DNA of 34,463 bases from positions 1 through 34,463 of IMG/VR virus record IMGVR_UViG_3300045996_001706; one strand, written 5' to 3'. The notes beneath the pieces are model-generated. The model saw only the letters and a program-made list of their open reading frames with translations, searched no databases and had not been told where the DNA came from. The position numbers and the translations under genes are program-made. How positions within the stretch are numbered: the first letter of the stretch is position 1; every line of letters begins with the position of its first letter. Below, one piece after another: positions 1-34,463 of this stretch. This DNA comes from a virus.

Positions 1-1
1 G

Positions 2-1111
2 ATTCGCGTGGATGAAGCGCAGGGCGTGAACAATGTCGAATTGCTCGGCGGCAGTCCGCCCACCGGCAAATACTGTGGCGTGCTCGCCGATCGCGTCATC
101 ATCAGCGGCTATGACAGCACCGCCGGCACGGAGTTTCGCTGGAGTGATCCCGGCACCTGTGAAGTGTGGCCCGCCGCGAATATCAGCAATGTGACCGGCC
201 ACGGCGAAGAGATTCGCTACATGACCGTGAGCGAAACCGACATCGTGTTTTTCAAGACGGCCTCCGTCGAATACTGGCAACACATCGGCGGGACGGAAGT
301 CTTTGGCCGGCGCGGCATCGTGACGATCCTCGATAAGTTTTCGCGCAATCGCGGCATCGCGAGCTTTTCGGTGGTGGGGCCGATTGGCGGGGCCTGGTAC
401 TGCTATGCCGATGGCGGCTTCTACCAAATCCAAGGCCTGCAAGCACAGGAAGTCTCGCTCACCTATAGGCGCGAGATCGGCCTCTTGCCCACGACGGCCA
501 GCATGTACGGTCATCACTTTGCGAAGGAGCATGTGATCCGGTGGTTTGAGCCGGTGAGCGCCCGCTGCTTCTGCTTTGATTACCTCAATGGCGTGTTCAC
601 CGAAGATAACGCCTGGACGGACGGAGCGTGGGCGCGGTTGCCGATCTATAGTTATATGGAATCCGACGACAAGGCCTATATCGGCGATTATGACCCCACC
701 GGGAAAATCTATCAGTGGGCGGACACGATCTATGCGGACAACGGCAGCGACATTCGCACGTATCGCAAATTCCGCGTCCTGCTGTCGAAGAACGGCCATC
801 GCTGCCGGCTGAACCGGATGCGGCTGCGCCTGCAACGCGGGACCGGGAGCCTTGGCAGCGCGAACGCCGTGAACGTGCGCTGGGCCTTTGATGGGACGGA
901 CTTTACGGCCTACCAGAGCGTGAATCTCGGCGAGGCGTCCGTGACCGTCGGTGACGAAGGCAATTATGACCCGTATGTGGATGTGCTGAATGCGGCTGGG
1001 AGTCGCGTGTTGGGGGTCGGTCGCGAGGTGCTGATCGAGCTGTGGCAGACGAGCCAGGTGCCGCACCTCCTCACGCATTGCAATCTCACCGTGCACGAGC
1101 TGGGGAGCTGA
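2..1111 (+). CDS. P22 gp10-like tail/DNA-stabilisation protein (5' partial)
   Basis: The frame is open to the left edge, so the true start lies outside the window; the GTG at 8 is only an internal codon. The visible 367 residues have the repeated short beta-strand texture of P22 gp10-type packaged-DNA stabilisation proteins, with RVIISGY followed by RWSDPG and WPAAN early on, then many YxQW/YxGDYD-like blades (IGDYDPTGKIYQW) and a beta-rich C-terminus. In P22 this protein sits on the portal after packaging, plugs the head and forms the tail hub. The next gene starts 2 bases after the stop, so the morphogenesis genes are co-transcribed. The family call rests on pattern memory, not alignment. 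Confidence 0.6.
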   Translation: MRVDEAQGVNNVELLGGSPPTGKYCGVLADRVIISGYDSTAGTEFRWSDPGTCEVWPAANISNVTGHGEEIRYMTVSETDIVFFKTASVEYWQHIGGTEVFGRRGIVTILDKFSRNRGIASFSVVGPIGGAWYCYADGGFYQIQGLQAQEVSLTYRREIGLLPTTASMYGHHFAKEHVIRWFEPVSARCFCFDYLNGVFTEDNAWTDGAWARLPIYSYMESDDKAYIGDYDPTGKIYQWADTIYADNGSDIRTYRKFRVLLSKNGHRCRLNRMRLRLQRGTGSLGSANAVNVRWAFDGTDFTAYQSVNLGEASVTVGDEGNYDPYVDVLNAAGSRVLGVGREVLIELWQTSQVPHLLTHCNLTVHELGS

Positions 1112-1113
1112 CA

Positions 1114-1374
1114 ATGGCGCGGATTGGGTGGGACCAAGTGCCGCATGTGGCGAACAACATCGCGCTCGAACGCTTTCTGGCCGATCTGCTGGAGATCGTG
1201 AAGGCCATCGAGATCCGGGGCGACGGGGTGAAGGTGCGCAGCGGGACCGCCTCGCCGGAAGGTGTGATCGAGGCGAGCCCCGGCAGCCTCTTTCTCCGCA
1301 CGGATGGCGGGACGACCACGACCTTGTATGTGAAGACGAGCGGGACCGGGACGACCGGCTGGACCGCGAAATAA
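1114..1374 (+). CDS. small virion-associated protein with a tail-type GTTxLYVK repeat
   Basis: This 86-residue protein starts at ATG 1114, 2 bases after the previous stop; the frame is open further upstream but that would overlap the tail gene. The N-terminal half is amphipathic helix (NNIALERFLADLLEIVKAIEI). The C-terminal half, GSLFLRTDGGTTTTLYVKTS then GTGTTGWTAK, is a short beta motif common in phage tail and neck proteins. Its position between the tail protein and the ejection proteins supports a structural role, perhaps a small tail or head-completion part. No enzyme motif is visible. Confidence 0.6.
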   Translation: MARIGWDQVPHVANNIALERFLADLLEIVKAIEIRGDGVKVRSGTASPEGVIEASPGSLFLRTDGGTTTTLYVKTSGTGTTGWTAK

Positions 1375-1385
1375 CGGAGGACACG

Positions 1386-2147
1386 ATGGGACTGGCTTCA
1401 GGGGTCGCAGGCATCTTCGCCTCCACGCAGCAAAAGCGGGCCGCCGGGGAGGCGATGCGGATTTTGGCCGATGCTAAAAACATGGCCTTCGATGAGGCGG
1501 GCCGTCTCAAATCGACGTTTAGCCCGATCGTCCAAGAGGCGATGGATAAGCTCGGCGTGAGCTACGACACGATCAAAGGCTATTTGACGGATGCCGAGAA
1601 TATCGACACCGGCGAGCCGTTCAGCGAGTCCGACAAGATTGCGTTGGAAGATGCGACGCGGCTGATGAATGAGAACTTGTCCAAGACCGGCAACCTGCGC
1701 AGCGGGGCCGCCGCCTACGGCAATGCGGAACTGACGCGGCGCGTGCTGGCCGATGCGATGGACCGCAACTACGATCGCGAACTCGGCAAGTCGACGCTGT
1801 TGTTGAGTGGGGCCGGGATGCTCGGGAGTATCGGCGAAACGATGGGCAGCATGGGGATGCAGGGCCTCACGATGTCCAACAATATGTTTTCGACCGGGCT
1901 CTCGCTGGAGCAATCGCGAGCGCAAGCGGCGCTCGGCAAAGGCGCGGCCCTCGCGAATCAGTTGATGAGCGTCGGGGATCTCGGCGATTCGGTGATTAGC
2001 ATGGGCACGATGGCGGCCGCCGGCGGGATGGGTTCCATTCCCGGCGTGAGCCAGGGCTGGGGCGGGGCCGCGATGGGCGCGGGGATCTCACAGAATCCCT
2101 CGATGGGCTCGATGCTGATGATGAGCAATTACTTTAAGGGTCACTGA
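1386..2147 (+). CDS. small ejection/internal virion protein
   Basis: 253 residues starting at ATG 1386, with GGAGG at 1376-1380 giving ideal spacing; the same frame is open upstream but overlaps the preceding gene. The first half is helical and charged. The C-terminal third is rich in Gly, Met and Ala with no charge (MLGSIGETMGSMGMQGL, MAAAGGMGSIPGV), typical of small podovirus proteins that insert into or cross the membrane during DNA ejection (P22 gp7, T7 gp14 type). It lies directly before two much larger ejection proteins, matching the usual three-protein order. Function is inferred from order and composition. Confidence 0.55.
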   Translation: MGLASGVAGIFASTQQKRAAGEAMRILADAKNMAFDEAGRLKSTFSPIVQEAMDKLGVSYDTIKGYLTDAENIDTGEPFSESDKIALEDATRLMNENLSKTGNLRSGAAAYGNAELTRRVLADAMDRNYDRELGKSTLLLSGAGMLGSIGETMGSMGMQGLTMSNNMFSTGLSLEQSRAQAALGKGAALANQLMSVGDLGDSVISMGTMAAAGGMGSIPGVSQGWGGAAMGAGISQNPSMGSMLMMSNYFKGH

Positions 2148-2159
2148 TAAGAGGGACAC

Positions 2160-4805
2160 ATGGCAGACTTTTCCGTTCCCTTCGTCAACCAGGTCTCCAA
2201 GGCCAAGGATGACCAGGAGCAAGCGCGGGCCTCGCAGCAGATCATGCAAGTGGCGCAGCTCGCCATGTATCAGCAGCGGCTGAAAGATCAGGAAGATGAC
2301 CGCGAATTAAAGTCCTACGGCATGATCCTCGCGCACCCGGAATTCGGCGATGAAGTCCATCTGCAAGCGGTCAACCACATGATGCAGAAACTGAAGATTC
2401 CCGGCGAAGTGACGATGGATGGACTGAAGCCGCTCTCAGGCCTCATGCGGACGATGATGGACGATTACGCCAAGCTCGGCGACAAGATGGATTGGGACAA
2501 ATACGGCCCGGCCATCGACATGATTACCGCCAATCCCCGGTACATCATGCAGAAGCAATTGGCAGAGCTCCCGACGCTGCAAGACGCGCAGCGAGGCGCG
2601 CAGGCGAACCGGGCGGTGGAATGGGCCAACCCGGGCACTCCGACGGGCGTGGCGGAATCGCGCACGTGGCTGGAATCCCATAAGAGCGAACTGGCGGACC
2701 TGGGCGGCGACAACAAGAAGCGGCTGGAAGAGACCGTGAAACGTGGCGAGCCGAACGCGGCGGCCACGGCACAAGAGCAGCTCGCCCGCCTCGCGCAGCT
2801 CGAGGACGAGCAGAAATTTCACGAAGCCGTGGTGAATGAAGACGTCGCGCGGGGCAATCTCAATAAGCAAGTGGCCTCGTGGGCGAAAACCCATCCGGAC
2901 GCGATCAAGATTCTCGAAAAGCATGGCCTGCAAGGGCTCGGCATTTATCCGACCGACGATAATTTCATCAAGAGTGAATACAACCGCCTTTTGCAGAAAC
3001 CGACGCTGACGTCCGATGAGCAGCGCAAGCTCGACGGCTACATGAAATACATCCTCGGCAAGTCGGGCGAATCCATGCGGGCCGCCGGGGAAGTCGCACG
3101 GATCACGGAGAAGCAGACGCAGTACCGCGCCGAAGGCCAGATGATCGAGGAGGTCCGCAAAAGCGATCAGCACGGCCAGGAGGGCGCGGAGCAGTTTCGC
3201 ACGACGATGAGCGCCTTCATGGAGGGCATTCAGGACCCCAACCAGACGGCGGAGCAATGGCAGACGCGACAAGCCGAAGCGCGGGGCATGTCGATGATGC
3301 TGGGCGACCAGCAGCAAGCACGGATGCGGGAGAATCAGCCGAAGGTCGAGCAGCTCATGCAAGAGCAGGAGCGGTTGCAGGAGGACATTGCGGCCCTGCG
3401 GAAACGGATCCCGACCACGCCGGCGGCCGGGCGCGACGCCCTGCGCGAGGAGCTGCACGCGAAGGAAGATATTCTCCGGGCGCGCGGCGCGGAAGCGAAT
3501 CTCCTCTCCGAATATGACCCCTTGAAAGGGGTCGATATGGAATGGCAGCGGGCCATTCATCGACAGGAGGCCGATCACCTCAAGTCCGCACTCAGTCAGG
3601 GCTCGCTCACCGACGAGGAGCGGACCAAGTTGCAGAGCGACGCCGACGCCGCCGAGAGTGCGGCGCAGGCGGCGGAAGTCCAACACAAGAAGTGGACCGG
3701 CGAACGCAACACCCATCTCGCCACCCTCACGACCGTCCAAGGCAGCATGGATCGCGCCTCCCGGGCGCTCGATTTGAAAAAGACCGCCACGATGCACCTG
3801 ATCGAAAAGGAAGAAAAGACGACGGGGCTGTTTCAAGCGGTCGTGACCGATATGGCGGCCGATCGCGACCTCTCCTTTACGCAGGCCGTGAGTCGGAATC
3901 TGAAAGATTACAAAGGGGCCGATCTGAAAACGCTGAAAGCGGAAGTGGATGGGTTCTTTAAGCACGATTACGACAACGCCGTGCGCTACGGCCAGCATGT
4001 GCTGACCGGGCTCATCGCCGCGCATGGCGCGAAGACTCACCGCAACGAGCTCACGCCGGTCGAAGCGGCGGACCTGGCTCATCAGGCGGGCGAGATCACG
4101 CAGAAGCACACCAAGATCCTCGTGAGCGAGGACGACTTGCTGAAAGTGAATGAGAAGGGCAAGGCCGGTGTGACCGTGAATAACATTCCGGCGCAGGATC
4201 GCACGAACGCCCTCGCGGCGGGCCACGCCTATATCACCGGCAAGTGGCTCACCGAGAAAATCGACACCGCCCTCGACCGGGATCCGGGATCGGTCGGGTT
4301 CCTGGGGATGATGAAGAAGTTTGCCGGCGGCATCAGCCAGCAGTGGGCGGCCGCCGTCTCCTACGAATCGAGCTTAGGCAAAGAGAATTGGGACGCCTTT
4401 AAGAAAACGAAGTTTTACAACTCGGCCACCGTCGATGAAGTGGAGTCCGCGCATAAGGCGCTCGTCTATGCGGTCGCGCGGGTCACGAATCCCACCGGCG
4501 TCCTGTCCGACGCCGACGCGGAAGCCGCCGAAGAGATCGTGGGCAGCGTGTCCTCGTGGCGGTCGGGGCCGCAGCAAATCAAGAACAAGATGAAATTCGT
4601 CCGCGAGTACATGCGGATGAAAGCGCAACTGGCCGACCGCGTGGCCCATGCCACGAGCCTGACCGAGCTCTTTGACGACAACCCGATCATGGGCGGGCGT
4701 GAGGACGAGGCTCCGCCGGCCGCCCCCCCGGGAGCGCCCGCCGACGGCCAACCCAAAACGGCCGATGAGTATTTCAAAAAGTTCCAAAGCGGAGGCGCAC
4801 GCTGA
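2160..4805 (+). CDS. large coiled-coil internal virion (ejection) protein
   Basis: 881 residues from ATG 2160 after GAGGG. Almost entirely helical, with long Glu/Gln/Lys/Arg heptad stretches (QEQERLQEDIAALRKRI near residue 400 and AAESAAQAAEVQHKK near residue 500) and a Pro/Ala-rich tail near residue 850. There is no catalytic motif. Length, composition and its place between the small Gly/Met-rich protein and the transglycosylase match the middle ejection protein of T7-like (gp15) or P22-like (gp20) phages, which builds the DNA conduit through the periplasm. The stop overlaps the next start by one base (TGATG), suggesting coupled translation. A 596-residue antisense frame lies opposite and is a composition artefact. 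Confidence 0.6.
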   Translation: MADFSVPFVNQVSKAKDDQEQARASQQIMQVAQLAMYQQRLKDQEDDRELKSYGMILAHPEFGDEVHLQAVNHMMQKLKIPGEVTMDGLKPLSGLMRTMMDDYAKLGDKMDWDKYGPAIDMITANPRYIMQKQLAELPTLQDAQRGAQANRAVEWANPGTPTGVAESRTWLESHKSELADLGGDNKKRLEETVKRGEPNAAATAQEQLARLAQLEDEQKFHEAVVNEDVARGNLNKQVASWAKTHPDAIKILEKHGLQGLGIYPTDDNFIKSEYNRLLQKPTLTSDEQRKLDGYMKYILGKSGESMRAAGEVARITEKQTQYRAEGQMIEEVRKSDQHGQEGAEQFRTTMSAFMEGIQDPNQTAEQWQTRQAEARGMSMMLGDQQQARMRENQPKVEQLMQEQERLQEDIAALRKRIPTTPAAGRDALREELHAKEDILRARGAEANLLSEYDPLKGVDMEWQRAIHRQEADHLKSALSQGSLTDEERTKLQSDADAAESAAQAAEVQHKKWTGERNTHLATLTTVQGSMDRASRALDLKKTATMHLIEKEEKTTGLFQAVVTDMAADRDLSFTQAVSRNLKDYKGADLKTLKAEVDGFFKHDYDNAVRYGQHVLTGLIAAHGAKTHRNELTPVEAADLAHQAGEITQKHTKILVSEDDLLKVNEKGKAGVTVNNIPAQDRTNALAAGHAYITGKWLTEKIDTALDRDPGSVGFLGMMKKFAGGISQQWAAAVSYESSLGKENWDAFKKTKFYNSATVDEVESAHKALVYAVARVTNPTGVLSDADAEAAEEIVGSVSSWRSGPQQIKNKMKFVREYMRMKAQLADRVAHATSLTELFDDNPIMGGREDEAPPAAPPGAPADGQPKTADEYFKKFQSGGAR

Positions 4806-7800
4806 TGGGCCGCTACGATCAGATGATTGCCGAGGCCGAGCAGCGGCACCACCTCCCCCCCGGCCTCCTGACGCATGTGGTGAATCGGGAGTCCGCCGGG
4901 GATCCGATGGCGGTCTCCCCGAAGGGCGCACAAGGCCTCACGCAATTGATGCCCGGCACGGCGAAGGAGCTGGGCGTCACCGATGTCCACGATCCGGCGC
5001 AAAACATCGAGGGCGGCGCGAAGTATCTCGCGCAACAGTTGGACCGGTTTAAGGGGGATGTGCCGACGGCGCTCGCGGCCTACAACTTCGGGCCGAATGC
5101 GGTCGCGGCCGGGAAGGAGTGGCCGGCGGAGACGCGCCACTATACCGACACGATTATGAAGGCCTGGCAAGGGAACGGCGGGGGCATGCCGACGCTGCAA
5201 CAGGTCGTGGCGGATCCACAATTCCGCGGCTTGCCCGAGCTCGAGCAAATCAAAGTGATGGAGCGGATCAGTCAAGACTTTGCCGGGCTGCCGCCAGAAG
5301 AGAAGCCCCGCGCCCTCCAGATGACGCTCTCGCAGGGCGCGAAGCCCACCGCGCCGCCGCTCAAAATGGTGTCGCCGGACAACACAGCAGGCAGCGATGA
5401 GTATTGGAAATTGTTTGTGCGCGGCCTCATCAAAGGGCCGGTCGGTATGGCCGAAGGCGCGGTCGATCTCAGCGAGCAGGTCTTGCAGTACGTCGGGTTT
5501 ATCGATGAAGTCGATCCCCGCAATCTGAGCCAACTGATTGCCGGCGATACGAAGAAGATCACGTGGGCCGATTCCGTGATTCACGGCATCGAGCAGGCGA
5601 CCGGCGTGAAACTGCCCGAAGCAAAATCCTCGTCCGGACGGATCGTGGAACGCACCGGCGAAGAAATCGGCGCGACAGTGGCGACGCTGCTGCCGGTGGG
5701 CTTTGGCCTCCGCGCCTTGGGCTTTTTGAAAACGATCTCCCCGGCGCGCCTCGCCATGCTCGAAGGCGTCCTCGCCACGGGTGGCGGTGCGACCGCTGGA
5801 GCCTTCCGCGAACTGGCCGAAATCTTCCCGATGAACCCGGACATCGCGGATTTTGTGGGCGAAGTGATCGGCAGCCTGGGGGTGACGGCGACGTTGGGAC
5901 TCGTCCGCTTTGCGAAGGATTGGGCCACCGGCAAGCGCGCGGAACAGGCGGAGAAGGCGCTGAAGGTCAAGGTCGGCAAGGATCTCCTCAAGGCCACGGA
6001 TGGCGATGTGGCGGGGGTCGAGCAGGCCGCGAACAATCTGAAGGCCGTCCAGCATGAGATGGGCACCAACCCGGACGGGACGCCGAAATTCAAAGGCACG
6101 ACCGGCGGCGCGGCCAAGGATGAGCCTGGCCTGACCAACATGGAGAAAAGTTTCTCGCAAACCGGGGGCGGCCGCACGGTCGGCAAAGACACGGAATTCG
6201 GGGCCGCCGCCGTCTCCGGGCGGTTTCAGAAGCGGCAAGGAGATGACCTGACGGCCCTCGGCGAGCGGGTGGACGAGATCGCGCCGCAGGGCGATGTGAA
6301 AAAGGTCGGCGAGGAACTCAGCAAGCAGCAGAAGGCCGCCGGCCGGCAGCAAGAAACGGAGCTGCACGACACGTTGGCGCGGGTCGAAGCGCAACGGGAT
6401 CGCGTGAAGAACGATGTCACCGCCCATACGCAGCGCATTGTCCATAACACGGAACAGCGCATGATTCATGCGGAGCGCCGCGCCGAGGATCGCGTGACCG
6501 CGCTCGGGTCGAATATCAACGATGAGCAGCGCGGCCTCATCTTGCGCCGGGAATATGCGAAGGAGTTGGACGAATCCGAACGGCGCGTGACGGCGCTCTA
6601 CAACCGGCTCGATCAGGGCATCAAGCTCCCCACGAGTCACACGCAGGCGGCGAGGCTGGCCGTCGAGCGGGGCATTCACCGGACCGAAACGAAGGACTTC
6701 ATCCCGAAGGGCGTCCTCGACAACATCAAGGCATTGGGCAAAGCGGAGGAGGGGCCGCCGCTGTTCGGCCCGACCGGACAGCCGCTCACCGCCGCACCGG
6801 TGACGGAGGCGACGTTCGGCGAACTCGATGCGCTGAAGAAGCGGATCCAGCATGAGTATCGGGCGACGGACGTGCGCAACGGGCTCCTGCGCAAACGACT
6901 GAAGGAGCTGGAAGCCGGGGTCCTGCAAGACCTCGATGCGCTGCGCGACGATCCCGTGTTGGCCGCGCGGTATCCGCAGCAGGCCCAATTCTATGACGAA
7001 GCGCGACAAGTCGCGTTTAAGGAAATCATGCGGCTCAAGAGCGGCACCATCGATCGCTTGCGCTACAAAGACGCGACCGGCCGCTATCGGATGCAGAACG
7101 AGGACGTGGCGGAAGTGTTTATCGAGGGAAAGGCCTCGATGGATGATCTCGTGGCCGCGTTGGGCAATCGACCGGAGGCGCTCGAAGCGGTGCAGAACGA
7201 ACTGCGCTATCAGTTCCTCAAGGCCACGATGGACTTTAAGCACGATCGGATCGATGAGACGAAGGTGAAGCGGTGGCTCTTTGACGAGAAACACCAAGCG
7301 GTCCTCAATCAGTTTCCGGAGCTCCGGGTGCAATTCACCGACGCGGCGGAGCAGACCAAGATGGCGAAAGAGGCCCGCGCCGAATACGAGGCGCTGCGGA
7401 AGAACCCCGAGGCCACGGCCCGGCTTACGAATCCCGATCTCTTTGATCGCCTCGATGTGCTGGATCAGCGGGCGGCCCGCACGAAGCAGTTGGTCGAGCG
7501 CAAGCTGAGTGAGCGGCAGATCGATGAGGCGTCCTCGTGGCTCGGGCTCGATGCCGACAAAGCCGCCTACTCGCTCATCGCCAACACCAAGACGCGGCGC
7601 ACGGAGGTCGCGGGCATGTGGGCCAAGGTGCAGGGCAATCCGGAGGCGGCCGCGGGGTTTCAAAAAGCTCTATGGGATGCCTCCGTGTCCAAGTGGATGT
7701 CACGGGCGGCGGTCGATGGCGCGGGCGATCCGGCGCTGATGGCGAACAAGATCCGCATGTTCCTGCTCGAGAACGAGGACTGGATGACGGAAGTGTTTGG

Positions 7801-8194
7801 CCCTGATCGCATGGCGAGTTTGGAGAAAGTGAAAGAAGGCCTCGCGATGGTCTCCCGGGCGAAATACGCCAACTCCCAAACGACACTCATGGCCTTTACT
7901 GCCGTCAAAGACCTGGGACCGCTCCTGGGCAAGATGGCCTGGACGCCGACCGGCCTCGGCTTGTTCATGGGCAAGGCCGGCTACTACCGGATGCAGCGCT
8001 GGTTCGCGGAGATGGAGAACGAACAAGTGGCGTCGCTCTTTCAAGAAGCCTTCTTCGATCCGAAAGTCGCCCGCACCCTCATGTTGATGGCGAAGGAAGA
8101 CACCGCCGATCGGCTCATTCGCAAGCGGCTCCACGCGCATCTCTACAACATGAATCAATTGCTCGAGCCCGACCAATTTGAGGAGGCCGAATGA
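4805..8194 (+). CDS. internal virion lytic transglycosylase
   Basis: 1129 residues. The first 110 form an SLT-type lytic transglycosylase domain: catalytic Glu29 in NRESAGD, the glycan-binding block KGAQGLTQLMPGTAKELG at 40-57, and AAYNFGPNAV near 91-100. This enzyme cleaves the peptidoglycan glycan strand. Residues about 287-370 hold hydrophobic helices (GATVATLLPVGFG, VIGSLGVTATLGLV) that could cross the inner membrane; the remaining 750 residues are charged coiled helix. The architecture matches T7 gp16, the ejected protein that opens the cell wall and pulls DNA in. Start codon overlaps the preceding stop, and its own stop overlaps the next ATG (ATGA). Confidence 0.85.
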   Translation: MGRYDQMIAEAEQRHHLPPGLLTHVVNRESAGDPMAVSPKGAQGLTQLMPGTAKELGVTDVHDPAQNIEGGAKYLAQQLDRFKGDVPTALAAYNFGPNAVAAGKEWPAETRHYTDTIMKAWQGNGGGMPTLQQVVADPQFRGLPELEQIKVMERISQDFAGLPPEEKPRALQMTLSQGAKPTAPPLKMVSPDNTAGSDEYWKLFVRGLIKGPVGMAEGAVDLSEQVLQYVGFIDEVDPRNLSQLIAGDTKKITWADSVIHGIEQATGVKLPEAKSSSGRIVERTGEEIGATVATLLPVGFGLRALGFLKTISPARLAMLEGVLATGGGATAGAFRELAEIFPMNPDIADFVGEVIGSLGVTATLGLVRFAKDWATGKRAEQAEKALKVKVGKDLLKATDGDVAGVEQAANNLKAVQHEMGTNPDGTPKFKGTTGGAAKDEPGLTNMEKSFSQTGGGRTVGKDTEFGAAAVSGRFQKRQGDDLTALGERVDEIAPQGDVKKVGEELSKQQKAAGRQQETELHDTLARVEAQRDRVKNDVTAHTQRIVHNTEQRMIHAERRAEDRVTALGSNINDEQRGLILRREYAKELDESERRVTALYNRLDQGIKLPTSHTQAARLAVERGIHRTETKDFIPKGVLDNIKALGKAEEGPPLFGPTGQPLTAAPVTEATFGELDALKKRIQHEYRATDVRNGLLRKRLKELEAGVLQDLDALRDDPVLAARYPQQAQFYDEARQVAFKEIMRLKSGTIDRLRYKDATGRYRMQNEDVAEVFIEGKASMDDLVAALGNRPEALEAVQNELRYQFLKATMDFKHDRIDETKVKRWLFDEKHQAVLNQFPELRVQFTDAAEQTKMAKEARAEYEALRKNPEATARLTNPDLFDRLDVLDQRAARTKQLVERKLSERQIDEASSWLGLDADKAAYSLIANTKTRRTEVAGMWAKVQGNPEAAAGFQKALWDASVSKWMSRAAVDGAGDPALMANKIRMFLLENEDWMTEVFGPDRMASLEKVKEGLAMVSRAKYANSQTTLMAFTAVKDLGPLLGKMAWTPTGLGLFMGKAGYYRMQRWFAEMENEQVASLFQEAFFDPKVARTLMLMAKEDTADRLIRKRLHAHLYNMNQLLEPDQFEEAE

Positions 8195-8670
8195 GGCCGG
8201 CGGAACTCGGCCTCCTCGCGCCGTGGTTCACCGACGGCGAACGGTATCTCAACGGCAAAGTCATTGATTGGTCGATCGTGAATTTCAAAACCATGTTTTG
8301 GGTGAAGCGGCTGCGCGAAGCCCTGGATGAGCCGATCCTCCTCATTCGTGGACCGCATCCCGGCCGCCCGGAAGCGGTCGATGCCTGCTGCCCGACCGTG
8401 CCGTTGTCGCGCCTCTTTCTCGCGCTCACCCGCATTCCCGAGTGCAGTTGGGGCGTGTATAGCGGCAACAGTTTTCATGTCGATACGCGAGACTATCAGT
8501 ACAAGCCCGCGCGCTGGATGGCCGTGAAAGACCGTGAGGCCGAGGCGCTGCGGGAGGCCGGCTTCGCCGAACTCGTGACCAACAAGAAAGATGGCTGGCT
8601 CTATCTGGCCTATGACCATCCGAAGGCGTTCGAGGCGTTGACCTTTCTCTTCCGGCTCGCGGAGGCATGA
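8191..8670 (+). CDS. conserved phage protein, possibly M15-like peptidase/endolysin
   Basis: 159 residues, start coupled by ATGA to the transglycosylase. The region WVKRLREALDEPILLI followed by SGNSFHVDTRDY and PARWMAV resembles the C-terminal metal-binding strand of phage M15/DUF882-type peptidases, where HxD supplies a zinc ligand. The expected first ligand pair would be near HPGRPEAVDACC but is not in the standard order, so the enzyme may be degenerate or a non-enzymatic relative. Two small membrane proteins follow, so it fits a lysis cassette as the cell-wall enzyme. The peptidase call is weak; the existence of the gene is firm. Confidence 0.55.
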   Translation: MRPAELGLLAPWFTDGERYLNGKVIDWSIVNFKTMFWVKRLREALDEPILLIRGPHPGRPEAVDACCPTVPLSRLFLALTRIPECSWGVYSGNSFHVDTRDYQYKPARWMAVKDREAEALREAGFAELVTNKKDGWLYLAYDHPKAFEALTFLFRLAEA

Positions 8671-8674
8671 CCAC

Positions 8675-8992
8675 ATGGCGGACACCGGCGTCGAGATTCC
8701 CAACGGCAGCGCGAATGGCGGTCTGGCGGGGGCGATGGCGAAAGCGCCGTGGTGGGCCGTCGTGCTCATCCATCTCGGCGTCCCGAACTTCATCACGCTC
8801 GCCGCCGTCGGTGTCGTGCTCGGGCTGGTCCCGTCGCCGCATCTCATGGATAAGTTTCGATCGCTGGAGAAGGCGCATGTGGAGGTCGAGCACGCGGTGC
8901 AGGAGAACACCGAGGTCCAGCGCGAACAAACCGAAGTGCTCCGCGCGATCAAGGCCTGCCTGAAGCATCCGGAATGGAAGAGTTGCGAGTAA
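8675..8992 (+). CDS. small membrane protein, holin-like
   Basis: 105 residues from ATG 8675, 4 bases after the previous stop. One or two hydrophobic segments lie at about 27-53 (WWAVVLIHLGVPNFITLAAV then VGVVLGLV), followed by a charged coiled coil (EKAHVEVEHAVQENTEVQRE) and a short tail containing two Cys. A transmembrane segment followed by a heptad region beside a possible endolysin suggests a holin or pinholin. A virion or spanin role is also possible because no other spanin pair is evident. No family was recognised. Confidence 0.55.
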   Translation: MADTGVEIPNGSANGGLAGAMAKAPWWAVVLIHLGVPNFITLAAVGVVLGLVPSPHLMDKFRSLEKAHVEVEHAVQENTEVQREQTEVLRAIKACLKHPEWKSCE

Positions 8993-9016
8993 CCCACTAC
9001 ACACGGAGGACACACC

Positions 9017-9226
9017 ATGCCGATGGATAAGACGAAGACGACGTGGTTCGGCGCGACCGGGGAAGCCCTGAAAGTCGGCGCCGGCTTTGTGCCGCCCCCG
9101 TACAACCTGATCCCGATGGGCGTCGGCGCGATGTTGTCGGCGATGGGGTTTTTCTTTGCCGAGGATCGCAAAGTGACCGCCGAGGTCACGGACGCGAGCG
9201 AGACGCCCGGGCCGCCGAAGGCTTGA
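9017..9226 (+). CDS. 69-residue membrane protein, second holin candidate
   Basis: Begins at ATG 9017 with GGAGG at 9005-9009. One hydrophobic segment (YNLIPMGVGAMLSAMGFFF, about residues 29-47) is followed by an acidic and Pro-rich tail. Size and position directly after the other membrane protein suggest part of the lysis group. The last codons contain a TTGACA promoter box for the following recombination genes, so the end of this gene is also regulatory DNA. Confidence 0.5.
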   Translation: MPMDKTKTTWFGATGEALKVGAGFVPPPYNLIPMGVGAMLSAMGFFFAEDRKVTAEVTDASETPGPPKA

Positions 9227-9251
9227 CAGGCGAGCCCGAAACGACTACAAG
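9223..9251 (+). promoter_or_regulatory. sigma70-like promoter for the recombination genes
   Basis: A perfect TTGACA at 9223-9228 is followed after exactly 17 bases by TACAAG at 9246-9251 (4 of 6 to TATAAT). The -35 box overlaps the stop codon of the upstream membrane gene. The predicted transcript would begin near 9258 and carry the 53-residue gene, the exonuclease and ERF. Confidence 0.5.
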
Positions 9252-9253
9252 GG

Positions 9254-9272
9254 CGTAGGTCTTTTGCCTACG
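9254..9272 (+). other. small hairpin at the predicted transcript start
   Basis: CGTAGG (9254-9259) and CCTACG (9267-9272) form a perfect 6-bp stem with loop TCTTTTG. It would sit at the 5' end of the transcript from the 9223 promoter, where it could protect the RNA. There is no U-run after it, so it is unlikely to be a terminator. Confidence 0.35.
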
Positions 9273-9317
9273 GCTTGTCGTCCTCACACCTACACACCTA
9301 TCCGGGGGGTACTCTCT

Positions 9318-9479
9318 ATGCTGCGATTGGCGTTAGGCGGGTTCGCGCTCGGAGCCGCCGCTTTCCTCGCTGTGGATTTCCTGTTGGCACGGACTACACC
9401 ATCGTCAGAACAGCTCGCACGTATGCGCCTCTACGACCTGTGGATACGTTCCGGCATCCTCACGGTGCACCTCAACTAA
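9318..9479 (+). CDS. 53-residue single-pass membrane protein
   Basis: ATG 9318 follows a G-rich stretch (GGGGGG at 9304-9309) that can act as ribosome-binding site. Residues 4-23 are hydrophobic (ALGGFALGAAAFLAVDFLLA), followed by a short soluble tail. The stop TAA overlaps the ATG of the exonuclease (TAATG), suggesting translational coupling. It may be a small membrane accessory of the early operon; no family was recognised. Confidence 0.5.
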   Translation: MLRLALGGFALGAAAFLAVDFLLARTTPSSEQLARMRLYDLWIRSGILTVHLN

Positions 9480-10135
9480 TGGGCCGCCCCAAGGACGGCT
9501 ATTTCATCGATGGGGAGCGCGTCCCGAGCGTGACGACGATCCTCTCCCGCTACAAAGAGTCCGGCGGGTTGCTCTATTGGGCCTGGCAGCAGGGCAAGGA
9601 CGGCAAGGATTTTCGCGAGACCCGCGACGCCGCGGCCGATGCCGGCACCTGTGCCCATGAGATGGTGGAATGCGATATTCGCGGAAAGGCGTTTGATGCC
9701 AGCAAGTACAAACCCGAGACGTTCATCAAAGCCGATGGGGCGTATCAAGGCTACCTCGAATGGAAAGACCAAACGAAGCTCGAAGTCGCGGATACCGAAG
9801 TCTCGCTCGTCAGTCGCACGCATCGGTTTGGAGGCACTCTCGATGCAATGCTGGTGCGCGGGAAACTTTCACTTGGTGACTGGAAAACTAGCGGCGGGAT
9901 CTACGTTGACTACCTCCTCCAGCTCGCGGCGTATGAACTCCTCTGGGAAGAAAATCATCCGACTCAGCCCATCGATGGAGGTTTCTATCTTCTGCGATTT
10001 AGCAAACAAGAAAGCCCTGATGACCCTATCTCCTTCGCCCAGCATTACTGGTCCGATCTAAGTATTGCCCGCGCCTGCTTCCTGCATCTCCGTGCCGCCT
10101 ACGACCTCGACAAGCGTCTCAAAAAACTCTGTTGA
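9479..10135 (+). CDS. PD-(D/E)XK exonuclease (RecB/Cas4-like)
   Basis: 218 residues from the ATG overlapping the previous stop. Motifs of RecB-type nucleases are in order: AGTCAHEMVE near 56-65, GTLDA with the metal-binding Asp at 122, GDWKTS with Asp134 and Lys136, and VDYLLQLAAYELLW at 143-156, whose Tyr and Gln are typical of this superfamily. It would resect dsDNA ends 5' to 3' and supply single strands to the ERF protein that follows 10 bases later, giving a Red-like recombination pair. An upstream extension of the frame exists but has no support. Confidence 0.8.
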   Translation: MGRPKDGYFIDGERVPSVTTILSRYKESGGLLYWAWQQGKDGKDFRETRDAAADAGTCAHEMVECDIRGKAFDASKYKPETFIKADGAYQGYLEWKDQTKLEVADTEVSLVSRTHRFGGTLDAMLVRGKLSLGDWKTSGGIYVDYLLQLAAYELLWEENHPTQPIDGGFYLLRFSKQESPDDPISFAQHYWSDLSIARACFLHLRAAYDLDKRLKKLC

Positions 10136-10145
10136 AAGGAGCCTT

Positions 10146-11045
10146 ATGTTGGAATCTGTTGGTGGAGTGTTAGCCAAATCCAATCTACTGCGGGATATGC
10201 CGGACAAAACACATGGGCCGAACCTCGGCGACGTGGCGGTGTATGAGTCGCGGCGGTCGGGTTCGATCGCGCTGCTCGCCACGTCGTTGCTGATGGCGCA
10301 AAAGAATCTGAAGCCCGCCCCGAAAGATCACGACAATCCCTTTTTCAATAGCCGCTATGCCGATCTCGGGGCCTGCATGGACGCGGTGAAGGAAGCCTAT
10401 AACGCTGAAGATATCGCGGTGATTCAGCGCCCGCTCGATACGGACGGCACGACGATCTGCATTGAAACGATGCTGATCCACAGCAGCGGCGAATACATCA
10501 GTGGGATCTTGCGGCTGAAGCCGATCAAGGCGGACCCGCAAGGGCTCGGTTCGTGCCTCACCTATGCGCGCCGGTATGCGCTGGGCGCGATTACCGGCCT
10601 CGTGACGGAAGAAGATGATGATGGCAATGCGGCGAGCACACCAGCGGCTCCGAAGGCCCCGCCGAAGCCGCCCTTCCGGACCGCCGCCGCCCCGGCCGCC
10701 CCACCACCACCGCCACCGATGGCACCGCGAGCCGCCCCCCCGGAGCAGGATAAGAGCTGGCTGCCGTCCGCCGCCTATGGCTACCTCAAAGCCATCAACG
10801 TCAGTAAAAAGCTTACGCAGAAGAATGAACGCTTTGGGGATCTGACGCTCGAGGTGGCCGAGGGGCAGGACCTCGTGCTCACGTGGTTTGGATTCTCCGA
10901 ACCCTGGACCTACGAGACGCTCCGCGATCACGTGTGCGGCACCGCCCGAGAGGTGAAGTTCACGATGATCCCGCCGTCGAATCCGAGATACAAGCCGACC
11001 CTGGAGCATATTCACGTTGAAGACGAGCCCGACCCAGCGCAGTAA
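10146..11045 (+). CDS. erf: ERF-family single-strand annealing protein
   Basis: 299 residues from ATG 10146 after AAAGGAG. Clear ERF signatures: NPFFNSRYADL at 64-74, GSCLTYARRYAL at 135-146 and the acidic DDDGN at 157-161. A Pro/Ala linker (PPPPPP near residue 190) joins a C-terminal beta domain of unknown role (about 205-290). ERF proteins anneal complementary strands and in P22 help circularise incoming DNA. It pairs with the upstream exonuclease and the overlapping downstream nuclease. Confidence 0.9.
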   Translation: MLESVGGVLAKSNLLRDMPDKTHGPNLGDVAVYESRRSGSIALLATSLLMAQKNLKPAPKDHDNPFFNSRYADLGACMDAVKEAYNAEDIAVIQRPLDTDGTTICIETMLIHSSGEYISGILRLKPIKADPQGLGSCLTYARRYALGAITGLVTEEDDDGNAASTPAAPKAPPKPPFRTAAAPAAPPPPPPMAPRAAPPEQDKSWLPSAAYGYLKAINVSKKLTQKNERFGDLTLEVAEGQDLVLTWFGFSEPWTYETLRDHVCGTAREVKFTMIPPSNPRYKPTLEHIHVEDEPDPAQ

Positions 11046-11367
11046 GAAGTACCTGGAGGGCCTCGGCTACCGCGTCGCTATTGTCGAACGCTGGAATGCG
11101 TTTGCGAAGTGTCGGCAAGATTTGTTCAACATCATCGATCTGTTGGCGATGAAGGACGGCGAGCCTTTGCTGGCCGTCCAAACCACCACCACGCCGCATC
11201 TCGTCGAACGGATGCACAAAGCCCCGGAGACTGTCAAGACGTGGGAGAGCACCGGCAATCGATTCGTGTTTCATGGCTGGGCGGAACGCGGCGCCCGCGG
11301 CAAAAAAAAGGCGTGGACCCTCGACGAGCGGACGCTTGGCACGCACCCTCTCGAAGTGCCGACGTAG
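11017..11367 (+). CDS. PD-(D/E)XK-like nuclease, resolvase-type
   Basis: 116 residues. The best start is TTG 11017, inside the end of the ERF gene (29-base overlap), with GGAG upstream at 11002. The sequence YLEGLGYRVAIVERWNAF then CRQDLFNIIDLLAM and LLAVQTTT is typical of small phage nucleases related to Holliday-junction resolvases and VRR-NUC proteins: an Asp in RQDLFNIID, and the strand normally carrying E/QxK (here VQTTT, so the Lys is missing or displaced). It would complete the exonuclease-ERF-resolvase set. Fold assignment is probable; activity is not shown by sequence. Confidence 0.65.
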   Translation: MKTSPTQRSKKYLEGLGYRVAIVERWNAFAKCRQDLFNIIDLLAMKDGEPLLAVQTTTTPHLVERMHKAPETVKTWESTGNRFVFHGWAERGARGKKKAWTLDERTLGTHPLEVPT

Positions 11368-11432
11368 AAGAATGTACGGAGTTCGGCTGTCTTGCGGGAT
11401 GTAGGGCAGATCGCTTAGAGTCGCTGGGAAAG

Positions 11433-11473
11433 CTAAGGCCCCCTCTTCCCGATTAGTGAATAGGGGGCCTTAG
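11433..11473. terminator. strong symmetric hairpin, possible bidirectional terminator
   Basis: CTAAGGCCCCCT (11433-11444) and AGGGGGCCTTAG (11462-11473) form a perfect 12-bp stem with a 17-base loop. No U-run follows on either strand, so it may act as an attenuator, an RNA-processing site or a weak terminator closing the recombination operon. A second small stem (GCCTG 11495-11499 / CAGGC 11505-11509) lies just before the next gene. Confidence 0.45.
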
Positions 11474-11528
11474 TTAAACCGATAACCTCACTCAGCCTGC
11501 TAGTCAGGCCACGCAAGGGGTGTGTGCT

Positions 11529-12404
11529 ATGGACTATAAACAAAATGATCGAGCGAGTGCAATCGGGTCTGCTACGTGCGAAGCCGGCCTACAGGCTATA
11601 ACTACTAAGGCCGAAAAAGAATTTGACGAAAAAAGTCTAATCGATCCCTTCTCCCCCACTCCCTCTCTTCCCTCTTCTTCTTCTCTTTCTTCTCTTTCTT
11701 CGTCTTCTCTTACTCTTAGTCTTAATCTTAATTCTCTTACTCTTAACTCTTCGGAGCAAGAGTCTTGCCGCTTTGAAGTTTTTGAAATTTTGCAAAAATT
11801 CTCCGCCAGCTTAGCCGGGAAAGGGCACAGCCTCCGGACCCTCGCGGACGCCTGGGAGTACCACCTGCGCACGTTGGGCTGGACCGTCATGCGTCGGCTC
11901 CCCGTGTTCCTCCCCCCCCTGCAAAAACACGTCCCAATTTCGCTGTACGTCGCGCATCCCTATCGGATTGCGATTGAATTCGATTTGAAGAAACCGAGCG
12001 CCGAGTCGGTGTTGAAACTGCAACATTTCGACGGGCTCCGCGTCCTGGTGTTGCGGCAAACGAACCGCGCGACCTTTGCGCCGCACATCGATCTCGTGGT
12101 GCCCTGTCACTGTCGGCCGCTGCCCCGCGATACCGCCGAACTCGCCACGCGGGAGTACCTCGCGGAGATCAAGGCGAAGCATGACTACCGCGACGGGATT
12201 GACCCGGATCACGTGTACTGGAAATGTGAGAAGGCCTGTCGTGACCAGAGCGTGCCGTTCACGAAGCGCCGGTTGCGGACGTGGCTGGATAATGAATTTC
12301 TGCCGACGCGCAGCCTCGCCAAACCGCGCTGCAAAGTCTGCCAGACGCGGTTTGTGGCGAAGGACGGGGAGCGGTGCATGGACTGCCGGTATAAGCCCCG
12401 ATGA
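11529..12404 (+). CDS. nuclease-like protein with Ser/Leu linker and C-terminal zinc ribbon
   Basis: 291 residues from ATG 11529 after AAGGGG; GTG 11520 is an alternative. Residues 40-76 are low complexity, almost only Ser, Leu, Thr, Pro and Asn, encoded by a polypyrimidine tract. Residues 80-190 look like a small PD-(D/E)XK-type domain: IAIEFDLKKPSAESVLKL (147-164, E150, D152) then LRVLVLRQTN, like restriction-type nucleases of phages. Residues 215-262 are helical, and C268/C271 with C283/C286 form a zinc ribbon. Role in phage DNA processing is inferred. The stop overlaps the next start (ATGA). Confidence 0.55.
   Translation: MDYKQNDRASAIGSATCEAGLQAITTKAEKEFDEKSLIDPFSPTPSLPSSSSLSSLSSSSLTLSLNLNSLTLNSSEQESCRFEVFEILQKFSASLAGKGHSLRTLADAWEYHLRTLGWTVMRRLPVFLPPLQKHVPISLYVAHPYRIAIEFDLKKPSAESVLKLQHFDGLRVLVLRQTNRATFAPHIDLVVPCHCRPLPRDTAELATREYLAEIKAKHDYRDGIDPDHVYWKCEKACRDQSVPFTKRRLRTWLDNEFLPTRSLAKPRCKVCQTRFVAKDGERCMDCRYKPR
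11659..11755 (+). repeat. polypyrimidine tract inside a coding region
   Basis: Bases 11659-11701 are 43 consecutive C/T, preceded by another C/T run from 11645 with one A. From 11702 to 11755 the tract continues as CTTA/TCTTA repeats such as ACTCTTA. The unit TCTTC/TCTTT repeats imperfectly. It encodes the Ser/Leu linker in frame. Composition is unlike the GC-balanced flanks. Confidence 0.85.
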
Positions 12405-12718
12405 CCTATGAAGGCCTGACCATCACGGAGTGGGCGCTGAAGGCGAAGCAGGAACGGGAACGTGTTGTGGAATATGTCGCGCTAGTCAACGACCTTAACC
12501 AACGGCTCGGTAAGGCGGAATGCAATCAGGACTTGGTCGAATTGTACTGGCAGCGGGAGCAGAAGGCCATCAGGGAGCGCGATCAAGCGCGCGAGGCGAT
12601 CAAGGGAATTCTCGATGCCTTTCAGACGCTCCCGCATCAAGCCACCGAGAAGACCTTTCACACGTTTGCGTTTTGGTTCGCCGCGCACATCGAACAGATC
12701 GAGGAGGCGCTGAAATGA
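12401..12718 (+). CDS. coiled-coil hypothetical protein
   Basis: 105 residues, start coupled by ATGA to the nuclease-like gene and its own end coupled to the next gene. Mostly charged helix (QREQKAIRERDQAREAIKG) with an aromatic C-terminal helix (FHTFAFWFAAHIEQIEEAL). No domain recognised; probably an accessory early protein. Confidence 0.65.
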   Translation: MTYEGLTITEWALKAKQERERVVEYVALVNDLNQRLGKAECNQDLVELYWQREQKAIRERDQAREAIKGILDAFQTLPHQATEKTFHTFAFWFAAHIEQIEEALK

Positions 12719-13020
12719 GCGAGCAGCCAAGTCGTACCTGTCCCGTGTGCAAGCGCGTGACGTATCACCCGAAGGATATCGAGGAGGGGTATTGCGGCTT
12801 CTGTCATTCCTGGAACCAGGCTGGCCCCACAGGAAACTTTCCGCATGGCAAGCTGCGTGAGGACGATGAAGGCGAGATAAAAATTGCGGTGACCGTCAGC
12901 GACAACAACCTCGTGATCGACTTCGGCCCGAAAGGCGTCACGTGGATCGCGCTCGACCGGCGCACCGCGGAAGCGTTCATCGCGGGGCTCACGAAACGCC
13001 TGGAGGAGTTGGTGCCATGA
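12715..13020 (+). CDS. zinc-ribbon protein with conserved C-terminal domain
   Basis: 101 residues from ATG 12715 (ATGA overlap on both sides). Two CxxC pairs, CPVC at 9-12 and CGFC at 27-30, form a zinc knuckle. The second half, VTVSDNNLVIDFG then TWIALDRRTAEAFIAGL, looks like the small beta-alpha unit seen in many phage and plasmid hypothetical proteins. DNA or protein binding is likely but unproven. Confidence 0.65.
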   Translation: MSEQPSRTCPVCKRVTYHPKDIEEGYCGFCHSWNQAGPTGNFPHGKLREDDEGEIKIAVTVSDNNLVIDFGPKGVTWIALDRRTAEAFIAGLTKRLEELVP

Positions 13021-13316
13021 ACGACAAGCTGCATCCCGTGATCGGGTTTCTCCTCGATATTGTGTGCTCGTGGCCGGCCTTCCTGGTCGGCCTCGTCCTC
13101 GGCGCGATCGGAAGCTGTCGGACCTACAGTAACGTCCTCGAAGGGGTCGTGATTCTTGGCGCGGCCGCTGTCATCGCGATCTCGACGCTGGGCGAGTGGT
13201 GGTGGGTGCGCCGCCAGCGCAAAGAAGTGTTCGCCCTGCTTGAGAAACTGGCAGACATGCGCCGCGAACTTCACGAGCAGCAGCGGCTCAGTTCTTCGCC
13301 CGGAGGTACAACGTGA
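13017..13316 (+). CDS. two-pass membrane protein
   Basis: 99 residues from ATG 13017 (ATGA overlap). Two hydrophobic segments at about 8-31 and 43-60 are followed by a basic stretch (WWWVRRQRKE) and a cytoplasmic coiled coil. It ends the rightward early operon; its last 29 bases overlap the 3' end of a leftward gene. Confidence 0.6.
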   Translation: MNDKLHPVIGFLLDIVCSWPAFLVGLVLGAIGSCRTYSNVLEGVVILGAAAVIAISTLGEWWWVRRQRKEVFALLEKLADMRRELHEQQRLSSSPGGTT

Positions 13317-13560
13317 GTGTGCCTTCCGAATCAGCACGCGTATGGTAGCTGCCGTAGGTCTTGATCGCCTGGTCCAGCTCGTCCGTCGTGAACGTGACCG
13401 AGCCGCCCTGCCGTTCGACCAAGGCGACGAGGATGGCCCTGGCCGTCGCCGCCCACCGCTGGAGGGTCTGATAGTCCTCAGACATGGCCCGCGCCTCGCC
13501 GAGTTCCGCGTCCGTGATGCCCACCTCTCGCGCTAGATTGTCGAGCTGCTCCCTCGTCAT
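13288..13560 (-). CDS. hypothetical 90-residue protein
   Basis: Leftward gene, start CAT at 13558-13560, coupled to the upstream gene by an ATGA overlap. Predicted helical (MTREQLDNLAREVGITDAEL), with a C-terminal strand-rich segment (GSVTFTTDELDQAI, EGTLTLYLRAKN). It converges with and overlaps the preceding rightward gene by 29 bases. No family recognised; it is the last gene of the leftward operon. Confidence 0.6.
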   Translation of the reverse strand: MTREQLDNLAREVGITDAELGEARAMSEDYQTLQRWAATARAILVALVERQGGSVTFTTDELDQAIKTYGSYHTRADSEGTLTLYLRAKN

Positions 13561-13832
13561 CAGAGATTCCCTTTCGTGAGGTTTTTTACATACGCGGTTT
13601 CCAGATAAGAGAGCGCCAGCCTGAGGATCTCTCCCTGCTTTTCCTCTGGCGCACAGTCGATGAGGTCGGCGGTGGCGGCGACGATCGCCATGAGGCTCAT
13701 GCCATACGTATCCCAGCCCTTGTCCATGAGTGCCCCGGAAAAGATGTTGCAGGCTTGTACGATCCCGCCTCGCAAGGCGTCGATGGCCTCATGCTGGGCG
13801 TGGATCTCGGCGTCCAGTTCGGTCTGGTTCAT
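13560..13832 (-). CDS. hypothetical helical protein
   Basis: 90 residues starting MNQTELDAEIHAQHEA; the start at 13832 is chosen because AAAGGAG lies 9 bases upstream and it forms an ATGA overlap with the gene above. The frame is open further, but that extension reads through the neighbouring gene. All-helical, no motif recognised. Confidence 0.6.
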   Translation of the reverse strand: MNQTELDAEIHAQHEAIDALRGGIVQACNIFSGALMDKGWDTYGMSLMAIVAATADLIDCAPEEKQGEILRLALSYLETAYVKNLTKGNL

Positions 13833-14221
13833 GCTCGGGCTCCTTTGCGGTGAAGTGTGCGCCGTCGGCAGCGATTCAAGCGCCACCATTTGACGAGTAA
13901 GTGATGACCCTCCCGGGCTTCCTCTTCGGTGCTGTAACGGCGCGTGTCCAGTTCGCTCATGCCGCGGCCGAACACCATCGATTCGAAGATCAGCGGTGAG
14001 CCGGCTCCCCACTGATGATCGAGCCCGAGCCACACCGTGCTCACCCATTTGCGGCCCCCCGGCAGGCGCGTGAGCGCGATACGTTTATACGCGGGATCTT
14101 CAAAGCATTCCGCCCACGTCGCCATCGGCATCGGATAGCCCCGGCGGTCATAATACCGTGAATAGGACGCCAAGGCGTCGGAGAAGGCGTTGAGGTTATC
14201 GCGAGTCGCTTGATCCATCAT
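13829..14221 (-). CDS. conserved phage/plasmid hypothetical protein
   Basis: 130 residues. The central sequence WVSTVWLGLDHQWG followed by PLIFESMVF and YSTEEEAREGHHLLV is a pattern seen in many small phage accessory proteins, where a leading strand VSTVFLGLDH precedes FETMVF. Function is unknown. A basic tail (WWRLNRCRRRTLHRKGARA) could bind nucleic acid. Overlaps neighbours by 26 and 4 bases. Confidence 0.7.
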   Translation of the reverse strand: MMDQATRDNLNAFSDALASYSRYYDRRGYPMPMATWAECFEDPAYKRIALTRLPGGRKWVSTVWLGLDHQWGAGSPLIFESMVFGRGMSELDTRRYSTEEEAREGHHLLVKWWRLNRCRRRTLHRKGARA

Positions 14222-14594
14222 GGGTTTCCTCTTTCCGTTGACGCACGTAGTGCCGCAGGATCGTTTTACCCTGCATCGCGGTCAGTAAGTCGTCCGGGCG
14301 TTTGCCGTGCGGACAGCGCAAATCTTCCACAGTGCCGAACAGCCGGCACATGAGCGGCCGGTGCGCATAGATCGCACAGCCGGCCTCGCTGGCATAGGAA
14401 CACTTCGCCGCGCCGCCTTGGTAGAGGCCGGCGAGGATCTCGCCGAGATCCGTGGATGGCATGGGCCGCTTGTCCGGCACCGCCTCCCATTCGCTGGGAC
14501 TGAACGGGACGGGGCCACAGCAATCCGTGCAGCCTGGGATGCACTCGAACGCGGGAATGCGCTCGGCGATCTTCTGAATCTGAATCAGGCTCAT
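14196..14594 (-). CDS. YkgJ-type cysteine-cluster protein
   Basis: 132 residues with the Zn/Fe-chelating cluster of the YkgJ family (PF03692): CIPGCTDCCGPVPF near 18-31, CSYASEAGCAIYAHRPLMCR near 65-84, and a further Cys in LRCPHG. Members bind a metal through about eight Cys; a precise role is not known. It sits in the leftward accessory operon, with its start ATG overlapping the previous stop. Confidence 0.8.
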   Translation of the reverse strand: MSLIQIQKIAERIPAFECIPGCTDCCGPVPFSPSEWEAVPDKRPMPSTDLGEILAGLYQGGAAKCSYASEAGCAIYAHRPLMCRLFGTVEDLRCPHGKRPDDLLTAMQGKTILRHYVRQRKEETHDGSSDSR

Positions 14595-14848
14595 AGTCGG
14601 TACCGCTCTTTCTCTAACTGCCCACCAGGAAAATGACAGCAGGCTTCCTCAAAGCTGAGCTTGTTCCCGAACCGCTTGACGAACTCGGCTGAGCCTACCC
14701 CGATATACGCGGCATAGTCGCCCACCGCCCCCGCGACTAACACCACCCGCACGACCACGTAGCTTTGCCCGTAATACGTTTCGTTCGGATAGGAGCGATC
14801 GTTGATGCCGAGAATCTTGCCGTCTAGCTCAGGGGTAGCTTCGCGCAT
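14591..14848 (-). CDS. hypothetical 85-residue protein
   Basis: Start MREATPEL at CAT 14846-14848, chosen because AAAGGAG is 8-9 bases upstream; the longer frame to 14920 would overlap the next gene. The middle (YYGQSYVVVRVVLVAGAVG then DYAAYIGVG) is strand-rich, ending in EEACCHFPGG. No family recognised. Confidence 0.55.
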   Translation of the reverse strand: MREATPELDGKILGINDRSYPNETYYGQSYVVVRVVLVAGAVGDYAAYIGVGSAEFVKRFGNKLSFEEACCHFPGGQLEKERYRL

Positions 14849-14861
14849 TTGGCGTTCTCCT

Positions 14862-15218
14862 TTATCCCTGTTTCTGAAACCAATGAAAGCAGTTCTTGTG
14901 CAGATTGAGGTACTCCGCATCCGGCGGCAGAATCATAAAGACGTCGCGTTGCCGATCGAACAAGCCGCACGTGCGGATAAAGTCGCGCATCTCATTCCAG
15001 CCGGGGTAGCGGTCGGGCCGGCTGATAACGACATGCGCATACGTGCCGACGATGCCGAGCGGCGGCAGATCGCCCGCGAGATAGCGCTCGATCGTGAAGG
15101 TCGCGCGGAGGCCGATGCCGGTCTCCCGAAACAACATGATGACGCCGCCGATCTCTTTGGAGGCCCAGCCGTCTGGCACGACCAGCGGCCGTCCATCATA
15201 CGTTGGCATGGGTTCCAT
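14862..15218 (-). CDS. conserved phage protein (DUF7694-like)
   Basis: 118 residues. The C-terminal half, GWNEMRDFIRTCGLFDRQRD then DAEYLNLHKNCFHWFQ, matches a widespread phage hypothetical family in which a WDEMRDFIRxCGLF motif precedes a NxHKNCFHW motif; the DUF number is from memory. No enzymatic role known. The start overlaps the end of the upstream gene by 23 bases. Confidence 0.7.
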   Translation of the reverse strand: MEPMPTYDGRPLVVPDGWASKEIGGVIMLFRETGIGLRATFTIERYLAGDLPPLGIVGTYAHVVISRPDRYPGWNEMRDFIRTCGLFDRQRDVFMILPPDAEYLNLHKNCFHWFQKQG

Positions 15219-15645
15219 GGTTCCCTCCCGGTATGTTCGCGGCTCGCTTCGCTTCGAGCGTCGCGTAGAACTTCTTTCGTCGCGCCGTGCCTTTCCAGCT
15301 CTTGCGGGCGGCCTCGGCGAGCTTCGCCTTTGTCTCGGGACTCAGGTGGCGTCGGTACGTTTGGAGCGAGGTGGGCATCTTCCGATAGTGGCTGACCACG
15401 GTATGCGGGCGCGAACCTTTCTTGTGAAAGGATTTGACGAACGACGTATCTCGGCGAGTGAGGGCGAGCCGCTTGACGGGCTGGCTGGTGCCGTTGTCGA
15501 GCAAGATCCGGATGGGTGAGTCGCCGTCGTCCACTTCCGCCGTCAAAATATAGGGACTCCCATCGGGTGGGGGTTGAATGGCAATGCGGTTCGCCGTGAC
15601 GGCGATCACCTTGTCGGAATTGGGCTTGCGAATCTCAATCTTCAT
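15196..15645 (-). CDS. hypothetical protein with basic C-terminal region
   Basis: 149 residues, first gene of its leftward operon; ATG at 15645 follows AGGAGG. The N-terminal half is beta-rich (VIAVTANRIAIQ, PYILTAEVDDGD). The C-terminal half is basic helix (LSPETKAKLAEAARKSWKG then RRKKFYATLEAKRA), faintly like NUMOD-type DNA-binding motifs of homing enzymes. A DNA-binding role is an inference. Confidence 0.6.
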   Translation of the reverse strand: MKIEIRKPNSDKVIAVTANRIAIQPPPDGSPYILTAEVDDGDSPIRILLDNGTSQPVKRLALTRRDTSFVKSFHKKGSRPHTVVSHYRKMPTSLQTYRRHLSPETKAKLAEAARKSWKGTARRKKFYATLEAKRAANIPGGNHGTHANV

Positions 15646-15666
15646 TATGGCCTCCTGGGGTGGTGT

Positions 15667-15697
15667 ATGCTAGGATCTGAAACTGGACGAGCGTCAA
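15667..15697 (-). promoter_or_regulatory. sigma70-like leftward promoter
   Basis: On the minus strand TTGACG (plus 15692-15697) is followed after 19 bases by TAGCAT (plus 15667-15672). The spacing is longer than ideal. It lies 21 bases before the first codon of the 15645 gene, just ahead of AGGAGG, and after a terminator for the upstream operon, so its location fits a promoter. Confidence 0.45.
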
Positions 15698-15736
15698 GAG
15701 GTTGCTTCCCTCTGCTCTCCTTGTGGTTTGGTGCAG

Positions 15737-15768
15737 AAAGGCCGGTTCCTTACGGGGCCGGCCTTTTT
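15737..15768 (-). terminator. rho-independent-type terminator between two leftward operons
   Basis: AAAGGCCGG (15737-15745) and CCGGCCTTT (15758-15766) form a 9-bp GC-rich stem. The plus strand has TTTTT at 15764-15768 and the minus strand a shorter U-run, so it could act in both directions. It lies 12 bases past the stop of the leftward gene at 15780. Confidence 0.65.
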
Positions 15769-15779
15769 CTATCTCCCTC

Positions 15780-16034
15780 TTAGTAGCTCGGATCGAGTGC
15801 GCGGAGCGCGTCGATCACCGGGCGAAACATCTTCGCTGAAATCTGACCGCACACTCGTCTGCCGTGCGTGTCCGTCATGACGATGACCAAGGACGCGCAA
15901 TTATCCTTCGCGCCATCGGGCTTAATGTAGACATCAGTCGGACGGAATTCAAAGATGGGGCCATGCAAGGCGATGGGCTGGCCCTTGTCGCCGATCACCA
16001 CATGGAAGTCCGGATCGTCATTGACCACCTTCAT
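15780..16034 (-). CDS. hypothetical 84-residue protein
   Basis: Start coupled to the gene above by ATGA overlap. A small beta-rich protein (DFHVVIGDKGQPIALHG, ASLVIVMTDTHG, RVCGQISAKMF). No family recognised. It ends just before a terminator hairpin, closing a two-gene operon. Confidence 0.6.
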   Translation of the reverse strand: MKVVNDDPDFHVVIGDKGQPIALHGPIFEFRPTDVYIKPDGAKDNCASLVIVMTDTHGRRVCGQISAKMFRPVIDALRALDPSY

Positions 16035-16354
16035 GCGTCTACCTGCCGACTGTCATAGGTGAGTCCGAGCACGTCGAGTTCACGCCGCGTTTCGATGTTC
16101 TCAGCTTCGAGCATCCGGGCCGCCGCTGTCGCCTCCGCCAAGGATGCAAACTTCGTCGGCCTTGTTTCGTACCGTAGCTCGCGGGAGCCACAGATCCCAC
16201 ACCACTCGTTAAACTTGAGCCGCAGGGTTTCCAAGGTCTGGTAGGTCTCCGAAGGGGAGGTCGTGGCGGGGTCAAACATCGACGCGACGATCGCGTGGCG
16301 ATGCGGACAGAGGAGTTGCATGAGGTAGACGCGAGGCGATGGTGGTGTAGTCAT
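16031..16354 (-). CDS. conserved phage zinc-binding protein
   Basis: 107 residues. RVYLMQLLCPHRHAIVAS at 8-25 and WCGICGSRELRYE in the middle are typical of a small phage family in which MQLLCPxRHA is followed by a CGICGS knuckle; the Cys/His set suggests zinc binding. Start ATG at 16354 follows GGAG with good spacing and lies downstream of a perfect TTGACA promoter. Confidence 0.7.
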   Translation of the reverse strand: MTTPPSPRVYLMQLLCPHRHAIVASMFDPATTSPSETYQTLETLRLKFNEWCGICGSRELRYETRPTKFASLAEATAAARMLEAENIETRRELDVLGLTYDSRQVDA

Positions 16355-16386
16355 TGTAGGCGCTCCTGTGTAGTTGGTAGCTGAGA

Positions 16387-16415
16387 GAGATACTAGGTTA
16401 GGCGGGAGGTGTCAA
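16387..16415 (-). promoter_or_regulatory. leftward sigma70 promoter with perfect -35
   Basis: Minus-strand TTGACA (plus 16410-16415), a 17-base spacer and TATCTC (plus 16387-16392). It drives the two genes at 16354 and 16034. A 17-bp palindrome lies 28 bases upstream and could be its operator. Confidence 0.6.
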
Positions 16416-16443
16416 CTAACTTCTACCTAATCAGATGGGTGGG

Positions 16444-16460
16444 ACTTACATCATGTAAGT
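16444..16460. promoter_or_regulatory. operator-like palindrome, copy 1
   Basis: ACTTACAT-C-ATGTAAGT is a perfect 17-bp palindrome around one central base. It is repeated at 19298-19314 and, with an imperfect right arm, at 22183-22199. It is located upstream of the 16410 promoter and just after a terminator, as expected for a regulator-binding site. Confidence 0.65.
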
Positions 16461-16487
16461 AGCGATACTTAATGGCGGGAAGCGGGC

Positions 16488-16524
16488 AAAAAAAATGGGG
16501 GCCAAGGATTGCTCCTTGACCCCC
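16488..16524 (-). terminator. rho-independent terminator of the leftward accessory operon
   Basis: Read on the minus strand: an 11-bp stem (plus 16514-16524 with 16497-16507, one mismatch), a 6-base loop, then a run of eight U (plus A-run 16488-16495). It lies 24 bases after the stop of the 16548 gene and isolates the next promoter. Confidence 0.85.
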
Positions 16525-16547
16525 GTGCGGCATAGCTTCGCTCCTGT

Positions 16548-16922
16548 TCACCCTACCGCCGGCATTTGATAGGGCGGACCTCGGCGATGTCGTTGAAATT
16601 CCAGATGGAGCGCCTTCAGGCGCTTCATCTCCAGTCGGCGTTCCGTGCGGGACATTCCTTGCGTATAGTCGAAGTGCTCCACGCATCGCTTCGCCAACGT
16701 GTCCCACGCCCGCTGTTCAATCAGCATGTGGCAGTGCTCGCAGGCGGCCCAATCCGTGATGGATTCGTGGATCAGTCGCCCCGGTATCTGAAAGATGCCC
16801 GGCGTGAACGACTCGCAGGGATACGTCCACACCGTCTGTTGGTAGAGCTGCTGACAACAGAAGTCACAGCGGGCCTCTTCAGGCCGATCACCCCCAAGGG
16901 TAATGGTGACATCAGGGCTCAT
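16548..16922 (-). CDS. zinc-ribbon hypothetical protein
   Basis: 124 residues. CDFCCQ near 19-24 and CEHCHMLIE near 61-69 make a two-knuckle zinc site, with VWTYPCESF between them; this CDFC...WAYPC...WAACxxCH pattern is common in phage and actinobacterial small proteins of unknown role. A basic helical tail follows (RRLEMKRLKALHLEFQRHR). Start overlaps the preceding stop (ATGA); last gene before a strong terminator. Confidence 0.7.
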   Translation of the reverse strand: MSPDVTITLGGDRPEEARCDFCCQQLYQQTVWTYPCESFTPGIFQIPGRLIHESITDWAACEHCHMLIEQRAWDTLAKRCVEHFDYTQGMSRTERRLEMKRLKALHLEFQRHRRGPPYQMPAVG

Positions 16923-17449
16923 GCTTCACCCTTATGGTCATCGTGAAAGGCCCGATCGAACCAGCCTTCCGCCATCAGGTCGGTCGTGTCGACGACCGGC
17001 TTCAGCGCGCGGTAGCGCTGCCCTTTGGTTGTGGTCGGCTTCAGCGCCCACCCTTGAAACCGCCGGGAGCCATCATGCCCATAGGCGAAGGTAAACAGGG
17101 TATCCACCCGGTCAGGCTCCTCCGCAATGGGCTTGTCATACGTCAGCCCATGCTTCTTTATGTGCTCCTGCGCCTCCTTGCCCCTCATTCGCTTCATCCA
17201 GGCTTCAGAGACCAGGATCGCCCCATCAAAGTAGCCCGCGCCTCGCACGGCCCGGATCGTCATGATGATGATGGCTTGCTTGGCCGTCCGTTCAGTGGAA
17301 AACGGCGCGGCGTTGTAGTCGAGGCCCAGGATCTGCTCCTCGCCCTCCCGCTTCAGATGCACATAGCAGGTGGCATGGATCTCCTCGCCCCGCTTCAGCC
17401 GCGCGTCCGCCATCTCCACGGCCTTCGCAATCAGTTCATCGGCAGTCAT
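16919..17449 (-). CDS. hypothetical 176-residue protein
   Basis: Starts at 17449 after GGGAGGG, the leader style shared by this whole region. Mixed alpha/beta: helical N-terminus (MTADELIAKAVEMADARLK), a strand core (ATCYVHLKREG, QAIIIMTIRAVRGAG, DGAILVSEAWMKR). No catalytic motif recognised. Its leader abuts the left arm of inverted-repeat block B. Confidence 0.6.
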   Translation of the reverse strand: MTADELIAKAVEMADARLKRGEEIHATCYVHLKREGEEQILGLDYNAAPFSTERTAKQAIIIMTIRAVRGAGYFDGAILVSEAWMKRMRGKEAQEHIKKHGLTYDKPIAEEPDRVDTLFTFAYGHDGSRRFQGWALKPTTTKGQRYRALKPVVDTTDLMAEGWFDRAFHDDHKGEA

Positions 17450-17478
17450 GTCGTTCCCTCCCTTGTGGTTCCTGAAAT

Positions 17479-17503
17479 CAGAGTCAGCCGAATGAAGGCG
17501 GGT
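17479..17503 (+). repeat. inverted repeat B, left arm
   Basis: 25-bp arm, reverse complement of 18688-18712 with 2 mismatches. Begins CAGAGTCAGCC and ends GGCGGGT. It follows the last gene of a four-gene leftward block, so it sits in the 3' end of that block's transcript. An extra TTCAGG match extends outward with a 2-base gap. Confidence 0.85.
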
Positions 17504-17512
17504 CGGTTCAGG

Positions 17513-17716
17513 TTATTTCCTCAAGCGTCGCTTCAGGGCCTTCAACGCTTTGACGAGCGCGGCGAGTTCAGTGTGTTGTTCCATGTGCCCATGCTGCAAG
17601 CCCATTTGATAGGCCACTTCACAGGGCGCACAGAGCGCTCGGTTCGCGGACGCTTGCGCGGCCGAGACCGCTTCATTCGTGCACAGCGGATTCCCGCAGT
17701 TAACTGGGCGGTTCAT
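17513..17716 (-). CDS. 67-residue zinc-finger-like protein
   Basis: N-terminal CGNPLC (7-12) and CAPC (29-32) form a possible zinc site; the C-terminal half is helix with a basic end (LVKALKALKRRLRK). Start at 17716 lies inside the end of the upstream gene (17-base overlap). No family recognised; probably a small regulator or accessory protein. Confidence 0.6.
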   Translation of the reverse strand: MNRPVNCGNPLCTNEAVSAAQASANRALCAPCEVAYQMGLQHGHMEQHTELAALVKALKALKRRLRK

Positions 17717-17942
17717 TGTTCCCCGCCCTTCTTCGGTTCATGACTTCCTTGCCCAAGAGAATCGCCACTTCCACGAGCTTGACGCGATTGGCTTTCGCCT
17801 GGCCAAGTGTTTTGATGACTTCAGGATTCCCCAGGAGCCCCTTCAGCGCCGCCGCGACGTAGAGATCATTCGCGCGGGCTGCATGAGCATAGAAGTCCGT
17901 CGCCACGGACAGATGCGCCATTTCAATCTGTGTGATCGTCAT
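17700..17942 (-). CDS. hypothetical helical protein
   Basis: 80 residues, start at 17942 preceded by AGGGAGG. All-helical (MAHLSVATDFYAHAARANDL, VVAA-type helices, LVEVAILLGKEVMNRRR). No motif recognised. Part of inverted-repeat block B. Confidence 0.6.
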   Translation of the reverse strand: MTITQIEMAHLSVATDFYAHAARANDLYVAAALKGLLGNPEVIKTLGQAKANRVKLVEVAILLGKEVMNRRRAGNNEPPS

Positions 17943-18319
17943 GGGTTGCCTCCCTCCTGTGGGATTGGCAGTCCGATCTCTCGCGCCACGCTCTCTTCAA
18001 TGAACGCGGCGTTCCCGGTAATGCCCATCCGTTCAGCGGCTTCACGTTTGATACAGTGAATCCGGCCGACGCGATACGGGTTCGCTTTATCCGTGCCATC
18101 CCGCACTTCAACGAGCACGACGCCTATCGCCATCATTTTCTTGCACTCGTCACAGATGGCTCCGGGGATCACCCCCTTGCGTGGCGCTTCAGCGTCACCC
18201 GGCAGATGACCTAACAAGGCAATCTCGTTAGTGTCACCCGCGCAGAGCGAGCATTGCACCATCATGGGGTTCACCCCATGCTTCTTGCTGAGTCTGATGC
18301 TTCCCTTCTTTGGTGTCAT
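17939..18319 (-). CDS. conserved phage zinc protein
   Basis: 126 residues. KHGVNPMMVQCSLCAGDTNE, ALLGHLPGDAEAP, CDECKKMMAIGVVLVEV and NPYRVGR follow the order of a common phage family of unknown function in which two CxxC pairs flank an LPGDAEAP motif. Metal binding is likely. Start overlap with the gene below is ATGA. Confidence 0.75.
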   Translation of the reverse strand: MTPKKGSIRLSKKHGVNPMMVQCSLCAGDTNEIALLGHLPGDAEAPRKGVIPGAICDECKKMMAIGVVLVEVRDGTDKANPYRVGRIHCIKREAAERMGITGNAAFIEESVAREIGLPIPQEGGNP

Positions 18320-18331
18320 GGTTCAGCCTCT

Positions 18332-18673
18332 TCAAAAGCAGGTCGTTGTGATTTGGTCGCCGATGATGAGTGAATTGCATCGGTTCATCGGCATGGGTAC
18401 GATCGGAGGGGCAGTATACCGAGGGGATGGCGTCGATGGGTTCAGTACGAAGGGCACCATCGGTACCATCGGGGCTGACCAATTGACACAGCGATCGGCC
18501 ACCCCGTTGTAGTCGAAGTCAGGTCCATAGAGCGCCTGACATCGCGCCTTCCCTTCAGCCATATAGCTGCACCCGGCTAACAGAGATAGCAGCAGCAAGA
18601 TCACGACGGGGCCTGCTATCTTCAGCACACCCGATCGGACACTCTTCAGATCGTCGGTCCGTTCGAGTATCAT
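18332..18673 (-). CDS. small lipoprotein
   Basis: 113 residues from ATG 18673 with AAAGGA 6 bases upstream (TTG 18679 also possible). Residues 16-35 form a lipoprotein signal ending LSLLAGC, with lipidated Cys35, then a short Cys-containing ectodomain and Pro-rich stretch (MVPMVPFVLNPSTPSP). It would be anchored in the envelope of the host. It might be an outer-membrane spanin or an exclusion lipoprotein, but there is no paired inner-membrane spanin. First gene of block B. Confidence 0.75.
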   Translation of the reverse strand: MILERTDDLKSVRSGVLKIAGPVVILLLLSLLAGCSYMAEGKARCQALYGPDFDYNGVADRCVNWSAPMVPMVPFVLNPSTPSPRYTAPPIVPMPMNRCNSLIIGDQITTTCF

Positions 18674-18687
18674 GTTCAATCCTTTCT

Positions 18688-18712
18688 ACCCGCCCTCGTT
18701 CGGCTGACTCTG
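18688..18712 (+). repeat. inverted repeat B, right arm
   Basis: Begins ACCCGCCCTCG and ends GCTGACTCTG; pairs with 17479-17503 at 23 of 25 positions. It lies in the 5' leader of the lipoprotein gene. It also pairs less perfectly with the neighbouring arm at 18730-18758, giving a local 19-bp hairpin. Confidence 0.85.
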
Positions 18713-18729
18713 TTCAGGTGTTGGCGTGT

Positions 18730-18758
18730 CGAATGGTTCAGCCGCACGAAGGCGGGCG
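18730..18758 (+). repeat. inverted repeat C, left arm
   Basis: 29-bp arm beginning CGAATGGTTCAGCC and ending GGCGGGCG; reverse complement of 19216-19244 at 25 of 29 positions. It lies just past the 3' end of the gene at 18765. Confidence 0.8.
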
Positions 18759-18764
18759 TTCGCT

Positions 18765-19202
18765 TCAGTTCGGTGGTAGGACTTCGGTAATGTGCAGGAC
18801 CATGACCCGCCACAAGGGGAAAAGGAGTTCGCGCATTTTAGCGCGCTTCGACGGGTCCAGGATGTACTGATGGTCACAGCTTCGACTGATAATCCGCTTC
18901 AGCGGATACTCGTCACTGGGGTCACTGCGGGCGAATTCCACATCTTCATAGCATTCCGCACACGCGGCGAGCTTCCGAGACCGTTCAAGAAACCGGCCGA
19001 CAAACATGGGCGGCAAGCGCGCATTAGACACGACATACACGAATTGCACCGGCTTCCCATAGCAGAAATCACATTTCGGTTCACCGGCGGCGACAATCTT
19101 CACGAGGCCACAGTCAGGACAGGCCAGGTGATGGTTGTCGTTCTTGGATTCGATCGGTTCAACGTCGCCTTGGAATTGGCACTGGTTACACTTCAGAAAC
19201 AT
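18765..19202 (-). CDS. multi-zinc-knuckle protein
   Basis: 145 residues with four CxxC pairs: CNQC (5-8), CPDC (28-31), CDFC (44-47) and CAEC (81-84), so probably two zinc ribbons. The CDFC part resembles the family at 16548. Leader GGAGGGAAGCAATG is shared with other cassette genes. It is the only gene of block C and lies between matched inverted repeats. Function unknown; nucleic-acid or protein binding is plausible. Confidence 0.7.
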   Translation of the reverse strand: MFLKCNQCQFQGDVEPIESKNDNHHLACPDCGLVKIVAAGEPKCDFCYGKPVQFVYVVSNARLPPMFVGRFLERSRKLAACAECYEDVEFARSDPSDEYPLKRIISRSCDHQYILDPSKRAKMRELLFPLWRVMVLHITEVLPPN

Positions 19203-19215
19203 TGCTTCCCTCCTT

Positions 19216-19244
19216 CACCCGCCCTCGCGTGGCTGAACCATTCG
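19216..19244 (+). repeat. inverted repeat C, right arm
   Basis: Begins CACCCGCCCTCG and ends GCTGAACCATTCG; matches the C left arm at 25 of 29 positions. It directly adjoins the D left arm, and the joined 19216-19269 segment is an imperfect inverted copy of 20124-20176. Confidence 0.8.
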
Positions 19245-19247
19245 GTG

Positions 19248-19269
19248 ATCGATGCCGCGCTGATTCCCC
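19248..19269 (+). repeat. inverted repeat D, left arm
   Basis: 22-bp arm beginning ATCGATGCCGC; reverse complement of 20124-20145 with one mismatch. It lies downstream of the ParB-like gene, beyond the palindrome at 19298. Confidence 0.85.
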
Positions 19270-19297
19270 CCCTGGTGTTCAGGTACTTAGGTACTAG

Positions 19298-19314
19298 ACT
19301 TACATGATGTAAGT
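19298..19314. promoter_or_regulatory. operator- or parS-like palindrome, copy 2
   Basis: ACTTACAT-G-ATGTAAGT, a perfect 17-bp palindrome identical to 16444-16460 apart from orientation of the centre. It is flanked by TACTTAGG on both sides (19284-19291 and 19315-19322). It abuts the 3' end of the ParB-like gene. Confidence 0.7.
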
Positions 19315-19317
19315 TAC

Positions 19318-20094
19318 TTAGGCGGCCTTCTTCATCTTGCTCGGCCGGGCCAGGTGCAGGTGCTTCACGAGGTCATCGTGTAACCCCTTCAGCGCCAGCA
19401 TGGCCGCTTCGATGATCCCCACGTGCTGCACGGTGCTGCTCGTCAAGAGCAGTTCAGCGCCATTGGTCACGGCGATCGGAATCACCCGCAGCGCTTCGTA
19501 GAATCCCGGCACGGTGCCAATGGCTTCTTTGACGCGCTGTTCAGTGGCCGTGCCCCGGGCAACGCGGGATTCATGCGTCTTGCCTTCATTGGCCTTGCCC
19601 GCTTGCCCTTCCTTTTGCAGGCCGCGGATAATCCGGCTGATGGACGCTTCCGTCAGGTTCACCAATTGCGCGATCTGCTTGTTCTTCATCCGGCGGCGCG
19701 ACAGCTCTTTAATCCGCGTATCGCGTTCCGCCGCTGTGACATCCTTGCCACGTCCCATATTGCGGCGCAGCATATCTGCCAAGGCCAAGTTCTCGGCATC
19801 TTTCGGTGTTTCCCCTTCGTAGGCGACCTCTTCAACGGGCAGACTCTTCAGGCCTGCCACTTCAGCCGCATAGACACGCAGGTAGCCGTCGACTAACAGC
19901 TTCCCTGTCGGATTCCATTCAGTGATGCCGGTCGTGCCGACGATCACTGGCGGAAATTCGGTCCCCTCCTTCATCAGTCGTGCATATTCCTCAATCACTT
20001 TGCCGTTCTGCGCATTGTTTTTGCGCAGGACAAAGGCCGGTTGAATGCACTCTAGCAATTGCTTCAGTGTCAGATGCTTCTGCTTCGTGCTCAT
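19318..20094 (-). CDS. ParB-like DNA-binding protein
   Basis: 258 residues from ATG 20094 after GAGGGA; the frame extends to 20163 but that part is repeat DNA. Residues 30-110 resemble the ParB/sulfiredoxin N-terminal fold (YARLMKEGTEFPPVIVG, GKLLVDGYLRVYAAEVAGLK, ADMLRRNMGRG). A helix-turn-helix follows (MKNKQIAQLVNLTEASISRI), then an acidic linker and a helical C-terminal domain for dimerisation. ParB-type proteins bind palindromic sites and act in partition or gene control. No ParA partner is present, so a regulatory role, perhaps on the ACTTACAT palindromes, is my inference. Single gene of block D. Confidence 0.75.
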   Translation of the reverse strand: MSTKQKHLTLKQLLECIQPAFVLRKNNAQNGKVIEEYARLMKEGTEFPPVIVGTTGITEWNPTGKLLVDGYLRVYAAEVAGLKSLPVEEVAYEGETPKDAENLALADMLRRNMGRGKDVTAAERDTRIKELSRRRMKNKQIAQLVNLTEASISRIIRGLQKEGQAGKANEGKTHESRVARGTATEQRVKEAIGTVPGFYEALRVIPIAVTNGAELLLTSSTVQHVGIIEAAMLALKGLHDDLVKHLHLARPSKMKKAA

Positions 20095-20123
20095 GCTTCC
20101 CTCGTGGTGGTGGTTTGTAAGGA

Positions 20124-20145
20124 GGGGAATCAGTGCGGCATCGAT
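20124..20145 (+). repeat. inverted repeat D, right arm
   Basis: Begins GGGGAATCAG and ends GGCATCGAT; pairs with 19248-19269 at 21 of 22 positions. It lies 30 bases upstream of the ParB-like start codon. Confidence 0.85.
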
Positions 20146-20147
20146 CT

Positions 20148-20176
20148 GGAATGCTTCAGCCAAGAAAGGCGGGTCC
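20148..20176 (+). repeat. inverted repeat E, left arm
   Basis: Begins GGAATGCTTCAGCC and ends GGCGGGTCC; reverse complement of 20931-20959 with 2 mismatches in 29. It lies just past the last gene of block E and touches the D right arm. Confidence 0.9.
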
Positions 20177-20186
20177 GGGTTTGCGT

Positions 20187-20429
20187 TTAGGTGTCTTGGG
20201 AGAATCCGCCGTCAGGATCTGGCGGGTTTAGTTCATCGTATGGATTGCCGTCAAACAGCTTCGCCAGTGGAGCGAAGGCAATCTCTGTCTCGCTCCGGTT
20301 CAGCGCGACGATAACATAGACCAGCTTATGGCTGGCTTTGTCTTGGCACTCCACGAGCGCCACATCGCCGTTCTTAACCGCTTCAAGGAGCAGGTTGAAG
20401 TTGTGTATGTAGCCCTCTGGGATCGCCAT
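20187..20429 (-). CDS. DUF6117-like small protein
   Basis: 80 residues. MAIPEGYIHNFNLLLEAVKN then DVALVECQDK, VYVIVALN and GNPYDELNPPDPDGG follow the pattern of a small phage/plasmid family (DUF6117, from memory) of unknown function. Last gene of block E. Confidence 0.65.
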   Translation of the reverse strand: MAIPEGYIHNFNLLLEAVKNGDVALVECQDKASHKLVYVIVALNRSETEIAFAPLAKLFDGNPYDELNPPDPDGGFSQDT

Positions 20430-20441
20430 GCCCGTTTCCTT

Positions 20442-20669
20442 TCAGATCACAATAAACCCTTCATCGATCAGCTTCCGGACGATCTCACTGATGTAGCGGT
20501 GTTCAATCGCCAGGGCGTCACCGAAGAACTGATAGGGTTCGGCGTGGACCTCGTGTTTCATCCACGCCTTGGCCCTCGGCGTATGCGGCCGCAACAGGAA
20601 CAGACTGCCGTGGTTTTCCACTGAGAAGTCCGCCGGTTGATTCAGTTTAGGTTTGTTTGGTTTTGCCAT
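20442..20669 (-). CDS. conserved phage hypothetical protein
   Basis: 75 residues starting MAKPNKPKLN at 20669, chosen for the GAGGG 9 bases upstream; a longer frame exists but overlaps the neighbour. DFSVENHGSLFLLRPHTPRA then FFGDALAIEHRYISEIV match a small phage accessory family in which an AKAW segment precedes VEHRY. Function unknown. Overlaps the upstream gene's end by 23 bases. Confidence 0.65.
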   Translation of the reverse strand: MAKPNKPKLNQPADFSVENHGSLFLLRPHTPRAKAWMKHEVHAEPYQFFGDALAIEHRYISEIVRKLIDEGFIVI

Positions 20670-20913
20670 CGCCGCCCTCGTCATAGTCGGTTTGGATGAG
20701 GTAGGCATTCTTTTTAATCTCATGCACGTACACGTCGCCGAGTTCCCCTTCAGGCACATGCGGCGTCTTCACCCAGCAAAACCATCGGGCATAGGGCTTG
20801 GTATCATCGGCTTGCCACTTCTTCAGGACGTGCCATTGCCACGACCCATCGTGTGACTTCCACACTTCATACGGTCGCTCTTTCGGTCGTGATTTTGCGC
20901 ATGTGTTCTTCAT
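20647..20913 (-). CDS. conserved phage hypothetical protein
   Basis: 88 residues from ATG 20913 with leader GGAGGGAAGCAATG. PYEVWKSHDGSWQWHVLKKW, YARWFCWVKTP and ELGDVYVHEIK are a recognisable phage pattern of unknown role, aromatic and strand-rich. First gene of block E. Confidence 0.7.
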   Translation of the reverse strand: MKNTCAKSRPKERPYEVWKSHDGSWQWHVLKKWQADDTKPYARWFCWVKTPHVPEGELGDVYVHEIKKNAYLIQTDYDEGGDGKTKQT

Positions 20914-20930
20914 TGCTTCCCTCCGATCAT

Positions 20931-20959
20931 GGACCCGCCCTTGTTGGCTGAAGCATTCC
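20931..20959 (+). repeat. inverted repeat E, right arm
   Basis: Begins GGACCCGCCC and ends GCTGAAGCATTCC; pairs with 20148-20176 at 27 of 29 positions. It lies in the 5' leader of block E. Confidence 0.9.
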
Positions 20960-20963
20960 ATTT

Positions 20964-20989
20964 CGGCTTATCCGGTTTCATGGAGTAGC
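20964..20989 (+). repeat. inverted repeat F, left arm
   Basis: Begins CGGCTTATCCGG and ends GGAGTAGC; reverse complement of 21568-21593 with 2 mismatches in 26. Unrelated in sequence to the arms of blocks B-E, yet placed in the same position. Confidence 0.9.
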
Positions 20990-20999
20990 AGGGCGTGGG

Positions 21000-21290
21000 C
21001 TAGGATTTGGATGTCAGGTCGATACTGCGTTCCGTGCAGATGTGATGCGCGTCGGGATAACTGAGTCCGTCTTTCGTCGCTAAGTGGTAAATCTGTTCAG
21101 CAAACAGTCTGACGATCGGATGCGTATTCGCATAGTGCGTGCCCTTGCCCGTCGCGTTCGCTTCATTCCAGATCTTTGCGACGATGCGACTGAGCGTATG
21201 CACAATGCCGCTCAGATTACAGGCGGACTGTGCATCAAGCGCCCATTGATAATCATCAGCCGTGGGGAAGAGTTCTTCATCGGTCTTCAT
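21000..21290 (-). CDS. conserved phage hypothetical protein
   Basis: 96 residues, start overlapping the PEP-CTERM gene's stop (ATGA). Helical, with ACNLSGIVHTLSRIVAKIW, then GTHYANTHPIVRLFAEQIYH; the NxHPI motif after a long helix is familiar from phage accessory proteins of unknown function. Last gene of block F. Confidence 0.65.
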   Translation of the reverse strand: MKTDEELFPTADDYQWALDAQSACNLSGIVHTLSRIVAKIWNEANATGKGTHYANTHPIVRLFAEQIYHLATKDGLSYPDAHHICTERSIDLTSKS

Positions 21291-21541
21291 CGCAGCGCCC
21301 GTTTCTTCCTGTCACTCTCTTCCATCTTCGTGAAGCATCGCAAGCCGAGTACCACGTTCAGCACAATTAGAATCGCAAGCAGGCTTGCAACCAGGATAAA
21401 GGTGGACGGCTCAGGAACGGTGGTCACTGGCGGATTAAAGCCGATGCCTCCCGTTCCTGGCGTGATTCGAATATCTTCAGCGTGGGCCGTCGATACCAAC
21501 AAAAAAAGCGCCACGAGGGCGCTTAATCCGTGCTTCTTCAT
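21287..21541 (-). CDS. small secreted protein with PEP-CTERM sorting signal
   Basis: 84 residues. An N-terminal Sec signal peptide (MKKHGLSALVALFLLVSTAH, cleavage after AHA) is followed by a 20-residue mature part, then VPEPST at 42-47, a transmembrane helix to about 67 and Arg68. This is the PEP-CTERM arrangement processed by exosortases in exopolysaccharide-producing Gram-negative bacteria. Unlike the usual signal, which stops 1-4 residues after the Arg, a 16-residue charged tail follows. Leader GAGGGAAGC precedes the ATG. First gene of block F, nearest the control region. Confidence 0.75.
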   Translation of the reverse strand: MKKHGLSALVALFLLVSTAHAEDIRITPGTGGIGFNPPVTTVPEPSTFILVASLLAILIVLNVVLGLRCFTKMEESDRKKRALR

Positions 21542-21567
21542 TGTTGCTTCCCTCTTCTTTCTGCCCC

Positions 21568-21593
21568 GCTACCCCGTGAAACCGGATAAGCCG
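21568..21593 (+). repeat. inverted repeat F, right arm
   Basis: Begins GCTACCCCGTG and ends GATAAGCCG; matches 20964-20989 at 24 of 26 positions. It lies in the leader of the PEP-CTERM gene and marks the right end of the cassette series. Confidence 0.9.
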
Positions 21594-21953
21594 TACGCCT
21601 TGCTTAAGGGCTATAGTTAGCGTCACGCCATGCCGCCTATTAGGGCCGGAGCTGTCCTACCTGACTGACGATGCGATACAGTCGGCCTGAGAATTTAGAT
21701 CTCAGGACTTACGCTAAGACCGTTGTCAGCTTGATAGGTCCATGGTTTTTGCAAGGGCTACACGTTTTTTCCCGGCAGTCCCTCGTGACGCCTAAAGCGT
21801 GGGGTTGTTCGCCGATAGTGACTCTCCTTTCTTTCGTCCGTTCTCTGTACCGTCGTAGACAGGGCTAGATAATGCAGATGCTATGCCATCATTAGATAGG
21901 GATACGTAGAGGGGAAAAGACTAGGGAATCAGGGGAACCGTAGTTCTATGGGG

Positions 21954-22054
21954 TGTCTCATGAGACAGAACTGTCTCAAAACACCCTGTCTCATGTCTCA
22001 CCGAACTGTCTCGTGCGACGTCTCACGAGGGCGTGAGACACTGATGGTGAGACA
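21954..22054. repeat. array of nine TGTCTCA/TGAGACA sites
   Basis: Sites at 21954, 21961 (inverted), 21972, 21987, 21994, 22007 (TGTCTCG), 22019 (CGTCTCA), 22034 (inverted) and 22048 (inverted), in 101 bases. Seven are exact. The first two form the 14-bp palindrome TGTCTCATGAGACA, and 22020-22039 makes an 8-bp stem. Such spacing is typical of iterons or multi-site operators. Confidence 0.85.
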
Positions 22055-22182
22055 GCACTAGGGGTAGGGGTGTGGTGGTCCTAGGACGTACTGCTAAAAG
22101 GTCAAATAAGCTGACAGGGCGTAAAGATTCTCGACACCTCTGGACACGTCTGCTAACTGCTCGCCGATACTCAGGAAAACCT

Positions 22183-22199
22183 ACTTACATGATGTAACC
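22183..22199. promoter_or_regulatory. operator-like palindrome, copy 3 (imperfect)
   Basis: ACTTACATGATGTAA followed by CC instead of GT, sharing 15 bases with the perfect copies at 16444 and 19298. It lies about 90 bases before the strong rightward promoter. Confidence 0.6.
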
Positions 22200-22210
22200 A
22201 CCTAAGGGAC

Positions 22211-22227
22211 TGTAAAATTATTTTACA
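22211..22227. promoter_or_regulatory. second operator-like palindrome
   Basis: TGTAAAAT-T-ATTTTACA is a perfect 17-bp palindrome, 11 bases after copy 3 of the ACTTACAT site. Same length and odd centre suggest a related or competing regulator. It is the most AT-rich stretch of the area. Confidence 0.6.
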
Positions 22228-22271
22228 CTTCCTAATCCGATGGTTAGCGTAGAACTAAGTAGTGTGGAGAA

Positions 22272-22307
22272 TTGACAGACGGATTCCTACGCTCTTATAT
22301 AGAGCGT
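22272..22307 (+). promoter_or_regulatory. strong promoter with -10 box inside a palindrome
   Basis: TTGACA (22272-22277), 17-base spacer, TTATAT (22295-22300). The -10 lies in the inverted repeat ACGCTCT-TATAT-AGAGCGT (22289-22307), so a bound regulator would block it or the RNA start would form a hairpin. It reads toward the HTH gene at 22387. Confidence 0.75.
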
Positions 22308-22330
22308 CGCTACGACGACGCACAACCGTC

Positions 22331-22380
22331 TAGCCTTGCTGGGTAGGTCTCGGAGGCAAGGCTAACCCCGCTGAAAGCGG
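22331..22380 (+). promoter_or_regulatory. structured leader of the HTH gene
   Basis: Two hairpins in the 5' UTR: TAGCCTTGC/GCAAGGCTA (22331-22339/22356-22364) and CCGCT/AGCGG (22368-22372/22376-22380) with a GAA loop. The second ends 6 bases before the ATG and covers where a ribosome-binding site should be; no good Shine-Dalgarno is visible. This suggests translational control. Confidence 0.5.
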
Positions 22381-22386
22381 CCTCTT

Positions 22387-22812
22387 ATGCCTCTGAACAC
22401 GCCCCAAACAGGCAAGCGGATCCGGACAAAGGCCCTAGCTGCCAAGGTGCTCCTAGAGGCAGGGGAAACAATCCGAAGTACCGCTGATGCTTTGGGAATT
22501 GATAAGGGTACGGTGCTTGCATTATCAAAAGAGAAAATACTCTCTGACGAGGACATCAACCTTATCGAAAGGAGCAGTAGGGAAAAGGCGGCCAAGGTAA
22601 AGGCCATCGGCTTGGATCTTCTCCTCGAAAAGAATGCAGCCAAGCTGAGAAAACTAGCAGGCAACCAAATAGCCACTGTTTGCAAGGACATGGACAAGCT
22701 GCTAGAAGGGGAAAAGCCCGATACCAAGCTGCTCTGTAATACCCTGATGTTTAATAAATACGTATTGAAGGACACACCACCTGTAGACATAGACCCCCAG
22801 GTGACTACGTAG
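22387..22812 (+). CDS. helix-turn-helix protein (regulator or small terminase-like)
   Basis: 141 residues. Residues 18-48 form a homeodomain-like HTH (AKVLLEAGETIRSTADALGI followed by DKGTVLALSKE), followed by a long charged helix and a second helical region (DMDKLLEGEKPDTKLLC). The gene is less GC-rich than its neighbours and stands alone behind a strong, palindrome-covered promoter, which fits an early regulator. The HTH-plus-helix layout also occurs in small terminases, but it is 4.5 kb from the large terminase. A 158-residue frame on the other strand is rejected. Confidence 0.6.
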   Translation: MPLNTPQTGKRIRTKALAAKVLLEAGETIRSTADALGIDKGTVLALSKEKILSDEDINLIERSSREKAAKVKAIGLDLLLEKNAAKLRKLAGNQIATVCKDMDKLLEGEKPDTKLLCNTLMFNKYVLKDTPPVDIDPQVTT

Positions 22813-23248
22813 CAGGGGGAAAAGCCCTTGATTATCAACGGTGGTAAGGACGTAGAAGATTCATTATGTAAAGTCTTGATAATACAACGTTCTTAGGGTC
22901 TTTTTGACCTCGTTTCGAGGGCCGCCGCCATCCACCCGCCCACCCCGGTCTTGCTGGCATATAACATGGTCAGACAAATTTCAGCATCCCTCTTCCCGCA
23001 ATCAACCGTCACCAATGGAGTGACGGTTAGTCGGCGCCAATTCATGAAGGTCGGCATTGGGACGGTGGAGGCGGCAGCGATTGCACACAGGGCGTTTTCC
23101 TTGAACCTCTTGCAGCTCCGCCGGAACCACCATGCCCCCCTTACCTAAATCCCCCATTCCCCGCTCCCACTAGACAAAATACCTGACATCGGCTATAGGT
23201 GTGTGCCGACAATCAAAACTCCAACTGTCTGACAGGGGGCCTCACTAC
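22813..23248. other. intergenic region with several short hairpins
   Basis: No convincing gene. It holds the palindrome TTGATTATCAA (22828-22838), small stems GGTC-TTTTT-GACC (22897-22909) and CCTCG-TTT-CGAGG (22908-22920), possibly weak terminators for the HTH gene, and a longer inverted repeat at 23004-23028. A 65-codon frame at 22951 is treated as spurious. Confidence 0.5.
23004..23028. repeat. 9-bp inverted repeat
   Basis: AACCGTCAC (23004-23012) and GTGACGGTT (23020-23028) with loop CAATGGA. It lies 220 bases before the LuxR-type gene and may be an operator or RNA hairpin. No U-run follows. Confidence 0.5.
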
Positions 23249-23518
23249 GTGGAACAACCCATCGCTGATTCGACCCTGACGAACCCTCCGCGCCCTCGCC
23301 GCCGGCGGCGTCTCGATTTCCCCCTCACGCCCTGCGAAATGAATGTGGCCGTGTTGGTGTGTGAGGGCCTCAGCAATCGGCAGATTGCCGAGCGGACGGG
23401 GCGCGCCGAAAGCACGATTGACCAGCAGCGCATGATGGCCCGCCTGAAGCTGGGCGCCCGCTCCACGGCGGCGTTGATCCACGCGATGATCGCCAAGAAG
23501 CTCTGGAGCCCGACGTGA
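23249..23518 (+). CDS. LuxR-type helix-turn-helix protein
   Basis: 89 residues from GTG 23249, with AGGGGG at 23234-23239; an upstream GTG at 23201 would lengthen it. The body is a bare LuxR/GerE DNA-binding domain: LTPCEMNVAVLVCEGLSNRQ (26-45), IAERTGRAESTIDQQRMMAR and LKLGARSTAALIHAM. A basic stretch (PRPRRRRRLDF) precedes it. It lacks any sensor domain, like small single-domain transcription activators. It heads the operon with the glycosidase, whose expression it may control. Confidence 0.75.
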   Translation: MEQPIADSTLTNPPRPRRRRRLDFPLTPCEMNVAVLVCEGLSNRQIAERTGRAESTIDQQRMMARLKLGARSTAALIHAMIAKKLWSPT

Positions 23519-23719
23519 ATGTGGTTCTTCCTGCTGGTCACCATGACCTGGCAAGGATGGCTGACCACGACGTATGTCGGCCCGTTTCCCTCCCACGCCG
23601 CCTGTGTCGCCATGCGCGAGGGCACAGCGGAACGGCTTGTGACCCAACAATGGATTGCCGTCGGCACGATGGAGCCCTGTCAACGGCAGGAGGCCCCGCA
23701 TGGATACCAACGCGATTGA
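23519..23719 (+). CDS. small exported or membrane-anchored protein
   Basis: 66 residues; ATG immediately follows the LuxR-type stop. N-terminal hydrophobic segment (MWFFLLVTMTWQGWL) acts as a signal or anchor, then a short domain with two Cys (AACVAMREG, MEPCQRQ) that could form a disulfide. The 3' end overlaps the glycosidase start by 20 bases. Confidence 0.55.
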   Translation: MWFFLLVTMTWQGWLTTTYVGPFPSHAACVAMREGTAERLVTQQWIAVGTMEPCQRQEAPHGYQRD

Positions 23720-25163
23720 CGGTGCATTTGCGACGGTCCACAGCCAACTGACCCAAGCGGAGGCCGACCTGACGGCGGTGCGCGCGGAACTCGCCACCGT
23801 CCAGCGGGCACTCGCCGACTTGCACGCGCCGCCCCCCCCGCCGCCGCCCCCCTCGTTGATCGTGCCCGGCCGCCCGACCTCGCCGCATTGGGACCATATT
23901 GCCATCAGCGATTTCGGGCGCGGGCATCATTGGAGCAGCGAGCCGTCGAAGGCGGCCGATCGGGAGTGGTTTGCGCGGCACGTCGATCTATACGAAGCGC
24001 ATGAGGCTGAGATGGATCGCGTGATGCGACAGCTCAATCCCACGGTGGCCGCGTTTCGCTATCGCCTCGATCAATACCAGTTTGTGCGGGAGTGGCGCGA
24101 CACACCGAATGCCTATGCCCTGCATGTCAGCGAGCCGACCATCGTGAAGATGCGGAGTCGGGACGGCGGTGAGTGGACGGTCGAACTCAAAGCTGGTGAC
24201 CGCTTCCAGTTCTGTGTGTGGGCCGATGCCTACCATGCGTACAACCTTAAAGATCCGGTCCTGCGTGGCTGGAACATCGCACGGCTGCTCGGCTCACTGG
24301 ATACGCCGGGGATGTTCTTGGATGCCCATGCGCCGGACTGGCGGTCACTCATTGGCGTGTCCGGCAATCAGACGGAGATACTGTCAGGTGGTGGCATTGC
24401 CGAATACGACGGCCTCCATGCGCTATCGAATGCCTTTGTGGACGCCTATCACGCCGACATGCTCGCGTGGCTGCGGGAATTGACCGAAGCCATGACGGCG
24501 GCCGGGAAATTCGTGCTCATCAACTTAGCGGGCTGGTCCATGAACCCGTCAGCCCAAGAGCAAATCATCGCCTGCAAGGGGGCGGGCCTGGAATTTATCT
24601 GCGAGCCCAATGTGTGGGCCTGGCCGGAACAACTGTACGAGTGCGTCCAACTCATCAATACGGTCACGGACAGCGGCGGCGTGATCGACATGGAGGGCCA
24701 CTGGGTCTATCGCTGGATCCTGTCGCGCGAGGACTGGAATTACTGGCGGGTGGCGTTTTACTACCTCGCCAAAGAAATGCCGGGATCGACGGGGCGCGCG
24801 TATTTCAATGTCATGTTCTCTAGCAACTTGAGCATCAAGCCCTCAGAAGATCCGCCGGAATGGTTGCCGTGCTTTCAGGTGGATGTCGGCGCGCCGACGG
24901 AGAAAGCCAAGCTGGTCCAGACCGGGGAGGTGCGTGGGATGCGGTACGCGGTCTACGGGCGGGAATACACCAAGGCGTATGTCTTGGTGCGGGGTCGGGA
25001 TGGATGGGAAGCGGATAAGACCCGCGACGATGACTCACTCGTGACGGTGCCACTGCCGGCGCTGATGCGGCTGTTGCGGCCTGATGGGACGGTGGGGCCG
25101 CCCGTGACCTCGGTCCAGCTCCGCAATGCCGATGCGGTCATTCTCATGACGGACGTCCGATGA
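23700..25163 (+). CDS. putative glycoside hydrolase (TIM-barrel, GHL-type)
   Basis: 487 residues from ATG 23700 with AGGAGG upstream. An N-terminal coiled coil (about 12-42) and eight prolines (44-51) lead into an (alpha/beta)8-type region: DHIAISDFGRG, MFLDAHAPDW (D208), YHADMLAWLREL, KFVLINLAGW and FICEPN (E302). The end, VPLPALMRLLRPDG then VTSVQLRNADAVILM, is the C-terminal beta-sandwich typical of putative GHL15-like glycosidases. It probably cleaves a host capsule or exopolysaccharide. No signal peptide and a coiled-coil oligomeriser suggest a virion-borne or released depolymerase. The family is inferred by pattern. Confidence 0.65.
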   Translation: MDTNAIDGAFATVHSQLTQAEADLTAVRAELATVQRALADLHAPPPPPPPPSLIVPGRPTSPHWDHIAISDFGRGHHWSSEPSKAADREWFARHVDLYEAHEAEMDRVMRQLNPTVAAFRYRLDQYQFVREWRDTPNAYALHVSEPTIVKMRSRDGGEWTVELKAGDRFQFCVWADAYHAYNLKDPVLRGWNIARLLGSLDTPGMFLDAHAPDWRSLIGVSGNQTEILSGGGIAEYDGLHALSNAFVDAYHADMLAWLRELTEAMTAAGKFVLINLAGWSMNPSAQEQIIACKGAGLEFICEPNVWAWPEQLYECVQLINTVTDSGGVIDMEGHWVYRWILSREDWNYWRVAFYYLAKEMPGSTGRAYFNVMFSSNLSIKPSEDPPEWLPCFQVDVGAPTEKAKLVQTGEVRGMRYAVYGREYTKAYVLVRGRDGWEADKTRDDDSLVTVPLPALMRLLRPDGTVGPPVTSVQLRNADAVILMTDVR

Positions 25164-25258
25164 TGATGCTGCTGGTGGCCTTGGCGCTCCTCCCGCTTTT
25201 TGTGCTGCCGCTGCTGGCGCTGCTCCTCGGGCTCTCGCGATCGTGGAGGGAGCGATGA
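25160..25258 (+). CDS. 32-residue Leu-rich transmembrane micro-protein
   Basis: Starts ATGATGATG within the glycosidase stop and ends in an ATGA overlap with the next gene. Sequence MMMLLVALALLPLFVLPLL continues as a single hydrophobic helix ending SRSWRER, with positive residues inside the cell. Too small for ordinary gene finders; the two-sided coupling is the main evidence that it is real. Confidence 0.55.
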   Translation: MMMLLVALALLPLFVLPLLALLLGLSRSWRER

Positions 25259-25470
25259 CCTGTCGCCGCTGTGAGACCGGCCATCTCGTGGTCGAGGATC
25301 TCACTGTGGCCGTCTGGCGCTGCGTGAATTGCGGAGACCGGCAGGAGCCCGGTCACGAACGGAACCCCTATCAGCGGGCGGTGGTGGCGGCCTTGGCCGA
25401 ACTCGCCGTGCGCGCGGTGGAGGATCCGGCCATTCTCCGCGCGGAAGCGATCCTGCGCGCGGTGGGATGA
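25255..25470 (+). CDS. zinc-ribbon protein
   Basis: 71 residues. CRRC (3-6) and CVNCGDRQ (23-30) form a zinc ribbon as in HTH-associated or transcription factor TFIIS-like ribbons, followed by a helix (YQRAVVAALAELAVRAVEDP). Coupled by ATGA at both ends. Probably a nucleic-acid or protein adaptor. Confidence 0.6.
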   Translation: MTCRRCETGHLVVEDLTVAVWRCVNCGDRQEPGHERNPYQRAVVAALAELAVRAVEDPAILRAEAILRAVG

Positions 25471-25547
25471 TTCGAACGCTGCTCGATGGGCTAGCGATTG
25501 TGGGCGTGCTCGCGCTGCTCATTGGTTTGACCTGGAGGTGGCGATGA
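25467..25547 (+). CDS. 26-residue transmembrane micro-protein
   Basis: MIRTLLDGLAIVGVLALLIG then LTWRWR: one membrane helix and a basic end. Start and stop are both embedded in ATGA overlaps. With the 32-residue protein before it, it gives an alternating membrane/zinc pattern along the operon. Confidence 0.5.
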   Translation: MIRTLLDGLAIVGVLALLIGLTWRWR

Positions 25548-25696
25548 CGACGTGTGAAATCTACATGCTGGCCTCGCTGATCTGGTGGGGCGTGACGACG
25601 GTCGGCGCGATGGTGTGGTGGGCGATGACCCAACCACCCGCGCCGCCGCCACCGCCGAGTTGTGGGCCGACGCCCAATCTGCGGGTGGTCCGATGA
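25544..25696 (+). CDS. 50-residue membrane protein with Pro-rich tail
   Basis: MTTCEIYMLASLIWWGVTTV then GAMVWWAM makes one membrane helix; PPAPPPPPSC and a short tail follow. Coupled by ATGA at both ends. No family recognised. Confidence 0.5.
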   Translation: MTTCEIYMLASLIWWGVTTVGAMVWWAMTQPPAPPPPPSCGPTPNLRVVR

Positions 25697-25893
25697 AAGA
25701 GATCGTCAGCAATCATCTGTGCCTGGACTGCGGCCACATCCTCACCGACCATCATCAGGCGAAGGGCGGGTGGCATAACGCGGTGAATTGGCGCGGGACG
25801 CCGCCGCGTCGTGAGAACTGCATCGGCGACTACGGGAAATGTGCCTGCAAGAAATTTCAGCACGCGCATGAGCGGAAAATCATTGTTTCCTGA
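25693..25893 (+). CDS. Cys/His-rich small protein
   Basis: 66 residues: CLDCGHILTDHH at 10-21, then CIGDYGKCACKKFQH at 43-57, a likely zinc-binding fold of four to five Cys plus His. Coupled by ATGA to the preceding gene; end overlaps the AP2 gene by 26 bases. Confidence 0.65.
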   Translation: MKEIVSNHLCLDCGHILTDHHQAKGGWHNAVNWRGTPPRRENCIGDYGKCACKKFQHAHERKIIVS

Positions 25894-26137
25894 TTACATG
25901 GGCTGGCCCCATCGTCGCCGTCGTCCGAAAACCTCACGGTATCGCGGGGTCTCGTTGCGGGCGAGTCGCGGGACATGGATCGCCAGCATTGTGGATTCTA
26001 GCGGCCAGCGATACCTCGGCTCGTATAAGACAGAAGTCGAGGCGGCCCACGCCTACAACGCGGCGATGCTTGCGCTTGGCTGGCCCGCAGAAATGATGAA
26101 CAAGATTCCTGCTTCTCATGTCAATTCCAGACCATGA
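25868..26137 (+). CDS. stand-alone AP2-domain protein
   Basis: 89 residues from ATG 25868 (25898 also possible). SRYRGVSLRASRGTWIAS then YLGSYKTEVEAAHAYNAA is a clear AP2 DNA-binding domain (three strands and a helix), as found in phage HNH homing endonucleases. No HNH motif is present, so it may be the remnant of a homing endonuclease or a small DNA-binding factor. Basic residues (HRRRRPKTS) precede it. Confidence 0.85.
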   Translation: MSGKSLFPDYMGWPHRRRRPKTSRYRGVSLRASRGTWIASIVDSSGQRYLGSYKTEVEAAHAYNAAMLALGWPAEMMNKIPASHVNSRP

Positions 26138-26399
26138 AATCGAAGTCGGCCCCTGGCCGGATTATGGGCTCTATGAGGAGGACTCTGTGAGAACGTGTTC
26201 CACGTGCATCCACTATGGCCCCGAGGCGAGCATCCACTTGGACCTGAAGGCGGTCCGGCATCCCTGCCAGTTTCCCATCCCGGAATACATGCAGCACTTC
26301 TTTAAGATCGCGCACAACATGCTGCCGACCGATGGGGGCGAGTGTGCGGTCCATCAGTTGGAGAGCGAAGCGGTGTCTCGGAGCCTCGGCACCCGATGA
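26118..26399 (+). CDS. Cys-containing hypothetical protein
   Basis: 93 residues starting MSIPDHEIEVGPWPDYGLYE. RTCSTCIHYGPEA and later HPCQFPIP and GECAVHQLE give four spaced Cys, suggestive of a metal site like small phage CxxC...C...C proteins. Start overlaps the AP2 gene by 20 bases; end coupled by ATGA. Confidence 0.6.
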   Translation: MSIPDHEIEVGPWPDYGLYEEDSVRTCSTCIHYGPEASIHLDLKAVRHPCQFPIPEYMQHFFKIAHNMLPTDGGECAVHQLESEAVSRSLGTR

Positions 26400-26626
26400 C
26401 GGCCGTCCTCGTGGGCGGCAGTCACGACGGCCGGCGGATTGAGATTCGAAGCATCAGGGAGACTCTTGTGTTCCCGAAGCTCCGGCCGCTGGCAGCGTGG
26501 CCGTTGGGCGCGACTCAGATCGATCCGTCGGTGAGGGTGCAGAACGACGACGAGCGATACATCTACGACAGCCATGATGGGCCGAACTGCGTGATTTATC
26601 GCCAGGAAGGACTCCCGCCCCGATGA
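26396..26626 (+). CDS. hypothetical 76-residue protein
   Basis: MTAVLVGGSHDGRRIEI then LVFPKL and YIYDSHDGPNCVIYRQEG. The opening LVGGSHDG-R pattern is common in small phage and actinobacterial proteins of unknown function (beta-rich). ATGA overlaps at both ends. Confidence 0.6.
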   Translation: MTAVLVGGSHDGRRIEIRSIRETLVFPKLRPLAAWPLGATQIDPSVRVQNDDERYIYDSHDGPNCVIYRQEGLPPR

Positions 26627-26802
26627 GCCGAGCCTACTGCGAATCCTGCGCGTCGACACGCTCCAAAGAGGAGAGGCTGTACGACGTGGCGGGCAAAAAA
26701 CTGTGTGCCGACTGTGGCAAGGAGGCGATCCGTGAGTGGAACCAGTGGACCGACAGCGCAACTGATGAGCTTGGAAATCGATCTGCTCCGAGCGGAGCGT
26801 GA
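26623..26802 (+). CDS. 59-residue zinc-ribbon protein
   Basis: Start ATGA-coupled. YCESCASTRSKEERLYDVAG then CADCGKEAI gives two CxxC pairs (6-9 and 28-31) typical of a zinc ribbon with an intervening hairpin. Too short for standard detection; Cys spacing and coupling support it. Its end overlaps the next gene in a different frame by 71 bases. Confidence 0.55.
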   Translation: MSRAYCESCASTRSKEERLYDVAGKKLCADCGKEAIREWNQWTDSATDELGNRSAPSGA

Positions 26803-26929
26803 CGAGCTGAAGCGGGAACGCGACGCGCTCCGGCAGGAGCTGGTGGACGTCCAAGTGATCCTCCGGGCCATCCGCGACGCGGCGGAGCTGCATCTTCGCC
26901 TCGCGGACAAAATGCGCCGTCGGCAATGA
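26732..26929 (+). CDS. coiled-coil small protein
   Basis: 65 residues from GTG 26732, chosen because AAGGAGG (26719-26725) is 6 bases upstream; ATG 26765 lacks such a site. Nearly pure coiled coil (LRAERDELKRERDALRQELV then DVQVILRAIRDAAELHLRLA), ending basic (DKMRRRQ). Last gene before the late promoter. Confidence 0.55.
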   Translation: MSGTSGPTAQLMSLEIDLLRAERDELKRERDALRQELVDVQVILRAIRDAAELHLRLADKMRRRQ

Positions 26930-26931
26930 GC

Positions 26932-26959
26932 TTGCGTTTCTACCACGTTATGCTATTTT
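26932..26959 (+). promoter_or_regulatory. candidate late promoter with extended -10
   Basis: TTGCGT (26932-26937), 16 bases, TATTTT (26954-26959) preceded by TG one base upstream (extended -10). It lies between the accessory operon and the packaging genes. The transcript would start near 26966, 37 bases before the first late gene. Confidence 0.45.
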
Positions 26960-27002
26960 GTCAGACAGACCATTACGCGACTACTCCGACGGAGGACGCA
27001 GT

Positions 27003-27170
27003 ATGCCACACCAGCTTAAACGGACCTCCTTTACCCCCCATGTCAGCAAGGGCGGAGCCGAGAAGCGCCGGGTCCAGGCGACCCCAGCCGCGCGGTTTCG
27101 TCCTACCAATACGACCAGCCTCAAGCGCATTTCCCAAGAAGAGATTCGACAAAACCTCGGATTGGCCTAA
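27003..27170 (+). CDS. 55-residue basic protein before the terminase
   Basis: MPHQLKRTSFTPHVSKGG then AEKRRVQATPAARFRPTN: strongly basic and disordered, with a short helix at the end (ISQEEIRQNLGLA). GGAGG precedes the ATG. Perhaps a DNA-packaging accessory or decoration peptide. Not recognisable as a small terminase. Confidence 0.5.
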   Translation: MPHQLKRTSFTPHVSKGGAEKRRVQATPAARFRPTNTTSLKRISQEEIRQNLGLA

Positions 27171-27181
27171 AGGAGCGCACG

Positions 27182-27322
27182 ATGCCGAAGAACGAACTGA
27201 AGAATACCCGCTTTCCGAGTCAATACAGCAAGACTCCGAAGGGCAGCAATCAGGGCAAGGTCAGCCATGTCGTGTGGAAAGGCAAGGGCGGGGTCTATCC
27301 GGGGATGAAGAACCCGAAATAA
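27182..27322 (+). CDS. 46-residue basic protein
   Basis: MPKNELKNTRFPSQYSKTPK then GSNQGKVSHVVWKGKGGVYP. ATG 27182 has AAAGGAG 7 bases upstream. Rich in Lys, Gly and Asn, with no predicted fold. A second small basic protein before the terminase; the pair might assist packaging. Confidence 0.5.
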   Translation: MPKNELKNTRFPSQYSKTPKGSNQGKVSHVVWKGKGGVYPGMKNPK

Positions 27323-27325
27323 CCG

Positions 27326-28753
27326 GTGGCCGCCGACCTCCGAACCGACTGGCGCAGTGTCCTGGCCGATGCCGGGGCCAAGGGCAGCCCGTGGCAAGAC
27401 CGAATCGTCGAGAGTCCCGCGCGGCATGTCATCCTGCGCGCCGCCCGGCGGACCGGCAAGAGCTATACCGGGGCCAAGCGGATCTTCGTGAAGAAGATTG
27501 CGGTGCCCCAACCGTCGCGGGGATGGATCGTCGGGCCGTCGTACGACCTGGCCGAGAAGGAATTTCGCTATCTCCTCGACTTTACGAGAAAATTCTGCCT
27601 CAAGAACGGGATGCCGAAGCCCGAAAACGTCCGGCACAACGCCGATGCCGGGGATTTGTACTTTCGGACGGCGTGGGGCGCAGAAGTTATTGGAAAATCG
27701 GCGCAAAAGCCGGAAATGCTCGTCGGGGAGGAACTCGATTGGCTGATTATGTCCGAAGCGGCGATGCACAAGGAGTCGACGTGGGGCCGGTATCTCCGCG
27801 CGACACTGAGCGACCGCAAGGGTATCAGCGTGTGGCCGTTTACGCCGGATGCGGGCGGCTATTGGCTCTACGATCTCGAACTCAACAGCGAAACCTCGCC
27901 GGATTGGGACATCTACACGCTGCCGGCCTGGGAGTGCGATCACTATGACCGGGACGAAATCGAAGCGGCGCGCCGGGACCTCAACGATGACGAATTCGCC
28001 GAGCAATATGGCGGGGAATGGCGGTTCTATACAGGCCGCGTGTATCGAGGACTCAAACCCGAGATTCACATTGTCAAGCCGTTCGATATCCCGAAGAGTT
28101 GGAAAGTCTATGCCGCGACAGATTTTGGGCTGCGCGATCCGACGTGCACTCTCTGGCTCGCGAAAAGTCCGACGGGCGAAGCGTACCTCGTGGATGAATA
28201 CTATAAACCTGATCGCGCCCTTGAGGATCACATCCGCGAAATGAAGAAACAGCAAGCGTTACATGAGATTCCCGACCCGTGTGTGCGGATCGGCGATCAT
28301 CACGGCCTCGGGGCGCAGTTGATTCGTGACGCCGGGCGCTATGGGTGGCCCACGGTCCCGTGCAAATCGCACGACCGCAACTCGCGCCGGAACCGGACGC
28401 TCTCCGCGCTGGCGCTGCGGGCCCGGCCGCACCCCTACCACATTCGCGAATGGGGCCGCCCGACCTCGCCGTCCGGCGACTATCCCGAACTCTTTATTTT
28501 TGATCGCTGCGAGAACCTCCTGCGTGAGATGAAGTTTCTCCGATTCAAAGACACGGTGCGGAAGGAAGGGACGGCGGGCGATACCGAGGGCGAAGACCAC
28601 GCCTGCGACGCGATGGAATATGTCGTGGAATATGTCGGCTTGGGCGTGACCCTGCGGAGTCGCAAGGCCAAGCGCGGCGAGTTTGCTGGCTGGAATCCCC
28701 GGCCTGTGAAACCGCTGCAACATCTGCGCAGCACGTCGATCACCGGGTACTGA
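27326..28753 (+). CDS. terL: terminase large subunit
   Basis: 475 residues from GTG 27326, 3 bases after the previous stop. ATPase half: Walker A RAARRTGKS (38-46, Lys45); the Walker B strand LDWLIMSEAA (137-146) keeps Glu144 but has Ser where Asp is usual. Nuclease half, RNase-H fold: ATDFG (Asp266), GDHHGLG (Asp324) and EDHACDAMEYVV (Asp424/Asp428). It pumps DNA into the procapsid at the portal and cuts the concatemer. A 340-codon frame that overlaps its first half is a shadow. Confidence 0.9.
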   Translation: MAADLRTDWRSVLADAGAKGSPWQDRIVESPARHVILRAARRTGKSYTGAKRIFVKKIAVPQPSRGWIVGPSYDLAEKEFRYLLDFTRKFCLKNGMPKPENVRHNADAGDLYFRTAWGAEVIGKSAQKPEMLVGEELDWLIMSEAAMHKESTWGRYLRATLSDRKGISVWPFTPDAGGYWLYDLELNSETSPDWDIYTLPAWECDHYDRDEIEAARRDLNDDEFAEQYGGEWRFYTGRVYRGLKPEIHIVKPFDIPKSWKVYAATDFGLRDPTCTLWLAKSPTGEAYLVDEYYKPDRALEDHIREMKKQQALHEIPDPCVRIGDHHGLGAQLIRDAGRYGWPTVPCKSHDRNSRRNRTLSALALRARPHPYHIREWGRPTSPSGDYPELFIFDRCENLLREMKFLRFKDTVRKEGTAGDTEGEDHACDAMEYVVEYVGLGVTLRSRKAKRGEFAGWNPRPVKPLQHLRSTSITGY

Positions 28754-28772
28754 ACACACAAGGGGGGGTCCA

Positions 28773-29132
28773 ATGGCACGAGAGACCAATGCGGCGATCA
28801 TGACTGGAGTGGACTTAGACTCGGGCCACGCGACAGCGGTGGCCGCGGCGGAGGCGGCGTATCCAGGGCTCTCCGCAGTTCGTGCGTATGATGATGATGA
28901 CACCGGGTACATTGTCGTCACGATGGGATTGACGGCCGTCGATCAGGTGGCCGCGCCGCTCAATGTGATCGTGGATGGCTCGACCGTGCTCTATGCCGAG
29001 CGGCGCACCGACGACGAACCGTACAGTCAAATCATTGCGCGCGTCGAGGAAGAACTGACGCCAGCCCATCGGCGTCCGTACGCCGGAGCCCTGGCCTTGA
29101 CCGGCAAGGTGCCGACAGTCACAGCATCCTAA
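28773..29132 (+). CDS. hypothetical protein between terminase and portal
   Basis: 119 residues; AGGGGGGG lies upstream of ATG 28773. Alternating helix and strand (ATAVAAAEAAYPGL, TGYIVVTMGLTAVD, LNVIVDGSTVLYAERR) with an acidic patch (YDDDD). No family recognised. The position suggests a head or packaging accessory. Confidence 0.6.
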   Translation: MARETNAAIMTGVDLDSGHATAVAAAEAAYPGLSAVRAYDDDDTGYIVVTMGLTAVDQVAAPLNVIVDGSTVLYAERRTDDEPYSQIIARVEEELTPAHRRPYAGALALTGKVPTVTAS

Positions 29133-29136
29133 GCCG

Positions 29137-30909
29137 ATGATTAAAGCAGACATCAACCAGACTGCGGTGGCCCAGGCCGTCTCCGGTATGTGGGAGGACT
29201 GGACACTCGCTCGCCGCTTGAAAGAGCGTCGCTGGTTGGAGTGCGTGAAAAATTATTTGGTCGAGATCGACGAAGCGAAGTACGAGGGCTTTCCCTGGCG
29301 GTCGAAGGTCGCCGATACGCTCTCGCAGGAGACCGCCGATAGCATTGCGTCGAATGTCCTCAACGGCCTCTTCCCGCTCGATGAGAAATTCTTTGAACTG
29401 ATCGGAGAGGACCAGAAGGGGATGCAGTATGCCGCCGGGATGCAGGCGTATGTCGAGCGCAGCCTGGCGGCGGCGAAGCTCATTGAGAGCGCGCGGCCGT
29501 GGGTGAAGCAGCTCGCCGTGATCGGCAACTCGCCGTGGATCGGCTCGTACCGGCCGGTGAAGCCCTGCACGCGCTATCGCGTCCGCACGGTGCACGCCGG
29601 GACCGGCAAACAGACCATCGCCGTGAAGGACACCGACGCCGCGCTCTACGAAGCGTGTGTGTTCGAAACCCTCGATGCGTTTGATGTCGTGTTTAACCCC
29701 CACACGCTCGATCTGGCGGAATCGCCGATCATCCGGCGCATGAAACTGTCGCGGAATGCCGTCAAACGCCTCAAGTGGGCGGAGAATCTGAACCTGCTGG
29801 ACGATCATGCGAGCGGGGCACCCTCGGAAGAGAGCGATAGCTTTAAGCGGCAGCGGGAACTGGCCTTTGGGATCACTGAGCAGACGCAAGGGGCGGGCGA
29901 GGAACACGATCCGGACCAAATCGAGCTGCTCTTTGCCTATGGCGACCTCGACATCAATGGCGAGCTGCACACGGACATGGTGGCGGTCGTCGCGGACCGG
30001 GAAATTCTGCTTCGATTCGAACGACAGCCGTTTTGGGCGGGCCGCCCGATCGGGTGGGCCGGCTACGATCGCGTGTGGAACACGGCCTATGAAAAAGGGC
30101 CGCTGGAACCGCTCTGTGGGACGCAATCCCTCATCGATACCTTTCAAAACCAAAAAGCCGACGTGCTGAACCTCATCATCAACGGGTGCTTCGCCTATGT
30201 CAACGATGGAGTCATTGATCCCGATGCCCTGTGGCTGCGTCCTGGTGGTTTTATCGAAGTGGGGGATATTAAAAATCTACAAGCCCTGCAACCAAGTAAT
30301 AACGTCGCGCTCACGTACCAGGAGCTCGAAATGCTCCGGGCGCGAGCGGAGCGGAGTTCCGGAGCCTCGCGATTTGATATGGGCCAAGCTCCCGGCGGCC
30401 GGCGGACTGCCTATGAAGCGAACTTGATTCGCTCCGGTGGATCCTCCCGGGCGAATGATGTGTTGCGGCATATCGCGAATGGGCCGATGGAGCAGTATGT
30501 GCAGTGGGTAGTCGGCACGATGCAGCAAATGAAGTGGCGGCCCCGATCGTATCTGATGCCGGGCCTGCCGAACGAGGCGCTGTTGGGCCGCTATCGCGCG
30601 AACTTTACCGGCGCGGATTTGACGGTGATGCAGCAGTACATGATCCAAAATATCATGATGGCCTTCCAGGTCTTGTCGCAATCGCCGGAATTCTCGGCGG
30701 CAGTGAAGAAAGACGTGCTGCTCAAGAAACTCTTTCGGGCGCTCAAGCTCGATGAACCCGGCCTCTACAACTCGCCCGAGGAGCAGAACGCCGAGATGGA
30801 GAAGATGCTGGCGATGCAAGGGAAGGGACCACAGGCGCAGCTCGGCCAGTCGGGGAGTGAGCCCGGCGGCCAGGACGCGGGATTGGAGGCGATGCTTGGG
30901 GCGGCTTGA
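29137..30909 (+). CDS. portal protein
   Basis: 590 residues, placed between terminase and scaffold as in most podoviruses. Features of T7/P22-like head-tail connectors: helical N-terminus (LKERRWLECVKNYLV), the conserved PWRSKVADTLSQETADSI, strands SPWIGSYRPVKP, and the long C-terminal helical region with NLIINGCFAYVND, FQNQKAD and the Gln/Met-rich stretch near 470-590 (MEKMLAMQGKGPQAQ). It forms the dodecameric DNA channel at a capsid vertex. No strong Shine-Dalgarno; the start is 4 bases after the previous stop. Confidence 0.85.
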   Translation: MIKADINQTAVAQAVSGMWEDWTLARRLKERRWLECVKNYLVEIDEAKYEGFPWRSKVADTLSQETADSIASNVLNGLFPLDEKFFELIGEDQKGMQYAAGMQAYVERSLAAAKLIESARPWVKQLAVIGNSPWIGSYRPVKPCTRYRVRTVHAGTGKQTIAVKDTDAALYEACVFETLDAFDVVFNPHTLDLAESPIIRRMKLSRNAVKRLKWAENLNLLDDHASGAPSEESDSFKRQRELAFGITEQTQGAGEEHDPDQIELLFAYGDLDINGELHTDMVAVVADREILLRFERQPFWAGRPIGWAGYDRVWNTAYEKGPLEPLCGTQSLIDTFQNQKADVLNLIINGCFAYVNDGVIDPDALWLRPGGFIEVGDIKNLQALQPSNNVALTYQELEMLRARAERSSGASRFDMGQAPGGRRTAYEANLIRSGGSSRANDVLRHIANGPMEQYVQWVVGTMQQMKWRPRSYLMPGLPNEALLGRYRANFTGADLTVMQQYMIQNIMMAFQVLSQSPEFSAAVKKDVLLKKLFRALKLDEPGLYNSPEEQNAEMEKMLAMQGKGPQAQLGQSGSEPGGQDAGLEAMLGAA

Positions 30910-31222
30910 TGATGAATTGGCCGCGCGTGAAGACACGGTGCGGCAGACCGAAGACGCGATTCGCGCGAAATATGAGAACCGCAAGGGCAAGCTCAAGAAC
31001 CTGATTGGGAACGGGGACTTTCAGGAATATCTGGCCCTGATGCACGAGATGAACAGCCCCGATGTCGTGGTGGGGATCGATTGCACAGACCCGAAATGCA
31101 TGGCGCTGAAGCGCCAGGTTCGCAACCATCGTCGCCTGGTCCAACTGCTGGAGAAACTCGCCGGCGAGACGGCGGCAAAGGGAAAAAGAGGCCGGACTAC
31201 AAACGGCACGGCGACCAGTTAA
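30896..31222 (+). CDS. coiled-coil protein between portal and scaffold
   Basis: 108 residues from TTG 30896 with GGAGG at 30885-30889; the ATGs nearby are in other frames. Charged helix (LDDELAAREDTVRQTEDAIR, AKYENRKGKLKNLIG), then CTDPKC and another helix with a basic tail (KGKRGRTTNG). Overlaps the portal end by 14 bases. Probably an assembly factor. Confidence 0.55.
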   Translation: MGRLDDELAAREDTVRQTEDAIRAKYENRKGKLKNLIGNGDFQEYLALMHEMNSPDVVVGIDCTDPKCMALKRQVRNHRRLVQLLEKLAGETAAKGKRGRTTNGTATS

Positions 31223-31284
31223 AGGGGTGGCGGTTCGATGCGGCTGCCAAGGCCCGATTATTCAACTCTATTGAGGGAGTACCG

Positions 31285-32319
31285 ATGAACACTGTTGTCC
31301 CGCCGGTCGTGGCTCCGAAGCCGCCTGTGGTGGAACCCTTCCCGTCACAAGCGACGGGGATCACGCAAAACAAGCTCGTGCGGCTCGATGTGCCGAAGAC
31401 TCAGCCGCGTCCGGCGGTCTCGCGCAATGTGCCTCCTCATCTGCTTCGAGAACCGGCCGCCTCCGATGATGACTTGGCCTCCCTCCTGGACCAAGCGGTG
31501 GTGGCGGACGTGCCCGGTGCCTCGACGGACGTAGGCGCGGAGGCTGGCTCCGCGTCTACGGAGGATGCCGTCGAAGCCATTCTCAAACGCTTCAAGGGCT
31601 CGCCCGAGGAGATCGCGCGGCAGATTGCCAAGTCGTATGGGGAATCCGAGCGGACCATGCGGCAACTACAGAACGAGAAGGCGGCGCTGCTGGCCGGCAA
31701 GCCGCTGCCGCCGCAAAACGCAGGGATGCCGACGCCGACCGTCACGGCCCCGGTGGCCCAGCCCGCGCCGGTGGTTCCGGCAGGGCAGCAAGTCACGGTG
31801 AATCCGTTCGACTACAAGAAGGCGGGCTCGCAATTCTTGGATGACATCGAAGGGACGCTCAAGAGCTTTGACGAACATCAAAAAGGCCACGTCGTGGCGA
31901 GCATCAATCAGGTGGTCCAAAACCTGATGGTGCCCGTGTACGACGAAGTGCTGCAAATGCGCTTTGCCGCTCAGTTTCCCGAAGTCGTGAACGAAGACTC
32001 CTGGCCGATCATCAAAGTGTTGGCCTCACAGTCCGAGGGCGCGACCGATCGCGAAAAGCTCGTCAATGGCGTGAAGAAGTATCAGAAACAGATTGTGCTC
32101 CCGGCGCACAGCGGCGAGGTCACGGGCGACATGGCCGACATGCGGGCCTCGGTGCAGCAGCCGTCTGCGACGGCGGCGAGCGCGGGGACCGATAAGAAAA
32201 TCTACAAACTGTCGGTGATTCGAAAAATCATGAATCGTGGCGATTATGGAAACGATCCCAAAATTGTAAAGCAGCTTGAAGCTGCCTTTGCGGAGGGCCG
32301 TGTAGACAAGAATTCATAA
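31285..32319 (+). CDS. capsid scaffolding protein
   Basis: 344 residues from ATG 31285 after GAGGGA. Pro/Ala-rich N-terminus, acidic segment (SDDDLASLLDQAVV), charged helix with Gln and Glu (EEIARQIAKSYGESERTMRQ), a Pro/Ala linker and a basic C-terminal helix (IRKIMNRGDYGNDPKIVKQL) like that which binds coat protein in P22-type scaffolds. It lies directly before the capsid gene. The role follows from position and composition. Confidence 0.75.
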   Translation: MNTVVPPVVAPKPPVVEPFPSQATGITQNKLVRLDVPKTQPRPAVSRNVPPHLLREPAASDDDLASLLDQAVVADVPGASTDVGAEAGSASTEDAVEAILKRFKGSPEEIARQIAKSYGESERTMRQLQNEKAALLAGKPLPPQNAGMPTPTVTAPVAQPAPVVPAGQQVTVNPFDYKKAGSQFLDDIEGTLKSFDEHQKGHVVASINQVVQNLMVPVYDEVLQMRFAAQFPEVVNEDSWPIIKVLASQSEGATDREKLVNGVKKYQKQIVLPAHSGEVTGDMADMRASVQQPSATAASAGTDKKIYKLSVIRKIMNRGDYGNDPKIVKQLEAAFAEGRVDKNS

Positions 32320-32499
32320 GTTTGCACAGGCTCTCATCCTCCACGCCGCGCCTCGGGAACACCGGGATAACCCCTGGGCTCCTTTGGTAGCCGACAAGCC
32401 AGGCGTAGGGCTCCGGTTCCCGGATAACCCTTCGGAGGCACTGACCCATTAACCGCCAAACGCAATTCACCGAATTGCGTTTGCTGATGGAGGTGTCTC
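32320..32499 (+). promoter_or_regulatory. structured leader of the capsid gene
   Basis: 180 bases without a gene. Direct repeats GGATAACCC (32365-32373 and 32422-32430) and GGGCTCC (32376-32382 and 32408-32414), and GGGAAC (32355-32360) complementary to GTTCCC (32416-32421), imply a folded RNA. It ends in a 12-bp hairpin ahead of the ribosome-binding site. It probably sets capsid mRNA level or stability; no clear promoter was found. Confidence 0.55.
32457..32483 (+). other. perfect 12-bp hairpin before the capsid Shine-Dalgarno
   Basis: CAAACGCAATTC (32457-32468), loop ACC, GAATTGCGTTTG (32472-32483). GGAGG follows at 32489-32493 and ATG at 32500. With a 3-base loop and no U-run it looks like an mRNA-stabilising or processing structure rather than a terminator. 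Confidence 0.75.
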
Positions 32500-33408
32500 A
32501 TGGCTTTAGGTACATCCCCTGCAACAGTCACCACGGCGGCCACTTGGATTCCCGAAATTTGGGCGGAAGAACTCCGCGCGTTTCGCGAGAAGAATTTGGT
32601 CGCCGCGCAAGTCGTCAAACGCTACCCGTTCGAGGGCAGCGTCGGCGATACCATCCACGTGCCGGACCTGTCCCGGCTGACCGTCGTCACGGCCTCGGAA
32701 GGCGGCGACGATGCGAACAGCGTGGCGACCGAGAGCGAGTTCTCGGGCACGATCACGCGGCACCGCCTCGTGCGGGTGCAAGTGCCGGATCGCGTCAACA
32801 TCCAATCGAAATACAACCTGCGGGCGGCCTATACCGCCTCGGCCGGCAAGTCCATCGCCGAGGATCTGGATACCCACATCCTCTCGCTGGAAAGCGGCTT
32901 CCAGGGCGGCAGCCGGAAGATCGGCTCCGATGGCAGCACCGCGTATGCCGCGACCTCCGCAGGCAACGGAGCGGACATCGCCGACGCCGGACTGCGGCGC
33001 GCGATTGAAACCCTCGATGTGGCGAACGTGCCCTTCGATGGCCGCTTCCTGATCGCCAATCCGCGCCAGAAGAACGTGATGCTCGGCATCGCGCGCTTCG
33101 TCGAGTACCAGAGCATCGGACACGGCAACATGCCGATCCGCACCGGCCTGTTCGGTGAGATTTACGGCATCCCCGTCTATTTCACGACCAACACGGCCGT
33201 GCTCACCGCGGCGGATACCACGACGCTCCACGATGCCAACATCCTGGGCCAAATGGACTGCCTGCTCTTGGCGATGCAACAGGATATCCGGGTGCAGATG
33301 GATTACATCCTGCAAAACCTGTCCTGGCTCATCGCGGTCGATTACATCGGCCAATGTTTCGAGTTCCGAGACGACCATGCGGTGACACTCGTCACACCGC
33401 AAGCCTAA
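32500..33408 (+). CDS. major capsid protein (HK97 fold)
   Basis: 302 residues. Typical order for phage coat proteins: a conserved front (ATWIPEIWAEELRAFREKNL), the E-loop and spine region (GDTIHVPDLSRLTV), the A-domain with DANILGQMDCLLL and YGIPVYFTTN, and C-terminal FEFRDDHAVTLVTP. The dedicated leader upstream and a strong terminator right after it are characteristic of capsid genes. It would form the icosahedral head together with the upstream scaffold. Confidence 0.85.
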   Translation: MALGTSPATVTTAATWIPEIWAEELRAFREKNLVAAQVVKRYPFEGSVGDTIHVPDLSRLTVVTASEGGDDANSVATESEFSGTITRHRLVRVQVPDRVNIQSKYNLRAAYTASAGKSIAEDLDTHILSLESGFQGGSRKIGSDGSTAYAATSAGNGADIADAGLRRAIETLDVANVPFDGRFLIANPRQKNVMLGIARFVEYQSIGHGNMPIRTGLFGEIYGIPVYFTTNTAVLTAADTTTLHDANILGQMDCLLLAMQQDIRVQMDYILQNLSWLIAVDYIGQCFEFRDDHAVTLVTPQA

Positions 33409-33416
33409 GCGGGAGT

Positions 33417-33455
33417 GGGTGGGCAACCTCTAACAAGTTGCCCACCCCCCTTTTT
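33417..33455 (+). terminator. rho-independent terminator of the capsid gene
   Basis: GGGTGGGCAAC (33417-33427) and GTTGCCCACCC (33437-33447) form an 11-bp stem with a 9-base loop, followed by CCCTTTTT to 33455. It lies just past the capsid stop and probably stops late transcripts, leaving the next gene dependent on readthrough. Confidence 0.9.
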
Positions 33456-33472
33456 AACCTGGGAGGTTCACT

Positions 33473-34463
33473 TTGGATTCATCGTTTCACGGATTCGCGC
33501 CGGTGCTCGATCAACAGGCGGGCAACCCCGAGGCACTGAAATACGGCAAGCTCTGGCAGACCGACGTCTATCGCGCGGTCGCGCCGGGCGAGTCGGTCGC
33601 ACACATCTTCCTCCAGCAAGCGCAACCGAAGCCGAAGGCGACGGTGATCGATTTCGGCTGCGGGACCGGACGTGGAGCCTTGAGCTTGGCCTGTTTCGGC
33701 GCGTGCAACGTGACGATGGTGGATTTCACCGGGAACTGCCTGGATCCCGAGGTGAAGCAGGCCTGCGAGACGCAAGCCCATGTCTTGCGCTTCGTGAAGG
33801 CCGATCTCGAGCAGCCGCTCCCCGTGGTCGGGGAATATGGGTTCTGTACCGATGTCATGGAACACATTCCGCCGGAGAAGGTGGATCGCGTGCTCGATCA
33901 CATCCTCCTGGCGGCCCGCCATGTCTTTTTCCAAATTTCCACGATCGATGATGTGTGCGGGCAGCTCATCGGCGAAACGCTGCATCTGTCGGTCCATCCG
34001 TTTGCCTGGTGGCTCGAACAGTTTACGAAACGGGACTGCATCATCCACTGGTCACAGGACGCAGGGGAGTCGGTGCTGTTCTACGTGTCGGCCTGGCAGG
34101 ACGGCAGCAAGGTCGTGGATTCCGGGCTGCTCAATGAAGCGGAGACGCAGATCCGCGAGAACGTCCGGACGAATTGTGCGGCCGGCTGGGCGCAGGTCGT
34201 GCCGCATGAACGGAACGACCTCGAATGCATCATTCTCGGCGGCGGGCCATCGCTGAACGCGCACGAAGCCGAGATCCACGCGCTCCGCGCGAACGGCGCG
34301 AAGCTCATCACGCTCAACGGCACCTATAACTGGGCCTTGGCGCATGGGCTGACTCCCTCGGCGCAAGTCATGGTGGACGCACGCGCGTTTAATGCGCGGT
34401 TCACCAAGCCGGTGATCGAGGACTGTCGCTATCTGATTGCCTCGCAATGCCATCCCTCCGTGC
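33473..34463 (+). CDS. SAM methyltransferase fused to a DUF115-like domain (3' partial)
   Basis: Open to the right edge (330 codons seen). TTG 33473 is the likely start, with GGGAGG at 33461-33466. Residues 25-205: class I methyltransferase, motif I VIDFGCGTGRG (58-68), acidic VTMVDF (Asp84) and DVMEHI (127-132). Residues 250-330: ECIILGGGPSLNAHEAEI then LNGTYNWALAHGL and QVMVDAR, the start of a DUF115/MptE-like fold found in glycosyltransferase-like and pterin-kinase proteins. The pairing suggests modification of a sugar or surface molecule. It follows the capsid terminator. Confidence 0.8.
   Translation, partial: MDSSFHGFAPVLDQQAGNPEALKYGKLWQTDVYRAVAPGESVAHIFLQQAQPKPKATVIDFGCGTGRGALSLACFGACNVTMVDFTGNCLDPEVKQACETQAHVLRFVKADLEQPLPVVGEYGFCTDVMEHIPPEKVDRVLDHILLAARHVFFQISTIDDVCGQLIGETLHLSVHPFAWWLEQFTKRDCIIHWSQDAGESVLFYVSAWQDGSKVVDSGLLNEAETQIRENVRTNCAAGWAQVVPHERNDLECIILGGGPSLNAHEAEIHALRANGAKLITLNGTYNWALAHGLTPSAQVMVDARAFNARFTKPVIEDCRYLIASQCHPSV

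What the first reader, a model, noticed from the sequence alone, without database searches (positions are those of the whole stretch)
17479..21593. Five tandem gene blocks, each bracketed by its own matched inverted repeats
Arms: B 17479-17503/18688-18712 (23/25), C 18730-18758/19216-19244 (25/29), D 19248-19269/20124-20145 (21/22), E 20148-20176/20931-20959 (27/29), F 20964-20989/21568-21593 (24/26). The arms within a block match each other closely, while the arms of different blocks differ (F unrelated; B ends CTGACTCTG, C CTGAACCATTC, E CTGAAGCATTCC). Adjacent blocks abut. Each leftward transcript would have complementary 5' and 3' ends. I know no described system with this layout; it could be RNA end-pairing, mobile gene cassettes, or invertible units.
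Basis: seen in the sequence. Interest (0 to 1): 0.9.

Follow-up and report, generated by a model that had tools for sequence, protein, structure and literature searches.

The report
Phage genes bracketed by matched RNA arms
In one uncultivated phage, five neighbouring gene groups in one leftward operon are each closed by their own pair of complementary 25-31-base arms, one just before the first ribosome-binding site and one just after the last stop codon, so the long message should fold into five end-paired segments that are probably cut apart or kept separate as RNA.

Summary
A detector for inverted repeats of at least 20 nt and 85% match finds exactly five in the 34.5 kb window, all in this chain. 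Sixty shuffles of the window gave one weaker hit in total, and about 0.8 Mb of other sequence gave four, none chained. All ten arms lie between genes: 14-25 nt before the start codon of the first gene of each block, and 5-10 nt (44 in D) after the stop codon of the last. Adjacent stems lie 0-3 nt apart (17 between C and B). A minimum-energy fold of the whole leftward transcript forms all five stems. Three stems (B, C, E) share an ancestor. Between them, five pairs differ by double compensatory changes and three more are gained or lost on both sides, while an ancestral G-U wobble survives in all three. That argues for selected pairing and against one arm copying the other. No transposase-like common end or recombinase was found. 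Best reading: long-range stems, like the rRNA processing stems cut by RNase III, applied to a chain of phage mRNA units. Pairing is well supported; cutting by RNase III is inferred. No relative of this region was found, so cross-genome covariation is untested.

The parts
21563..21593 (-). 5' arm of block F, 21 nt before the start codon of the first gene
20964..20994 (-). 3' arm of block F, 5 nt after the stop codon; 28/31 complementary to the 5' arm
21000..21541 (-). block F genes: 21287-21541 (84 aa, signal peptide and PEP-CTERM-like tail) and 21000-21290 (96 aa), overlapping
20931..20960 (-). 5' arm of block E, 17 nt before the start codon
20147..20176 (-). 3' arm of block E, 10 nt after the stop codon; 28/30 complementary
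20187..20913 (-). block E genes: 20647-20913, 20442-20669, 20187-20429 (DUF6117)
20120..20146 (-). 5' arm of block D, 25 nt before the start codon; abuts the 3' arm of E with no gap
19247..19273 (-). 3' arm of block D, 44 nt after the stop codon; 25/27 complementary
19318..20094 (-). block D gene, ParB-like DNA-binding protein (258 aa)
   Evidence: phrog_1033 ParB-like partition protein, E 5.9e-8
19218..19244 (-). 5' arm of block C, 15 nt before the start codon
18730..18756 (-). 3' arm of block C, 8 nt after the stop codon; 24/27 complementary
18765..19202 (-). block C gene, 145 aa, paired-cysteine (zinc-ribbon-like) protein
   Evidence: no family match
18688..18712 (-). 5' arm of block B, 14 nt before the start codon
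17479..17503 (-). 3' arm of block B, 9 nt after the stop codon; 23/25 complementary
17513..18673 (-). block B genes: 18332-18673 (lipoprotein-like), 17939-18319, 17700-17942, 17513-17716
   Evidence: 17939-18319 has distant homologues in other phages
16548..17449 (-). block A genes (16919-17449, 16548-16922): last unit of the operon, not bracketed by arms
16497..16524 (-). strong intrinsic terminator closing the leftward operon after block A (12-pair stem, run of T)

Best explanation
Blocks F-E-D-C-B-A are one leftward operon transcribed towards the terminator at 16524-16497. In the RNA, the 5' arm of each of the first five blocks pairs with its own 3' arm, so that each translational unit becomes a loop of about 0.45-1.2 kb closed by a stem of 25-31 bp, with stems stacked end to end. 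The stem starts just upstream of the first Shine-Dalgarno site, leaving it free, and just downstream of the last stop codon. Most likely the stems are cut by the host RNase III, as the pre-16S and pre-23S rRNA stems are, releasing five separate mRNAs whose 5' and 3' ends stay paired with each other and so resist exonucleases and 5'-end-dependent decay; the last unit, A, ends in the terminator instead. Shown: the repeats, their placement, their predicted pairing and the compensatory changes among related stems. Inferred: that the operon is one transcript, that the stems form in the cell, that RNase III cuts them, and that stability is the benefit. A part of the benefit could equally be a closed loop that puts stop and start codons close together.
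For: Five repeats far beyond chance, all in one chain. Ten of ten arms in the short gaps between genes, hugging start and stop codons with the Shine-Dalgarno site outside the stem. Genes inside the multi-gene blocks overlap or nearly touch, so blocks coincide with translational units. The minimum-energy fold of the 5,151-nt transcript forms 24/25, 26/27, 26/27, 29/35 and 30/31 of the arm positions, and the mean pair probability of each stem is 0.94-0.96 when its block is folded alone. Own-arm duplex energies are -47 to -59 kcal/mol; every cross-pairing is -38 or weaker. B, C and E stems are paralogous: five pairs differ by double Watson-Crick changes, three pairs are inserted or deleted on both arms, yet a G-U wobble at column 20 is kept in all three, which a simple copying of one arm onto the other would have erased. 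Every stem is 25-31 bp, more than two helical turns, longer than closure alone needs. The unbracketed last unit is the one followed by a terminator. Precedents: complementary sequences about 1,700 nt apart form the RNase III site of E. coli pre-rRNA (Young and Steitz 1978, listed in PMC8708148), with loops of up to thousands of nt (PMC8708148); T7 mRNA is matured and protected by RNase III cutting (PMC8708148).
Against: No RNA data. No relative of the region was found, so covariation rests on three paralogous stems in one genome. Non-Watson-Crick positions are only slightly biased to the transcribed strand: 7 G-U against 4 A-C, which is not significant, and the opposite strand would pair almost as well. 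Each of F, D, C and B has one A-C mismatch near its middle and E a C-C. No promoter is identified. RNase III cutting of such stems can also destroy a message, as for icaR (PMC3868564).
Confidence: 0.5

Rival explanations
1. Closed-loop translation: the stems bring the stop codon of each unit next to its own start codon, so terminating ribosomes reload on the same unit; no cutting is needed.
For: The inner end of each stem lies 14-25 nt from the start codon and 5-10 nt from the stop codon (44 in D), placing the two close together in space; blocks coincide with translationally coupled units.
Against: A much shorter stem would do; ribosomes ending 5-10 nt before the 3' arm would transiently open it; I know of no bacterial precedent.
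Confidence: 0.2
2. Structural insulation or regulation: the stems keep the units of a long message from misfolding on each other, or control access to the ribosome-binding site as in icaR mRNA.
For: Own-arm pairing is about 10-50 kcal/mol better than any cross-pairing; icaR is a tested case of 5'-3' UTR pairing that blocks translation and invites RNase III (PMC3868564).
Against: Here the Shine-Dalgarno site lies outside the stem, unlike icaR; five co-ordinated stems are more than insulation would need.
Confidence: 0.15
3. DNA-level cassettes: each block is a mobile or invertible unit with terminal inverted repeats, moved by a transposase, recombinase or by the phage's own annealing recombination.
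For: Abutting units with terminal inverted repeats; three related arm pairs round unrelated genes; the phage carries an exonuclease and an Erf-like annealing protein.
Against: D and F arms share nothing with B, C and E, so there is no common end to recognise; all units point the same way; arms are placed by start and stop codons; no transposase or site-specific recombinase among scanned ORFs; no homologous locus with a unit inverted or missing was found.
Confidence: 0.1
4. A repeated protein-binding or replication element that happens to sit between genes in both orientations.
For: B, C and E arms share a core, and dispersed elements of this kind exist, for example GTTAACCTTAAC in Erythrobacter phage vB_EliS-L02.
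Against: In that case all copies share one sequence; here the two arms of a block match each other far better than arms of other blocks, and D and F are unrelated.
Confidence: 0.05

Closest known systems
RNase III processing stems of bacterial pre-16S and pre-23S rRNA
   Same: Complementary sequences more than a kilobase apart flank a functional RNA, form a long stem and are placed in series in one transcript; the enclosed loop can be thousands of nt (PMC8708148).
   Different: There they bracket rRNA; here they bracket protein-coding units of a phage operon, five in a row, each with its own sequence, stems nearly touching. Cutting has not been shown here.
icaR mRNA 5'-3' UTR pairing, Staphylococcus aureus (PMC3868564)
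   Same: The 3' UTR of an mRNA pairs with its own 5' UTR and gives a double strand cut by RNase III.
   Different: icaR uses a short UCCCCUG motif that covers the Shine-Dalgarno site and lowers expression; here the stems are 25-31 bp, leave the Shine-Dalgarno site free and recur in five tandem units.
RNase III sites of the T7 mRNA, such as R1.1
   Same: A phage polycistronic message matured and protected by RNase III; imperfections in the stem limit cutting to one strand (PMC8708148).
   Different: T7 sites are local hairpins between genes, not stems whose two strands flank a gene block.
Extended start-associated sequences (ESAS) of cluster K mycobacteriophages (PMC3203893)
   Same: Imperfect inverted repeats tied to translation starts of non-structural phage genes in many copies.
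   Different: Both ESAS arms lie upstream of the gene, mostly 4-13 bp apart, and share one consensus; they do not bracket genes.

Membership tests
Long-range RNA processing stem (rRNA type) | Two complementary arms flank the functional unit in one transcript | tested here: met
   that there is one transcript is inferred from gene order and the terminator
Long-range RNA processing stem (rRNA type) | Stem long enough for RNase III (12 bp is enough for a single-strand cut; natural stems about 20 bp or more) | tested here: met
   25-31 bp, -47 to -59 kcal/mol; the 12-bp limit from PMC8708148, the usual length from general knowledge
Long-range RNA processing stem (rRNA type) | Pairing maintained by compensatory change | tested here: met
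   on three paralogous stems only; not testable across genomes (no relatives)
Long-range RNA processing stem (rRNA type) | Cut by RNase III within the stem | not testable with these tools
   needs RNA end mapping
icaR-type 5'-3' UTR regulation | Pairing covers the Shine-Dalgarno site | tested here: not met
   Shine-Dalgarno sites lie in the 14-25 nt between stem and start codon
Transposable unit or gene cassette with terminal inverted repeats | Common end sequence recognised by one enzyme | tested here: not met
   D and F arms unrelated to B, C and E
Transposable unit or gene cassette with terminal inverted repeats | Transposase or recombinase, target duplication, occupied and empty sites | tested here: inconclusive
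   no such enzyme found in scanned ORFs; no relatives for an empty-site test
Cluster K ESAS | Both repeats upstream of the start codon, short spacer, shared consensus | tested here: not met
   arms 461-1,184 nt apart, one at each end of the block; PMC3203893

The most novel reading that the evidence does not exclude
A phage operon built as a string of end-paired mRNA units, each with its own matched and mutually non-interfering stem, so that every translational unit is released or held as a closed loop. A second RNA-level signal, the UGAA(G/C) motif, covers the same transcript and stops at its ends. This would be a new way of organising a polycistronic message.
Probability: 0.4. Interest if true: 0.85.

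Novelty: new variant of a known kind. Interest (0 to 1): 0.72.

Why it matters
Long stems whose two strands flank a unit are a hallmark of rRNA precursors; I found no report of them as a serial device for mRNA. If the pairing is real in the cell, this phage shows a compact way to turn one transcript into several stable, separately expressed messages without promoters or terminators between them, and gives ready-made matched arm pairs to test whether closing an mRNA end to end stabilises it or boosts its translation in bacteria.

Tried and rejected
UGAA tetraloop hairpins as the cause of the CTGAA excess: rejected, 51 of 88 sites have no closing pair. Relatives by early proteins, by arm core, by arm plus Shine-Dalgarno and by the ParB-type palindrome: none carried the chain. 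Relatives by portal and terminase: one 91% portal match on a 5.6 kb contig without the early region, otherwise 25-32% relatives; none of the stretches fetched shows bracketed blocks. Distant homologues of one B and one E protein in Rhodobacter, Bacteroides and other phages are not bracketed. Strand test by G-U against A-C mismatches: inconclusive. Rfam: no match. Erythrobacter phage vB_EliS-L02 gave inverted repeats, but from one dispersed element. Literature searches for phage genes flanked by inverted repeats returned nothing.

Full report
What was checked. The window is a virus record from IMG/VR of 34,463 bases. It is a podovirus-like phage: SU10-type portal, large terminase and major head protein, a transglycosylase-domain internal protein, exonuclease and Erf-like annealing protein. 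A separate detector (arms of at least 20 nt, at least 85% match, within 2.5 kb) returns exactly these five and nothing else in the window. Sixty dinucleotide-preserving shuffles gave one hit in all, at the lowest score. About 0.8 Mb of other phage and bacterial DNA gave four hits, none in a chain of bracketed blocks.

Anatomy. All genes of the region run leftward. On that strand each of blocks F, E, D, C, B reads: 5' arm, 14-25 nt holding the Shine-Dalgarno site, genes, 5-10 nt (44 in D), 3' arm. The next block's 5' arm follows after 3 (F/E), 0 (E/D), 2 (D/C) and 17 (C/B) nt. Genes inside the multi-gene blocks overlap or lie about 12 nt apart, so a block is a translational unit. After B come two overlapping genes (A) without arms, then a strong intrinsic terminator at 16524-16497. 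There is hardly room for promoters between blocks, so one transcript from the 21.6-22.3 kb region is likely (inference).

Pairing. On the transcript strand the own-arm duplexes are worth -47 to -59 kcal/mol, and the best wrong pairing is -38. The minimum-energy structure of the 5,151-nt transcript contains all five stems. Folded block by block, the mean pair probability is 0.94-0.96. The opposite strand would pair nearly as well, so energy alone does not name the strand; 7 G-U against 4 A-C positions lean to the leftward transcript but not significantly.

Evolution. Arms B, C and E descend from one pair: the 5' arms share CAGCC...AGGGCGGGT and the 3' arms CCCGCCTT...GGCTG. Aligned as stems (one gap of the MAFFT alignment was placed by hand), 5 of 27 pairs differ by a full double change between blocks, and three more pairs are present or absent on both arms together. 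Close by, at column 20, all three keep the same G-U. If one arm were simply overwritten by the other, by gene conversion or template switching, this wobble would be gone; its survival beside double changes points to separate point mutations held together by selection for pairing. D and F stems have unrelated sequences in the same positions, so what is kept is complementarity, not a binding sequence.

Interpretation. The closest mechanism is the rRNA precursor: arms about 1,700 nt apart form an RNase III site in E. coli pre-rRNA (Young and Steitz 1978, in the reference list of PMC8708148). T7 message is matured and protected by RNase III (PMC8708148). In S. aureus icaR a 3' UTR pairs with the 5' UTR and is cut by RNase III (PMC3868564), but there the Shine-Dalgarno site is covered; here it is free. 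I therefore favour processing into end-paired, stable units, with a closed translational loop as a further or alternative benefit. Each stem has a mismatch near its middle (A-C in F, D, C, B; C-C in E), 10-14 pairs from the inner end. In T7 R1.1, forcing full complementarity changed single-strand cutting to double-strand cutting; whether imperfections act likewise here is open.

DNA-level readings. A transposon or recombinase would need common ends; D and F lack them. No recombinase or transposase was recognised among the ORFs scanned. The Erf-like protein could shuffle modules through short homologies, but that does not explain matched inverted arms at every start and stop.

Limits. No relative of the early region was found in IMG/VR, INPHARED or PLSDB, beyond distant homologues of single proteins. 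So the decisive cross-genome covariation test is undone, and everything rests on one metagenomic sequence. RNA ends, promoters, RNase III cutting and host are unknown. Not every ORF of the window was scanned against the family libraries.

A second signal on the same transcript. From 16.55 to 21.54 kb the leftward strand carries 88 TGAA against about 15 on the other strand; neighbouring regions have zero to two per 500 bases on that strand. CTGAA occurs 34 times in the genes against 13.6 expected after synonymous codon shuffling (z 8.7), and TGAAG and TGAAC are likewise in excess. The sites are not hairpin loops. The signal starts and stops with the operon, which suggests an RNA-level role; its meaning is unknown.

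Noticed in passing
window 16548-21541, minus strand: Strong strand-specific excess of TGAA followed by G or C (CTGAA 34 against 13.6 expected after synonymous shuffling) confined to this one operon, in two reading frames alike; not hairpin loops. Unexplained.
   Followed up: partly
window 16443-16460, 19297-19314, 22182-22199: Three copies of a palindrome ACTTACATSATGTAAGT (chance expectation about 0.1) at the start of the second leftward operon, right after the ParB-like gene, and in the early promoter region; probably the binding site of the ParB-like protein of block D acting as a regulator.
   Followed up: partly
window 21287-21541, minus strand: First gene of block F encodes a small secreted protein with a VPEPST-transmembrane-Arg tail resembling a PEP-CTERM sorting signal, unusual for a phage; no Pfam match.
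   Followed up: no
window 21506-21524, minus strand: Terminator-like hairpin with a run of T inside the first codons of the first gene of block F, a possible attenuator.
   Followed up: no
window 21940-22070: Cluster of TGTCTC/GAGACA repeats in both orientations in the divergent promoter region, looking like operators.
   Followed up: no
L009, L018-L022: Portal relatives: a 91% match on a 5.6 kb IMG/VR contig; otherwise prophage-like loci in Vampirovibrio genomes at 27-32%, hinting at a distant link to that group.
   Followed up: partly
L011 (MW495066): The record 'Microcystis phage MaAM05' (274 kb) carries hppA, KimA, pgcA and tRNA genes beside the portal gene and may be a bacterial chromosome piece with a prophage.
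   Followed up: no
L089 30900-32400 and 40495-42686: Erythrobacter phage vB_EliS-L02 has a dispersed element with core GTTAACCTTAAC in both orientations.
   Followed up: no
L041 4522-4545 and 6639-6662: Perfect 24-nt inverted repeat 2.1 kb apart in IMG/VR contig 3300034160_000024; possible insertion element or invertible segment.
   Followed up: no
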